Shown here: positions 1 to 64,000 of the stretch, in pieces
Numbering within the stretch: position 1 is the stretch's first letter
Layout: each line of letters opens with the position of its first letter
Source: Cordylochernes scorpioides
Taxonomy: Eukaryota; Arthropoda; Arachnida; Pseudoscorpiones; Chernetidae
Assembly: GCA_030710605.1 (NCBI GenBank)
Contig: CP092863.1
Location: 106,502,099-106,566,098, forward strand
DNA length: 64,000 nt
Direction: 5' to 3'
Notes under the pieces: generated by a model
Database searches by the model: none
What the model saw: only the letters and a program-made list of their open reading frames with translations
Told to the model about the DNA's origin: nothing
Translations under genes and position numbers: made by a program

Positions 1-35
1 CCTGTACCACCTGTACTGGAGATAATAATAATAAA
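1..35 (+). mobile_element. SINE-3 3' end fragment
   Basis: The first bases match the 3' end of the SINE-3 consensus seen in full at 34757-35052 (cctgtaccac, then gtact, then ggataa). The rest of the element lies outside the window. A simple ATA run follows. Confidence 0.6.
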
Positions 36-99
36 ATAAAAATATAGGTAAAAGATAGATCATTTAGGTACATGTTTTCTTATATGTATTTTTTATTAA

Positions 100-142
100 C
101 GTAAGCTTTCGGGCTTTGAAGCAATCCTTCAACAGAATAAGT
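100..142 (-). other. HH-c motif (hammerhead-like core, degenerate)
   Basis: On the minus strand this reads CTGTTGAAGG, a short loop, then CCCGAAAGCTT. The same motif recurs at 6863-7021, 34695-34748 and 63505-63540. It resembles CUGANGA-stem-GAAA, but A6 of the core is replaced by U, so activity is unlikely. The flanks (36-270) hold no gene that I can see. Confidence 0.35.
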
Positions 143-270
143 GTAAATTCGTTATAGTTAGGTAGCAATACACCAAGCTTCACACTTCCAAGCCCGAAAA
201 AAAGTGTTGAGTTAATAAAAGACTCATTCAAGAAACTCATCCCTTAATGCCCCTTTAAAAGCAGGATTAA

Positions 271-786
271 AGAGTCAGTGGACGAGTAGGTAACACCCTA
301 GATTCCCGACAGCCATGAACCGGGATCGAATCCCGTGTTAACATTTTGTTTAATATGTGAATAACCTTCACATATTATTCATTTTGAAAATAGAGCAATC
401 CATATTTAATTAGATAAAAAGGCATATATTGGATTTAATAAAAGATTTATTTGCCATTATTTCGGCTGGCTGAACGCCAAACCTTTATCAATTGCAACTT
501 TTATATTAATTTTTGCTTGCAAAATTTCCACCACCTACTTTTTTTTTTTTTAATTATTATTTGAACTGTGATATTATAACACTATGCGGCTCTGAGTTTG
601 TTTATACAAAAATGTGATGCCTTGATAAAGGTTTGGCGTTCAGCCAACCGAAATATTGGCAAATAAATATTTTATTAAATTCAATATATGCCTTTTTATT
701 ATTTAATATTATTCATTGTTGTGTGTGTAAATATCATAAACTAGGTTGTTCTTTTTTGGGCGGTACCTAATAAAATGATTTTGGAA
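271..786 (+). mobile_element. SINE-2 copy, interrupted by a 322-bp insertion
   Basis: The tRNA-like head covers about 271-345, with an A-box-like ggacgagtaggt and a B-box-like ggatcgaatcc. The body continues to 383 and resumes at 718 with the same 3' part as other copies (cataaactaggttgttctt, then ggtacctaataaa), ending near 786. The gap is filled by another element at 384-705. Other copies are at 3930-4102, 30831-31013 and 36234-36412. Confidence 0.7.
384..705. mobile_element. Foldback retroposon inserted in SINE-2
   Basis: The element is bounded by a 12-bp direct duplication ATATTATTCATT at 372-383 and 706-717. It has long inverted arms: about 416-491 is the reverse complement of about 621-700, both including the segment ggctgaacgccaaacc or its complement. 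A second, single-arm relative is at 57403-57600. A 12-bp duplication suits target-primed or PLE-type insertion better than a cut-and-paste transposon. Confidence 0.65.
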
Positions 787-1179
787 CAAGAAAGAGAATT
801 AGTACAAAAAATTAACTATACAGGCAACAAAAATGGGTGTGATTTTTTTTTAAGTTGCATAATTTCTATATATGCAAATACACAATTTCAACAATGATAG
901 GCAAAAAAAAAAAAGTTATTAAACCTACCCATAAATAGAATATCGTATTCCAAGATTCTTGTTGAACAGGAAGCAATTAAATATGGACATTTTATATTGT
1001 TCACAGATCTCTCCCAGGAATAGATAGATCTTGTTAAAATTGCGAATGATCAAACAGTATGTAGCTTGTGAGTCGTCTGATACATACGAAAAAATGCTTC
1101 TTTTTTTTAACAATCATTAAATGGCTTCAATGATGATAAAGCATAATTTAGATCATAGATACATGAAAATAATACTTAA
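787..1179. other. AT-rich stretch without recognisable gene
   Basis: AT-rich with short A and T runs. A 62-codon frame on the minus strand (925-1113) has no recognisable domain and is treated as chance. Confidence 0.5.
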
Positions 1180-1315
1180 TTCAAATAAATTAATAGTGTA
1201 TGATGTTTCTGTAACTCCATTGTTACCATAATCAGACAAAATAATAAAATAAATTATATGTTGATAGTAACAACGCTGTTACCGAAACGTCACACACTAT
1301 TTATTTATTTGGATT
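1180..1315. repeat. Foldback of the HH-e repeat
   Basis: Two inverted arms start and end in tcaaataaat...aatagtgt. The right arm contains GTAACAacgcTGTTAC followed by CGAAACG (GAAAC at 1284-1288), the same motif as the better copy at 34451-34482 (minus strand) and the fragment at 58800-58850. Confidence 0.5.
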
Positions 1316-1599
1316 AGGTCTTATTACCTTATATCTAATAGTTTCAATAAATGATAATCATAGAATCACTAATTATTTTTGAAAACAGAGTAACTTTGTA
1401 CAATAAGGCAATGAATCATTACCACTTTATTATAAGAAATACAGCTATTAAGCACGATTTTTCATTTTTAAAAAATGGTAAAAGTTAACCCTAACTTGTA
1501 TTTATCGTTTGCGTACGAGTATTGTTCGATGCAAATTTTGCATATGTAATTCTTATTTTTTTTATATTATATAATATTCTTATATTTATAATTATATGT

Positions 1600-1865
1600 A
1601 ATTCTGCCGTCCTAAAAGCTTATGTCCATAGTTCATCTAAAATACCCATTCGAAGAGTCAAGCATCATATCACTATAAAAGGAAGTTCCAAAAATGCAAT
1701 ATAACAGCGGTATGGTAGATTAAACTGGCGAAACCGCTGGGAGGGTTCACCACTGATGAGCCAGGCCCTCCCTTTAATTTTTCCATTGCAGTAAGGGCAG
1801 TAGTAATTGTTTTATTTTAAAAAGAATATTACGCGTCTAAAATAGTTTCGTAATTTGATATGTAT
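1600..1865 (+). mobile_element. FB1 repeat copy
   Basis: FB1 is the commonest dispersed repeat here. Its core reads GGCGAAACCGCTGGGAGG, then TTCACCACTGATGAGCCA, followed by a pyrimidine-rich segment, a CAGTAAGGGCAGTAG block and an A-rich tail. I count about 14 full or partial copies on both strands. No coding capacity is visible. The preceding 1316-1599 shows nothing recognisable. Confidence 0.6.
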
Positions 1866-2345
1866 TTCTACTGTCCTCAAAGCTCAGTTTGATAGTAACT
1901 ATGATTCCACACTTCAATTTCGCATATACAGTAGAACCTCTCTTTAACGGACACCCCGCTAGCGGAAATCTCCACAAAGGACAGTTTGTAATGTAAAATT
2001 ACCATTTTTACTATTTATCAACTCTCCAGTTAGAGAACACCTTTCCATAAAGGACACTTTGGCTCTACAATTAGGTGTTGTCCTTTACAGGGAGAGGTGT
2101 TCTCTTACCAGAGAGTTGCTAAATTGTAAAAATGGTAATTTTGTAAATCAAAACTGTGTCCTTTACAGGGAGGTTTTACTGTATAATCACAGAATCATCC
2201 GATACAGTATTATAACTCTAAAAAACGGCATGGTGGCTTCAATTTGGCGAAACCGTTGTGAAGGCTTCACCACTGATGAGCCAAGCTCTACCTACTATTA
2301 TTATGACAGACAAGAATGGATCAAGACCAAGGAGCCAGTTGCAGG
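1866..2345 (+). mobile_element. Second FB1 copy, split by MITE-B
   Basis: FB1 5' sequence (1866-1926) is interrupted and resumes at 2184 with the next FB1 segment (cagaatcatccgatacagta), then the GGCGAAACC and CTGATGAGCC core at 2240-2285. The interrupting element is MITE-B at 1929-2181. Confidence 0.6.
1929..2181. mobile_element. MITE-B copy nested in FB1
   Basis: Terminal inverted repeats CAGTAGAACCTC and GAGGTTTTACTG are flanked by TA on both sides. The interior repeats aaaggacagttt and ctctccagttagagaac motifs. TA target sites suit the Tc1/mariner/pogo superfamily. No transposase is present. Confidence 0.75.
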
Positions 2346-2409
2346 ACATCAGATGACTATATCTGCGAGGGCCACAGCACTGACCAGGAGTTAAGATAAC
2401 AAATATAAA

Positions 2410-2557
2410 TATAAATGAGTTAAACAAAGCATCAAGGGCTGCGTATCTTTTATTAGCACGAATATAAAACAAGCTTTTTTTCTAGAAAAAAAGCTTGTTT
2501 TATATTCGTGCTAATAAAAGATACGCAGCCCTTGATGCTTTGTTTAACTCATTTATA
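2410..2557. repeat. Perfect 148-bp palindrome without spacer
   Basis: Bases 2410-2483 are the exact reverse complement of 2484-2557, 74 bp per arm, meeting at TCT|AGA with no loop. I checked both arms base by base. Outside the arms the match stops (left aaata, right aatct). It could be a very young foldback element or an assembly or cloning artefact. Confidence 0.95.
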
Positions 2558-3125
2558 AATCTTACAGGGTTTTTCAATTGATATTAAAATGTAAAATATC
2601 TTTGTTTTATTTTACTGTTATTATTTCGATGTTTTAAATAAAAATATGTAAATAGACTGGCCATTCTCGTTACACTTTTTAGAGAAAAAAACTTGTAACC
2701 TTTTTGAAAAATAAAGGTGTTTAAGCTGTTGAATCAAATGAGAAACGTAAATGTGTCCTTAGTAGAATGGACATATTCAGATGTTCGCTTAACGACAATG
2801 AAATCCTACACGGAGGAGAGAAGGGAGAAATAAGATACTGTAGCCTACCGTTAACGGCGACGAGGGCGTAGAAAGAAATACGAGCAGACGAGAATTGACA
2901 GACAGACGAAGTGTCCACCAAGCAAAAGACTGAGTCACCGACTATTACGCCACCTATAGTGAGTCATACCCCGGGCGGTACCAACGCCCGTAGCTTACCG
3001 CCGCTACAGTGGCGTAGAATGCACGCCAACAAACCAGTTTTTTCGACAAATATTTAAAGTATTTTATATTAACTTTTTAAATATGTAAATTTCTTCTATA
3101 TCACTCTCTATAAATACAGTTTATA
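2558..3125. other. Unassigned stretch
   Basis: No gene recognised. A GC-richer segment at about 2940-3020 contains short inverted repeats (ccgggcggtacc; ggcgtag). Confidence 0.4.
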
Positions 3126-3292
3126 CAGTAAACCTCCCTTTAGCGAACATCTCTCTATAAAGGACAGTTTTCACATTTACAAAATTACCATTTTCACTAT
3201 TTAGCAACTCTCCGGTAAGAGGACACCTCTCCCTAAAGAACACTTTAGCTCTGCAATTAGGTGTTGTCCTTTACAGGGAGGTATTTCTACTG
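3126..3292. mobile_element. MITE-B copy
   Basis: Starts CAGTAAACCTCCC and ends GGTATTTCTACTG, with TA on both sides. The interior shows the family's aaaggacagtttt and ctctccggtaagagg motifs. Confidence 0.7.
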
Positions 3293-3410
3293 TAATATTT
3301 ATATATATTTGATTTTTAAAAAATAGCATAAAAGTTAAATTGTACCAGGATCAGATGAATAAATTAAGGAAAAAGGCATCTCCTCTGATCGTAAAATTAA
3401 AAGTTACTGA

Positions 3411-3709
3411 TGGCTTGCGCCATCTATCGGAATAAATATCAACTATTCGTTGATATTGCCACCTGGAAAATTAGGGAAGACAAAAACTTCAGGTGGAGAC
3501 AACAATTTATTTCAGGCAAGGACAAACTATGAATGGTAAACAAAAGATAAACAACGAGGGAAATTTACAGAGTAGCAATATATAAACATAAAAATAACCA
3601 CTCTGTTAATAAAATAATAAAATTAATAAATACTTTGTTACAATATTCTGGAATAGTTATCAACAAATAGTTGATATTTATTCAGATAGATGGCGCAAGC
3701 CATCAGCAA
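3411..3709. repeat. Foldback element with tggcgcaagccatc arms
   Basis: Arm 3411-3456 is the near reverse complement of 3657-3709; both contain gatggc..gcgccatct and a caactattcgttga-type stem. It sits beside an FB1 tail (3710-3805). Single-arm relatives are at 51404-51437 and 53941-53996. Confidence 0.55.
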
Positions 3710-3929
3710 CTTATGTTTTATTTTAAAAACAAACATACGCGTCAAAATATAGTTTGAATTTCTTGCAACAGATGGCGCGATAATGCATCATATTAATCTT
3801 ATGCTATTTATTTAAATTTCGGGAGAAAATATCAGACATTGTGTGTAACTATGTTAATTATCATTGATATATTTTAAAAAGCATAGCCATTCGTCAATTA
3901 AGAAGACTTGAGAAAGCTTTAGCCGGTTC

Positions 3930-4102
3930 GGTTCCAAAACCACTTTATTAGGTACCGTTCAACAAGAACAACCTAGTTTATGATATTTACAACAATGAAT
4001 GTGAAGGTTATTCATATATTAAACAAAATGTTAACGTGGGATTCAATCCCGGTTCATGGCTGTCGGGAATCGAGTGTGTTACCTACTCGTCCACCGACTT
4101 CT
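3930..4102 (-). mobile_element. SINE-2 copy
   Basis: Reverse-orientation SINE-2. The B-box-like segment is at about 4035-4055 and the head ends at the ccaccgactt run near 4100. The 3' end ggttccaaaaccactttatt lies at 3930-3950. Confidence 0.7.
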
Positions 4103-4261
4103 TTTTATATTTTTAGAAAGCTTTAATATTAGAAAGGTTGCCGCATTCTATAAAAAGAAACAGATTTCAATTCGTCTGAAATTTTATTACACAAATGAGC
4201 ATTGTATAAGACGTTGACAATCATGATAATCAACATATACGGTGTACCATATTTCAAGCTA

Positions 4262-4690
4262 CTATTTCTAATTACTATATGCAAAATATGACATCGAATG
4301 TGTAATTTGCGTGCTTCCCAATGTTTAATGATTGTAGAACGACTTTTGAACGAAAAATCGAAATTTATTTGGATTTCCCATCCCTGGATATTTTTATTTT
4401 TCCGTTTATCAATACTCTTCACAATTCATACTTTCATACTTCATCCCTAAGGTTGGAAATAGTCGTTATTTCTTCTTGAAATAAATTTCGATTTTTTGTT
4501 CAAAAGAAACACATGCGGTATAATTTTCAAATGTCGTTCTACAATCATAAGCCGCATTATATTGTATTATAAATGTTTAATTATGTTAATTTCACGATGA
4601 TTTGTATATGATTTCAGATTTACACGCAATTATCCTAATTGTTGATATGGCGTGTTTTTGCAACTGTTAAATAAATAAATAAATAAATGA
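4262..4690 (+). repeat. R7 repeat, host of a SINE-1 insertion
   Basis: R7 sequence (aatgtgtaatttgcgtgctt, then gttaatttcacgatgattt, then ttatcctaattg) ends in a TAAATAAATAAATAAAT tail, as expected for a LINE or SINE 3' end. The same sequence without the insertion is at 50727-50858. Confidence 0.6.
4330..4571. mobile_element. SINE-1 inverted dimer with 10-bp target duplication
   Basis: The insert is bounded by AATGTTTAAT at 4320-4329 and 4572-4581. It begins gattgtagaacgac and ends in the inverted copy cgttctacaatc followed by gccgcattatattgtattat. Most of the tRNA head is gone; only catccctgg remains near the centre. The paralogous empty site at 50747 confirms the boundaries. Confidence 0.75.
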
Positions 4691-4699
4691 TGACTAACA

Positions 4700-5102
4700 T
4701 GGCTTAAAGATATCCATAGGAAGAACATGTGTCGAATAAAAAAGCTAAGAATTCCTTGGGAAGCGAGTAAGTTTTGTAAATAAAGAAAAATTCCCCCACC
4801 AAGGACATAGTGAGTCATAGGTTTAAAAATACAACAAGCGGACGTATGGAACTTGTTAACGGGAAACAAGTAATGTTTTTGACAACCTTGTTCGAGAGAG
4901 AAAACTTACAGGTAGAGGAAAAAGAAACATCAAGAATTAGCTTCATTAAGGTTAATTATAATATCTTCATCACAAAACCATTTAGAAGACGCATCAAGCA
5001 AATGTAGAGAGAGAGAGGGAGAGAAAAAAAAGGAGTTGAAGCAACCTTTAATAAGTTTTGACCATTGACTAGACTTTATTTTTTGTCATTATCACATACG
5101 TA
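4700..5102. other. Unassigned stretch
   Basis: No recognisable gene. Small frames on both strands (about 65-79 codons) overlap each other and have no domain signature. A GA-rich run lies at 5006-5030. Confidence 0.4.
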
Positions 5103-5207
5103 TATGGAACGCTTCACGATTTTGCGTGTCATCCTTGCGCAGGGGCCATGCTAATCTTCTCTGTATCCTTCCTATTGTAGTAGTTGTACCGCCGAACTGG
5201 TATCACA
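5103..5207 (-). ncRNA. U6: U6 snRNA-like pseudogene
   Basis: Read on the minus strand, 5103-5167 matches the conserved 3' two thirds of U6 spliceosomal snRNA. It has the ACAGAGA box (in GATACAGAGAAGATTAGC), the AGC catalytic triad, the internal-stem-loop region CCCCTGCGCAAGGATGACAC and the 3' end CGTGAAGCGTTCCATAT. The 5' part to about 5207 is recognisable but diverged: the TTCGGC loop is kept, while the 5' stem no longer pairs well. No T run follows the 3' end, so the normal RNA polymerase III terminator is missing. I read it as a pseudogene that founded the array beside it. Confidence 0.7.
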
Positions 5208-5527
5208 GGGACCATGCTAATCTTCTCTGTATCCTTCCTATTGTTGTAGTTGTACTGCCGAACTGGTATCACAGGGACCATGCTAATATTCACTGTATCC
5301 TTTCCATTGTAGTAGTTGTACCGCCGAACTGGTATCACAGGGACCATGCTAATCTTCTCTGTATCCTTCCTATTGTAGTAGTTGTACCGCCGAACTGGTA
5401 TCACAGGGACCATGCTAATCTTCTCTGTATCCTTCCTATTGTAGTAGTTGTACCGCCGAACTGGTATCACAGGGACCATGCTAATCTTCTCTGTATCCTT
5501 CCTATTGTAGTAGATGTACCGCCGAAC
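5142..5527 (-). repeat. 66-bp tandem array of U6 5'-half units
   Basis: Six units of 66 bp start at 5142, 5208, 5274, 5340, 5406 and 5472. Each carries the U6 segment from the 5' stem-loop through ACAGAGA to GATTAGCATGG on the minus strand. Only the unit at 5142-5207 continues into the U6 3' part (5103-5141). Because 66 is a multiple of three, the array stays open in several frames; those frames are by-products. Confidence 0.85.
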
Positions 5528-5529
5528 AA

Positions 5530-6160
5530 GCGTGTACAACACATACGTATAGTGATTATGTTTGTTTACAAACAGTCTTCTGAAATTTCAACCAAAAATC
5601 TGTCGTTGAAGAGGCCACCGTCTCCATCCTCACGAGCCATGTACTTGCAGACATCGCATTTGGACATTCCAAAACAAACCCAACCTACCTTCACTGTTCA
5701 AAAGAGCCACAAACAGCTCCACAGTCTCATTACCAGCTAAACTAGTGGAATTACGACCAAATTGAGAATTTAAATGTCAACATTTGACTAAGGGCCAGTA
5801 GGACAAACTATGTAAGAATAAAGAATGAGCACAGCCATCTTGTAAAAAAAGAATAATTCGAAATATCGACTGAGAGTACGTCTGGAATAGAAAACTTATT
5901 TTAACTTCACTTGAGGGGGAGTACGGAACTTTTTATATAAATATCTACATTCCCCTTCTTTCTTTGTTTTTCTCTAAGTGGAAAACTTAAAAAATTGGGT
6001 CAGAGAGCGCGTACAAAGTTTCGCTAAACAACCTAAATGGAACTTTTATGCCTCTTAATTACCTATTGACGATTTTTTGGGCGGTAGGATATTGATCTAT
6101 AAAAAAAAGAAAGGTCAAATTTGTAGAATTATGGGGTTTGAAGGGAGAGGTGCATCCAAT
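5530..6160. other. Unassigned stretch
   Basis: No gene or repeat recognised. It includes a C-rich segment at about 5610-5730. Confidence 0.4.
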
Positions 6161-6164
6161 TTTA

Positions 6165-6490
6165 AATACATATATTTTTTATTGTTTTTTTTTTTTTCAC
6201 ATGAAAAGCGTATTTACGCAAACTTGGCCTTAAATACCCATTTCTTGATTTCTCAGGAAGCCTCTGGGACCAAATTTTGGTCGTAGAGGTACAGTCTGCA
6301 CCATGTTTACGAGGGCCAACAGCCCGAAACGCGTACGAAGTTGTCTTTTCTTGATTTATCAAGAAATTGGGTTAGCCAAATATCAGGGAACAGCTAAATC
6401 AATGTTTAGTTGATTTCTGTTCCACTAGATGGCGCTCTGCCATCTAGAAAAGCTCATGTGAGCCTGGTCAGGATATGCCATTTTTTTAAT
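6165..6490 (+). mobile_element. HH-b repeat with hammerhead-like motif
   Basis: Close to 18225-18545 over its whole length. Contains the inverted segments cccatttcttgattt and aaatcaagaaattggg, the motif TTTACGA-GGGC-caaca-GCCC-GAAAC (6306-6330) and a tail with agatggcgct...gccatct. The stem II-like hairpin pairs perfectly, but the CTGACGA strand is mutated to TTTACGA here. Confidence 0.55.
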
Positions 6491-6542
6491 TTTTAACTTT
6501 ATCATTTTTTTAATGATTATTATCAAATAAATTATTAATGTA

Positions 6543-6720
6543 CAGTTAAACCCGTCTATAGCGCCCCCTCTAAATAGCGCCTCCCTCTCTATAGCGCCTG
6601 ATTTTAAATATGTAGTACGATGCGATTTACATTAAAAGTGACCTGTCTATATCACCCCCTCTCTATAGCACCCTATTTTGGTGAGTCCCAAAAGGGGGGC
6701 GCTATAGACAGGTTTAACTG
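6543..6720. mobile_element. MITE-A copy
   Basis: Terminal inverted repeats of the type CAGTTAAACCTGTCTATAG with TA on both sides. The interior is rich in tatagcgcc motifs and a gtgagtcccaaaag block. It is a pogo-like non-autonomous element; other copies are at 8719-8863, 19098-19426 and 57242-57402. Confidence 0.8.
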
Positions 6721-6862
6721 TATATGATATTATCATTTTTTTGTTTTGATTATTATGAATTAGATTATTAATGTATTGATTTAGTTTGCTCTAAACTGAT
6801 ATTATATTAACAATCAAAAAAATAACGAATTTAAATATAGATAAAGAATTTTTTCTGATTTG

Positions 6863-7021
6863 AAATTAAACGAAAAAAACATGGTGAAGGAAGACGAGTT
6901 TCTTTTATTGATACGTAGGTGCAAGCTTTCGGGTAAAAACCCTTCAACAGGCGAGAAAGCTTGCACCTACGCATCAATAAAAGAAACTCGTCTTCCTTCA
7001 CCATGTTTTTTCGTTTAATTT
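6863..7021. repeat. HH-c foldback, arms of about 66 bp
   Basis: Arm 6863-6929 is the near-exact reverse complement of 6956-7021 (one A-run length difference and two mismatches seen). The centre is cgggtaaaaacccttcaacaggcgag in two parts, with GGGTaaaaACCC next to CGAAAGCTT on the minus strand. Confidence 0.8.
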
Positions 7022-7108
7022 AAAATAATAAAAAAATGTTTTTGTTCATAATTTTGTAATTATTTTTTCAAGCAGTAATTTTTAAAAAAATCTATTTTTT
7101 TTTAGCAT

Positions 7109-7222
7109 AGCTAAATCACCAATTGTTTATTCAATTCCCGACCTTTCAGTGATCGATGTCTTAGGAGAGTAACTGAGAGTGACTGAAACATCGAGAATTT
7201 AATAAACAATTAGTTAAGGTAG
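7109..7222. repeat. Short foldback
   Basis: Inverted arms tagctaaatcaccaattg...ttattcaatt and ...aatttaataaacaattagt..gtagcta, with gatgtc/gaaacatcgag inside. Possibly another tail dimer of the HH-a type. Confidence 0.45.
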
Positions 7223-7313
7223 CTATATTTTTTATCCAAACTTACAACCAAGAAATGATTTTCATAAATAAATAAGATAATTAAGCTCATAAACAGATAG
7301 GTACAGTAGAACT

Positions 7314-7629
7314 ACCTCTCTGTAAAGGACAACACCTAATTACAGAGCTAAAGTGTTCTTTACAGAGAGGTGTCCTCTTACTGGAGAGTTACTAAATAGC
7401 AAAAATTGTAATTTTGGTATGAAAACTGTCCTTTACAGAAAGGTGTCTTCTTACCGGAGAGTTTCTAAATAGCAAAAACGGTCATTTTGGTATAAAAACT
7501 ATCCTTTGTAGAGAGGTGTCCTCTTACCGGAGAGTTTCTAAATAGCAAAAATTGTCATTTTGGTATGAAAACTAATCTTTATAGAGAGGTGTTCTCTAGC
7601 GTGAGTATCTTCTCATAGAGATTCTACTG
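7314..7629. mobile_element. MITE-B copy with internal tandem duplication
   Basis: TIRs CAGTAGAACTACCTC and GAGATTCTACTG, TA-flanked. The middle repeats a roughly 88-bp block (tgtcctcttaccggagagtt) three times, making it longer than the 167-253-bp copies elsewhere. Confidence 0.7.
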
Positions 7630-7631
7630 TA

Positions 7632-8526
7632 TAGATAAATTCGAAGAAGATATAGAAAAGATAAAAAATAAATTTATAAAAACACTGATATTTACATATG
7701 ATACATCATGTTATATAAATTTGTTTATAATTTTAAAATTAGAATTCCTAGAATAAAATACTCTGTAAAAGCCGACCGCCAGATGTCGCAACTTTCCCTA
7801 TATAAATCTATTGTTGTTTCCCGATGGCCGGCTCAAACTGTTTGCACATTATGTAAATAAGTTTTTTATTTTTTTATTCTTACGCCTTAAGCCAGGCAGT
7901 ACTTTTATCAAATTATGTTTTTTATATATCCCATAATCTCAATTAAAGCTATTTCTAATCTTCACTATTTTTATTATACTTTCAAGATTTTAACCACGAC
8001 TACCTTACCATAGCATAATCCTCAAGATAATAAAAAATCAGCATAAAATCATTTATACAACATGCATATAGATTTTTTTTACCGCTACGTGCTCAAGAGA
8101 AAGACAATCAGAATAAAGAGGAAAGGGAGATATGCAAAAAGGGTTAAAGAAGTGTGCTGATCGAAAGTGAATGTTAATCGGTTTTTCTCTCCCCTCAGGT
8201 GGTAAGGCAGAAGTGATTTGCCCCTGGGGTCGAGCACGTGCCTGAAAGGGGGAAATTTGACCTTAATAACTTTAGAAAGATTGATTGAATGGCAACAGGT
8301 GTATGACAGTGTATTTAGAGGCCGGATTGCTGCAATCCTGATATTTAGCTATCTGTGATTACTAAATATTTGATTTTCCAGCTAAATCTTTTATTTAGAG
8401 CTATGTTGACCATTTTTTACGTTCATGTCTTCATCATTTTGTCTTCATTTTTGTTTAATGAGAGACGAATTGCTTCAATGAAAAAAAAAAGAAAATTATC
8501 TTTTCTACACTACTTTTCTTTATATA
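7632..8526. other. Unassigned stretch
   Basis: Nothing recognised. An 87-codon plus-strand frame starting at 8355 runs into MITE-B and is not credible. Confidence 0.4.
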
Positions 8527-8710
8527 CGGTAGAACTACCTCCCTGTAAAAGACAACACCTAATTGCAGAGAAAAAGTGTCCTTTAGAGAGAGGTGTTCTC
8601 TTACAGGAGAGTTGTTAAATAGTAAAAATGATTATTTTGTTGCAAATGAAAACTGTCCTTTATAGAGAGATGTCCTCTAGCGTGAGTGTCCTTTCATGGA
8701 GGTTCTACTA
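8527..8710. mobile_element. MITE-B copy
   Basis: Starts CGGTAGAACTACCTCC and ends GGTTCTACTA within a TATATA run, with the typical interior. It directly abuts MITE-A. Confidence 0.7.
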
Positions 8711-8718
8711 TATATATA

Positions 8719-8863
8719 CAGTTAAACCTGTCTATAGAGCCTTCCTCTCTATAGCGCCCGATTATAAACATTAAAATGTAAACATTTTACATTAAAAGTG
8801 ATCTCTCTATAGCACCCTATTTTGGTGAGTCCCAAGAGGGGGCGCTATAGACAGGTTTAACTG
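8719..8863. mobile_element. MITE-A copy
   Basis: Perfect terminal inverted repeats CAGTTAAACCTGTCTATAG, flanked by TA on both sides. Shorter than the 6.5-kb copy. Confidence 0.8.
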
Positions 8864-8924
8864 TATATAACTTAAAAACTATTTCTACTGCTTTTATACT
8901 CTAATGAATGAAAATTGAAAGAGA

Positions 8925-8995
8925 GGGAGGGCATGGCTCATCAGTGGTAAACCTCGCAGAGGTTTCGCCAATTTAATCTCAGGACTTATTTAACC
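8925..8995 (-). mobile_element. FB1 fragment
   Basis: Core only, in reverse: ggctcatcagtggt followed by gaggtttcgccaatttaat. Confidence 0.5.
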
Positions 8996-9000
8996 GAATG

Positions 9001-9452
9001 TCTATAAAGGTATTGATTGATTGATACTCCTTTTCTGTATCTCTCAGGAGAATCTGTATATAAGACTGAATGTGTTAATAAAGGTATTGATTGATACTCC
9101 TTTTCTGTATCTCTCAGGAGAATCTGTATATAAGACTAAAGGTCTTAATAAAGGTATTGATTGATTGATACTCCTTTTCTGTATCTCTCAGGAGAATCTG
9201 TATATAAGACTAAAGGTCTTAATAAAGGTATTGATTGATTGATACTCCTTTTCTGTATATCTCAGGAGAATCTGTATATAAGACTAAAGGTCTTAATAAA
9301 GGTATTGATTGATTGATACTCCTTTTCTGTATCTCTCAGGAGAATCTGTATATAAGACTGAAGGTCTTAATAAAGGTATTGATTGATACTCCTTTTCTGT
9401 ATCTCTTAAGAGAATCTTATATAAGACTAAAGGTCTTAATAAAGGTATTGAT
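9001..9452 (+). repeat. 70-74-bp tandem array, six units
   Basis: Units read gatactccttttctgtatct, then caggagaatctgtatataag, then a ggtcttaataaagg end. Spacing is 70 or 74 bp depending on one extra TGAT. A single reverse copy of the unit end lies at 21010-21055. Confidence 0.9.
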
Positions 9453-10118
9453 TAATTTGCACTGGAAGATCGCTGTTGACTAACGACTACAAGAAAATGG
9501 TTTGAGTCATTTAGAAGCTGGAAAACAAAAATTCAACAAAATTGTTATAATCCAAGGCCATTTAAATAATAAAAAAAAAAAACTTACAAAGGGCTCATTT
9601 TTGTGTCATATGACCTAATTCTTTAAAACAGTTTTGCGTAGAAAAATGTATAATAAGTTTAAAAATTTTACCCTTCATTAAAAAAAAAGGCAGAAAACGT
9701 CGTTGAATTCCAGAATGATTATTGGTAAAAGAATGCTGTTTTCTGGAGAAGTTTGCCAGAATTCCGCAAATGGAGACATTTTGGGCGCAGAGAAACTTTT
9801 ATAAAAAGTTTTCGCTACTTAAAAAAAAACGACGTATAATTCGGAGGTTAAATGGTTGGCAAGATTTGAAGGTCTTTGGATAAATTAGGTTAGACGTTTT
9901 ACCATTTAGGTGATAATTGTTATAGGTCTACATAGGACACAAATCATTAAAATGATAAGAAAATTATTTTTTTAACCTATTCCAAATATGCATGGTACTG
10001 TTCTATATTGTAATGAGAGCAAATGGGTTAGAAAAGATTTTAGGGAAAATTGAAGGAAGAGTGGAAGACTTCCAATGAGAAGGGATTAAGAAAGCTACCA
10101 GAAGGTCACTAGATGAGA
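9453..10118. other. Unassigned AT-rich stretch
   Basis: No gene or repeat family recognised. Confidence 0.4.
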
Positions 10119-10200
10119 TGTGAGTGATGGTCACTAACAGATCAAATTGGAGAATATTTGTCCATATAGTCACCAAAAATCGATTTGATGGACACTAATA
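10119..10200. repeat. R6 dispersed repeat, copy 1
   Basis: About 80 bp nearly identical to 33435-33520 (gatggtcactaacagatcaa, then atttgtccatatagtcacca). It contains short inverted repeats but is unrelated to the named families. Confidence 0.6.
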
Positions 10201-10256
10201 ACAAATATACATGGTATAAATGCCATGATAATCATATGGTAGGTAGAGATTTGCCG

Positions 10257-10592
10257 CTCTTTAATATATACAGTTATCAGCGTCATAATCAAGCAACAAT
10301 TCTTAATCAATTCTGTCACCGTTTGCTTTGTGAATGGAATAAATACCCAAATATGGCCATTTCTCATAACCATCGGTGGTTCAGTGGTAGAATGCTCGCC
10401 TGCCACCCGGGCGGCCCGGGTTCGATTCCCGGCCGATGCATTTTTTTTTTTTTTTTTTACAATTTTTAAAACTCATTTATATATTATACAAGAATGACAT
10501 CCACGGCGCCAATTTATAATTGTAACGAATAGTATTTGAATAAAAGCATTTAATCGGGTAAAACCCGGGCGTTGCCCGGGTCATTCGGCTAG
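10257..10592 (+). mobile_element. Non-autonomous Helitron carrying a tRNA-Gly sequence
   Basis: The 3' end has the canonical Helitron signature: the hairpin CCCGGGC-GTT-GCCCGGG (10564-10580), 8 nt of spacer, then CTAG (10589-10592) followed by T. The preceding ggcgccaatttataattg segment is shared with four other copies (46153-46443, 58371-58770, 60094-60505, 63077-63498). The 5' part (tatatacagttatcagcgt...tctgtcaccgtttgc) also matches those copies. The middle differs: instead of the common segment it holds a tRNA-Gly-like sequence at 10370-10440. The exact 5' end is uncertain. Confidence 0.75.
10370..10440 (+). tRNA. tRNA-Gly (GCC)-like gene inside a Helitron
   Basis: This 71-nt sequence aligns over its length with metazoan tRNA-Gly(GCC). 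It shows an A box TGGTTCAGTGG, an anticodon loop CTGCCAC with anticodon GCC, a B box GGTTCGATTCC, and acceptor halves catcgg/ccgatg pairing six bases. A run of 18 T begins right after discriminator A10440, which would end RNA polymerase III transcription. Two pairs are broken: position 1 is C opposite C instead of G, and the last anticodon-stem pair is C-C. It may therefore be a decaying gene or a tRNA-derived promoter module. It lies wholly between the conserved 5' and 3' parts of the surrounding Helitron. Confidence 0.75.
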
Positions 10593-10827
10593 TAGTATTA
10601 TAAGTATGCCACATGTATGAATCTTAGAATTATAAGTATGCCACAAACAAGTAGAAAGCACGCGCAGATAGAATTTTACACTTTACAAGGTGGCAAATCC
10701 GAGTTTGGCACTCATTGGTAGGAGTTAGACTTGTGTAAAAGTCCGAGGCCATTCAAATATATTTTTAAGAAAAAAGATTTCCATATGCAGGTTCGATCCC
10801 GAATTGTTGGTGTTCCATATCGACATA

Positions 10828-11261
10828 CACTCATGGACAAAACTTAAGGAAGTGGAAAGTCTTTAATGTCGCGTCGTCTATTTTTTTTTTTTAAGGAGAC
10901 AGAGGCAATTTAGTTCACACTTGGTTATCTCGTGTGTCTTCAATAAAGGTCACTGTAATATCTTTCAGAGTTATTGTCTCAATCCCGATATACATGCTAA
11001 AAGGTACAACTTCCTTAAGTTCTGTCTATGAGTGTATCTTTCAGAGTTATTGTCTGAATCCCGATATACATGCTAAAAGATACAACTTCCTTAAGTTTTG
11101 TACAAGAGTATATCTTTCAGAGTTATTGTCTGAATCCCGATATACACGCTAAAATGTACAACCTCCTTAAATTTTTGTCCATGAGTGTATCTTTCAGAGT
11201 TATTGTCGGAATCCCGATATACATGCTGAAAGGTACAACTTCCTTAAGTTGTCTATGAGTG
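10828..11261 (-). mobile_element. MITE-C copy with tandem interior
   Basis: Starts CACTCATGGACAAAACTTAA after TA and ends in the inverted form (ctatgagtg) before TA. The right half holds four units of about 76-80 bp (ctttcagagttattgtctga, then cccgatatacatgc), each ending in a copy of the terminal repeat. TA duplication and the terminal sequence suit Tc1/mariner. Confidence 0.75.
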
Positions 11262-11264
11262 TAT

Positions 11265-11640
11265 ATACCATTACGCTATCAATCTTTTGAATACTTTACT
11301 TTCGACAACGAACAAAAAAGTTGAAGAGCTATGAAATTCCCAATTAATCGAGATAAATTAGACAGAAGGAAATGCAATTTCCAATATGGAGACTAGAAAC
11401 TGGTTGTAAGAGAATAGAGAAAAGGGCCAAAAAGACCTAGATTTGCCAGGAAAAAGGAAGACCTTGGTGGAATCTGGAAGCATACAAGGTGAAGAACCAA
11501 GAAGACCTTCATCCAGCCATGGAACCAACATGGGCTGATGGATTAAAGGACTTAGTCACATCAGGATGCAATTATCTCGGGGATATATGCAAATACAGGC
11601 CATGGTATTCAAGGGAAGGTTGAGGGTTGCCATGCTATTC
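11265..11640. other. Unassigned stretch with a 60-codon open segment
   Basis: Plus-strand 11441-11623 stays open for 60 codons and has coding-like composition (Trp- and Pro-containing: GRPWWNLEAYK, then EPTWADGL). It has no ATG context and no domain I recognise. Possible remnant of a retroelement protein. Confidence 0.25.
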
Positions 11641-13350
11641 TTTTTATTGACGTGACAACGTCTTAAATTAGGTTGCGGCTGGGAGTCACTTATGAAAAAG
11701 TGTAACGCCCGGTAACGTTACGATGAGTCACCGAACGAGAGTGCTGCGCGCGCAGCGCTAGAGAATTAGGCGCATTGAATCGGCGCATGCTTGTCTCTGT
11801 CTTTGTCTTTCTCGAACGTTCTTGGCGTTGGAAAAACAAGAAAGCGTCATAATACAAGTTCACACGTGTGGTTAAAGTATCGTCAGCTGTGTCTGTAGTG
11901 AAAATGTGGAGTGCTTAGATTCGTCATTTACAACAACTACAACAATAAAGGTAAATAATTGTACACTGATATTTCATTATCGTAAACTATGATTGATTGA
12001 TTAATTGTTAGATTGACACAAAAGTTGAGAAACTGAGTTTATAGGTTATGTCATACTATTGATAAATGTTGATAGTGTTAAGTAAATTATTAGTTTAAAA
12101 TTAATTAATTAATTAATTATTATTTTACAAATTTTAAATAGTTTCAAATTTATTTAGCAAAAATTTGAACCTTCGATCTGAATAAATGTTTTGATTTTCG
12201 AATTGATTATTTAAAATTACAAATATTAAGAAAAAGTGGCAGATATAAGAAAACTTTATTTAAACTGTGTTGAGCAAGAATTTTAACATCTAATATAAGT
12301 AAATGTTTTAATTTTCAACTTCATCATTTACAATTACAAATTTTATTTAATTTCAAATTTATTTAGCAAAAATTTGAACCTTCGATCTGAATAAGTGTTT
12401 TGATTTTCAAATTCTGTGCCAAAATTCTGTGACGACGCAACCGACGCTGGACAACTTATTGTAACGAACATCAACTGTCAAAGTTTAAGTGCCCATGCCG
12501 CGGACATTGAAACAGATACAGTGATACCACGATCAGACTATTTGGTATTGACTGAAACGTGGATGCGCGACACTTGTGAACCAACTCCAATCAAGGGTTA
12601 TGAGTGCGTATCCAGGGAAAATAATCGACCTAACTCAGATACCAACGCGGCTGGTGGAGTGGCGATCTATCGTAAATTATCATCGACATCTACGGCGGAA
12701 GTGTTCCAAGTTGCGATTACAGACGTAACTCGTGTCATTAAAACCAAGGGTGACATGTGCATGACTGAAGTTACTTGCTTCGCCGCTAATACTAGCTTCA
12801 AGTTTATACTCGGTGCTGTATATATTCATCCAGGAGCTAGTATGCAGGATATTGGAATGTTACTATGGCAAGGACTCGGTCCGTACATTCACAACAGCCA
12901 GTACGTGCCACCGTTCGTGCAAATTGATTCTAGTATACCGATTCTTCTGTGTGGTGATTTTAACAAAAACGTAAAGCCTGACAACTCGTTTCTTAATTTC
13001 ATGAAAAATACGTATAATCTTGATTGCGTATCAAACGTTTCTAAGTCAACTACGTTAAAAGGAACAACTATCGACTTGACTTTCGCAAGACACATTACAG
13101 CAGAAACACTTCCTTTCATTTCATATTTCTCCTATCATCGTCCTATCCTCAACAAAATCACTCAAATAGGAATTAGTTAAGTTTAAGTTTACATGTACAA
13201 TGTTTTAGTAAACAAAATATATTTCTATAGTTAAAATTTGTGCAATTCTTATTTTCATTCAATTCCTTGTTCCTATTGTGCAATTTAATTATATTCATAT
13301 CAATAAATATTCTACCGTTGTCACGTAAAATCTTCGCCCGTAAAACCGAC
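11641..13350 (+). mobile_element. Helentron-like (Helitron2) element, internally deleted
   Basis: The left end tttttattgacgtgacaacg contains GACGTGACAACG (11649-11660). Its inverted copy CGTTGTCACGT sits at 13316-13326, just after the coding frame. Such subterminal inverted repeats, T-rich ends and a C-terminal endonuclease gene are known features of Helentrons. The 5' part (11650-11830) is GC-rich with many CpGs, including a gcgcgcagcgc run. Rep and helicase coding parts are absent, so this would be a non-autonomous derivative. The right limit is not certain and could extend through the 73-bp array to about 14416. Confidence 0.5.
12416..13180 (+). CDS. Endonuclease/exonuclease/phosphatase-family domain (transposon endonuclease), partial
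   Basis: This 254-codon frame has the ordered motifs of the EEP (AP-endonuclease-like) fold used by transposon endonucleases. They are TNINCQS near residue 17, LTETW with E47, GGVAIY near 80, GAVYIHPG at 133-140, LLCGDFN with D181 and N183, TTIDLTF with D220, and FSYHRPI with H241. The final motif reads SYH where most family members have SDH. EEP domains nick DNA, and in LINEs and Helentrons they act in integration. The frame opens at a GTG, with no ATG nearby, so the true start is probably upstream or across an intron; I treat the N-terminus as missing. It ends in TAA inside the 3' part of the Helentron-like element. The lack of internal stops over 254 codons suggests recent activity or recent arrival. 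A LINE origin is the main alternative, but no reverse transcriptase follows. Confidence 0.7.
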   Translation: MPKFCDDATDAGQLIVTNINCQSLSAHAADIETDTVIPRSDYLVLTETWMRDTCEPTPIKGYECVSRENNRPNSDTNAAGGVAIYRKLSSTSTAEVFQVAITDVTRVIKTKGDMCMTEVTCFAANTSFKFILGAVYIHPGASMQDIGMLLWQGLGPYIHNSQYVPPFVQIDSSIPILLCGDFNKNVKPDNSFLNFMKNTYNLDCVSNVSKSTTLKGTTIDLTFARHITAETLPFISYFSYHRPILNKITQIGIS

Positions 13351-13356
13351 TTTTTA

Positions 13357-14416
13357 TCCAAGTCCTTACACCAAATTGACCTATTTTAGTTCGCCTATAT
13401 AACGATATCCCGTTTATTACGTTCTTTTTCCTAGTCTTTTATGCCAAATTAATCTATTTTAGTTCGCCTATATGCCGCTATCCCGTTTATTACGGTCTTT
13501 TTCCTAGTCTTTTATGCCAAATTGATCTATTTTAGTTCGCCTATATAACGATATCCCGTTTATTACGTTCTTTTTCCTAGTCTTTTATGCCAAATTAATC
13601 TATTTTAGTTCGCCTATATGCCTCTATCCCGTTTATTACGTTCTTTTTCCTAGTCTTTTATGCCAAATTGATCTATTTTAGTTCGCCTATATAACGATAT
13701 CCCGTTTATTACGTTCTTTTTCCTAGTCTTTTATGCCAAATTGATCTATTTTAGTTCGCCTATATAACGATATCCCGTTTATTACGTTCTTTTTCCTAGT
13801 CTTTTATGCCAAATTAATCTATTTTAGTTCGCCTATATGCCGCTATCCCGTTTATTACGTTCTTTTTCCTAGTCTTTTATGCCAAATTGATCTATTTTAG
13901 TTCGCCTATATGCCTCTATCCCGTTTATTACGTTCTTTTTCCTAGTCTTTTATGCCAAATTAATCTATTTTAGTTCGCCTATATAACGATATCCCGTTTA
14001 TTACGTTCTTTTTCCTAGTCTTTTATGCCAAATTAATCTATTTTAGTTCGCCTATATGCCTCTATTCCGTTTATTACGTTCTTTTTCCTAGTCTTTTATG
14101 CCAAATTGACCTATTTTAGTTCGCCTATATAACGATATCCCGTTTATTACGGTCTTTTTCCTAGTCTTTTATGCCAAATTGACCTATTTTAGTTCGCCTA
14201 TATAACGATATCCCGTTTATTACGTTCTTTTTCCTAGTCTTTTATGCCAAATTAATCTATTTTACTTCGCCTATATGCCTCTATCCCGTTTATTACGGTC
14301 TTTTTTTCTAGTATTTTATGCCAAATTGACCTATTTTAGTTCGCCTATATGCCGCTATCCCGTTTATTACGTTCTTTTTTCTAGTCTTTTATGCCAAATT
14401 GATCTATTTTAGTTCC
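13357..14416 (+). repeat. 73-bp tandem array, about 14.3 units, two unit types
   Basis: The word ccaaatt recurs every 73 bp from 13371 to 14394. Units come as type A (aattgatct ... tataacgatatcccg) and type B (aattaatct ... tatgccgctatcccg or gcctct), which tend to alternate. The array starts immediately after the Helentron-like 3' region. Confidence 0.92.
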
Positions 14417-14701
14417 GCTCCTGACATTTCTTTTTCTTGATGTTGATTCCAAATTGATCTTTTATTCCTTTAACGCTACGTTGCCTATAACAGGCCTTTA
14501 ATTAAAGTCTCTCCTATCTTGTGGTCTACCTTGAAGCCATTGACATCATTCTGGGTGTCCTTCACATATTCCTGGGCAAATAGAGCATTCCTTGAGCAAG
14601 AGATCAGCGATATGGTTTGGAATAGTCGATGGATAGGCTGTAATATCCCTTGGTAACACCGGCTATCTTGGGTATTCTTACAGATATATCAGTATTGTCA
14701 G
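14417..14701. other. Unassigned stretch
   Basis: No gene or named repeat recognised. Confidence 0.4.
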
Positions 14702-14714
14702 ACATCCTTAATTT

Positions 14715-14995
14715 ACAATACAATATAATGCTGCTTATGATTGTAGAACGTAATTTGGCAATTATACCGCAAATGTTTCATTTGAACGAAAATATAAATT
14801 TATCTCAAAGAGAAATAACGACTATTTCTAAACCTTAGGGATGAAGTATGATAGGATGAATTGTAAAGAGTAATGATAAACACACATAATCACAATTCAT
14901 CCCTAAGGTTAGAAATAGTCGTTATTTCTCCTTGAGATAAATTTATATTTTCGTTCAAAAGAAACATTTGCGGTATAATTGCCAAATTCAGTTCT
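14715..14995. mobile_element. SINE-1 inverted dimer with 13-bp target duplication
   Basis: Direct repeats ACATCCTTAATTT at 14702-14714 and 14996-15008 bound the element. The left arm (attgtagaacg ... ccttagggatgaagtatgat) and the right arm (tcatccctaaggttagaaat ... cagttctaca) are inverted copies. The SINE leader acaatacaatataatg is at the left end. No tRNA head remains. Confidence 0.75.
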
Positions 14996-14996
14996 A

Positions 14997-15197
14997 CATC
15001 CTTAATTTGTAATAGGAGTTTTTAACGCTTACGTAAGTAATAGGTTTATAGTATAAGTAAAACGGGCATATCTTTGTATTCTCCCCATATCACAGTATAT
15101 GCCGATATGGATGAGAATACAAAGATATGTCCGTTTCACTTATACTATAAACCGATTGCTTGCGTAGGCGTTAGAAACTCATACAAATTAAGGATGG
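14997..15197. repeat. Foldback with arms of about 85 bp
   Basis: catccttaatttgtaatagg ... gcatatctttgtattctc is inverted as gagaatacaaagatatgtcc ... caaattaaggatg, with a loop of about 29 nt (cccatatcacag...). SINE-1 inserted into its left end. Confidence 0.75.
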
Positions 15198-16260
15198 CTA
15201 ACAGTACTGCAAGTGATATCTGTTAAGAACACCTAAATGAAAGAATTACAAAGATAGTTTTTTATCGCCTACGCAAGCAGTTTAAAAGGTAAGTGTCCAT
15301 TCTGTCACCTGTCCAGATCAATGACAACGTAATAGAAATGGTCAATCGAAGATGGCGGCTCAGGATTGATCTTTGTTCTCTGATAAATCAGGTCGTTGGT
15401 TCTTTATCTAACCACCGTCCGGCGTGATATCACCATCACAGCGACCTTTTTGGATGAGATATTCTTCGTCCACAAAAGATTTTGTGGATGAATAAGCGTG
15501 CTGGGTCGGTAAGGATCTCTGTTCGTCTGTTATTTATTTACCTTGGGGTATTATGGAGTAACATACATCATCTAATAGTCAACAACAGGGAGGATATCTT
15601 CGATGTTGACTGAGAAATCCTTCTTTCACGAAAGATTTTGTGGCTGATGGTATTGTTGGGCCGCTTCTGTCACAAGGATGGTCAAATAAGCGTGCTGGAT
15701 GGGTTAGGATCTCTGTTTGTCTGTCCTTTATTTACCTTCGTGTATTATGGAGAACAAGTAACAGCCATCAGTCAACAACAGGGAGGATATCTTCGCTGTT
15801 GACTGAGAAATCCTTCGTTCACCAAAGATTTTGTGGCTGATGGTATTGTTAAACCATTGTTTTTATCGTAAAGATAGAGGCTGCCTGGCCGGCATTCATA
15901 GTTCTTCAAATTAAAGATACTTCGGTCAGTAAATCTTTTTTATTGTCTCGACGTTTCTAAACATGTGAAAAGCAGTTCGATAATGTATTGCAGGATGAGG
16001 TTTCAGAAGAATGTATTCCAAAGGTAAAACCATAGTTTGTTCTTGCCAGAAATATATTGTTGTCTCATCCCGAAATTGGCCTTCCCTAATTTTCTACGTG
16101 GCAATATTCATGGTGGGTAGAAATTGGTGACTGCTTTTACTATAAGTGCACCACATGTCTACACATGTGAAAAGCAGTTCGATAATGTATTGCAGGATGA
16201 GGTTTCAGAAGAATGTATTCCAAAGGTAAAAACCATCCCAAAAGGAATAGTCTAAACTTG
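15198..16260 (+). repeat. Imperfect direct repeats
   Basis: Two blocks of about 197 bp (from about 15484 and 15684) share aataagcgtgctgg, ggatctctgttcgtctgt, ggaggatatcttcg and gactgagaaatccttc. A second pair at 15965-16031 and 16152-16224 shares gtgaaaagcagttcgataat through gaatgtattccaaagg almost exactly. An HH-a tail fragment lies at 15905-15958. No gene recognised. Confidence 0.55.
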
Positions 16261-16573
16261 CCAATGGCAAACGTCTATTGTTTACGGTTGAGGTACTGGC
16301 TACTTGGCTGACCCACATGTTTAATGTCTGGTTCATCCGTCCAAAGTTTCCTTCTTCCGACACTGATGACCTGGGAAAGAAGACACCGCCACGGGACGTG
16401 CGACGAAAAAGAAACTTAAACACGTTTTTTAACCCATTTTTTTCTCAGACGCAGAAAAAAAAAAACAGCTGGAGATACTCAAATGGGGGGAAATGGACAA
16501 ATACAGATGTATCTGATAATATAGGAAAAGTTTAGACACAAATATATAGTATAGCTTATATTTCTATGAAAAA

Positions 16574-16745
16574 TAGATACTTCGGCCAATTTGAGTTTTG
16601 TATTTTCTCAACGTTTCAACAAAAATCTTTTGTCTTCGTTAGGAGAAGTAAATAAAAATAAAGCATTTGGCAAGGCGTACAAAAAATATTTTTGTCGAAA
16701 CGTTGAGAAAAATTTAAAAAAAACTCTAACTGGCCGAAATGTCTA
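16574..16745. repeat. HH-a foldback
   Basis: Left arm gatacttcggccaatttgag ... aaatcttttgtcttcg is inverted by the right arm aaatatttttgtcgaaacgt ... actggccgaaatgtc. Each arm carries half of the HH-a motif. The FB1 core fragment at 16795-16840 follows. Confidence 0.55.
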
Positions 16746-17040
16746 TTTTCCACTTTTTCTTTATTGTAAAGAGAAAATATTAGAAGAGATTTGCTTATCA
16801 GTGGTGAACTCTCCTAGCGGTTTCATTAGTTTAATAAAAAAAAAAAAAAGTAAAGTTTGAAGAAAAAAGTGCTAAATGTGGGATTCAAACCAGGATCGTT
16901 AATGTCGAAATTCGATAGTTTCTATTACTCTTTCTCCATCTTTCCTGCCCCCAAAAAAAGAAGTTTGAACAAAAGCTGATCTAACTCACTAATGGAGAAT
17001 CCTACCAATGGTTTAACCTGGTTTATTCTTGTATATGAAC

Positions 17041-17900
17041 TGTTCTACGAATTTGGCGATGGGGTGTAGATGGCTACACAAGGCCTAACTACACTCATAG
17101 ACAAAACTTAAGGAAGTTGTGTACCTTTTAGCATGTATATATCCTTTATATATTAAAAATTATTTTTAAGTAGAACGTTAGAATTTATACAGGTATGGGA
17201 AATCCACCGTTATATAATAAAATAAGGAGTGGTTTATTCTTAAAATATGAAACTTCCTTAAGTTTTGTCCATAAGTATAACTGTCAACTTGTCAAATTGG
17301 AACATCTGTAACTGAAGGAAAGCGGAAAATATCTACAAGGTCATTTTCAAGTCTACTCTTTTATACGAACCGTTCTTACGAATTCTTGGAAATGGTAAAC
17401 ACTTGTAGATGGCTACACAAGGCCTAACTAACTGCTTACTTGTTACATCTGTAACTAAAGGAAAGTGGAAAATATCTACAAGGTTAGTTTCAAGACTACT
17501 CATATATATACAAGCTGTTCTACGAATTCTTGACGATAGTAAAAATGTAGATGGCTACACAATGCCTAACTAACTGCCTACTTGTCACATCTGTGATTGA
17601 AGGAAAGTGGAAAAGATCTACAAGGTTAGTTTCAAGTCTACTCTTATATACGAACCGTTCTACGAATTCCTGGCGATAGTCAACATGTAGATGGCTACAC
17701 AAGGCCTAACTAACTGCTTACTTGTCACATCTGTGACTGAAGGAAAGTGGAAAAGATCTACATGGTTAGTTTCAAGTCTACTCTTTTATACGAACCGTTC
17801 TACGAATTCTTGACGATGGTATAAGTGTAGACGGCTACGCTGTGATGGCTACTTCAGTCACATTTGTGATTGAAGGAAAGCGGAAATCGTCTACAAGGTT
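17041..17900 (+). repeat. ~140-bp tandem array, about five units
   Basis: The word gtagatggctacac recurs at about 17066, 17405, 17547, 17687 and (changed) 17827. The first spacing is enlarged by the MITE-C insertion at 17092-17275. Units also share gaaggaaagtggaaaa and ctacgaattcttgacgat. Confidence 0.8.
17092..17275 (+). mobile_element. MITE-C copy inserted in a tandem unit
   Basis: Terminal repeats cactcatagacaaaactta and taagttttgtccataag are flanked by TA (17090-17091, 17276-17277). Neighbouring units read cctaactaactgc without it, which gives an internal empty site. Confidence 0.85.
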
Positions 17901-18224
17901 ATTCTTCAAGTCTTAAGACATATTCACCATTCCGTCTTAATATTTTAAACTAGCACACACATGTCGCAAAGATCATGTTGATGTCCTTGAACTCCTGCAC
18001 CTGCTAGGTCATCATCTCTTTCTTCACCAGGATCAACATTTCCACAACTTTCGATTCTTCTTTTTAGTCCGTCATTGCATATGCAAAGTAGACATTCGAA
18101 GGTACATGTTGGAAACTTGCTTGAAATTTCTTCATAACCACTAGTCAAGTTTTTTTTTAATTACGGCGATGAATATAATGCATCGTTCTGATGTATATGT
18201 ACCTAGTAGGTATCTCTTCCTTAA
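17901..18224. other. Unassigned stretch
   Basis: A 67-codon minus-strand frame (17945-18148) is cysteine-rich (TCTFECLLCIC, then CDMC) but matches no family I recognise. I do not call it a gene. Confidence 0.3.
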
Positions 18225-18545
18225 ATATATATATTTTTTTCTATTGTTTTTTTTTTTCATGTGTTAAGCGTATTTACGTAAGTTTGGCCTTAACTACCCA
18301 TTTCTTGATTTCTCAAGAAGCCTCTGGGACCAAAAATCGTTTTGGTCACAGTGGTACAGCCTGCTCCACGCTGACGAGCGCCAACAGCGTTCGTGGATGA
18401 CTTTTCTTGATTTATCAAGAAATTGGGTTGGCCAAATATCACGGAGCAAGTTAAATAAACGTTTAGTTTATTTTTGCTCCACTAGATGGCGCTATGCCAT
18501 CTAAAAAGCACATGTGCTTTTGGTCAGGAGATGCCTTCTTTATTT
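18225..18545 (+). mobile_element. HH-b repeat, second copy
   Basis: Matches 6165-6490. Here the CTGACGA strand is intact (18371-18377) and is followed by GCGC-caaca-GCGT, but GAAAC has become GTTCGTG. The two copies together imply an ancestral CTGACGA-hairpin-GAAAC. Confidence 0.6.
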
Positions 18546-19097
18546 TTAATATCAACACCTGACCCACTTATCTTTTATTTCTTCTATTGTTTTTTCATAT
18601 ATATATAAATTACTATATACCAAACACACACAAAGAAAAAAAAAGTGGGGTAGGAGTGGCCAATTTTTTTTTTTTTAAGCGAGAGAGATGGGGGATAAAA
18701 AAAAAAAAGATTTCATCTATATGGAAATGGGAGGATGACAATTGGTTGTCACATTCCGACAGTGTCCACCCCCTTCAACTTTACATTGTCAATTGTCCAG
18801 CTGTGTCAACTGGGGAGGGAGGACATTGACTTTTAAATCGTGTACGATGGGCGGGCGAGGAAACAAGATTATCACGGTCAAAAGTAAAAAAAAAATCTCA
18901 TTTTCAACATTCCTATGTACCAAAATACCGACTTTTTTTTTTAGGTGTTGAAGTCGCCATCACAACCTACTGATTTTTGCCTTTAGCTTGTTTTTTTAAT
19001 GGTCTATTTTAATAGAATATTTTAAAAAGTTATAATGAATATCGTTTAGGAATGTTAAATAATTGTCGTGGAATTTGCTTAGAGTTAAATCAAAATA
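18546..19097. other. Unassigned stretch
   Basis: Purine/A runs and no gene recognised. Overlapping frames at 18587-18951 look accidental. Confidence 0.4.
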
Positions 19098-19426
19098 CAG
19101 TTAAACCTGTCTATAGTGCCCCCTCTTGGGACTCACCAAAATAGGGTGCTATAGAGAGGGGGTGCTATGTACAGGTCACTTTTAATGTAAATCGCATCGT
19201 ACTACGTATTTGAAATCGGGCGCTATAGAGAGGGAGGCGCTATTTAGAGGGGGTGCTATAGACAGATCACTTTTAATGTAAATCGCATCGTACTACGTAT
19301 TTAAAATCGGGCGCTATAGAGAAGAAATATCTTTATTTACGGGGCTGCTAATCAAAATGGATGATTTTTGAGCCCCAAAAATTGCATCGGCCGGGAAGAG
19401 GGAGGCGCTATAGACAGGTTTAACTG
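19098..19426. mobile_element. MITE-A copy with internal duplication and insert
   Basis: TIRs CAGTTAAACCTGTCTATAG at both ends with TA flanks. The half aatcgcatcgtactacgtat occurs twice in tandem. A unique segment (about 19325-19396, tatctttatttacggggctg) is inserted near the right end. Confidence 0.75.
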
Positions 19427-19699
19427 TAATTGTTTATTATTAAATATGTGTAAATATTTTAATAGTTTGATGTTATGCAAATTCTGTAACTATATATTCT
19501 TTTTTGTTGTGAGAAAGACATCACTCACTTCTCGTGTCTTGATTTAAAAATAAAACTTGTTAAGATAGTTCTGTGTATATTCTTTAATTAAGACAAGATG
19601 GTAAATCTACACTCATGGACAAAAGGAAGATGGGATAGGGTAAGTTTTTGGCCTCAAACGTCAGAACGTGTTTTTATTTTAAGACTGTAAATAGTCAAA

Positions 19700-20015
19700 A
19701 TTTGAAACTATAGGCGTAAGATTCTTTTTGATAATAAACAATTTCTACTGCCCTTACTGCAATGGAAAAAATTGATGGGAGGGCCTGGCTCATCAGTGGT
19801 GAACCCTCCCAGCGGTTTCGCCAGTTTAATGGCGGGTTCACCACTGATATATGGTAGATTAAACTGGCGAAACCGCTGGGAGGGTTCACCACTGATGAGC
19901 CAGGCCCTCCCATTATTTTTTTTCCATTGCGGTAAGGGCAGTAGATATTGTTTATTTTCAAAAAGAATCTTACGCCTTTAATATAGTTTCGAATTTTGAT
20001 AACAGATGGCGCGCT
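19700..20015. repeat. FB1 foldback
   Basis: gcccttactgcaatgg ... gggagggcctggctcatcag is inverted as ctgatgagccaggccctccc ... ccattgcggtaagggc, with a partial third core between. FB1 tails with agatggcgcgct lie on the right flank. A MITE-C terminal fragment (cactcatggacaaaagg) is at 19613. Confidence 0.7.
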
Positions 20016-20454
20016 AAAGCATCACACTGTAAATAGTATTCTCGATTGAGCTATACATCGTTTGACTGATAAAGAGAAATCGAATTGTAAATAATATAAT
20101 TTATCTTTGTTTAATTTATCTCTGATAATTGTAACACTTGACTAAGAATGACAATAAGTCGTCAGGAGAGAATTCCGTGCCACAAGCAGACGATGGGAGG
20201 GTTCAAGGGCAACAGACCGTCATGCCCCGACCCCCACAAAAACAACTTCCTGTCCCGACCGACGCTCCAGAAAGTTGGAGGATTCAATTTGTGTGGACGG
20301 CCTAAATCTCTATCAGACCTTAGCTAGACATTGGGAAGGGCAACGATACCTATTGTGTTTATGGTTAGAATTGATGTTGAATTTGAATCGAAATGGCAAA
20401 TTTTTCTATGTTCATTTTATTATAGTTTTATTTACCATGGTATCCCTAGTACAC
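20016..20454. other. Unassigned stretch
   Basis: A GC-richer block at 20170-20290 shows no recognisable protein or RNA. Confidence 0.35.
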
Positions 20455-20560
20455 GTTGTACAGGCCATAATAATCATGGTGGGTAGAGGTAGGCAATTGC
20501 TTTTAGTATAAGTGCACCACATGTCTACACATGTGAAAAGCAGTTCGATTTTGCACTTGT
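20455..20560 (-). mobile_element. SINE-3 tail fragment
   Basis: Reverse SINE-3 body: ataatcatggtgggtag, then agtgcaccacatgtctacac. Confidence 0.65.
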
Positions 20561-20566
20561 TGTTGT

Positions 20567-21000
20567 TGTCGTGTCCAACGAAGAGCCTCGGATGTCTCCA
20601 TACATCTCTATCACAGCAATGTTCTCTATCTTGGGTGTGTATACTGTATTGTTGTTGTTGTGTCCAATGAAGAGACTCGGATGTCTCCGTACATCTCTAT
20701 CACAGCAATGTTCTCTATCTTGGATGTGCATACTGTATTGTTGTTGTTGTGTCCAATGAAGAGACTCGGATGTCTCCGTACATCTCTATCACAGCAATGT
20801 TCTCTATCTTGGGAGTGTATACTGTATTGTTGTTGTTGTGTCCAATGAAGAGACTCGGATGTCTCCGTACATCTCTATCACAGCAATGTCCTCTATCTTG
20901 GGAGTGTATACTGTATTGTTGTTGTCGTGTCCAATGAAGAACCTAGGATGTATCTGTACATCTCTATCACAGCAATGTTCTCTATCTCTGGTGTGTATAC
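20567..21000 (-). repeat. 89-bp tandem array of a LINE 3' end
   Basis: About five units of 89 bp (tgtccaatgaagagactcgg, then acatctctatcacagcaatg). The same unit occurs at 51725-51970, where it continues from a LINE C-terminal coding remnant, which gives its origin. On the minus strand the unit encodes a short tail like IENIAVIEMYGDI. Confidence 0.9.
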
Positions 21001-21395
21001 AACAATAACAAAAAGCTTTATTAAGACCTTTCAGTCTTATACAGATTCTCCAAGCACAGAAATATAAGGTACATACAGGAATAACAGTAATAGTACCAGT
21101 AATAAGCAATGCTATTATTATTATTATTATTTTAAAACACTAATCACATTTAATGGTATAATATGAAATTTATATATAGGAAAACCTAATTAAGACAATC
21201 AAAGCTAAATAAATAGATTAATCTGGGTAAATTGGAGGAAAAGCAATTTCATAAACATGGATTTACCACGGAGTCTCTGCAAATGAAGAAAAAAAAAAGG
21301 TAAAAGCTAATCACAATCAATATTGATAATGAAATATATATACAAGAAAACCTAATTAAGACAATTTGAGCTCAATAAATCTATATATAAATAAA
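21001..21395. other. AT-rich stretch with a direct duplication
   Basis: A fragment of the 9-kb array unit lies at 21010-21055 (reverse). A block with aaaacctaattaagacaat occurs twice (about 21180 and 21346). No gene. Confidence 0.4.
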
Positions 21396-21600
21396 AATGC
21401 TCCAATGGCCACCGATTCTTGCAAAAGTCCAACCCCACCAGTGTGTGCAAGTAACCAAACGGGGCTCTGGAACATTTATAAATACAAAAGTTGAACTGCT
21501 TTCTACATGTGTAGACATGTGGTGTATTTACAGTAAAAGAAGTCACCAACTACTACCCACCATGATTATCATGGTCTGTACCACGTGTACTAGGGGATAA
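21396..21600 (+). mobile_element. SINE-3 body and tail
   Basis: Starts tgctccaatggccaccgatt, has accaaacggggctctgg, and ends accacgtgtactaggggata. The tRNA head is missing. Confidence 0.75.
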
Positions 21601-21755
21601 TATATAAAAAAATACATAAATAAACATCACTATCACCAAATAACATCAACAAACCAAAAGAAGAAATTAGGTTAACTAAAGAATAAGAAAACAAAGACAA
21701 AAGATCTAATCGAGAGCGTTTACAAAAAAAAAAAAAAAAAAGCAGACGAAATATA

Positions 21756-21788
21756 TTCCCGCCAATTTGGAATACAAATTGGCGGGAA
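21756..21788. repeat. Perfect 14-bp stem hairpin
   Basis: TTCCCGCCAATTTG, loop gaata, then CAAATTGGCGGGAA. No T run follows, so it is not an obvious terminator. The stretch around it (21601-22110) holds no gene that I can see. Confidence 0.8.
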
Positions 21789-22142
21789 ATGTTCCAACAA
21801 GGGAAATTAATATCTTGGATACATCCCATCTAACAAATGGCTGGCAGAAGATAGAAGGGGGGGTGTGGGGGAAATATTGGCTCGTTTTTTATACCGTTCC
21901 TTTGTTGTGGTGGGGGCTGAACGAAGCTTCTTTTTTAACTTTTTAAAAAAACTTCCGCCTTATCTATAAATAATGTGTTCATTGTTGTTTGTTGCTAAGA
22001 CATGGATAGATGGTGAGATGGAGAATATGATTGAAAGGCTTTTCCTTATAAAAATCTCTCTTTAGATAGTTAAGAAAAAGCGTTATAGAATATACTTAAT
22101 AATATTAATCAATCAATACCTTTATTAAGACCTTTAGTCTTA

Positions 22143-22480
22143 TACTCATGGACAAAACTTAAGGAAGTTGTACCTTTTAGCATGTATATCGGAATTTAGA
22201 CAATAACTCTGAAAGATATACTCATGGACAAAACTTAAGGAAGTTGTACCTTTTAGCATGTATATCGGAATTTAGACAATAACTCTGAAAGATACACTCA
22301 TGGACAAAACTTAAGAAAGTTGTACCTTTTAGCATGTATATCGGGATTCAGACAATAACTCTGAAGGATATTACAGTGACCTTTATTGAAGACACACGAT
22401 ATAACCAAATGTATGCAAAATTGCCTGTCTTTTTGAAAAAAAAATAAAAAAAGACGACCGACGACATTAAAGACTTTAAA
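22143..22480 (+). mobile_element. MITE-C, truncated, three terminal units
   Basis: Three 76-79-bp units, each starting cactcatgga (actcatgga for the first), are followed by the family interior (gtgacctttattgaagacac). No closing terminal repeat is found. Confidence 0.7.
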
Positions 22481-22559
22481 GTCACCGAGCAAATACTGTA
22501 AACATTCAGTATAAACATCAAAACAGTATAGACAAGTAAACGTCAATGCAGTAAAAGTT

Positions 22560-23360
22560 TATCAAAAAATGATTATCCTTTCATTGAAACCGAAGATACG
22601 CAAATACTATAAACATCCAGGACAAACGTCAAATCAGACAAGTAAGCTTCGAGACAGACAAGTTGATCAAAAAGTAATAGTTCTTCCATTGAAACCAAAG
22701 ACGCTCAAATACTATAAACCTCCAGGACAAACGTCAAATCAGACAAGTAAGCTTCGAGACAGACAAGTTGATCAAAAAGTAATAGTTCTTCCATTGAAAC
22801 CAAAGACGCTCAAATACTATAAACATCCAGGACAAACGTCAAATCAGACAAGTAAGCGTCGAGGCAGACAAGTTGATCAAAAAGTAATAGTTCTTCCATT
22901 GAAACCAAAGATACTCAAATACTATGAACATCCAGAACAAACGTCAAATCAGACAAGTAAGCGTCAATGCAGTACAAGTTCATCAAAAAGTAATAGTTCT
23001 TCCATTGAAACCAAAGAGTCTAACGATCAAATACTGTAAACGTGCAGTACAAGTTCATCAAAACGTGATTATCCTTCCATTCAAATTAAAGAGTCTTCCA
23101 AGCAAATACTATAAACATCCAGGACAAACGTCAAATCAGAAAAATAAGCTTCGAGGCAGACAAGTTCATCCAAGTATTTGTCCTTCCATTGAAACCAAAG
23201 AGTCTAACGATCACTGTAAACGTGCAGTACAAGTTCATCAAAAAGTGATTATGCTTCCATTGAAACCAAAGATACTCAAATACTATAAACATCCAGGACA
23301 AACGTCAAATCAGACAAGTAAGCGTCGAGGCAGACAAGTTCATCCAAGTAATGGCCATTG
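22560..23360 (+). repeat. 105-bp tandem array with an open frame
   Basis: Units of 105 bp (35 codons) share gttcttccattgaaaccaaa, aacatccaggacaaacgtca and cagacaagt. Because 105 is a multiple of three, one frame stays open over several units, with a 35-residue repeat (TSNQTSK, VIVLPLKPK). Later units are shortened or shuffled and break the frame. I see no domain and do not call a protein. Confidence 0.8.
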
Positions 23361-23545
23361 CTAAGGAAGGAAACCTTGGCGGCGGACAAGAGATTTTAAT
23401 GGAACGCCGGGACTATTAGGTCGACACAATGTCTGGAGGGCGTCACGGTAGATGGTTACTACAGCCTGGCCATAGCCACGTAGTTGTCTTGGAACTACGG
23501 CAGTTCGAAACAATTGTCGAACAACTTCTATCCACTCTTTTGAAG
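23361..23545. other. GC-richer unassigned block
   Basis: No gene recognised. Confidence 0.3.
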
Positions 23546-23659
23546 TTGAGGATATCTTTCAGAGTTATTGTCTGAATCCTGATATACATGCTAAAAGGTA
23601 CAACTTCCTTAAGTTTTGTCCATGAGTGTATATGAACCCCCCCCCCCCCCCCCCCCCCC
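23546..23659 (-). mobile_element. MITE-C terminal unit, then a poly-C tract
   Basis: One reverse unit ends tccatgagtg at 23627. A run of about 23 C at 23637-23659 follows. Confidence 0.65.
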
Positions 23660-23901
23660 TAAAAAAAAAAGCTCAAAAACAGTAATTTTTCTTCTCCAAA
23701 TTATAAATAGGACTCAAAATATGAGAATCTCCCCGGAAATTGAAAAATGAACAAACACAAAAAGAAGTTGCGGTTCTCAAAAATCTAATTTTTCTAAAAG
23801 TTAAGTAAATTAGTTTGCTCTGCCAGTGATTTCTAGACGCTCTGTATATATGGAATCTTTACCCAGGAAGAATACAAATAAGAATTATAAGATAATCAAC
23901 A

Positions 23902-23968
23902 ATGGGAACAATACAGAGATGAACAGAATGGTACTCCCCTGTGCAAGGATGTGACACGCAAAGATATT
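23902..23968 (+). pseudogene. U6: Diverged U6 snRNA-like fragment
   Basis: gggaacaatacagaga, then a diverged agatta region, then CCCCTGtGCAAGGATGtGACACGCAAAG follows U6 from the GGAACGATACAGAGA segment to the ACACGCAAA segment. Short insertions and deletions, and the missing 5' and 3' ends, mark it as a pseudogene. Confidence 0.55.
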
Positions 23969-24070
23969 AAACATTTATGCTAGAATTTCTTTTGTTTCGA
24001 TGACAATAAAGTACTTCCTCTTTTGTTTGTTGGTCGAGTAATGCCCATCTTGAATGGACCCTGCCTTTAA

Positions 24071-24800
24071 GAAACCTGTTATATGCAACTCAAATTACAT
24101 AGTTGCATAGTCGGTGTATACTTGGATAAAGCCATAGCTTATACTATTCATCCATTTTTTCTTAGTATCTATAAATGTGCCGCCTTAATCAGGTTCCTTC
24201 AAGATAAGCAGAAGAAACCTGTTATATGAAACATGAATTGCAAAGTTGCATAGTTAACTAGTAGGCGTACCTGAACTTGTGCTAAGATGTACTATTCAGC
24301 CATTTTGTCTCAGTATCTAGAAATGTTCCCCCTTAATCAGGTTCCTTAAAGATAAGCAGAAGAAACCTGTTATATGCAACTTGAATACAAAGTTGCATAG
24401 TTACCTAGTAGGCGTACCTGAACTTGTGCTAAGATGTACTATTCAGCCATTTTGTCTTAGTCCCTAGAGATGTGTCTCAATCAGGATAAGATGAGCAGAA
24501 GCCTGTTATATGCAACTTAAATTACATAGTTGCATAGTAGACGTACTTGAATTTGTGCTAAGCTGCACTATTCAGAAATTTTGTCTTAGCCTCTAGAGGT
24601 GTGCCTCTTTAATCAGCCTCCTTCAAGATAAACAGAAGAAACTATTTATATGCAACTCAAATTACATAGTTGCATAGTAGGTGTACAATTCAGCCATTTT
24701 GTCTTAGTCTCTAGAGATTTGCCTCCTTAATAAAGCTATTTCAAGGTAAGCAGAAACCCGTTATATGCAACTTAAATTACATAGTTGCATAGTAGGTGTA
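24071..24800 (+). repeat. ~120-148-bp tandem array, about six units
   Basis: Each unit carries gaaacctgttatatgcaact, acatagttgcatagt, tattcagccattttgtctta and a caggttccttcaagataagc end. Spacing varies between units. Each unit contains the near-palindrome atgcaact...agttgcat. Confidence 0.85.
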
Positions 24801-25049
24801 CTATTCAGCCATTTTGTCCAAATGCATTTCTAAGAATTATTCAGCGATGTGGCTTCCGTTGCCAGAAGTCGGTGTTTCAAGCCAACATTCCACTACTTGG
24901 CAAACGAGTCCGGAGCACCAACCCCTCTCGAAATAGAGTCGCTGGCGATGCAAGACGGGTGCTATTTTAGAGGCGCGTGCCACAGGCAGTACTGAAGGTG
25001 GTGTCATCGCTACCTTGCTGGTTACCTCACTGACGATGGCGGTTCTTTG
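24801..25049. other. GC-richer unassigned block
   Basis: Overlapping frames on both strands (about 61 and 92 codons), neither recognised. It continues without a break from the tandem array. Confidence 0.3.
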
Positions 25050-25398
25050 GAATCGAACTGGACAAGAATATCCTGTCTGGAGATGATTGAGACATTGTAT
25101 TGACATTGTGTACAAATAAATGGTAACAAAAATGACAGGTGAAAAACGAATAGAGAATAAATGGTAAAAGAAGGAAAGATATTACTGTAGTAAAGTATTT
25201 ATTATTTTATCAACAGAATCGAACTGAACTGAACAAGAATATTCTGTCTGGAGATGATTGAGACATTGGGTACAAGTCAATGGTAACAAGAATGACAGTT
25301 AAAAAACGAATAGAGAATAAATGGTAAAATGATGAAAGATAATACTGTAGTAAAGTATTTATTAGTTTATCAACAGAATCGAACTGAACTGAACAATC
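25050..25398 (+). repeat. ~167-bp direct duplication
   Basis: Two copies share ctgtctggagatgattgaga, aaaaaacgaatagagaataaatgg in two parts, and tactgtagtaaagtatttat. Confidence 0.8.
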
Positions 25399-25675
25399 AA
25401 CATCCTAGTTCTAAGGTTCCAAGTTTTAGGTTCCAATTGTTTAACCATGGAGCAGAACCTCTCAATAAAGGATAAACTGGTTTACTTTTTGTCTGAATGA
25501 TCAGAAACAGGTGTTAAGGCCCTTTCTTTCTTCTTTCCCCCTATTTGATTCAATGCAAAGGACATTACTGATTACCATTACTGTTATTTCTGTATATACC
25601 CTTTTCTATTCGGAGATTTTTGTTACCTATTCTTATTTAACATAAGAACGTTCTATACTGATGTCTTCTTTTTTT

Positions 25676-26052
25676 CTTATCTCCACTTAATCATATTAGG
25701 GTATCAAGTAACTCCGCCTTTGCCGGTCCCAAGGCCGGGCGAAAAAGGAGAAGGGGGAGCAGTAACAAGCTCACTAAAAACCTGGGTTCAGCTGGCCTGG
25801 CTGATAGTACCCTGTAAGGGCTCCAGGGATACAGGATGAGCAGCGTTTGTACTCCATGTTAGGAGCGACTGCACATGGTGTCTTTTCCTCATGTCAGAGG
25901 CGGCCATTTCAAGTCGGCCTGCCACTGAGTAGTGCTCCCAGTCTTAATAACAAAGGCAGACACATTCTACTTCACCTAGTCATGATGGTTGTCAAACAGA
26001 CACCATCAAGGGTCACAACTTGATACCCTAATATGATTGAGTGGAGATAAGA
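25676..26052. mobile_element. R5 element with inverted termini
   Basis: The first about 33 bp (cttatctccacttaatcata, then ttagggtatcaag) are inverted at 26019-26052. The interior starts ccgcctttgccggtcccaag and contains ccagggatacaggatgagca, a style seen in 5' regions of LINE-type elements. A second copy is at 34037-34400. No coding frame. The preceding 25399-25675 shows nothing. Confidence 0.5.
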
Positions 26053-26510
26053 AAGAAGAAGAGGGTATCAAGTTTGTAGAGTTGTGGAAAGTGTCATTGT
26101 TATACTGGTGTGATGAACCTAATTGGATTATTTTAATGCATTTTAAAGGGAGAGGTGTCTCTTTTGGTAGATATATGAGGTATGGGGATGTACAGTAGAA
26201 AAGAGAAGAGAAGTAAGCCAAGGTGGAACCATCGAAGTGAGACGGACGTCGGCGGCATTCCAGAAAGAACGTTCACCCCGGGGCGGTATGGCACAGTCCA
26301 TCCTTCCATTGGACTGACATCCGTCTACACCTTGGTAGTGACAATTGTCCCATTTACTTTAGATTATTGCTCTACAAACCCTATCTACGGTACACTTCTA
26401 TCACTCTCCAAACACATATACTTAGATTATACTTAAAATATAAGGGAATTTTGTAAAATAATGTTGTTTGTTGTTAGCGTCTATTGAGTTCAACTTTTAG
26501 TGACTACTCA
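26053..26510. other. Unassigned stretch
   Basis: No gene recognised. A short MITE-B-like motif (gggagaggtgtctctt) is at 26148. Confidence 0.35.
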
Positions 26511-26516
26511 TGGACT

Positions 26517-26960
26517 TAAGGAAATTGTACCTTTTAGTATGTATATCGGGATTCAGATAATAAATATGAAAGATACATTCATGGACAAAACTTAAGGAAG
26601 TTGTACATTTTAACATGTATATCGGGATTCAGATAATAACTCTGAAAGATATTATAGTGACCTTTATTGAAGACACACGAGATAACCAAGTGTGAACAGC
26701 CCCTGTCTCCTTCAATACACTCATGGACAAAACTTGAGGAAGTTGTACCTTTTAACATTTATATCGGGATTCAGACAAGCTCTCTGAAAGATATTACAGT
26801 GACCTTTATTGAAGATACACGGGATAACCAATTGCGATCAAAATTGAATCTGTCTCCTTCAAAAAAAAAAAAAGACGACGACCAGTGACATCAAAGCAGA
26901 CTAAAGCAGACGAACGTTGAAATCAAATTATGAAACGTCCTTAAGATTTGTCAATGAGTG
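26517..26960 (+). mobile_element. MITE-C copy
   Basis: Starts ctcatggacttaagg after TA and ends ttgtcaatgagtg before TA. It contains three terminal units, with the family interior repeated after the second and third. Confidence 0.7.
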
Positions 26961-27192
26961 TATTTATAAAATTAAAAATGAAGATTTTTCAAATGCCAAT
27001 TTAAAAGACTTGTGAAGCTACAGCAGTTAGAACAACAGTAAAGAAACAAAGAATTCTAAAGAGTACATCGGGAAAGAACGAAGATGCCGTGATAGAGGCC
27101 AACAAGAGGCTGCCAGGGATGTAATATACGTTGGTCAATCGATGTGAGGATCAATGTCGGGTAGCTAGCGGTCAAAGTACTGTACTGTGGCT

Positions 27193-29319
27193 TGCTGTAC
27201 GTTCCCCGACTGCCCTACGTCGTGGTTTACCTCAGTCTGTGTTGTACGTTCCCCGACTGCCCTACGTCGTGGTTTTCCTCAGTCTGTGTTGTACGTTCCC
27301 CGACTGCCCTACGTCGTGGTTTTCCTCAGTCTGTGTTGTACGTTCCCCGACTGCCCTACGTCGTGGTTTACCTCAGTCTGTGTTGTACGTTCCCCGACTG
27401 CCCTACGCCGTGGTTTACCTCAGTCTGTGTTGTACGTTCCCCGACTGCCCTACGCCGTGGTTTACCTCAGTCGTGTTGTACGTTCCCCGACTGCCCTACG
27501 TCGTGGTTTATCTCAGTCTGTGTTGTACGTTCCCCGACTGCCCTACGCCGTGGTTTATCTCAGTCTGTGTTGTACGTTCCCCGACTGCCCTACGCCGTGG
27601 TTTACCTCAGTCTGTGTTGTACGTTCCCCGACTGCCCTACGTCGTGGTTTACCTCAGTCAGTGTTGTACGTTCCCCGACTGCCCTACGTCGTGGTTTATC
27701 TCAGTCTGTGTTGTACGTTCCCCGACTGCCCTATGTCGTGGTTTATCTCAGTCTGTGCTGTACGTTCCCCGACTGCCCTACGTCGTGGTTTTCCTCAGTC
27801 TGTGTTGTACGTTCCCCGACTGCCCTACGTCGTGGTTTACCTCAGTCTGTGTTGTACGTTCCCCGACTGCCCTACGCCGTGGTTTACCTCAGTCTGTGTT
27901 GTACGTTCCCCGACTGCCCTACGCCGTGGTTTATCTCAGTCTGTGTTGTACGTTCCCCGACTGCCCTACGCCGTGGTTTATCTCAGTCTGTGTTGTACGT
28001 TCCCCGACTGCCCTACGCCGTGGTTTACCTCAGTCTGTGTTGTACGTTCCCCGACTGCCCTACGTCGTGGTTTACCTCAGTCTGTGTTGTACGTTCCCCG
28101 ACTGCCCTACGTCGTGGTATACCTCAGTCTGTGTTGTACGTTCCCCGACTGCCCTACGTCGTGGTTTATCTCAGTCTGTGTTGTACGTTCCCCGACTGCC
28201 CTACGTCGTGGTTTATCTCAGTCTGTGTTGTACGTTCCCCGACTGCCCTACGTCGTGGTTTATCTCAGTCTGTGTTGTACGTTCCCCGACTGCCCTACGT
28301 CGTGGTATACCTCAGTCTGTGTTGTACGTTCCCCGACTGCCCTACGCCGTGGTTTATCTCAGTCTGTGTTGTACGTTCCCCGACTGTCCTACGTCGTGGT
28401 ATACCTCAGTCTGTGTTGTACGTTCCCCGACTGCCCTACGTCGTGGTATACCTCAGTCTGTGTTGTACGTTCCCCGACTGTCCTACGTCGTGGTATACCT
28501 CAGTCTGTGTTGTACGTTCCCCGGCTGCCCTACGTCGTGGTTTACCTCAGTCTGTGTTGTACGTTCCCCGACTGCCCTACGTCGTGGTTTATCTCAGTCT
28601 GTGTTGTACGTTCCCCGACTGCCCTACGCCGTGGTTTATCTCAGTCTGTGTTGTACGTTCCCCGACTGCCCTACGTCGTGGTTTACCTCAGTCTGTGTTG
28701 TACGTTCCCCGACTGCCCTACGTCGTGGTTTACCTCAGTCTGTGTTGTACGTTCCCCGACTGTCCTACGTCGTGGTTTACCTCAGTCTGTGTTGTACGTT
28801 CCCCGACTGCCCTACGTCGTGGTTTACCTCAGTCTGTGTTGTACGTTCCCCGACTGCCCTACGTCGTGGTTTACCTCAGTCTGTGTTGTACGTTCCCCGA
28901 CTGCCCTACGTCGTGGTATACCTCAGTCTGTGTTGTACGTTCCCCGACTGCCCTACGTCGTGGTTTATCTCAGTCTGTGTTGTACGTTCCCCGACTGCCC
29001 TACGTCGTGGTTTATCTCAGTCTGTGTTGTACGTTCCCCGACTGCCCTACGTCGTGGTTTACCTCAGTCTGTGTTGTACGTTCCCCGACTGTCCTACGTC
29101 GTGGTTTACCTCAGTCTGTGTTGTACGTTCCCCGACTGCCCTACGTCGTGGTTTATCTCAGTCTGTGTTGTACGTTCCCCGACTGCCCTACGTCGTGGTT
29201 TATCTCAGTCTGTGTTGTACGTTCCCCGACTGCCCTACGTCGTGGTTTATCTCAGTCTGTGTTGTACGTTCCCCGACTGCCCTATGTCGTGGTTTACCTC
29301 AGTCTGTGTTGTACGTTCC
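27193..29319 (+). repeat. 47-bp CpG-rich minisatellite, about 45 units
   Basis: Unit tgttgtacgttccccgactg, ccctacgtcgtggtttacct, cagtctg. It holds four CpGs and is far more GC-rich than the flanks. Variation is nearly all at a few positions (acgtcg/acgccg; tttacc/tttatc/tatacc). One unit near 27472 lacks one T. No stop occurs in any plus-strand frame of the unit, so all three frames stay open for more than 700 codons. These are artefacts of unit composition, not genes. The preceding 26961-27192 shows nothing. Confidence 0.97.
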
Positions 29320-29330
29320 TTAGCCTAAAA

Positions 29331-29582
29331 TTGTAGAACGAAACTTGACAATTATACCGCAAATGTTTATTTTTAACGAAAAAATCGAAATTTATTTTAA
29401 GGAGAAATAACGATTATTTCTAACCTTAAATATGAAGTATGATAGGATGAATTGTGAAGAGTAATGATAAACGGAAAAATAAAAGTGTCCAGGGATGGGA
29501 ATCGAACCCACAGTGTTCCGCTTAACGGGCAGATGCCATGTCCACTAGGCTACGCATAGGCCGCATTATATTGTATTATAAA
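29331..29582 (-). mobile_element. SINE-1, complete with tRNA-like head
   Basis: Flanked by an 11-bp duplication TTAGCCTAAAA (29320-29330 and 29583-29593). On the minus strand it has a leader ataatacaatataatgcggc, then an A box TAGCCTAGTGG, a B box GGTTCGATTCC and a body ending cgttctacaa. It inserted right at the end of the 47-bp minisatellite. This copy defines the family; dimers lacking the head are at 4330, 14715 and 36643. Confidence 0.85.
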
Positions 29583-29605
29583 TTAGCCTAAAATGGCAAG
29601 TGGTT

Positions 29606-29655
29606 TCTTGGACAATTTAAACTCACGTTGTAGCTCTACCCATTGAGCTACTTAT
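29606..29655 (-). other. tRNA 5'-half-like segment
   Basis: On the minus strand GTAGCTCAATGGGTAGAGC reads as a tRNA D arm with A box. No B box follows at the right distance, so this is at best half a tRNA or a SINE head. The rest of 29594-29915 shows nothing else. Confidence 0.35.
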
Positions 29656-29915
29656 CGCAACAGCAGACAGACCTGTTTTCTGAAAATACAGACATGTACG
29701 TTATTCGTACAAACAGCCTTGGCATTCTTTTCTACGAACAGTAACTGTAAATTATTTCCCACTTCCTTTAACTATTAGACCTTTAAGCTTTCGATTTCAA
29801 TTTCATTTCCAATTATTTTATTTCCAAAGCGCTATATCCCGCAAGGTAACTTGCGCCAAACAAGGAGAAAAGTTTATTTACATAAGTTATTTACATTATT
29901 CAACGCATGAAAACA

Positions 29916-30173
29916 TTAGAGATCCAGATTTTGTAGAAAGTTTAGAATGTATTTACAAAATGAATTGAACTTTAAATATGATTTTTTATCGGAAATCAAA
30001 GCGTTAAGTTCACAAACAACTAGTTCATTCTTCATTCTATAATCTTGAAATGCTGGGCAATCGATCATTAGATGTCTTGAGGTTTGTTCCTCAATACCAC
30101 AAAAGCAACTTGAATCCTCCACTGCCTTTATTCTATTTTTAAAAACTTTTGAAATTTCCGTGGTTTGTAACAA
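29916..30173 (-). pseudogene. Non-LTR retrotransposon C-terminal remnant
   Basis: The 85-codon frame carries SCFCGIEEQTSRHLMIDCPA, a CxC...HxxxC zinc-knuckle pattern found after the reverse transcriptase or RNase H domain of many LINEs (I/jockey-type). The catalytic domains are not visible upstream, so this is a 5'-truncated copy, as LINEs often leave. The ATG-like start has no meaning in a truncated copy. A second remnant with a different sequence is at 37460-37732. Confidence 0.6.
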
Positions 30174-30282
30174 ATTGAGTATTATAAAAAATTTGGACGA
30201 AAGTATTTAGGGATTTCTTGGGGAAAAAAGCTTAAGAAAGTATTATTTGCTTCGTTTTTCAGAATTCGATAATATACCCTTT

Positions 30283-30740
30283 ACTGTCCTGAAAGCTTAT
30301 ATCCATAGTTTACTTAAATACCATAACTTAGATTCCACCCTTCAGTATAACATATATAAGCGAATCATTCAATACAGTATTAGAGCTCTTATAGCGTTCT
30401 GGTAGATTAAATTGGCGAAATTGCTGGGAGGGTTCACCATTGATGAGCCAGGCCCTCCCATTATTATTATTATTGCAGTAAGGACAGTATAAAATTGATT
30501 TTATTTTAAAAAAGAATCATACGCCGTCAAAATATAGTTCAAATTTATTATAACACGAGCTATAGAATATTTCATAGAAAAGTTAATCTACAACACCGCT
30601 TCTTAGAGATCTAATACTGTATTGGATGATTCTCGTATGCTACACTGAAGGATGGAATTTTAGATATGGTATTCAAGCAAATATGTATATAAACTTTCAG
30701 GACAATAAAGGGTATATTATAGAAATCTTAAAGGGCTAGT
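30283..30740. mobile_element. FB1 foldback
   Basis: A plus-strand FB1 (tgtcctgaaagcttatatcc ... ggcgaaattgctgggagggt ... accattgatgagcca) is followed by an inverted 5' part (accgcttcttagagatctaa ... actttcaggaca). Confidence 0.65.
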
Positions 30741-30830
30741 AGTTAGAGAAAGTGAGAAATATTTACAGTTACTGTTCGTCAAAAAATAGTTCTAATTTCT
30801 TTTAACATAGCTAATGCATCATAGAGAATA

Positions 30831-31013
30831 AAAAAGTCGGTGGACGAGTAGGTAACACCCTCGATTCCCGACAGTCATGAACTGGGATTGAATCCCATGT
30901 TAACATTTTGTTTTAATATGGGAATAACCTTCACATATTATTCACTGTTTCAATTATCATAAACTAGGTTGTTCTTGTTGAGCGGTACCTAATAAAGTGA
31001 TTTTGGAACCGGA
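30831..31013 (+). mobile_element. SINE-2, full copy with 13-bp target duplication
   Basis: ATCATAGAGAATA at 30818-30830 and 31014-31026 flanks the element. tRNA-like head gtcggtggacgagtaggtaa, B-box-like gggattgaatccc, 3' end aataaagtgattttggaacc. This copy gives the family length of 183 bp. Confidence 0.85.
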
Positions 31014-31026
31014 ATCATAGAGAATA

Positions 31027-31537
31027 TTTCATAATAAAGAAATAATAGATGGGTATGTTTGTCCTAAATAAGCCACACAATCAACAAAATTATAAGTACA
31101 CATCAGTCTCAAGACAAAGAAACGCACAGAGAGAGAAAAAGATAAAATAGAAAATAAAGGATTCCATCGATAACCCAGTAGAATTTTCAGGATGCAAATC
31201 ACCAACGTCGGCCAATAGGGTCGTTGAGAAGAGAGAGAGAGAGAGTGAGAGAAGTCGCAGCCATTCTCAAAATGTTTTCCCCAAAATTCAATTTTTGGCT
31301 CAGAGCGATAAAACCGTGGTCTATAGTCAAATTCGACAAAATGAGTTTTTTTCTCCCTGTAGTTGGCTGGCCTACCCAATGGTTTCTTTGCCCCCTGTCG
31401 ACGACTGGATGGGTTGCCAGACATTTCTTTTTTTACTTTGCCTTCTTTAAACCTATTCTCTTGGGAGGGATTCCAAGTCTCTAGACATCAATCGATGCTC
31501 CCTGAGAGATACAATATTTGGAAAAAATTCTTATAAA
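31027..31537. other. Unassigned stretch with overlapping frames
   Basis: A 131-codon minus frame (31029-31424) and an 86-codon plus frame (31224-31484) overlap. Neither shows a domain. A GA-microsatellite lies at 31231-31252. Confidence 0.35.
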
Positions 31538-31713
31538 CAGTAAAACCTCCAAGATACCAAGTTGCAGAGCCAACGTATACTTTACGGAGAGGTTTCCTCT
31601 AACTAGATAGTGGGTAAATAATAAAAATAAGTATCATTTTGTGTGATTATGAAAACTGTCTTTTGTTGATAGGTGTCCTCTAGTGTGATTGTCCTCTCAT
31701 GGAAGTTCTACTG
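31538..31713. mobile_element. MITE-B copy
   Basis: Starts CAGTAAAACCTCC and ends GGAAGTTCTACTG followed by TA. Confidence 0.65.
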
Positions 31714-31779
31714 TATTAAACAAAAATAACCTACAAACTAGCAATGGAGATAACGAAAGAGCAACCATCAAATTATGAG

Positions 31780-33110
31780 TAAGAATAACTAATTAGTACG
31801 AGGTCGTTACAATTCGGCAAATGCGTCATACTTTAGACGGGTCCAAAGAACGATACACTTTTAGTAATGCTTAAGACGTAAGTACCAATATACTGATAAG
31901 AATAACAACGACTAAATAGTACGAGGTCGTTACAATTCGGAAAATGCGTCATACGACTGACTTTTGACGGGTCCAAAAGACAACATGCTTCTAGTAATAC
32001 TGAAGACGAAAGATTGCCATGCTCATAACCGTACTATCCCCTAACAAATTAAGAATAACGCCTAAATAGTACGAAGTCCTTACAGACAAAGGTGTCATAT
32101 GACAATGAATTTTGACGGATTCAAAGGACAAGATGCTTCAAATAATGCTGAAGACGCAAGATTGCAATTCTCATAACCGTACTATCCATCGACAAATTAA
32201 GAATAACGACTAAATAGTACGAGGCCGTTACAATTTGACAATGGGTTTGATGGCTCCAAAGAACGATACAATTCTAGCAATGCTGAAGACCTAAGTACCA
32301 ATGCTGGTGGCCACATCATCCGTCAACAAATCAAGAATAACAACCACTAAATAGTACGAGGTCGTTACAATTCGACAAATGCGTCATACGACAATGGCTT
32401 TTGACGGGTCCAAAGAACAACATGCTTCTAGTAATGCTGAAGACGCAAGATTGCAATGCTGATAACCGTACTATCCAACAACAAATTAAGAATAACAACG
32501 ACTAAATAGTACGAGGCCGTTCCAATTTGCCATATGACAATGTGGTTGATGTATCCAAAGGACAAGATGCTTCTAGTAATGCTGAAGACGTAAGTACCAA
32601 TGCTGATGGTCACATCATCCACCAACAAATTAAGAATAACAATGACTAAATAGTACGAGGCCGTTCCAATTTGACAATGGACCATATGACAATAGGTTTG
32701 ATGGCTCCAAAGAACGATACGCTTCTAGTAATGCTCAAGACAATGGGCTAGTTAGGCCGGTGGTTAAAGATCCATTAACAAATTAAGAGCGGCTAAATAG
32801 ATCAAAGTCGTTACAATTTATCACTTGACGATGTAAGTGCGAGAGTGTACGGTAATACATTTATAATAATACTTAAGGCATAAGTTTATCTCTACCTTAA
32901 GTTCCAAAATCTATTAATAAATTAGAAGTAAGAACGGATAAATAGATTGAAGTCGTTACAATTTATCATTTGTCAACGTACGAGTGTATGAGCCCAAAGA
33001 ACAATAAGCTTCTAATAATGCTAAAGACACAGGCTAGCTATACCGGCAATCAAAGATCAATCAACAAATTGAAAGTATGAATGGTTAAAGTCGTTAAACT
33101 AATTATTTGG
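31780..33110 (+). repeat. ~120-160-bp degenerate tandem array
   Basis: At least nine units share taaatagtacgaggtcgtta, gacgggtccaaagaac, ttctagtaatgctgaagac and acaaattaagaataac. Units become more diverged towards 33.1 kb and fade out by 33.4 kb. Confidence 0.85.
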
Positions 33111-33434
33111 CGATGTCCGAAAGTGTACGAGCCCATAGGACAATAAGGCTTCAAATAATGCCTAAGGTTCAAAGATAGATCCAACAAATGATATGTCAGA
33201 ATATATGAGCTCAAAGAACAATTCACTTCGAATAAAATTTAAGACATAAGGCTAGCTATACCTGAAGTTAATGCTAGAGTTTTACCTGAAGTTATTAAAA
33301 AAATTAAGAACGATAAAGAACTAAGATTTCTATAATTTATTATTTGACGATCTGTCAGAATGTATGAACTGTTCTTCATCTTGTAAATTGATGAACAATA
33401 CATGATGAACACTTCTAATAATACTTACGCTTAT

Positions 33435-33520
33435 CCGTGAAGTGATGGTCACTAACAGATCAAATTGGAGAATATTTGTCCATATAGTCACCAGAAATCG
33501 CACTTGATGGACACTAAAAA
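33435..33520. repeat. R6 dispersed repeat, copy 2
   Basis: Nearly identical to 10119-10200. Confidence 0.6.
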
Positions 33521-33905
33521 CAAAGTCAAAGAAGTCCAAAGACGAGCATCACGTTACTAATGGCCGAAGATCCACCACCAAACAGGAATCCCATCAGGAA
33601 GATCCGGCAGCAGCTATTGAAGAATTGATAAAACGCCGATTGTAATCTGGGTAAGAAAAGAACAAGAGGTGGGGCAGGTACATTAGCAACCAGAGGTAGT
33701 CTGGGGTCAATGGATGGCATATCTTGGGAGATAAAAACGGCTGTTTGTAAATCAATCCGAAACATCTTTGCATATCTCCCCATCACACCTGATAATTTAG
33801 AAGATGAAGAACAAGAAAAATTGGTTGATACAGATCGGCTGAGTCGGTCACGTTATCCTCTAAGTATCAAATTTTTGTAAAATATCAAATTTTCATCTTT
33901 TTTTC
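33521..33905. other. Unassigned stretch
   Basis: Overlapping frames on both strands at 33526-33786, none recognised. It has coding-like GC content but no domain. Confidence 0.3.
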
Positions 33906-33907
33906 CT

Positions 33908-34025
33908 GGTTTTTCTCTATATACACGTGTAGACATAAGATGCACTTACAGCAAAAGCTGTTGCTAACTACAACCCACCATGATTATCATAGTCTGTACC
34001 ACGTATACTAGGTAATAATAATTTA
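33908..34025 (+). mobile_element. SINE-3 tail fragment
   Basis: acgtgtagacataagatgca through ccatgattatcatagtctgt and ccacgtatacta. Confidence 0.65.
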
Positions 34026-34036
34026 ATAAAATCAGT

Positions 34037-34400
34037 AAGCAATCCGCCTTTGCCGGTCCCAAGCCCAGATAAAAAAGGAGGAGGGGGAGCAGTAACAAGC
34101 TCAATAAAAACCTGGGCTCAGCTGGCTCGGCTGATAGTACCCTGTAAGGGCTCCAGGGATACAGGATGAGCAGCGTTTGTACTCCATGTTAGGAGCAGCT
34201 GCACGTGGCGTGGCGTCTGTTCCTCATGTCAGAGGCGGCCATATCATATTGGAGCTAAGTCTGCCTGCCACTGAGTAGTGCTCCCAGTCTTAATGACAAA
34301 GACATTCTACTTCACCCAGTCATGATGGTTGTCAAACAGACACCATCAAGGGTCACAACCTGATAACCTAATATGATTGATGGGGATAAGAAAGAAAAAG
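34037..34400. mobile_element. R5 element, second copy
   Basis: Matches the interior of 25676-26052 from ccgcctttgccggtcccaag to aatatgattga. The left inverted terminus is missing. Confidence 0.55.
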
Positions 34401-34427
34401 AAGAAGAGTAAACAATCCAGGGTTAAA

Positions 34428-34500
34428 CATTATAAATAAATAGTGTGTCACATTTCGGCAACAGCGTTGTTACCATCTTCAGACAAAAGTACTGAATCTT
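34428..34500 (-). other. HH-e motif, best hammerhead-like core
   Basis: On the minus strand, 34482-34451 reads CTGAAGA, then TGGTAACA-acgc-TGTTGCC, then GAAATG: an intact CUGANGA strand, a hairpin with six or seven pairs, and GAAA. No partner strand with a UH cleavage site was found close by. Confidence 0.45.
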
Positions 34501-34694
34501 TTACTACTATTTCATTATCATAATTTAGGGCTAAGTTCCTTGTATAATTTCAGTAATTTTCGGGTTATATATTTCGGGCTATAATAGATAAAAAGAAAAG
34601 ATATTTGTATTATAATCATTTATTTCATTAAGAAAAGTTCTAATTATGTAAATATTTACGTGTATATATATTGTCTTCTAGTTTCTTGGAAAGT

Positions 34695-34748
34695 TGTCTG
34701 TTGAAGTAGGTCATAGTCCGAAAGCTTGATATACAGCATTAATAAAAA
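34695..34748 (+). other. HH-c motif
   Basis: CTGTTGAAGTAGGTCATAG, then TCCGAAAGCTTG and a ttaataaa tail. Relatives are at 63505-63540 and 100-142. Confidence 0.4.
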
Positions 34749-34756
34749 AAAACTAG

Positions 34757-35052
34757 TGGGGGGTCGGTGGAAGGATGGTCTAAACCATTGGTTTTCGACT
34801 GCTACGACCCGGGTTCGATTCCCGCATTGGGAACTTTTTTCTGAAAAAAAAAAAAAAAATGCTCCAATGGCCCCCGATTCTTGCAAAAGTCCAACCCCAC
34901 CAGCGAGTGCGAGTAACCAAACTCTGGTACATTTGTAAGTGCAAAGTCGAACTGCCTTTCACATGTGTAGACATGTGGTGCACTTACAGTAAAAGCAGTC
35001 GCTAACTACCCACCATGATTATCATGGCCTGTACCACGTGTACTAGGGATAA
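34757..35052 (+). mobile_element. SINE-3, full copy
   Basis: The tRNA-like head (34757-34830) has an A-box-like tggtctaaaccattgg and a B box GGTTCGATTCC. It is followed by a T/A run, then tgctccaatggcccccgatt, the body with gtgtagacatgtggtgcac, and the end accacgtgtactagggataa. It defines a family of about 296 bp with many 5'-truncated copies. Confidence 0.85.
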
Positions 35053-35089
35053 GCAAAAAAGAAAAAAAGAAGAACCGAGATCGAATCCC

Positions 35090-35145
35090 AGTCGCCAACT
35101 ACTACCCGCCATGATTATCAAGATCTGTACCACATGTACTATATG
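35090..35145 (+). mobile_element. SINE-3 fragment
   Basis: gatcgaatcccagtcgccaa fused to actacccgccatgattatca: head and tail with the middle deleted. Confidence 0.55.
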
Positions 35146-35221
35146 AATAATAATATTATTTTTCAAATAACTGTTTAACACACACAGCGTTATTTATTAT
35201 ATATTTTCAGGAGATGATTTG

Positions 35222-35402
35222 CTAGGGGGTCTGTGGAAGGATGGTCTAAACCGTTGGTTTTCGACCGCTACGACTTGGGTTCGATTCCCGCATTGGGCAC
35301 TTTTTTTATGATTGAAAAACAATGCTCCAATGGCCCCACAATAGTGTCGTGTCATCCATTGTCATGATTATCATGGCCTGTACCACACATGTACTAGGGA
35401 TT
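35222..35402 (+). mobile_element. SINE-3 copy with shortened body
   Basis: The full tRNA-like head with B box GGTTCGATTCC is joined through aatgctccaatggcc to the 3' end catgattatcatggcctgta. The middle of the body is deleted. The following 35420-35935 shows nothing recognisable. Confidence 0.75.
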
Positions 35403-35939
35403 AGCAAAAAAAAAAAAAAATTAAAAAAGGAAACACGTCGCCTTTAACTTTTATTCATTCTTCAAGATTACTTTCAATAGGAGAACTTAGAACTTACAGC
35501 TAGCTCTATACGTTGGTTATTTGTAGACAAAGTTTTAGTACATCGGGTGATGAAACTTAAAAAAAAAAACTCTCACAGGCAATGTTGACAAGTATACTGC
35601 TGATGCGGTAGTTGTGCAAGTATTTACAGGGACAATAGTGTCGTGTCATTCTGCAAGGGTCACACTACCTGTATTACACGGGACAAAGACATCTGTTAGA
35701 TAGACTTACAAACTCATTTCCCGGACATGTCTCATAATGTCTGTCTGTCAACCAATACCTAACAGGACGTTGTTAACTTCCTCTTTCATGAAAAAAATCG
35801 CCATTTTGGTGAAACAATTCAATTTCATCAACAAAAACTGTTGTTTTGAAACATATAATTAACACAAAGCAATAACGCGCCATCTATATATAAAAAATGA
35901 AAGGATTTAAAGCAAGAATGTTTCTTTTATACATAATAC

Positions 35940-36130
35940 AAATTTATACTGTTCTTACTGCGATTAAAAAATATATTGGGAGGGCTTGGCTCATCAGTGG
36001 TGAACCCTCCCAGCGGTTTCGTCAATTTAATCCACCAGACCGCTTCTCAGGGCTCTAATACTGTATTGGACGATTCTGCTTATATATGTTACACTGAAGG
36101 GTGGAATCTCAGAAATGGTTTTCAAGAAGA
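35940..36130 (-). mobile_element. FB1 single-arm copy
   Basis: Reverse FB1: ggcttggctcatcagtggtg, then gcggtttcgtcaatttaatc, then ctctaatactgtattggacg. Confidence 0.65.
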
Positions 36131-36233
36131 CTATGGACATAAGCTAAAAGAAACATTCGTGCTTTTAAATCCTTTCATTTTATGTATATATATATATAAA
36201 CAAATACAATAACAACAACCTGTTTTCCCAAAA

Positions 36234-36412
36234 AAAGTCGGTGGACGAGTAGGTAACACCCTATATTCCCGACAGTCATGAACCGTGATTGAATCCCACG
36301 ATAACATTTTGTTTAATATGTGAATAACCTTCACATTCATTGTTGTAAATATCATAAACTAGGTTGTTCTTGTTGAGCGGTACCTAATAAAGTGATTTTG
36401 GAACCGAACTGT
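36234..36412 (+). mobile_element. SINE-2 copy
   Basis: Head gtcggtggacgagtaggtaa, B-box-like gtgattgaatccc, 3' end aataaagtgattttggaacc. A short duplication ctgtttt lies on both sides. Confidence 0.75.
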
Positions 36413-36599
36413 TTTGCTTAGGAAAACCATAGTACCATAGTTACACCAGTCAAAGAGCTGTTACACCAGAAAGCTTGTATTGTCGTTATATAAAAACAAA
36501 CGCTTCCCTTAGCGAATTGTTTTTATTTATAAGATTTTACATATTTACAATTTCCTTCTATTTTGTCAATAAGACTTTGTAACAAGTAAATTTACTGGC

Positions 36600-37215
36600 A
36601 ATATGTTTATTTTTAATAATATTGTGACGAAGAAATAATTTATTGTAAAACGACATTTTAAAATTATACCGCATGTGTTTCTTTTGAACGAAAATTCGTA
36701 ATTCATTTCAAGGAGAAATAACGACTATCTCCAACCTTAGGGATGAAGTATGAAAGGATGAATTGTGAAGAGTAATGATAAACGGAAAAATAAAAGTATC
36801 CAGGGACTCCTGGGATTTCCGCTTATCATTACTTTTCACAATTCATCCTTTCATACTTCATCCCTAAGGTTGGAGATAGTCGTTATTTCTCCTTGAAATG
36901 AATTTGGATTTTTCGTTGAAAAGAAACACATGCGGTATAATTTTAAAATGTTGTTTTACAATCACAAGCCGCATTATATTATATTGTATTATAAATAATT
37001 TATTATTTAATTTAATTATTCAATGAAAATATTTGGAAACAGATTTATTATTTGTAAAATCATCATTTAGTTGCCTAGCTTGCTTGCTCGATATTCTCTA
37101 GCTGTAGATAGTTGGGTTGGTAATTGTCGACTAGTCGCCGTGACGTCATCAATAAATACTTTCACATCTCCAGATATACAAAGACTTGATTTTTCTACGC
37201 TACAATATAGTTTAA
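36600..37215 (+). repeat. R8 repeat, filled by SINE-1
   Basis: The parts outside 36643-36992 match 63609-63853: gaagaaataattta; attcaatgaaaatat; ctagctgtagatagtt; tgacgtcatcaataaatact; atatacaaagacttgattt. The palindrome TGACGTCA (a CRE/ATF-type site) is kept in both copies. Confidence 0.7.
36643..36992. mobile_element. SINE-1 inverted dimer with 10-bp target duplication
   Basis: AAATAATTTA at 36633-36642 and 36993-37002. The left arm starts ttgtaaaacgac; the right arm ends gttgttttacaatcacaagc plus the leader. The centre keeps only tccaggga/ctcctggga of the head. The paralogous R8 copy at 63609 is an empty site. Confidence 0.85.
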
Positions 37216-37221
37216 AATATT

Positions 37222-37326
37222 ATCTTTACAGACCTTATTGCAATGATAAAAGTTATTGAATAAGAGGTTTGGCTCATCAGTGGTGAAACCCCTCATTAAA
37301 TAACTTATATCATTACAATAAGGTCT
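37222..37326. repeat. FB1-like foldback
   Basis: agaccttattgcaatgataa is inverted as ttatatcattacaataaggtct in two parts. Between them is the FB1 core ggctcatcagtggtgaaacc. Confidence 0.7.
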
Positions 37327-37459
37327 TTAGAGATAATATATTTTTATTATTTATTTAAGTAACCCAGGTTCCTGAAGCGTACAGAAGTCGCCAACTACCC
37401 GGGATGTCCTTCTGAACTAAGTCTTCTTGGATTTATATACAATGCCAGTGGAAGTCCAA

Positions 37460-37732
37460 TTAATGAGGTGTCGCCAGGCAGATTTCTTTCTTGGGAGATT
37501 TTCTAGGGATGCTGGACATATGTTGGTGATACCTAGGAGAGTGGCTGTCTGGAATCTTTGATATTGGAAGGTTGGGCAAAGTGAAGAGGAGGTGGTCTAC
37601 GGTTTGGTCTTCATCTTGGCAGTGGGGGCAAATTGGGTCTTCTTTCGATACCGTTGCAAGGTCTGCCTGAATGTAACCATGGCCGGTCAAGATTGTTGTG
37701 GAGGTAGATCCATGCTTGATGTTTCGAAGCAT
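37460..37732 (-). pseudogene. LINE C-terminal (RNase H/zinc-knuckle) remnant
   Basis: The frame contains ILTGHGYIQADLA, followed by ICPHCQDEDQTVDHLLFTLP. This is the LTGHG...CxxC...HLL pattern at the C-terminus of RNase H-bearing LINEs. The final cysteine of the usual HxxxC is replaced by Leu, and reverse transcriptase is absent. It is a decayed 5'-truncated copy, distinct from the remnants at 29916 and 51925. Confidence 0.6.
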
Positions 37733-37931
37733 TTGGAGGAGTAGTTTCGGGGTAGCAGCAAATCTTCGTCGATATCGAGATAATATATGATGCTATTATC
37801 AAAAAGAAACACATTGCCAGTATGTTTAATTGTTACAAATTGTATCGATAGATGGCGCAAATGAATTTATAAATTTAATATCCATGGAAGAATTAACTCT
37901 CGTAATTTTTTCAAATTTTAATAGTAATATA

Positions 37932-38195
37932 CAATAGAACCTCCATAAGAGGACACTCACGCTAGAGGACACCTCTTTATAAAGGACAGTTTTCATTTTC
38001 AAAATTATCATGTTTACTCTTTAGTAACTCTCCGGTAAGAAGACACCTCTCTCTAAAGGACATCTTGGCTCTGCAATTAGTTGTCCTATACAGAGAGGTA
38101 GTTCTACTCTAGTAACTCTCCGGTAAGAGGACACCTCTCTCTAAAGCACACCTTGGCTCTGCAATTAGATGTTGTCCTTTACAGGGAGGTAGTTC
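37932..38195. mobile_element. MITE-B copy with duplicated right half
   Basis: Starts CAATAGAACCTCC. The right half (gtaactctccggtaagagga ... gaggtagttct) occurs twice. Confidence 0.65.
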
Positions 38196-38292
38196 TCTTG
38201 TGTAGACATGTGGTGCACTTACAGTAAAAGCAGTTGCCAACTTCTACCCACCATGATTATCATGATCTGTACTACGTGTACTAGGGATAAGC
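38196..38292 (+). mobile_element. SINE-3 tail fragment
   Basis: gtgtagacatgtggtgcact through tacgtgtactagggataagc. The following 38300-38834 shows no gene that I recognise. Confidence 0.7.
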
Positions 38293-38834
38293 AAAAAATA
38301 ATAATTAGAAGGGCTTGTGGTTCATAATATAACTAATTTACATACGTAGATTTAGGTAAAAAAAAAATGTACGCTACGAAACAAACAAAGGGAGAAGAAA
38401 TAGAACTAGTTAAAAAGAGTGAATACTACATTTTGATCTTAGTCAAAAGGTTAAAAACAAGAAGACGGTGTGAGACAAATCTATTTTACTTTTTTTCATT
38501 CCAGAAAGAAGAAAACAGGTTGGGAGGTAATGTTTGAAGGCGGAAATACATTGTCCCACAAAATGGGAACACACACGCCAGTGAAACAGACGGACACAAT
38601 CGATGTTTCTAGAAAAAAAAAAACTAGCGCCGCAGTGTTGGAAATAGAGGGGAAACATTGACAGCATGTGTCCTAAACAATACCTATTGGAATGTCCTTT
38701 AGCTACACTCTAACGAATAGTTAGGGGGGAAAAAACATTTTTAAAAAGACGAGATTTCAATTAGAAGAGTTAAGCATGTTGATCACTAGAGCTACCAGCG
38801 TTTGACTTTTCCTTAAGTCGGAATTTCTAATATA

Positions 38835-39500
38835 CACTCATGGACAAAACTTAAGGAAGTTGTACCTTTTAGCATGTATATCGGGATTCAGACAATAACT
38901 CTGAAAGATACACTCATGGACAAAACTTAAGGAAGTTGTACCTTTTAGCATGTATATCGGGATTCAGACAATAACTCTGAAAGATACACTCATGGACAAA
39001 ACTTAAAGGAAGTTGTACCTTTTAGCATGTATATCGGGATTCAGACAATAACTCTGAAAGATACACTCATGGACAAAACTAAAGGAAGTTGTACCTTTCA
39101 CCATGTATATCGGGATTCAGACAATAACTCTGAAAGATACACTCATGGACAAAACTTAAGGAAGTTGTACCTTTTAGCATGTATATCGGGATTCAGACAA
39201 TAACTCTGAAATATACACTCATGGACAAAACTTAAGGAAGTTGTATCTTTTAGCATCTATATCGGGATTCAGACAATAACTCTGAAAGATACACTCATGG
39301 ACAAAACTTAAGGAAGTTATACCTTTTAGCATGTATATCGGGATTCAGACAATAACTCTGAAAGATATTACAGTGAACTTTATTGAAGACACACAAGATA
39401 ACCAAGTGTGAACAGCCTCTGTCTCCTTTAAAAAAAAAAAAAAAAACTGACGATGGCGACATCAAAATATGAAACTTTCTTAAGTTTTGGTCCAGGAATG
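38835..39500 (+). mobile_element. MITE-C expanded: seven 76-bp units
   Basis: CACTCATGGACAAAACTTAA recurs at 38835, 38911, 38987, 39064, 39140, 39216 and 39292. Then comes the interior (tttattgaagacacac) and a closing inverted terminus near 39500. Each unit begins with a full terminal repeat. Confidence 0.9.
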
Positions 39501-39604
39501 TATTTGTAAAATGTATTGATAAATGACATTTAAAATTATTAAATTTCGAAAGATGGCAAAAACCATAATCAACATTCAGATGCACGGTGTGCTCTCTTTC
39601 GTTA

Positions 39605-39720
39605 TATTATTTAATTATTTAAACTGGAGAAAACGCCGGGAGAGTTCACCAGCCACTAATGAAACACAAGCCCTTCTCATTATTTTAAAACATTATAGTA
39701 AGGGCAGTGGAAAATTCTTA
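39605..39720 (+). mobile_element. FB1 diverged copy
   Basis: taaactggagaaaacgccgg, agttcacca, cattatagtaagggcagtgg. Confidence 0.45.
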
Positions 39721-39722
39721 TA

Positions 39723-40004
39723 CAATAGAACCTCCCTGTAAACAACACCTAATTGCAAAGCCCAGGTGTCCTTTAGGGAGAGGTGTCCTCTTACCGGAGA
39801 GTTGTTAAATAGTAAAAATGGTAATTTTGCAAATGACAACTGTCCTTTATAAAGAGGTGTCTTCTAGCGCGAGTGTCCTCTCATGGAGTATGTTCTACTG
39901 TAGAGAAGTGTCTTCTAGCGAGAGTATCTTCTCTCATGGATTATGTTCTACTGTAGAGAGGTGTTCTCTAGCGCGAGTATCCTCTCATGGAGTATGTTCT
40001 ACTG
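39723..40004. mobile_element. MITE-B with triplicated right end
   Basis: Starts CAATAGAACCTCC. Three copies of about 60 bp (aggtgtcttctagcgcgagt, tcatggagtatgttctactg) end it before TA. The same expansion is at 62511-62841. Confidence 0.7.
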
Positions 40005-40599
40005 TATATGAAAAAGAAAACATTCGTTTCGTAATTAGCTCTAAAAGTTCCAATAATAATGGTATTTTAAAGCGTGTTTCCACGTGATGTAGCTTGTCAG
40101 ACACAAAGCACTCCCCATTCTTATCAAAAGATAAGAAGATAAGACAGCATCTACCAGGTTTAGCCGAGTCCATCGTAAAACGAACAAAAAATTGTCAATA
40201 CGCTTCGTACATTAAAAAAGTCTTGCCTAAGAAAGATAATCGTATTTATAAACCACATTGCTTTAAAATAAGAATATCTGCTTATATTTAACAAAAACAA
40301 AATGAAGATAGAACGAAAATAAATAGTAGACAAAAACAAATCAAACGATAGACAGTAAGTGAAAAAAATCTGGGTCAAAATAGAATAAAAGTTTTTCTTA
40401 AATATCACAGATAATTGTTCAATAGTTTAATTTTCCCCCAAACGACTATACCATCTTAAAAGTAAATTAGAATAAAATAAAGATAAAATCAGCCGATAAA
40501 GATAAAATTCGAATTAGAAACGATGAAACATAAAAAGCCTACAAATAAGTGTTAATATAGTGTATATATCTTATGTGAACAATTATTACCTGGAAATTA
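40005..40599. other. AT-rich unassigned stretch
   Basis: No gene recognised. Confidence 0.4.
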
Positions 40600-40881
40600 T
40601 TTGAAAAAGAAATAATGAATAAAATTAAGGTGAAGTGAATTTCTTTTAATTTTGATTTTGCAAGTTTTCAAGCAAATTTTGTGATCTTTAACAGTCAAAT
40701 ACTTCTATGCACAATATAAAGATGGCATGTACACATGGCAATAACACATTTTTCAATTATTTCTGTACAAAGTTCATCTTTATATTCGCCTGTTGAAAGA
40801 TCAGAAATTTTGCTCGAAATTTTACAAAATTAAAAGAAAAAATTTACCTTAATTTTATTTATTCTTTCTTTTTCAAATAGT
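40600..40881. repeat. Foldback element
   Basis: atttgaaaaagaaataatga ... ttcttttaattttg is inverted as caaaattaaaagaaaaaatt ... attctttctttttcaaat. Confidence 0.7.
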
Positions 40882-41328
40882 GTATACATCATTCATTTAG
40901 TCTTATATTACCTTGAGTTGAGAAATTCAACTGGTTAAAAAAAACTTTTCGAAATACAGTTTCATACCAACACTTTGATATAAGGTATTATTATAAACAG
41001 ATCAGATTTTAAATCCACAACACTTACAACATAGAATTCGCCGGGTTTGTATGAAGATTACAGTCATTTATAAAAAATGTATTATTTTTCTTAAATAATT
41101 TTCTTAACAATTAATATAATAGGGTAAAAAAGAGGTGATAAAAACATTTTAAGTTTCCAAAAATACCCCGATATTGTTTAAGACTTTTAAAAAAGCACAT
41201 AAAAAGAATTACCGCATAAAAAACACTATCAATCGGAAAAAAAAAGGAAAATATGTAAATTAGTTAAAAGTATAACATTAATATTAAAAAGTATAACACT
41301 ACTTTTGTAAAATATCGCAATAAAAACT
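40882..41328. other. AT-rich unassigned stretch
   Basis: No gene recognised. Confidence 0.4.
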
Positions 41329-41448
41329 TTACAGTTCTAATCGATTCCGTATAGATTTTTTAAACATAACCAACGTAACCATTGGATTGTATGGAAACAA
41401 AGGGAAACAGCCGATGAAAATAACTAGGCAGACGAGAGCAGTACTCAC

Positions 41449-41580
41449 CCGACGTCGTCCTCCATAATCCACCACCAGACGGCGTATTTCCGGGTAGCCA
41501 GATGAACAGGTGGTTCCCCTAGCGGTCAATATAAGAACTAATGCGCCACTTCGTCTGCTTACGCAGGTTGTTTCAAAATA
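41449..41580 (-). other. Possible exon fragment, unrecognised
   Basis: The minus-strand frame is open upstream and reads LTARGTTCSS, then GYPEIRRLVVDYGGRRR, and meets a strong donor-like GTGAGT at 41448-41443. No family recognised, no acceptor found, and no partner exon seen. Confidence 0.2.
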
Positions 41581-41633
41581 AAGAGTAAATTCTGAAAATG
41601 TTCATTAATATAATATCTTTACACATTTCTTCA

Positions 41634-41770
41634 AATTAAAGATACTTCACCAGTAAATATTTTTTATTGTTCGTAATTTTTTTTTGTTCGCTCCTGACGA
41701 GGACAAAAGATTTTTGTCGAAACATCGAGATAATAAAAAGATTTACTGACCAAAATATATTTTATTTGAA
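41634..41770 (+). repeat. HH-a repeat, tail dimer around an intact hammerhead-like core
   Basis: CTGACGA (41694-41700), GGACAAAA-ga-TTTTTGTC (41701-41718), GAAAC (41719-41723). Inverted tails (aaagatacttcaccagtaaa; gatttactgaccaaaata) flank it. Other copies: 16574-16745 and 54885-54975. Confidence 0.6.
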
Positions 41771-43204
41771 GAACTATGAATTCCGGCCTGCCTGGCTCTC
41801 TCTTTACGACATTTCTAGATGTCCTTTTAGCTTTTAAACAAAAGAATTTTGATTTTTATAATCAAATTCCGCGTAAAGCGGAATATATAAAACCACTATG
41901 ACCAAGCTTGAGAGGCTAGGGACAGGATCTCCGTTAGGGAAGAGGCAGGTTAGGCTTTATTAAGCTCCTTCTCTTCTTCTTCTTTCTTATCTCCACTCAA
42001 TCACACTAAGGTATCAAGCTTGTAAAGCTTGAGATTTTTGATGGTGTCTGCCGGGGATATAAAATATGAATATTATAGCTACTATTAAAACCTTCTCAAG
42101 AGAGAAAAATAATTTATTTCTTTTTCCTATTCTCGAAAGAGAAGAGCAAATCCCTACCCCCCCCCCCCCCCCCCCAAAAAAAAATTCTTATCACCTTACA
42201 AAATTTTGTAAATTGTTGTATAAATAAATTTATAAATTAATTTTAAATAATTTAATAATTAAATTGAAAAATTCAAATCATAATGCAGAAATTTTAAGGA
42301 AATTGTGAGTTACTTTTTTTTAGTAGTCGTTTAGAGATGCACGAAAGATCGAGATTACATTTAATAAAGATAAAAATGAAACCTATCTCCAGAACCCATG
42401 ACATTGTTTGAAAAGAGACAATTCTTTTTTTCTACAAAAAGAGTTACCTTATCAAGGAATGGTGAAATCTCAAAAAAAAAAAAAAAAAGTCAAAGCAAAA
42501 TGGAACGTCAACCTTTTGTCCTAAATTGATTAAAAAACACAAAGAGCAACAACAACTTAGTGCCCTCAACTTTTAATCACCGTTCAAAAGGCAATTAACC
42601 TTATTCAACAAAAAAAAAAAGAACGTTTTTTTTTTTTAAATCTCTTTCAACTATACAATCCATTCTCAATATAAGACATAGAAGATTAAAAAAAATAATC
42701 GTTTTAATTTTTATATTTTATATTATTGTCACGCAGAAGACAGCCTTCAGGATGAAAAATAATACAAACGCGCGTGTTTGTAAACAAAGTAATTTGATGA
42801 TGATAAATAAAGTGAAATCTCTACGATCGGAAAATTGAATTGGTGAGGTATCCAGTCGACTTAAGCTATAGTGTGAAATCCTGTCGACTCTCGCTTTACT
42901 GTGTTAACCGAGAGGAACAGTCAGGATGTGGAGAGTTTTCCAGTAACTCTCTGCACCTTGGAAGATCTTTAACAGTTTTCACAGAGTACAGACAGTCGTG
43001 GTCGAGGCAGAGTGGAAAGCTTGGGAATGTCCATACAAAAACTACTATACATAACTACTAATATTTGGAGAGTAAAAATAAGTATGAGACACGAAGTAAA
43101 AAATAACGAAAATTTTGGTATATAGATCGCTTTGTATAGTCAGGTATCTTTGGAGAAGATTGCTTGAAACTTTACAACTGAAAACTCTGTTAGTGTATTA
43201 TCTA
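41771..43204. other. Unassigned stretch with low-complexity tracts
   Basis: Contains an R5 terminus fragment near 41990-42020, a poly-C run at about 42159-42174, several A and T runs and small frames (for example 42840-43061) without domains. Confidence 0.4.
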
Positions 43205-43412
43205 AATAGAACGACGTTTAACAAGTTTTATCGCAAATGTTTCTTTTTACAGAACGAAAAAAAATCGTAATTTATATCCTTAGGGATGAAGTATGAAAGG
43301 ATAAATTGTGAAGAGTAATGATAAACGGAAAAATAAAAGTATCCAGGGATGGGAATCGAACTCAGTGTTTCGTTTACCGGGCAGATGCCATGTTTACTAG
43401 GCTACCCTGTAC
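43205..43412 (-). mobile_element. SINE-1 with tRNA-like head, diverged
   Basis: tagaacgacgtttaacaag ... ccttagggatgaagtatgaa ... ccagggatgggaatcgaact ... gcagatgccatg ... ctaggctac. Same layout as 29331-29582 with more changes. Confidence 0.7.
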
Positions 43413-43793
43413 ATATTTCTCCATTCGTCCTTACATACCACTTGACAATGTTGGAACTAACTCGTTTCCTAAAGGGGATAAAAAATGAGGAAATGAAACT
43501 TCGCGATTAAAATAAAAATTTAAAACCTATTTTGGAAAGGTTATCTTGTAAAAAAAAAAAAAAAGCAAATTAACTATAAAGTTTGTTTAAATATATTCTA
43601 ACACAAACTTGGATGGCTTTTCTAACCAAATTACCATTAGACCTACACTTACTTCGTCTGCTCACCATTTTTATTTTAAAAATTCCATTCTTCGATATTT
43701 TTTTAATCTTTCCCTGTTATATATACCTCCTTCCGAACATTTTTTAATTAAAAAAAAACTTCTAAAAAAATATGATTAATTATGTATTAAATA
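43413..43793. other. AT-rich unassigned stretch
   Basis: No gene recognised. Confidence 0.4.
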
Positions 43794-43795
43794 TA

Positions 43796-44992
43796 CAGTG
43801 GTACCTCGACATACGAGTTTAATTCGTTCCGCAACCTTGCTCGTATCTTGAATTACTCGTATCTCGAAGCAAATTTCCCCATACAAAACAATTGAACTAC
43901 CATTAATCCGTTCCAACCTCCAAAATGTCACCCCAGTCGCCACTCGGATTGGCGCACAGTGCTAGAGTCAATCTGTCCTTCATAGGTTTGTGGCCTGGCA
44001 TCATCTTCTCTTCTGCCGTTATATATGTTCTATTCGGCATCTTTTTCCAGAACAGCCCTGTCTCATCACAATTGAAGACTTGCTGAGAGATGTATCCTTG
44101 GGCTTTTATTAGATCGGAAAATGTTTTTATGTAATCCTCAGATGCCTTCATATCTGAACTTGCTGCCTCACCATGTCTGACAACGGAGTGAATACCGCTC
44201 CTCTTTTTAAAATTCTCAAACCAGCCCCGGCTGGCTTTAAATGACTCTTCCGATTCTTCGTCGATGGAAGTCTGCGTGGTTTGCTTCAGCAAATCTCCAT
44301 AGATCGCTCTTGCCTTCTTACAAATTATGGTCTGCGTCAAGGTATCTCCTTGGAGCTGCTTTTCTGTCACCCACACCATCAGCAGTTTCTCCATATTTTC
44401 ATGAAGGGAGGTTCGCAGCTTGGAAATTATCGTAAGGCCCTTAGCCGGCGCTACTCTTTATCGACTCCTTCCGTTTAAGCACAGAACATATCATGGACGT
44501 ACTACGGCCATACTGCCTCGACAAGTCAACAACTCGAACACCTTGCTCATGTTTTTCTATAATTTCACGTTTTAATTCAATACTCATCATCTTTTTTTAG
44601 CACTTGACTTTTTACAAACTTTCTTCCGATCCATGGTTATAAAAATAAATGAACTAAAACTGTAAATGTAACTGATCGTGATGGCGCGACTGCGTGTTAC
44701 TACCTGTTGTGTTTTAACTTTAAAAGCACACAAAAATATAATAAACAAAGCTTTGCATATAGAACAAATAATAATGAAGAAGAAGAAAGAAACATTTTAG
44801 GAAAAGCAAAAACAAAACAAAAGTACTGGTCAAAAAGAAACATTTAAAATCACAGATTAAAATCTTTAACACTACCGAACCGAATTCGTATCTCGAATTT
44901 CGCTCGTAACTAAAAGCAAAAAATCACTTGCTCGTCGGCTCGTATCTCGAAAAACTCGTATGTTGGGGCGCTCGTATGTCGAGGTACCACTG
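43796..44992 (-). mobile_element. Tigger/pogo transposon, internally deleted
   Basis: Terminal inverted repeats CAGTGGTACCTCGACATACG are flanked by TA (43794-43795, 44993-44994). Total 1197 bp against roughly 2.5 kb for complete Tigger elements. It encodes the first half of a transposase in broken frames, then jumps from the DDE region straight to the 3' terminal repeat. Confidence 0.92.
43903..44634 (-). pseudogene. Tigger transposase (CENP-B-like/DDE), truncated and frameshifted
   Basis: Reading from an ATG at 44634, MDRKKVCKKSSAKKR begins a typical Tigger N-terminus. The frame breaks in an A7 run at about 44594. The pipsqueak/CENP-B_N helix-turn-helix follows in the next frame (44590-44441: ELKREIIEKHEQG, DLSRQYGRSTS), which ends in TAA. 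A further frameshift near 44450 leads to the longest frame (44394-43903). That frame has the second CENP-B-type HTH (RGWFENFKKRSGI) and the first catalytic Asp in NCDETGLFWKKMP, then GHKPMKDRLTLAL. Sequence after SGDWGD is missing, including the second Asp and the third acidic residue. The product cannot transpose DNA itself. An intact relative elsewhere could still mobilise the element through its ends. Confidence 0.9.
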
Positions 44993-45171
44993 TATAACTA
45001 TACAATTTCCATCCATAGTTAATTTGTATAGTTATGTTGAATACTTTAATTTCCTTTTCATTTTTCCCTTCTTTCCTTTGTTTATGTTTGTTTTTCCTTT
45101 TCTCCATGAAAATGATATATGGCGAATCTTTACAGGACGAAAATGTCCTAATAAAGCTGTTGTTGTTGTAT

Positions 45172-45431
45172 ATAGACCAACACCTCGCTTTGCGTCGTTT
45201 CGTTTTGCGTTTTTTTTTTTTTTTTCGAAGTTGCGTCGCTGCTTAATTTTTACTGATTTTCACTGTGCGTCGTTAGATTTTCGAAGTTGCGTTGTTTTGA
45301 ATTCGAGTCTTTAATTTTTTTTTTCCTAAAATATCGCAACACCTTTGTTTTTGATTGCGCCTTCACATATTTTCACTTTGCGTCGTGTTTTTTTGGAACG
45401 TAACCCCGACACAAAGCGAGGTATGGGTGTA
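45172..45431 (+). mobile_element. MITE-D copy 1
   Basis: Begins accaacacctcgctttgcgt and ends acaaagcgaggtatgggtgt. The termini resemble Tigger-type ends with a tacctcgctttgcg motif. The interior has gaagttgcgtcg repeats and poly-T. Confidence 0.75.
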
Positions 45432-45595
45432 ACTATATATAGATAGAAAGATGGTACATGGATGAAAGCGAAATTAATTTGAAATATATCTTCTGGCATT
45501 AATTACAAACCAAACACGTAATTTGTGTTTAAAAAAAAAACGGCTATAGAATTATTGTTAAGAGATAATAAATACATTTCATGATTTTTTACAAC

Positions 45596-45884
45596 TACAC
45601 CCATACCTCGCTTTGCGTCGGGGTTACGTTCCAAAAAAAACACGACGCAAATTGAAACGACGCAAAGTGAAAATGAAATTTTGATGGCATGGTGCAATCA
45701 AAAACAAAGGTGTTGCCATATTTTAGGGAAAAAAATATATTTAAAAAAATAATAAAGACTCGAATCCAAAACAACGCAACTTCGAAAATCTAACGACGCA
45801 CAGTGAAAATCAGTAAAAATTAAGCAGCGACGCAACTTCGAAAAAAACGCAAAACGAAACGACGCAAAGCGAGGTATTGGTGTA
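45596..45884 (-). mobile_element. MITE-D copy 2, inverted to copy 1
   Basis: Begins tacacccatacctcgctttg and ends gcaaagcgaggtattggtgt. Sequence runs as the reverse complement of copy 1, 164 bp away. Confidence 0.8.
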
Positions 45885-46152
45885 TTATAATAACAAAATT
45901 TACAAAATCACTGTTTATCTTTTTTAAATTATATAGAAAATAGACTAATTTTCCTGTCAAAATACATCTATTGACCATCTCTACGATCTGGTAGGTGACT
46001 TCGGTACGATGACAAAGCCACAACACCAGTTTTGGGAAATCCAGAACGTCTATCTGTAGATATATTGATGGTATTTCCATATATAATTTGGTCATAGAAT
46101 ATTAGCATAGTTAATATTTATGATTTAAAAAATATATGTATATATATATTAT

Positions 46153-46443
46153 TCTACACCCCCCCCCCCCCGCTCGCTTTTTGTAACTATTGTGTTGGAG
46201 CGGATCGCTCCTTAAATAAATGCATATATTAGTTAATAACTAAATGGAATCCTCTCTTTCTTTTTCCCAGTAAGAGACGCCTACGGAAGCCAACAGTACA
46301 TAGACAGATAAAGCACATAGGCTATAGTTATTAACTAATATATGCATTTATTTAAGGCGCCAATTTATAATTGTAACAAATAGTATTTGAATAAAAACAT
46401 TCAATCGGGTAAAACACGGGCGTTGCCCGGGTCATTCGGCTAG
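46153..46443 (+). mobile_element. Helitron, 5'-truncated
   Basis: Ends with hairpin CGGGC-GTT-GCCCG and GTCATTCGGCTAG (CTAG 46440-46443) followed by T. Contains the internal inverted repeat ataaatgcatatattag ... ctaatatatgcatttat. The 5' end is replaced by a C run. The stretch 45885-46152 shows nothing. Confidence 0.75.
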
Positions 46444-46640
46444 TCCCTAGTACATGTGGTACAGGGTATGATAATCCTGGTGGATAGTAGTTAGCAACTG
46501 CTTTTACTGTAAGTACACCACATGTCTACACATAGGGAAAGCACAGTTCAACTTTTGCACTTACAAGTTACAAATGTGACAGAGCCCCGTTTGGTTACTT
46601 GCTCTCATTGGTAGGTTTAGACAACAACAGGAATTGAGGG
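46444..46640 (-). mobile_element. SINE-3, continuous with the first satellite unit
   Basis: Reverse SINE-3 tail starting ccctagtacatgtggtac. It runs through accacatgtctacaca to gacagagccccgtttggtta, which is also the start of the 160-bp satellite unit. Confidence 0.8.
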
Positions 46641-49600
46641 GGGGACACAGTAAGAGAACGCTGTCTCTAAAGGACATTTTTGCTCTACATTTGAATGTTG
46701 TCATTTACAGAGAGATAGTTCTACTGTAATTAGGGTTGACAGAGCCCCGTTTGGTTACTTGTTCCCACTTGTAGGTTTAGACAACAACAGGAATTGAGGG
46801 GCACACAGTAAGAGAACACCTCTCTCTAAAGGACATTTTTGCTCTACATTTGAATGTTGTCAGAGAGATAGTTCTACTGTAATTAGGGTTGACAGAGCCC
46901 CGTTTGGTTACTTGTTCCTACTTGTAGGTTTAGAAAACAACAGGAATTGAGGAGGGGACACAGTAAGAGAACGCTGTCTCTAAAGAACATTTTTGCTCTA
47001 CATTTAAGTGTTGTCATTTACAGAGAGATAGTTCTACTGTAATTAGGATTGACAGAGCCCCGTTTGGTTATTTGCTCTCATTGGTAGGTTTAGACAACAA
47101 CAGGAATTGAGGAGGGGACACAGTAAGAGAACGCTGTCTCTAAAGAACATTTTTGCTCTACATTTAAGTGTTGTCATTTACAGAGAGATAGTTCTACTGT
47201 AATTAGGATTGACAGAGCCCCGTTTGGTTATTTGCTCTCATTGGTAGGTTTAGACAACAACAGGAATTGAGGAGGGGACACAGTAAGAGAACGCTGTCTC
47301 TAAAGAACATTTTTGCTCTACATTTAAGTGTTGTCATTTACAGAGAGATAGTTCTACTGTAATTAGGATTGACAGAGCCCCGTTTGGTTATTTGCTCTCA
47401 TTGGTAGGTTTAGACAACAACAGGAATTGAGGAGGGGACACAGTAAGAGAACGCTGTCTCTAAAGAACATTTTTGCTCTACATTTAAGTGTTGTCATTTA
47501 CAGAGAGATAGTTCTACTGTAATTAGGATTGACAGAGCCCCGTTTGGTTATTTGCTCTCATTGGTAGGTTTAGACAACAACAGGAATTGAGATGGGGCAC
47601 GCAGTAAGAGAACGCTGTCTCTAAAGGACATTTTTGCTCTACATTTAAGTGTTGTCATTTACAGAGAGATAGTTTTACTGTAATTAGGATTGACAGAGCC
47701 CCGTTTGGTTATTTGCTCTCATTGGTAGGTTTAGACAACAACAGGAATTGAGGAGGGGACACAGTAAGAGAACGCTGTCTCTAAAGAACATTTTTGCTCT
47801 ACATTTAAGTGTTGTCATTTACAGAGAGATATTTCTACTGTAATTAGGATTGACAGAGCCCCGTTTGGTTATTTGCTCTCATTGGTAGGTTTAGACAACA
47901 ACAGGAATTGAGGAGGGGACACAGTAAGAGAACGCTGTCTCTAAAGGACATTTTTGCTCTACATTTAAGTGTTGTCATTTACAGAGAGATAGTTCTACTG
48001 TAATTAGGATTGACAGAGCCCCGTTTGGTTATTTGCTCTCATTGGTAGGTTTAGACAACAAAAGGAATTGAGATGGGGCAACGCAGTAAGAGAACGCTGT
48101 CTCTAAAGAACATTTTTGCTCTACATTTAAGTGTTGTCATTTACAGAGAGATAGTTCTACTGTAATTAGGATTGACAGAGCCCCGTTTGGTTATTTGCTC
48201 TCATTGGTAGGTTTAGACAACAAAAGGAATTGAGATGGGGCACGCAGTAAGAGAACGCTGTCTCTAAAGAACATTTTTGCTCTACATTTAAGTGTTGTCA
48301 TTTACAGAGAGATAGTTCTACTGTAATTAGGATTGACAGAGCCCCGTTTGGTTATTTGCTCTCATTGGTAGGTTTAGACAACAACAGGAATTGAGGAGGG
48401 GACACAGTAAGAGAACGCTGTCTCTAAAGAACATTTTTGCTCTACATTTAAGTGTTGTCATTTACAGAGAGATAGTTCTACTGTAATTAGGATTGACAGA
48501 GCCCCGTTTGGTTATTTGCTCTCATTGGTAGGTTTAGACAACAACAGGAATTGAGGAGGGGACACAGTAAGAGAACGCTGTCTCTAAAGAACATTTTTGC
48601 TCTACATTTAAGTGTTGTCATTTACAGAGAGATAGTTCTACTGTAATTAGGATTGACAGAGCCCCGTTTGGTTATTTGCTCTCATTGGTAGGTTTAGACA
48701 ACAACAGGAATTGAGGAGGGGACACAGTAAGAGAACGCTGTCTCTAAAGAACATTTTTGCTCTACATTTAAGTGTTGTCATTTACAGAGAGATAGTTCTA
48801 CTGTAATTAGGATTGACAGAGCCCCGTTTGGTTATTTGCTCTCATTGGTAGGTTTAGACAACAACAGGAATTGAGGAGGGGACACAGTAAGAGAACGCTG
48901 TCTCTAAAGAACATTTTTGCTCTACATTTAAGTGTTGTCATTTACAGAGAGATAGTTCTACTGTAATTAGGATTGACAGAGCCCCGTTTGGTTATTTGCT
49001 CTCATTGGTAGGTTTAGACAACAACAGGAATTGAGATGGGGCACGCAGTAAGAGAACGCTGTCTCTAAAGAACATTTTTGCTCTACATTTAAGTGTTGTC
49101 ATTTACAGAGAGATAGTTCTACTGTAATTAGGATTGACAGAGCCCCGTTTGGTTATTTGCTCTCATTGGTAGGTTTAGACAACAACAGGAATTGAGGAGG
49201 GGACACAGTAAGAGAACGCTGTCTCTAAAGAACATTTTTGCTCTACATTTAAGTGTTGTCATTTACAGAGAGATAGTTCTACTGTAATTAGGATTGACAG
49301 AGCCCCGTTTGGTTATTTGCTCTCATTGGTAGGTTTAGACAACAACAGGAATTGAGATGGGGCACGCAGTAAGAGAACGCTGTCTCTAAAGGACATTTTT
49401 GCTCTACATTTAAGTGTTGTCATTTACAGAGAGATAGTTCTACTGTAATTAGGATTGACAGAGCCCCGTTTGGTTATTTGCTCTCATTGGTAGGTTTAGA
49501 CAACAACAGGAATTGAGGAGGGGACACAGTAAGAGAACGCTGTCTCTAAAGAACATTTTTGCTCTACATTTAAGTGTTGTCATTTACAGAGAGATAGTTC

Positions 49601-50717
49601 TACTGTAATTAGGATTGACAGAGCCCCGTTTGGTTATTTGCTCTCATTGGTAGGTTTAGACAACAACAGGAATTGAGGAGGGGACACAGTAAGAGAACGC
49701 TGTCTCTAAAGAACATTTTTGCTCTACATTTAAGTGTTGTCATTTACAGAGAGATAGTTCTACTGTAATTAGGATTGACAGAGCCCCGTTTGGTTATTTG
49801 CTCTCATTGGTAGGTTTAGACAACAACAGGAATTGAGGAGGGGACACAGTAAGAGAACGCTGTCTCTAAAGAACATTTTTGCTCTACATTTAAGTGTTGT
49901 CATTTACAGAGAGATAGTTCTACTGTAATTAGGATTGACAGAGCCCCGTTTGGTTATTTGCTCTCATTGGTAGGTTTAGACAACAACAGGAATTGAGGAG
50001 GGGACACAGTAAGAGAACGCTGTCTCTAAAGAACATTTTTGCTCTACATTTAAGTGTTGTCATTTACAGAGAGATAGTTCTACTGTAATTAGGATTGACA
50101 GAGCCCCGTTTGGTTATTTGCTCTCATTGGTAGGTTTAGACAACAAAAGGAATTGAGATGGGGCACGCAGTAAGAGAACGCTGTCTCTAAAGAACATTTT
50201 TGCTCTACATTTAAGTGTTGTCATTTACAGAGAGATAGTTCTACTGTAATTAGGATTGACAGAGCCCCGTTTGGTTATTTGCTCTCATTGGTAGGTTTAG
50301 ACAACAACAGGAATTGAGGAGGGGACACAGTAAGAGAACGCTGTCTCTAAAGAACATTTTTGCTCTACATTTAAGTGTTGTCATTTACAGAGAGATAGTT
50401 CTACTGTAATTAGGATTGACAGAGCCCCGTTTGGTTATTTGCTCTCATTGGTAGGTTTAGACAACAACAGGAATTGAGGAGGGGACACAGTAAGAGAACG
50501 CTGTCTCTAAAGAACATTTTTGCTCTACATTTAAGTGTTGTCATTTACAGAGAGATAGTTCTACTGTAATTAGGATTGACAGAGCCCCGTTTGGTTATTT
50601 GCTCTCATTGGTAGGTTTAGACAACAAAAGGAATTGAGATGGGGCACGCAGTAAGAGAACGCTGTCTCTAAAGAACATTTTTGCTCTACATTTAAGTGTT
50701 GTCATTTACAGAGAGAT
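46583..50717 (+). repeat. 160-bp satellite, about 26 units
   Basis: Word aattaggatt recurs at 47041 and 47201, and so on. Each unit combines a SINE-3 part (gacagagccccgtttggtta), a unique part (gtttagacaacaacaggaat) and a MITE-B right half (ctctaaagaacatttttgct ... agagagatagttctactgta). The first three units are most diverged; inner units differ mainly by gaggaggggac/gagatggggca and aaagaac/aaaggac. The last unit is interrupted at 50717. Confidence 0.97.
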
Positions 50718-50858
50718 GATATCAAATGTGTAATTTGCGTGCTTCCCAATGTTTAATTAATGTTAATTTCACGATGATTTGATTTGTATATAATTTCAGA
50801 TTTACACGCAATTATCCTAATTGTGGATATGGCGTAACTGTTAAATAAAATAAAATTC
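50718..50858 (+). mobile_element. R7 copy inserted in the last satellite unit (empty site for SINE-1)
   Basis: The satellite unit stops at cagagagat and resumes with attctactgtaatt at 50860. Between lies R7, uninterrupted at ccaatgtttaattaatgtt, ending in a taaataaaataaa tail. Confidence 0.75.
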
Positions 50859-50875
50859 TACTGTAATTGAGGGAT

Positions 50876-51720
50876 TGCGTTTCTTTCACTTCCTCAAAGA
50901 GTTAGTACGAATATGAAGTGACGAAAAGGTCATTACACATTCCCAATGTTTAATTATGTTAATTTCACGATGATTTGATGTCAAGTTCAATTAATGCCGC
51001 CATCAAGACAAGTGAAGAAGAAACCAATCTATCCACAAAACCCAATCACATATGACGTAATCGGAGACACAAGGCACGTAGGACCGTGCTCCGAGTCCCA
51101 CGGGAAGAGCGTCTCAAGTTTCCACTCTCGTTTTACATTTTAATGGGAGGAGACACCCACATTGTCAGTCTGACTTTGTCGTCCCTCCAAAACTCCACAC
51201 TTAAATACACTCTCGATGGCGAATCTTCCATGAAAAAAAGAACAGAAGTGTAAAAAACCAAAGAAAAAAAAAACACCTTTGCTTAATTTCAAGAATAGTA
51301 TAAGTCATGATAATCATTGTGGAAATTGAAATTTGAGACTGTTTATAGTATAAGTACATCATATTTCTTAACAAAAAAAAAAGTTTAGTCAACATTTATT
51401 CCGATAGACGGCGCCATGCTATCAATAAATGTTGATTTACATAATCGTGATAAACTTATTTCCAACGTACGCTGCTAAAGTCCATAGAGAAACGCTGAAA
51501 GGTTGAGGGCTAAAAAATCATTATATTTATATAAACGTTTCTAGACGTGAATCCGGTTTGAATTTTGCGTTTTAATATGGTGCTAGAGCCCTGTTTGGTT
51601 ACTTTTAATTCACTGGGAGAACGGGATATATATCAATACAACATAAAGTTGCGGTAAGAAGATATTCGTGTAGCTAGAGGAGCACCTCTCCCTTTAATTA
51701 TGCATTAGAACGATGCGCAT
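50876..51720. other. Unassigned stretch
   Basis: An R7 fragment is at 50940-50976 and a hairpin tcaacatttattccgatag ... caataaatgttga at 51404-51437. No gene recognised. Confidence 0.4.
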
Positions 51721-51724
51721 TATG

Positions 51725-51970
51725 TTGTTGTCGTGTCCAATGAAGAGCTTCAGATGTATCCATACATCTCTATTACAGCAATGTTCTTTATCTTGGGTGT
51801 GTATACTGTATTGTTGTTGTTGTGTCCAATGAAGAGACTCAGATGTCTCCATACATCTCTATCACAGCAATGTTCTTTATCTTGGGTGTGTATACTGTAT
51901 TGTTGTCGTGTCCAATGAAGAGACTCAGATGTCTCCATACATCTCTATCACAGCAATGTTCTCTATCTTT
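51725..51970 (-). repeat. 89-bp tandem repeat, about three units
   Basis: Same unit as 20567-21000. The unit nearest 51970 runs directly into the LINE remnant at 51925-52194. Confidence 0.85.
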
Positions 51971-52194
51971 GATGTATAAAGTTGCTGTTCTGGGTCCATG
52001 TCAATTTTCTGTAAGACTGCGGCCATTGCTGGACATGAGAATATGTGGGTAGGTGTTAGTTCCACACCAGGACAGTTGTTGCATGTCCTATATATATTCA
52101 TCAACCTAGTAAAAAAACTAATAATAGTCATAAGGAATGAGCTACAACACCAGTTTTGACAAATCCAGACAAAAGCCAACAACCTGTATACCAT
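51925..52194 (-). pseudogene. LINE C-terminal remnant
   Basis: CNNCPGVELTPTHIFSCPAM shows a CxxC...HxxxC knuckle with the TP.HI..CPA spacing common after the RNase H domain of arthropod-type I/jockey LINEs. A short C-terminal tail (IENIAVIEMYGDI) and a stop follow. The 89-bp tandem repeat is an expansion of exactly this end. The reverse transcriptase is missing. Confidence 0.6.
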
Positions 52195-52689
52195 GGTTTC
52201 AGGATATGACCCTCATCAGTACAGGGACGGCTACGATTTCATAAATCCTACGAGAGGAGTTATGGAATTGGTCAAATTTACCAAACAGGTGTTTAAGCTG
52301 GTGAAGTAGCAAGGGCCGATTTTCAGACAAGATTACAACATAAAGTTACGGGAGGATGATATTCATGTATCTAGAGAAGCACATCTAGAAAAATTTGGAA
52401 TTTTCTCATAAGATTAATAGGAAAAGAAATAAATGTAACAAAAAAAAAAACATCCGTAACAAATAACTAGCAACAGGTTACCGATAATAGAGCTCTTTTA
52501 TATTTTATCAAAAGAAAAAAAAAAAGATAAATGATTAAAGTTCTTTTTAAATGTTCCATACAACCAATCCATTTCAAACCCCTTAAACACAATTTGTCAA
52601 CCAATAAAAATAATACAACGAAGAAAGAAAGAAGATGAATGGTTCAATTCACAACCAATCATTAATCGTAACTCCAATAGAAACAACCA
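52195..52689. other. Unassigned stretch with a 38-codon frame
   Basis: A plus-strand frame from ATG 52193 reads VSGYDPHQYRDGYDFINP and ends at TAG near 52309. It looks coding-like but is unrecognised. Poly-A tracts follow. Confidence 0.3.
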
Positions 52690-53390
52690 AAAATCGAAAA
52701 AAAGAGAAGAATTTTATCAGACGATAATAAAAACTCATCATAGAATAATATATTAACAAAATTGACAACACCCATAAAGAATAGAACATATGAAAGAGGT
52801 ATTTTTACTAGAGTTATGACTTTACGTTTGGGGATGAACTAGTAGATGTATGAAAGAAGAAGAAGAAGAAAAAAAAAAGAATTTTATCAGACGATAATAA
52901 AAAACTCTTCATAGAATAATATATTAACAAAATTGACAACACCCATAAACAATTGAAAGAACATATGAAAGAGGTGTTTTTACCAGAGTTATGACTTTAC
53001 GTTTGGGGATGAAGAAGTAGATGTATGAAAGAAAAGAAGGGGGAAAAATTATCAGGCGATAATAAAAACTCATCATAGAATAACATATTAACAAAATTGA
53101 CAAAGCCCATAAAGAATAGACCATATGAAAGAGGTGTTTTTACCAGAGTTAGGACTTTACGTTTGATGAAGAAGTAGATGTATGAAAGAAGAAGAAGAAG
53201 GAAAAAAAATAAGAATTTTATCAGACGATAATAAAAAAACTCATCATATAATAACAAATTAACAAAATTGACAACACCCATAAACAATAAAGAATAAGAA
53301 CATATGAAAGAGGTATTTTTTAACCAGAGTTATGACTTTACGTTTGGAGATGAAGAAGTAGATGTAAAAAAGAAGAAGAAAAAAAAAGGT
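52690..53390 (+). repeat. ~168-bp tandem array, four to five units
   Basis: Units share aattttatcagacgataata, caaaattgacaacacccata, catatgaaagaggt and gttatgactttacgtttgg, with a GAA-rich end of variable length. Confidence 0.9.
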
Positions 53391-54000
53391 AATACACATT
53401 TCCAGTACTCCACCCAACAATTCACATTAGTATTCTATACTATTCGTAGATGCGAGAAGAAATTACCAGAATGTTCTTAATAATACACCACATACTTACA
53501 TCACTATGTCTTCTTCTTTTTTCTAAGCCGTTTTTTTTCCTGGATGAAAACATTGACCTAGAAAACGGTCAAACTATTGTCTCGGCTTATTCTTTACTTT
53601 AATATAAAGGTCAAAGTTTCAATTTGTTGGGCGGAGTCCTAAAAATCTTCCATAATTCCTTTTTTTTTTTTACCTCCCATCCCTTCGTTTCCCCCTTAAA
53701 TACAGTGAGAGAGAGACGAGAAGGGAGGAAAATGTTCGATTTTTTTTCCCTTTGGCGCATTTCGTGAACTAATATTTGAAAAATCGTTTTAGTTTTCAAA
53801 CGAAATTTGTATTTAATAGCTGTCGTTTAAAACTAGGACATAAGGGGAGAGATCTAATGAATAAATATGTGACGAGAGGAAGTAAAAAATAGAACAAAAG
53901 AATTTTTTTAAAGAAAAGCGTTTCCTGATCAATTGAACAATGTTGATGGCTTGTGCCATATATCAGAATAAATATCAATTAAAATATTGATATAATTTGC
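53391..54000. other. Unassigned stretch
   Basis: No gene recognised. A tggcttgtgccata hairpin fragment lies at 53941-53996. Confidence 0.4.
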
Positions 54001-54480
54001 AACCAATGAATTTACTGGCAGATTTTGGAATTCCTTTAACATTCCAGTTTCCCTGTTTTGGCAAGATAGACCAGAAGAGATTGTCGATATACCACTTTAG
54101 AAACCGCTGGCCTAGGCAAGTACAGTACCATTCAGAAAAATATTGGTAAAGGAAGAACGATGCAAAGAGTGTAGTGGATTTTGGAATTCCTTTAACATTC
54201 CAGTTTCGATGTTTTGTCAAGATAGGCCTGAAGAGATTTTCAATATACCACTTGAGAAACCAGTGACCTAATATAGGTGAGTACAGTAGCATTCAACAAA
54301 AGATTGATAAATGAAGAACGTTGTAAAGAATGTAGTGGATTTTGGAATTCCTTTAACATTCCAGTTTCGATGTTTTGTCAAGAGACTGTCGAAGCTTCAC
54401 TTGAGGAACCACTGGCCTAGTAGAGGTGAATACAGTAGCATTCAACAAAAGATTGATAAAGGAAGAACGATGTAAAGAGA
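54001..54480 (+). repeat. ~160-bp tandem array, three units
   Basis: Units start near 54020, 54178 and 54339 with gattttggaattcctttaac and share ttccagtttcgatgttttg and cagtagcattcaacaaaaga. Confidence 0.88.
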
Positions 54481-54884
54481 TGAAATGACGCAGGAAAAGA
54501 AGCAGACGAGAGGACTCCCGCTGAGAGCAGACTTTTTTAACCCTCCCAACGACCCCACTTCCGCATGGCTGACCCCCAGTCAAACAATGGGCCACCAAAA
54601 ATAAAGCCTTCGGTACTGGCAACCTATCCACCAACATGGTAGAGGTATTTCGCTTCGCTCTTTTCGGAATCATTGGTCGAAAACTTGTACTACCTGTTCG
54701 GCTGAAAAGTTTAGAATAGCGTTTGAAAATAAGAAAAAGAAGATGACTAAGTTAGTTCGATTTGATTGTCTCTCAACACCAAGACTGTATATAACTTTAG
54801 ATGTTGTACAAAATTTCAAATATCGCGTGAGAACGCCCTTGCAGTTTTAGAATAAATTCTAACGCTTTGCCAAATGGTTTAATT
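54481..54884. other. Unassigned stretch
   Basis: A 106-codon minus frame (54353-54673) overlaps the array and has no domain. No gene called. Confidence 0.35.
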
Positions 54885-54975
54885 TTTGTTCGCTCTTCAC
54901 GAGGACAAAAGATTTTTGTCGAAACGTCGAGACAATAAAAATATTTACTGACCGAAGTATCTTTTATTCGAAGAA
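54885..54975 (+). repeat. HH-a repeat, single copy
   Basis: TTCACGA, GGACAAAA-ga-TTTTTGTC, GAAACGTCGAGAC, then the aataaaaatatttactgacc tail. The first core strand is mutated compared with 41694-41700. Confidence 0.55.
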
Positions 54976-55019
54976 GTATATAACTCTATTTACATATTGG
55001 TACTTTCTACCTTTGTTTG

Positions 55020-56310
55020 TTTGTTTTTTTTTTTGTTTTTTTTTGCGAATCCGGGATATCTCATATGTGAGTCGAAATGTTTTAATAAAAAGCTTATGCT
55101 GTTGTTGTTTTATATATAAATCATGAGGTTAAAAAGGAAACGAAGATGACTAGAAAACATAGAGTAGTTGTTATCTCTCCACCAAGACTGTATATAACTC
55201 TATTTACATATTGGTACTTTCTACCTTTGTTTGAACCTTTGTCTTTTCTTAGACTCCTGGATGACTCATTGATGAGTCGAAATGTCTTAATAAAAAGCTT
55301 ATGCTGTTGTTGTTTTAGATATAAGTCATGGGGTTAAAAAGGAAACGAAGATGACTAGAAAACACACCGTAGTTGTTATATCTCCACCAAGACTGTATGT
55401 AAATGTGTTATCTATTTACATATTGGTACTTTATACCTTTGTTTGTTTTTTGTCCTTTTTTGGAGTCCTGGATATTCATTGATGAGTCGAAATGTTTTAA
55501 AAGAGCTCTTGTTTTAGATTGTGGCCATGAGGTTAAAAAGTAAAATAAGATGACCAAAAGACACACATTGGTTGTTATGTCTTTATTTACCATACCTATT
55601 TACATATTGTTACTTTCTACCTCTTTGTTTGATTTTTGTCCTTTCTTATATACCGGGATGACTGGTGAGCCGAAATGTTTTAATAAAGCTCTTGTTTTAG
55701 ATTTAAGTCATGGGGTTAAAAAGGTAAGGAAGAGTACTAGAAGACACACCGTAGTTGTTATATCTTTCCACCAAGACTGTATGTAACTGTATTTACATAT
55801 TGGTACTTTATACCTTTGTTTGAACTTTTGTCCTTTTTTTTTTGACTCATTGATAAGTCGAAATGTTTTAATAAAAAGCTTGTGTTGTTGTTTTAGATTG
55901 AAGTCATAGGGTTAAAAAGGAAACGAAGATGACTAGAAAACATAGACTAGTTGTTATCTCTCCACCAAGACTGTATAACTGTATTTACATATTGGTACTT
56001 TATACCTTTGTTTGAACCTTTGTCCTTTTTGACTCATTTATGAGTCGAAATGTCTTAATAAAAAAGCTTATGTTGTTGTTTTAGATATAAGTCATGGGGT
56101 TAAAAAGTTATGGAAGATAACCAGAAGACACACCGTAGTTGTTATATCTCTCCACCAAAACTGTATATAACTGTATTTACATATTGGTACTTTATACCTT
56201 TGTTTGATTTTTGTCCTTTCTTGGAGTCTTGGATGACTCATTGATGAGTCGAATTGTTTTAATAAAAAGCTTATGCTGTTGTTGTTTTAGATTCAAGTCA
56301 TGGGTTTAAA
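55020..56310 (+). repeat. HH-d tandem array, about seven units of ~180-205 bp
   Basis: Units carry ggttaaaaaggaaacgaaga, ctccaccaagactgtatata, tttacatattggtacttt and a conserved GACTCATTGATGAGTC hairpin followed by GAAATG and ttaataaaaagctt. The hairpin is present in diverged form in each unit (about 55060, 55260, 55470, 55650, 55845, 56030, 56235). Confidence 0.85.
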
Positions 56311-56329
56311 ACCATAACACTTTATTTTT

Positions 56330-57240
56330 TAAATAATTACTGTAGAGGTATAAAAAAGCTTTTTCTTCCTTATAGCTTTCAATTTGCATATTATTCCAGC
56401 AGAAGACTAAAGATATAGTAATAAAAGTATATTGGGAAGTTAAATTTCCAGTAAAAAAGGTGAAAATAGCTTTTTCTTCGTTATAGCTTTCAATTTGCAT
56501 ATTATCCCAACAGAAGACTAAAGGTATAAAATAGCTCTTCTTTGTTATAGCTTTCAATTTGCATATTATCCCAGCAGAAGACTAAAGATATAGTAATAAA
56601 AGTATATTGTGAAGTTAAATTTCCAGTAAAAAAGGTAAAAATAGCTTTTTATTCGTTATAGCTTTCAATTTGCATATTATCCCAGCAGAAGACTAAAGAT
56701 ATAGTAATAAAAGTATATTGTGAAGTTAAATTTCCAGTAAAAATGGTAAAAATAGCTTTTTCTTCGTTATAGCTTTCAATTTGCATATTATCTCAACAGA
56801 AGACTAAAGGTATAAAATAGCTCTTTCTTCTTTGTTATAGCTTTCAATTTGCATATTATCCCAACAGAAGACTAAAGATATAGTAATAAAAGTATATTAG
56901 GAAGTTAAATTTCCAAAAAAAAAAAGGTATAAAATACTTCTTTTTTTTTCTTCGTTATAGCTTTCAATTTGCATATTATCCCAACAGGCGACAAAAGATA
57001 TAGTAATAGAAGTATATTGGGAAGTTGAATTTCAAGAAAAAAGGTATAAAATAGCTCTTTTTTCTTTGTTATAGCTTTCAATTTCCATATTATCCCAGCA
57101 GAAGTCTAAATATATCGCAATAAAAGTATATTGGGAAGTTAAGTTTCCAGAAAAAAATGTATAAAATAGCTCTTTTTTTCTTCGTTATAGCTTTCAATTT
57201 GCATATTATCCCAGCAGAAGACTAAAGATATAGTAAAAGT
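56330..57240 (+). repeat. ~112-bp tandem array, about nine units
   Basis: Units share gttatagctttcaatttgca, tattatcccagcagaagact and gggaagttaaatttcc. Some units are shortened to about 63 bp by loss of the ctaaagatatagtaataaaa part. Confidence 0.9.
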
Positions 57241-57241
57241 A

Positions 57242-57402
57242 CAGTTAAACCTGTCTATAGCGCCCCCTCTTGGGACTCACCAAAATAAGGCGCTATAGAC
57301 AGGTCACTTTTAATGTAAAATGTTTACATTTTAATGTTTAAAATCGGGGGCTATAGAGATGAAGGCGCTATTTAGAGGGGGCGCTATAGACAGGCTTAAC
57401 TG
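57242..57402. mobile_element. MITE-A copy
   Basis: CAGTTAAACCTGTCTATAG at the left after TA; the right end GACAGGCTTAACTG is followed by TT rather than TA, so the right flank has changed. Confidence 0.75.
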
Positions 57403-57600
57403 TTTTGAAAATAGAGCAATCCATAAATACATCTTTAAATAAAAAAAAAACATATATTAGATCAAAATATCACGTTTTGTGGCGCTGAGTTTGTTGTTGA
57501 CACACTTTAAAAATGTTATAATACTTTGATAAAGGTTGGCGTTAAGCCAACTGAATTATTAGTAAAATAAATTATATTTTGATCCAATTTCCACGCGCAG
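57403..57600 (+). mobile_element. Relative of the 384-705 retroposon, single arm
   Basis: ttttgaaaatagagcaatcc, then ctgagtttgtt, then tttgataaaggttggcgtta and agccaactgaa. Confidence 0.55.
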
Positions 57601-58370
57601 TGGAAGCGTGCCAATAACCTGTTGAAAAATATTTATGTAGTCGTAGAGGGAGAGAAAGGTCCTTTATTACCTAAAGGTATAAAAAGAAGGACAAACTATA
57701 TGTACATCAACAGCTCACGCCGGCCTGTCCTATCCAATAACCGCTAGCCTACAAAACAATCCAACAAGGCCGCGCTATATATGCAGATATGTCAATTAAC
57801 ATAGACAATTATAAAGTTCTATGCAAATCACAAGAGTTATCTATTGTAGAATTATTCCGGAATTGTAACTTTCAACAGTTTAACTGTATATTGGGAAATT
57901 AAATTTCCAAAAAAAAAAAGAAGTTTTAAAATAGCTTCGTTAGCTTTCAATTTCCATATTATCCCAACAGACGATTGTATCCCCAAGTCAAGAATGGCCT
58001 TAATGAGGATAAAGTTGAAGAAAGGAAAAAGAACAACGTCCAGTTAACCATTGTTTTGAGAAACTTCTCATAACTTTTTAATTGTTTTTTTATTGGAAAA
58101 TTCTAATTAGAGAAGGAAGTATGAAGAGAGGGGAGTTTTTCCTCATTGAATTACTAGAAATGATCTGAGGGGGTTAGAGAGACCCCGGGTTTCCTTGAGT
58201 TACCCGGGATGAGGTAACAAAATATAATAATGATTAATGAAGGAAAAATATAATGCAGGCCGTTTATTCCAGGATATTTATCAAAATTTAGCAATTTACT
58301 TCAATCCATTCCGTTTAGAAAAATCTTTTTTAAGACAGTAACAGTAATAATAAAGCAAAATTTGTATTAT
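57601..58370. other. Unassigned stretch
   Basis: One stray unit of the 112-bp array at about 57893-57970. No gene recognised. Confidence 0.4.
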
Positions 58371-58770
58371 TCTATATACAGTTATGAGCGTTATTCTTGG
58401 TCGCCTCTGTCACGGTTTGCTTTTTTTTTTTTTTTTTGGAATGGCGCCCTCCTATTGGTCGGCTACAATCACGCCACCTTTACCCCCCCACTCGCATTAT
58501 CGTTTTTGTAACTATTGTGTTGGAGCGGGTCGCTCCCTAAATAAATGCATATATTAGATAATAACCAAATGGAATCCTCTCTTTCTTTTTCCCAGTAAGA
58601 GACGCCTACGGAAGCCAACAGTACATAGACAGATAAAGCACATAGGCTATAGTTATTAACTAACATATGCAATTATTTAAGGCGCCAATTTATAATTGTA
58701 ACAAATATTATTTGAATCAAAACGTTCAATCTCGGGTAAAACACGGGCGTTGCCCGGGTCATTCGGCTAG
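58371..58770 (+). mobile_element. Helitron, full-length non-autonomous copy
   Basis: Begins TCTATATACAGTTATGAGCG and ends with the hairpin CGGGC-GTT-GCCCG plus GTCATTCGGCTAG|T. Contains an inverted repeat of about 17 bp (ataaatgcatatattag) around cagtaagagacgcc, and a poly-T. No coding frame. It serves as reference for the tRNA-carrying copy. Confidence 0.85.
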
Positions 58771-58799
58771 TAGATTATAACTACAAGAAAATAAAGACC

Positions 58800-58895
58800 T
58801 AATTCAAATAAATAAATAGTGTATGACGTTTCGGTAACAGCATGTCAGGCAAAGAAACTTTCCACTTCCTTAAGTTTTGTCCATGAGTGTATATA
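58800..58895. other. HH-e fragment and MITE-C terminus
   Basis: aataaatagtgtatgacgtt with cggtaacagc, then ttccttaagttttgtccatg and agtg. Confidence 0.5.
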
Positions 58896-58969
58896 TAGAC
58901 GTCTTTTTAAAAGTCTTTAATTTGAACAATTATGTTATGATGCCTAGCGTGCCATCTGTTATGAATATT

Positions 58970-59490
58970 CGAAACTATTATAACGTGTATGATTCTTTGA
59001 AAATTAAACAATTTCTACTGCCCTTACTGCGATGAAAAAATATATTGGTAGGGCTTGGCTCATCAGTGGTGAACCCTCACAGCGGTTTCGCCAATTTAAT
59101 CCACCAGACCGCTTCTCAGAGCTCTAATACTGTATGGACGATTCTGCTTATATACGCAGCACTGAAGGATGGAATCTCAGAAATGGTATTCAAGTCAAGC
59201 TTATAGGACAGTAGAATTACATTTAAATATTCGCATCGAGCAATGTTCTTCCGCAAACAATAAAGACAAGGCCAGTTAGGCATAAATTAACACAAAGCAG
59301 TGTTATTGTTTGCGGAAGAGCATTGCTCGATGTAAATATTTGAATGTAATTCTACTGTCCTATAAGCTTATGTCCATAGTTTTCTTGAAAACCATTTCTA
59401 AGATTCCACCCTTCAGTGTAACATATATAAGCAGAATTGTCCAATACAGTATTAGAGCTCTGAGAAGCGGTCTGGTGGATTAAATAGAAC
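58970..59490. repeat. Large FB1 foldback, arms of about 170-190 bp
   Basis: 59098-59269 is the near reverse complement of 59306-59490, including cgagcaatgttcttccgcaa and ctctaatactgtat. The centre is gacaaggccagttaggcata. The left part also contains the complete reverse FB1 core. Confidence 0.85.
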
Positions 59491-59950
59491 GGTGCGAGGT
59501 TGTATATATACTATAAAATTTGACGAAAAAAAAAAGGTATTTACAATATAATGTCACAAATTACGTAAGTTATAAACCCGGTATAGGTTTGACAAAGGGC
59601 AGTTGACATGTTTCAATACTTGGACAGCAGTCATAACATCACTCTACAAACTCATTAGTCGCCTCATTAACAATTAACAACGGTCTCGTTAATTAAACAT
59701 GGCCGCTACAATTATGGCGGTCATCCCACTGGGGACAAATAAAAATTAGTTTTTTTTTTTTTTTCAATCATTATTAATAATTATTTTTGACCAATGACAA
59801 ATTTGTTTCCATATGATGTACAATAAATTGTAAATTAAATTCACTGTACAATAAATTGATAAAGAGGGAGCAATCTCTCGAAATATTGAGAAAAAAATTG
59901 TTTTTTTTTTTCTTTTACAGATCCAGGTACGCCCTTTTTTATAATCTTCT
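59491..59950. other. Unassigned AT-rich stretch
   Basis: No gene recognised. Confidence 0.4.
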
Positions 59951-59954
59951 TTAC

Positions 59955-60050
59955 TCCGTCAAATTTTTCGATAGCCACGACCTGGGATCGAATCCCGCAT
60001 CCATAAACCTCGATTCTTGCAAAAATCCAACCAACCTACCGATGAGTATA
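59955..60050 (+). mobile_element. SINE-3-related fragment
   Basis: cacgacctgggatcgaatcc (B box region), then cgattcttgcaaaaatccaa. Confidence 0.55.
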
Positions 60051-60093
60051 TAAAATAAAAGGATTTAATCCCGAATGTTTCTTTTATATACAA

Positions 60094-60505
60094 CTAGCCG
60101 AATGACCCGGGCAACGCCCGTGTTTTACCCGATTGAATGTTTTGATTCAAATACTATTTGTTACAATTATAAATTGGCGCCTTAAATAAATGCATATATC
60201 AGTTAATAACTATAGCCTATGTGCTTTATCTGTCTATGTACTGTTGGCTTCCGTTGGCGTCTCTTACTGGGAAAAAGAAAGAGAGGATTCCATTTAGTTA
60301 TTAACTAATATATGCATTTATTTAAGGAGCGACCCGCTCCAACACAATAGTTACAAAAACGAAGAAGCGAGTGGGGGGGGGGGCAAAGGTGGCGTGATCG
60401 TAGCCAACCAATAGGAGAGCGCCATTCCAAAAAAAAAAAAAAAAGCAAACGGTGACAGAGATGAAAAATTATTAAGAACGCATGACGCTCGTAACTGTAT
60501 ATAGA
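60094..60505 (-). mobile_element. Helitron, full-length
   Basis: CTAG end at 60094-60097 (ctagccgaatgacccgggca) and TCTATATACAG start at 60505 on the minus strand. Same interior as 58371-58770 in reverse. Confidence 0.85.
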
Positions 60506-60509
60506 ATAC

Positions 60510-60800
60510 AAACTTCTACTATTCTTACTGCGATGAAAAAATATATTGGGAGGGCTTTGCTCATCAGTGGTGAAACCCTCCCAGCGGTTTCGCCAATTTA
60601 ATCCACCAGACCGCTTCTCTTAGAGCTCTAATACTGTATTGGACAATTCTGCTTTTATATGTTACATTGAAGGGTGGAATCTCAGAAATGTTTTTCAAGA
60701 AAACTATGGACATAAGCTTATAGGACAGTAGAATTACATTCAAATATTCGCATCGAGCAATGCTCTTCCGCAAACAATAAGGACAAAGCCAGTTAGGCAT
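60510..60800 (-). mobile_element. FB1 single-arm long copy
   Basis: Reverse FB1 from ctattcttactgcgatgaaa to gcatcgagcaatgctcttcc and gccagttaggcata. The same arm is doubled at 58970-59490. Confidence 0.7.
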
Positions 60801-60954
60801 AAATTAATATTGCCACAGAAAAAAAATATTTTTGAACGCTGTTTTTTATCATCATAAATATTTGCATAGTCATCACCCCTTACCATGCTTGTAATTTACC
60901 ACTTGAAAAATCAATTGACACATTTTGCAATATATAAGTTTGGAAACTATTTTA

Positions 60955-61170
60955 AAGGCGTAGCCCTTACTGCAATGGAGAAATTAATGGGAGGGCCTGG
61001 CTCATCAGTGGTGAACTGGCGAAACCGCTGGGAGGGTTCACCACTGATGAGCCAGGCCCTCCCATTAATTTTTTCATTGCAGTAAGGGCAGTAGAAATTG
61101 TTTTATTTTAAAAAGAATCATACACGTCTATAATATTTTCGTATTTTGATAACAGATGGCGCGCTAGTGC
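60955..61170. repeat. FB1 foldback
   Basis: gcccttactgcaatggagaa is inverted as the cattgcagtaagggc end; both arms carry gggagggcctggctcatcag. An FB1 tail with agatggcgcgct follows. Confidence 0.75.
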
Positions 61171-61276
61171 ATCAATATATGTTTAATTAATAAATTATTT
61201 TTAATTAAGCTTTTGTGGAATACTTGTCATCTCTACCGTGACAATATAAAGCTATAACGCGCTATCTATATATAGC

Positions 61277-61440
61277 AGTGAGTGCAAGTAACCAAACGGG
61301 GCTCTGACACATTTATACGTGTGAAAGTCGAATTGCTTTCTACATGTGGAGATATGTGGTGCATTTACAGTAAAAGCAGTCGCCAACTTCTACCTATCAT
61401 GATTATCATGACCTTTATCACGTGTACTAAGGGATACTAA
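61277..61440 (+). mobile_element. SINE-3 body and tail
   Basis: gtaaccaaacggggctctga through accttta and cacgtgtactaagggat. Confidence 0.7.
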
Positions 61441-61442
61441 TA

Positions 61443-61556
61443 TATAGACCACTTCCAAATAAATAAATAAATAATGTTTGATGTTTACTTAGCCGTATTG
61501 ATATGGAAATGTCAATCATAATTTACTTATATTTGGAAGTGGTCTTGTTACCACAC
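61443..61556. repeat. Short foldback, TIR-like ends
   Basis: agaccacttccaaata ... tatttggaagtggtct with an AAATAAAT-rich loop. Confidence 0.65.
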
Positions 61557-62510
61557 ATTATAAAGATGTAAAATGTATTCTTTGGACCTTCCTTGACAGT
61601 AGGTATGGAGAGAGAGATGATTAATCAGGATGGGTAGCGGGGTAGATGAAGTCAAATTTGAGGTCTTTCTTCCAGCTCAGATCATGGGTGAAGGCAGAGA
61701 TACTGCCATGCTCTCTCCATGATTATCATGCCTTGTACCATGTCTACTAGGGATAATAATAATAATAATAACCTTCTTTCTTCAAGTTTATCATTATGAT
61801 ATTCATAGCTTTTATAGGTCGGTTTGTAAATATAGTTTCGTTTTATTCTGATTAGTTAGAACTTCTGCTTCCCAGTACCATGTCGTCATTGTTAGCTAGC
61901 TAATCAAAGCAGCGCATGCGCAAAGTCATTACATTTTTTTTGTTGTTGTTGCATACAGACGAGGCAACGAGTCTACAAACCTTCATTCGATTTTGAATGC
62001 TTCTAATCAAATTTTATTTTGAAAAATAGTTTCAATGAAGGTGATTTTACGTCAAATTAATCGATAAATATTTGGACAGATATGGATTAAAGAATCCATA
62101 TGTAGGAAAAAGAAACAGAAGACAAAAATACGATGTCAACTAAGCGCCCTTGGAAGTTACACCGACACCCCAGAAACAACAACACAATGGGGATATAAGT
62201 ATTCATTAGTTCAAGACACTTAGCGCATTAAAGAATAGAAGAGAGAGATAAAAAAAATCCTATTCTTACTAAGTTAAAGGAGAGACCTATTTCCCAATCG
62301 TCTGCAAGAATTGCCAAATGTTGGGCGACCCACTCTGTGGTGTAATTCGAGCTTGGTCACACTGACATACAGAATAGCCAATAGGAACAACTCTGGTTAC
62401 ATTTTGAAGGATTCATTTTTAATTATCATGATGCTGTATAACTTTTAATGATTTAATATTAGTTAAGAGAGATGGACCTAACAAAAACATAAGTTTAATT
62501 TTGGGAATAT
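61557..62510. other. Unassigned stretch
   Basis: A SINE-3 end fragment is at 61715-61760 (ccatgattatcatgccttgt). No gene recognised in the rest. Confidence 0.4.
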
Positions 62511-62841
62511 AGTAGAACTACCTTCTTGTAATGGACAACACCTAATTGCATAGCCAAAGTATCCTTTAAAGAAAGGTGTCCTCTTACCGGAGAGTTTAGT
62601 AAAAATGGTAATTGTCCTTTGTAGAGAGGTGTCCTCTAGCGCGAGTGTCCTCTCATGGAGTATGTTCTACTGTAGAGAGGTGGCCTCTCATTGAGTATGT
62701 TCTACTGTAGAGAGGTGTCCTCTAGCGGAAGTGTTCTCTCATGGAGTATGTTCTACTGTAGAGAGGTGTCCTCTAGCGGGAGTATCCTCTCATGGAGTCT
62801 GTTCTACTGTAGAGGGGTGTTCTCTCATGGAGGTTCTACTG
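62511..62841. mobile_element. MITE-B with expanded right end
   Basis: Starts agtagaactaccttc. The right part repeats aggtgtcctctagcg...catggagtatgttctactg four to five times, as at 39723-40004. Confidence 0.7.
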
Positions 62842-62929
62842 TACTATTACTGTAGAAGCTTTCTTAGTGGACACCTCTAAACAACTGAAAGTTTTTTCCA
62901 CCAAAATTGCCCTTCCATATAAAATTTGG

Positions 62930-63055
62930 CTAATCTATTTTATCAATAAATCAAGAAAATACAAACACGTACGCGTTTCGGGCTGTTGGACATCGTCAGC
63001 GTGGTCTAGACTGTACCTCAAGGACCAAATACTGAGCGGTCGCTAAGTATGCTTT
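62930..63055 (-). mobile_element. HH-b repeat, partial
   Basis: On the minus strand CTGACGA (62999-62993), TGTCC-aaca-GCC-, GAAAC (62979-62975), then cgtacgtgtttgtattttct. Both core strands are intact but the stem II pairing is weak in this copy. Confidence 0.55.
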
Positions 63056-63076
63056 TTTTCTATCTTTATGTTTAAA

Positions 63077-63498
63077 CTAGCCGAATGACCCGGGCAACGC
63101 CCGTGTTTTACCCGATTGAATGTTTTTATTCAAATACTATTTGTTACAATTATAAATTGGCGCCTTAAATAAATGCATATATTAGTTAATAACTATAGCC
63201 TATGTGCTTTATCTGTCTATGTACTGTTGGCTTCCGTAGGCGTCTCTTACTGGGAAAAAGAAAGAGAGGATTCCATTTAGTTATTAACTAATATATGCAT
63301 TTATTTAAGGAGCGACCCGCTCCAACACAATAGTTACAAAAACGAAAAAGCGAGTGGGGGGGGGGGGCAAAGGTGGCGTGATCGTAGCCAACCAATAGGA
63401 GGGCGCCATTCCAAAAAAAAAAAAAAAAAGCAAACGGTGACAGAGATGAAAAATGAATGACGGATTAAGAATTGATGACGCTCGTAAGTGTATATAGA
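63077..63498 (-). mobile_element. Helitron, full-length
   Basis: CTAG end at 63077-63080 and TCTATATACAC start at 63498 on the minus strand; interior as in 60094-60505. Confidence 0.85.
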
Positions 63499-63504
63499 AT
63501 TGTA

Positions 63505-63545
63505 GCCTGTTGAAGGACATCATAGTCCGAAAGCTTGCCGATTAT
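63505..63545 (+). other. HH-c motif
   Basis: CTGTTGAAGGACATCATAG, then TCCGAAAGCTTGC. The GGAC...GTCC stem pairs perfectly; the core strand is CTGTTGA. Confidence 0.4.
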
Positions 63546-63608
63546 ACCTCACAAATAATGAAACTCGCCGCCGTAAACTTTGATTCCTTCTTTGATATTT
63601 GTTTTGCT

Positions 63609-63853
63609 TATATTGTGGCGAAGAAATAATTTAATATTATTCAATGAAAATATATCAACAGATTATATAAATATATATTACACTGTATTTGTAAAATCAT
63701 CTTTAAAATATTTCTTTGCTAGTTTGTTCAAAATTCCCTAGCTGTAGATAGTTTGGGGTTGATTTGTTAATAATTGTCGACTGGTCGTGGTGACGTCATC
63801 AATAAATACTTTCACATCTCCAGATATACAAAGACTTGATTTCTACGCTACAA
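63609..63853 (+). repeat. R8 repeat, empty site
   Basis: Colinear with 36600-37215 but lacking the SINE-1 insertion: aagaaataatttaatattat runs through the target. Keeps the TGACGTCA palindrome. The final 63854-64000 shows nothing recognisable. Confidence 0.7.
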
Positions 63854-64000
63854 TATATATATATATAAGATAAATAAGAAAACGGGGAAATTGTATCTAG
63901 AAGGCATTCCAGCTTCTCTCCAAGTGAAACAGGAACGCATATACAAATAAGATATTTGAATTTCATAGGATAGTAGTGATCCAATCGTTAAATCAAGTAA

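Follow-up and report, generated by a model that had tools for sequence, protein, structure and literature searches.

The window analysed here is a stretch of 64,000 nucleotides of the pseudoscorpion Cordylochernes scorpioides (C1:106502099-106566098), within a 2.62-Gb genome of 24 contigs. Its minus strand carries, at 5105-5537, an array of five 66-67-bp units corresponding to the 5' part of U6 snRNA, followed by a sixth that reaches the U6 3' end; including the direct repeats that flank it, the array extends over 5093-5551 (Table 1). Tandem Repeats Finder (TRF) detected a period of 66 with 5.9 copies and 95% matches at 5140-5527. The Rfam covariance model of U6 (RF00026; gathering score 44, reporting threshold E <= 0.01) gave a full-length match at 5098-5203 (96.6 bits) and three partial matches above gathering, at 5336-5401 and 5402-5467 (48.4 bits each) and at 5468-5537 (47.8 bits), all of them on the minus strand, and by these matches the array belongs to the RF00026 family. 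On the same strand, 5204-5269 scored 43.0 bits, just below gathering, and the most diverged unit (5273-5338) had no Rfam U6 match at E <= 0.01. A preliminary description of this DNA had proposed a tandem array founded by the U6 5' part, and the TRF period together with Rfam matches on several units confirms that such an array is real. Its U6 likeness is not confined to 5103-5167 either, as covariance-model matches lie well outside that segment.

Table 1. Features of the U6-derived array, in window coordinates.
Feature	Position	Strand	Basis
Left target-site duplication copy (TATACGTATGTG on the minus strand)	5093..5104	.	Exact 12-bp match to 5540-5551
U6 3' part (GCGCAAGGATGACACGC...GCGTTCCA), single occurrence	5105..5140	-	Rfam full-length match 5098-5203
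Unit 6, 3'-most, runs into the U6 3' part	5141..5206	-	Rfam 96.6 bits together with the 3' part
Unit 5	5207..5272	-	Rfam 43.0 bits, below gathering
Unit 4, most diverged	5273..5338	-	TRF and unit alignment; no Rfam match reported
Unit 3	5339..5404	-	Rfam 48.4 bits
Unit 2	5405..5470	-	Rfam 48.4 bits
Unit 1, 5'-most, retains the U6 start GTACACGCTTG	5471..5537	-	Rfam 47.8 bits; 5' end as in promoter-bearing C3/C6 U6 genes
TT between U6 start and target-site duplication	5538..5539	-	Direct reading
Right target-site duplication copy	5540..5551	.	Exact match to 5093-5104

As the units end with CCCCT or TCCCT at about U6 position 66 (minus-strand reading), each includes both the ACAGAGA box and AGC triad. 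Only unit 6 continues into the U6 3' part, GCGCAAGGATGACACGC...GCGTTCCA (5140-5105, minus strand), and, as had been described, the array was indeed founded by the U6 5' part and has a single 3' end and a single founding junction. The changes in the 5' stem that had been ascribed to every unit were found in five of the six (units 2-6, reading GTGATACCAGTTCGG), and the outermost unit (5471-5537) retains the U6-like 5' end GTACACGCTTGTTCGG. The array is flanked on either side by the same 12 bp, TATACGTATGTG (5551-5540 and 5104-5093); at the 3' side the U6 end GTTCCA runs into it, so that TAT overlaps U6. Directly upstream of the array lies the target-site duplication, and neither of the U6 promoter classes described below was seen there by eye. 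The array therefore lacks the features of a functional U6 gene, namely a proximal sequence element (PSE) and TATA box upstream of a single full-length unit. Comparison with a phage collection yielded no match.

The 25-base junction between units was searched in the whole genome and was found at 1,943 places exactly (932 + 1,011) and at 19,510 places with up to three mismatches (9,253 + 10,257); the reversed pattern, used as a control, gave 0 matches. A chance origin of the U6 likeness is excluded by these counts and by the covariance E-values, and array copies elsewhere, for which a test had been suggested, do exist. The first 100 exact junction matches listed lie within the first 109.2 Mb of C1 and form 32 clusters more than 10 kb apart, and among the exact matches listed the spacing between near neighbours was a multiple of 66 in 54 of 67 cases. 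The family thus has the head-to-tail arrays at many loci that define a satellite. It also has the multi-copy dispersal, with variants common to copies, that is expected of a SINE; a LINE-derived 3' tail, another SINE feature, was not seen by eye at the loci read, where the 3' end is that of U6 itself.

The distribution of the arrays along C1 was uneven. One of the 32 exact-junction clusters lay in 0-65 Mb, 17 in 65-72 Mb and 14 beyond, compared with 24, 2 and 15 of the 41 clusters of plain U6-like 5' ends in the same 109.2 Mb (Fisher p about 2e-7, a value that refers to exact matches in this part of C1 only and to clusters that are not fully independent). Arrays are therefore concentrated in one region and single copies are not; perhaps this region has low recombination.

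Two promoter classes of genuine U6 genes were found, and in both the promoter is external. In class 1, a proximal element resembling TTTTCTAGATACCATTCTGCTGTG is combined with a TATA box; the members cluster at C20:27.70-27.90 Mb, and further ones lie at C20:65.9-66.1 Mb and C8:91.22 Mb. Class 2 has TTCGTTAAYTACCCATTTG and TATATAAG, starts with GTACACGC, and is present at C3:93.94 Mb and at C6:1.62, 1.69, 6.07, 10.09, 10.20 and 10.21 Mb. The start of the retrocopies, GTACACGCTTG, agrees with the class 2 genes of C3 and C6, and GTACACGCTTGTTCGGCGGTAC has 1,309 exact copies genome-wide. All 23 promoter-linked U6 loci measured were one unit long, with 68-69 bases separating two anchors, and part of their internal sequence is masked. 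Some three dozen promoter-linked U6 starts were found, against 19,510 near-exact junctions.

A multimer bearing a promoter was searched for with four patterns. The TATA-region pattern of the C20 class gave 82 matches, and the 20 examined (10 U6, 10 non-U6) included no promoter-bearing multimer. When the proximal promoter of the same class was joined to the U6 start, 26 matches were obtained, all starting with GTACTCGC, TTACTCGC or GTACTTGC and none of them a multimer. TATA followed by the GTACACGC start gave 43 matches, of which five were examined, two being the genes of C3 and C6, and the second PSE gave 39, of which 19 were examined; again, no promoter-bearing multimer was among those examined. 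The arrays at C5 55.5-56.2 Mb were considered as a source and rejected, as the 5' flanks covered show, by eye, TC repeats and no U6 promoter.

These searches also returned other loci. The TATA-region pattern of the U6 genes (up to three mismatches) occurred without U6 after it at L076 and L080-L088, several of which share a AATACAATAGTAGAGCGGTCTGGAGATT-like sequence, as in another repeat or small-RNA-derived element. A similar proximal element is carried by U1 loci (L146, L147, L148, L151) and by a U11 locus (L152). Many matches to the snRNA proximal element lie at C16:77.63-77.94 Mb, and the one examined, L147, is a U1 match with 100.5 bits, a lower score than those of the U1 loci L146, L148 and L151. 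Finally, L144 and L145 (C19:7.01 and 7.11 Mb) have a snRNA proximal element and a TATA box and probably represent a 7SK-like gene, although their Rfam 7SK scores of 22.6-23.6 bits do not reach the gathering score of 35.

Target-site duplications were scored as a common word at the right place in the 5' and 3' flanks of each locus, with scores of at least 8 counted as passing. From 103 locus entries, 32 without both ends covered, seven without a U6 3' end and one duplicate were removed, leaving 63, of which 48 were not at TC repeats. The threshold was reached by 17 of these 48 non-TC loci, compared with 2.2% of 2,256 mispaired controls, and by none of seven promoter-linked genes (L002, L003, L004, L006, L007, L119, L120). 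Among the 13 non-TC multimers, four passed (L024, L050, L063 and L062, which is the window array) and nine remained below the threshold. For the window array, the 12-bp duplication had a p of about 0.0009 against mispaired flanks; this value supersedes the 0.02 of a first version of the test, whose control was inflated by TC-repeat loci. Further duplications were recognised by eye at L056, L060, L115 and L027; those of L027 flank two unit clusters, and in L115 two units are inserted between CACGTTAGAG repeats. Six entries with more than one unit lack a recognisable U6 3' end (L009, L017, L023, the 4-unit part of L027, L036, L038).

In the 17 passing loci the duplication and the U6 3' end overlap by 4.1 nt on average (range -2 to 10), in a search that favours longer overlaps. 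Small-RNA insertions without a tail, primed by complementarity, have been described in therian mammals (PMC5322556, passages), and the window array resembles these tailless retropseudogenes in having a target-site duplication, no A-tail and a 3' end that overlaps the target. It departs from them in comprising six units instead of a single source copy. When 85 5' flanks were compared, 12 named loci fell in a similar pair (four U6 genes, one self-compared region and seven retrocopy loci, namely L036/L038 and, at TC repeats, L040, L097, L109, L110 and L112). As most of the flanks are unrelated, most insertion sites look independent. The U6 family was probably mobilised by a LINE; in the window itself an ORF is endonuclease-like only weakly, below the cut-off.

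The junctions themselves could be arranged in a series. The oldest-looking one, CCCCTGCG-ATACTTGTTCGG with the genuine-type TATACTAAAATTGG, is present at L093, L109 and L115, and the older type of junction with TATACTAAAATTGG occurs at 245 places within three mismatches. A GTGATACTTG junction is found at L051 and L049, and GTGATACCAG with ACTACTACAATAGG in the window array. That one complex junction is so widely common points to one founding event, in which U6 ending in ...CCCCTGCG would have been joined to a U6 5' part reading ATACTTGTTCGG. The junction would then have drifted to GCGATACTTG, then to GTGATACTTG and then to GTGATACCAG, an order suggested by likeness to the genes. The single unit L049 starts within the junction, as expected from 5' truncation of a multimer. 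Of 30 arrays, only 12 had a first unit within two mismatches of GTAC[AT]CGCTTG; among the remaining 18, some are cut by the limits of the stretch covered. A test of whether genuine U6 RNA is always the template of the first unit gave no support for this (two of eight arrays).

The reading that we favour, with a probability of about 0.6, is that these arrays belong to a tailless, probably LINE-mobilised U6 retroposon family whose members were inserted as multimers and also grew in place. Members would often have the form [U6 1-66] x n, with the last copy extending to the U6 3' end, and their source would have the 5' end of the GTACACGC class of U6 genes. A LINE-type reverse transcriptase may have been primed directly on the 3' part of the U6 RNA, through pairing of a few bases between this RNA and the nicked target. 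At the window site, either a multimeric U6 RNA would have been copied, or a multimer would have been made by template jumping, before its insertion. Unequal exchange or slippage after insertion could then alter the number of units and lead to higher-order repeats and long arrays.

The most serious alternative is that a retroposed monomer or dimer grew by unequal exchange at each locus, so that the arrays resemble each other only through a common dimer ancestor. Much can be brought forward for such expansion in situ. Higher-order repeats and identical neighbouring units occur among L011, L051 and L044, the higher-order repeats of the long arrays L011 and L051 being recognised by eye; a dimer insertion exists (L115); and L093 has a local duplication that includes the flank, with two units first and then four. 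Three arrays of full-length U6 retrocopies (L089, L092, L040; periods about 99-115 bp) have the TC-repeat target as spacer, an arrangement that suggests a role of flanking duplications in driving tandem growth. The concentration of the exact-junction clusters listed at C1 65-72 Mb (17 of 32), where the 5'-end clusters do not gather (2 of 41), points in the same direction. So does the comparison of units in 21 arrays (mostly on C1, picked by exact junctions and including two pairs with common flanks), in which identity was higher within than between arrays in 16, lower in four and equal in one, supporting some homogenisation in place. However, the mean identity was 0.921 within arrays and 0.906 between them, so the diversity inside an array nearly equals that between arrays, and several unit types are interleaved even in the short arrays L001, L024 and L030. 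Taken as the whole explanation, expansion at each locus is thus rather unlikely.

The formation of multimers before insertion and growth after it both happen, and the nine multimers without a passing duplication, along with the 16 of 21 arrays with higher internal identity, lower our confidence in insertion as multimers. Further points against it are the single-unit length of all promoter-linked U6 loci measured, the U6-like first unit in only 12 of 30 arrays and the six multi-unit entries that lack a U6 3' end. The window array, with six units of mixed variants inside an exact 12-bp duplication, was assigned to the side of formation before insertion. The preliminary description had it growing from one pseudogene at this site, which is not supported as stated in view of the genome-wide junction, the enclosing duplication and the similar identities within and between arrays. 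It is more likely that the window copy came as a multimer, although growth in place is seen at other loci and may have occurred here too.

It was also considered that the reverse transcriptase writes the arrays anew, jumping between U6 RNAs at each insertion, so that tandemness would arise at the cDNA stage every time. Locus L064 (1237-1576) reads U6-T15-U6-T14-U6 end to end beside TC repeats, with no T-tail on its last copy, and the full U6 3' end is absent from that last, primed copy; this suggests past template jumping from one U6 RNA to another in the genome, and switching of LINE templates to U6 is known (PMC4476161, PMC2104539). Nevertheless, a junction common to thousands of units and the derived substitutions they share argue for common descent, and L064 is the one T-tailed concatemer among the loci seen, which makes writing at every insertion improbable. 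Carriage by another mobile element (e.g. a Helitron or an internally repeated MITE) or by segmental duplication would account for the common 5' flanks of L036/L038, the common 3' flanks of L022/L023 and the TC-repeat flank common to L040, L097, L109, L110 and L112, perhaps a single dispersed element favoured as a target, and other dispersed elements in the window do have internal tandem repeats, but most of the 85 5' flanks share nothing and many array ends coincide with U6 ends and target duplications, leaving this the least probable of the explanations, to which we give very little weight.

Satellites are usually regarded as growing locally and spreading through events at the DNA level. We propose, tentatively and with less confidence than in the multimeric retroposon family itself, a retroposon made of U6 only whose tandem body is copied and inserted as a unit and so seeds a satellite via RNA, its tandemness having perhaps been first written by a jumping reverse transcriptase. 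If this is true, satellite birth would have a direct link with the retroposition of a spliceosomal RNA, and the many independent, datable insertions would serve for testing how tandem arrays start. A non-autonomous, LINE-mobilised repeat derived from snRNAs reportedly has U1/U2-derived heads and a LINE-like tail, whereas the present family consists of U6 only, with its own 3' end and a repeated body. SVA elements have an A-tail. Like the U6 family, SVA is LINE-mobilised and has a tandem body of variable number, but it is a composite of other sequences, not U6 (PMC13174262). Tailless retropseudogenes share with the U6 family a spliceosomal or small-RNA source that includes U6, the lack of an A-tail, target-site duplications and priming by complementarity; in contrast, they are described for therian genomes, in an article whose main text does not contain the word "tandem", whereas multimers with a common junction are found here (PMC5322556). 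LINE-made U6 copies are known in mammals and other vertebrates, and the U6 snRNA pseudogenes of groups I-IV likewise have target-site duplications, many being 3'-truncated, but the main text of that article contains "tandem" and "concatemer" 0 times and its groups include no multimer class (PMC4476161). Satellites and minisatellites founded by mobile elements resemble the U6 family in that a dispersed element founds the array, and neither review contains "snRNA" in its main text (PMC6947457, PMC9659126). No U6-derived tandem satellite or multimeric U6 retroposon was recognised in the titles, abstract openings and passages of the open-licence literature. The parts (U6 retropseudogenes, tailless priming, mobile-element satellites) are known, and their combination appears to be new. 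No sign of a host function was seen, and for the annotation of U6 in this genome the copies are overwhelming in number.

The window contains other repeats as well. One 76-bp tandem repeat occurs at 10959-11264, 22141-22371, 26573-26831 and 38832-39367, and similar sequence was seen by eye in the flanks of L001, L060 and L138, so that it is perhaps a dispersed element with an internal tandem body. A long array of 26 copies of 160 bp occupies 46577-50717. Another, of 45 copies of 47 bp (27196-29319), has three frames open over more than 700 codons, most likely by its period alone. An ORF at 43906-44394 matches the DNA-binding domain of Tc5-type transposases (PF03221, 46.4 bits).
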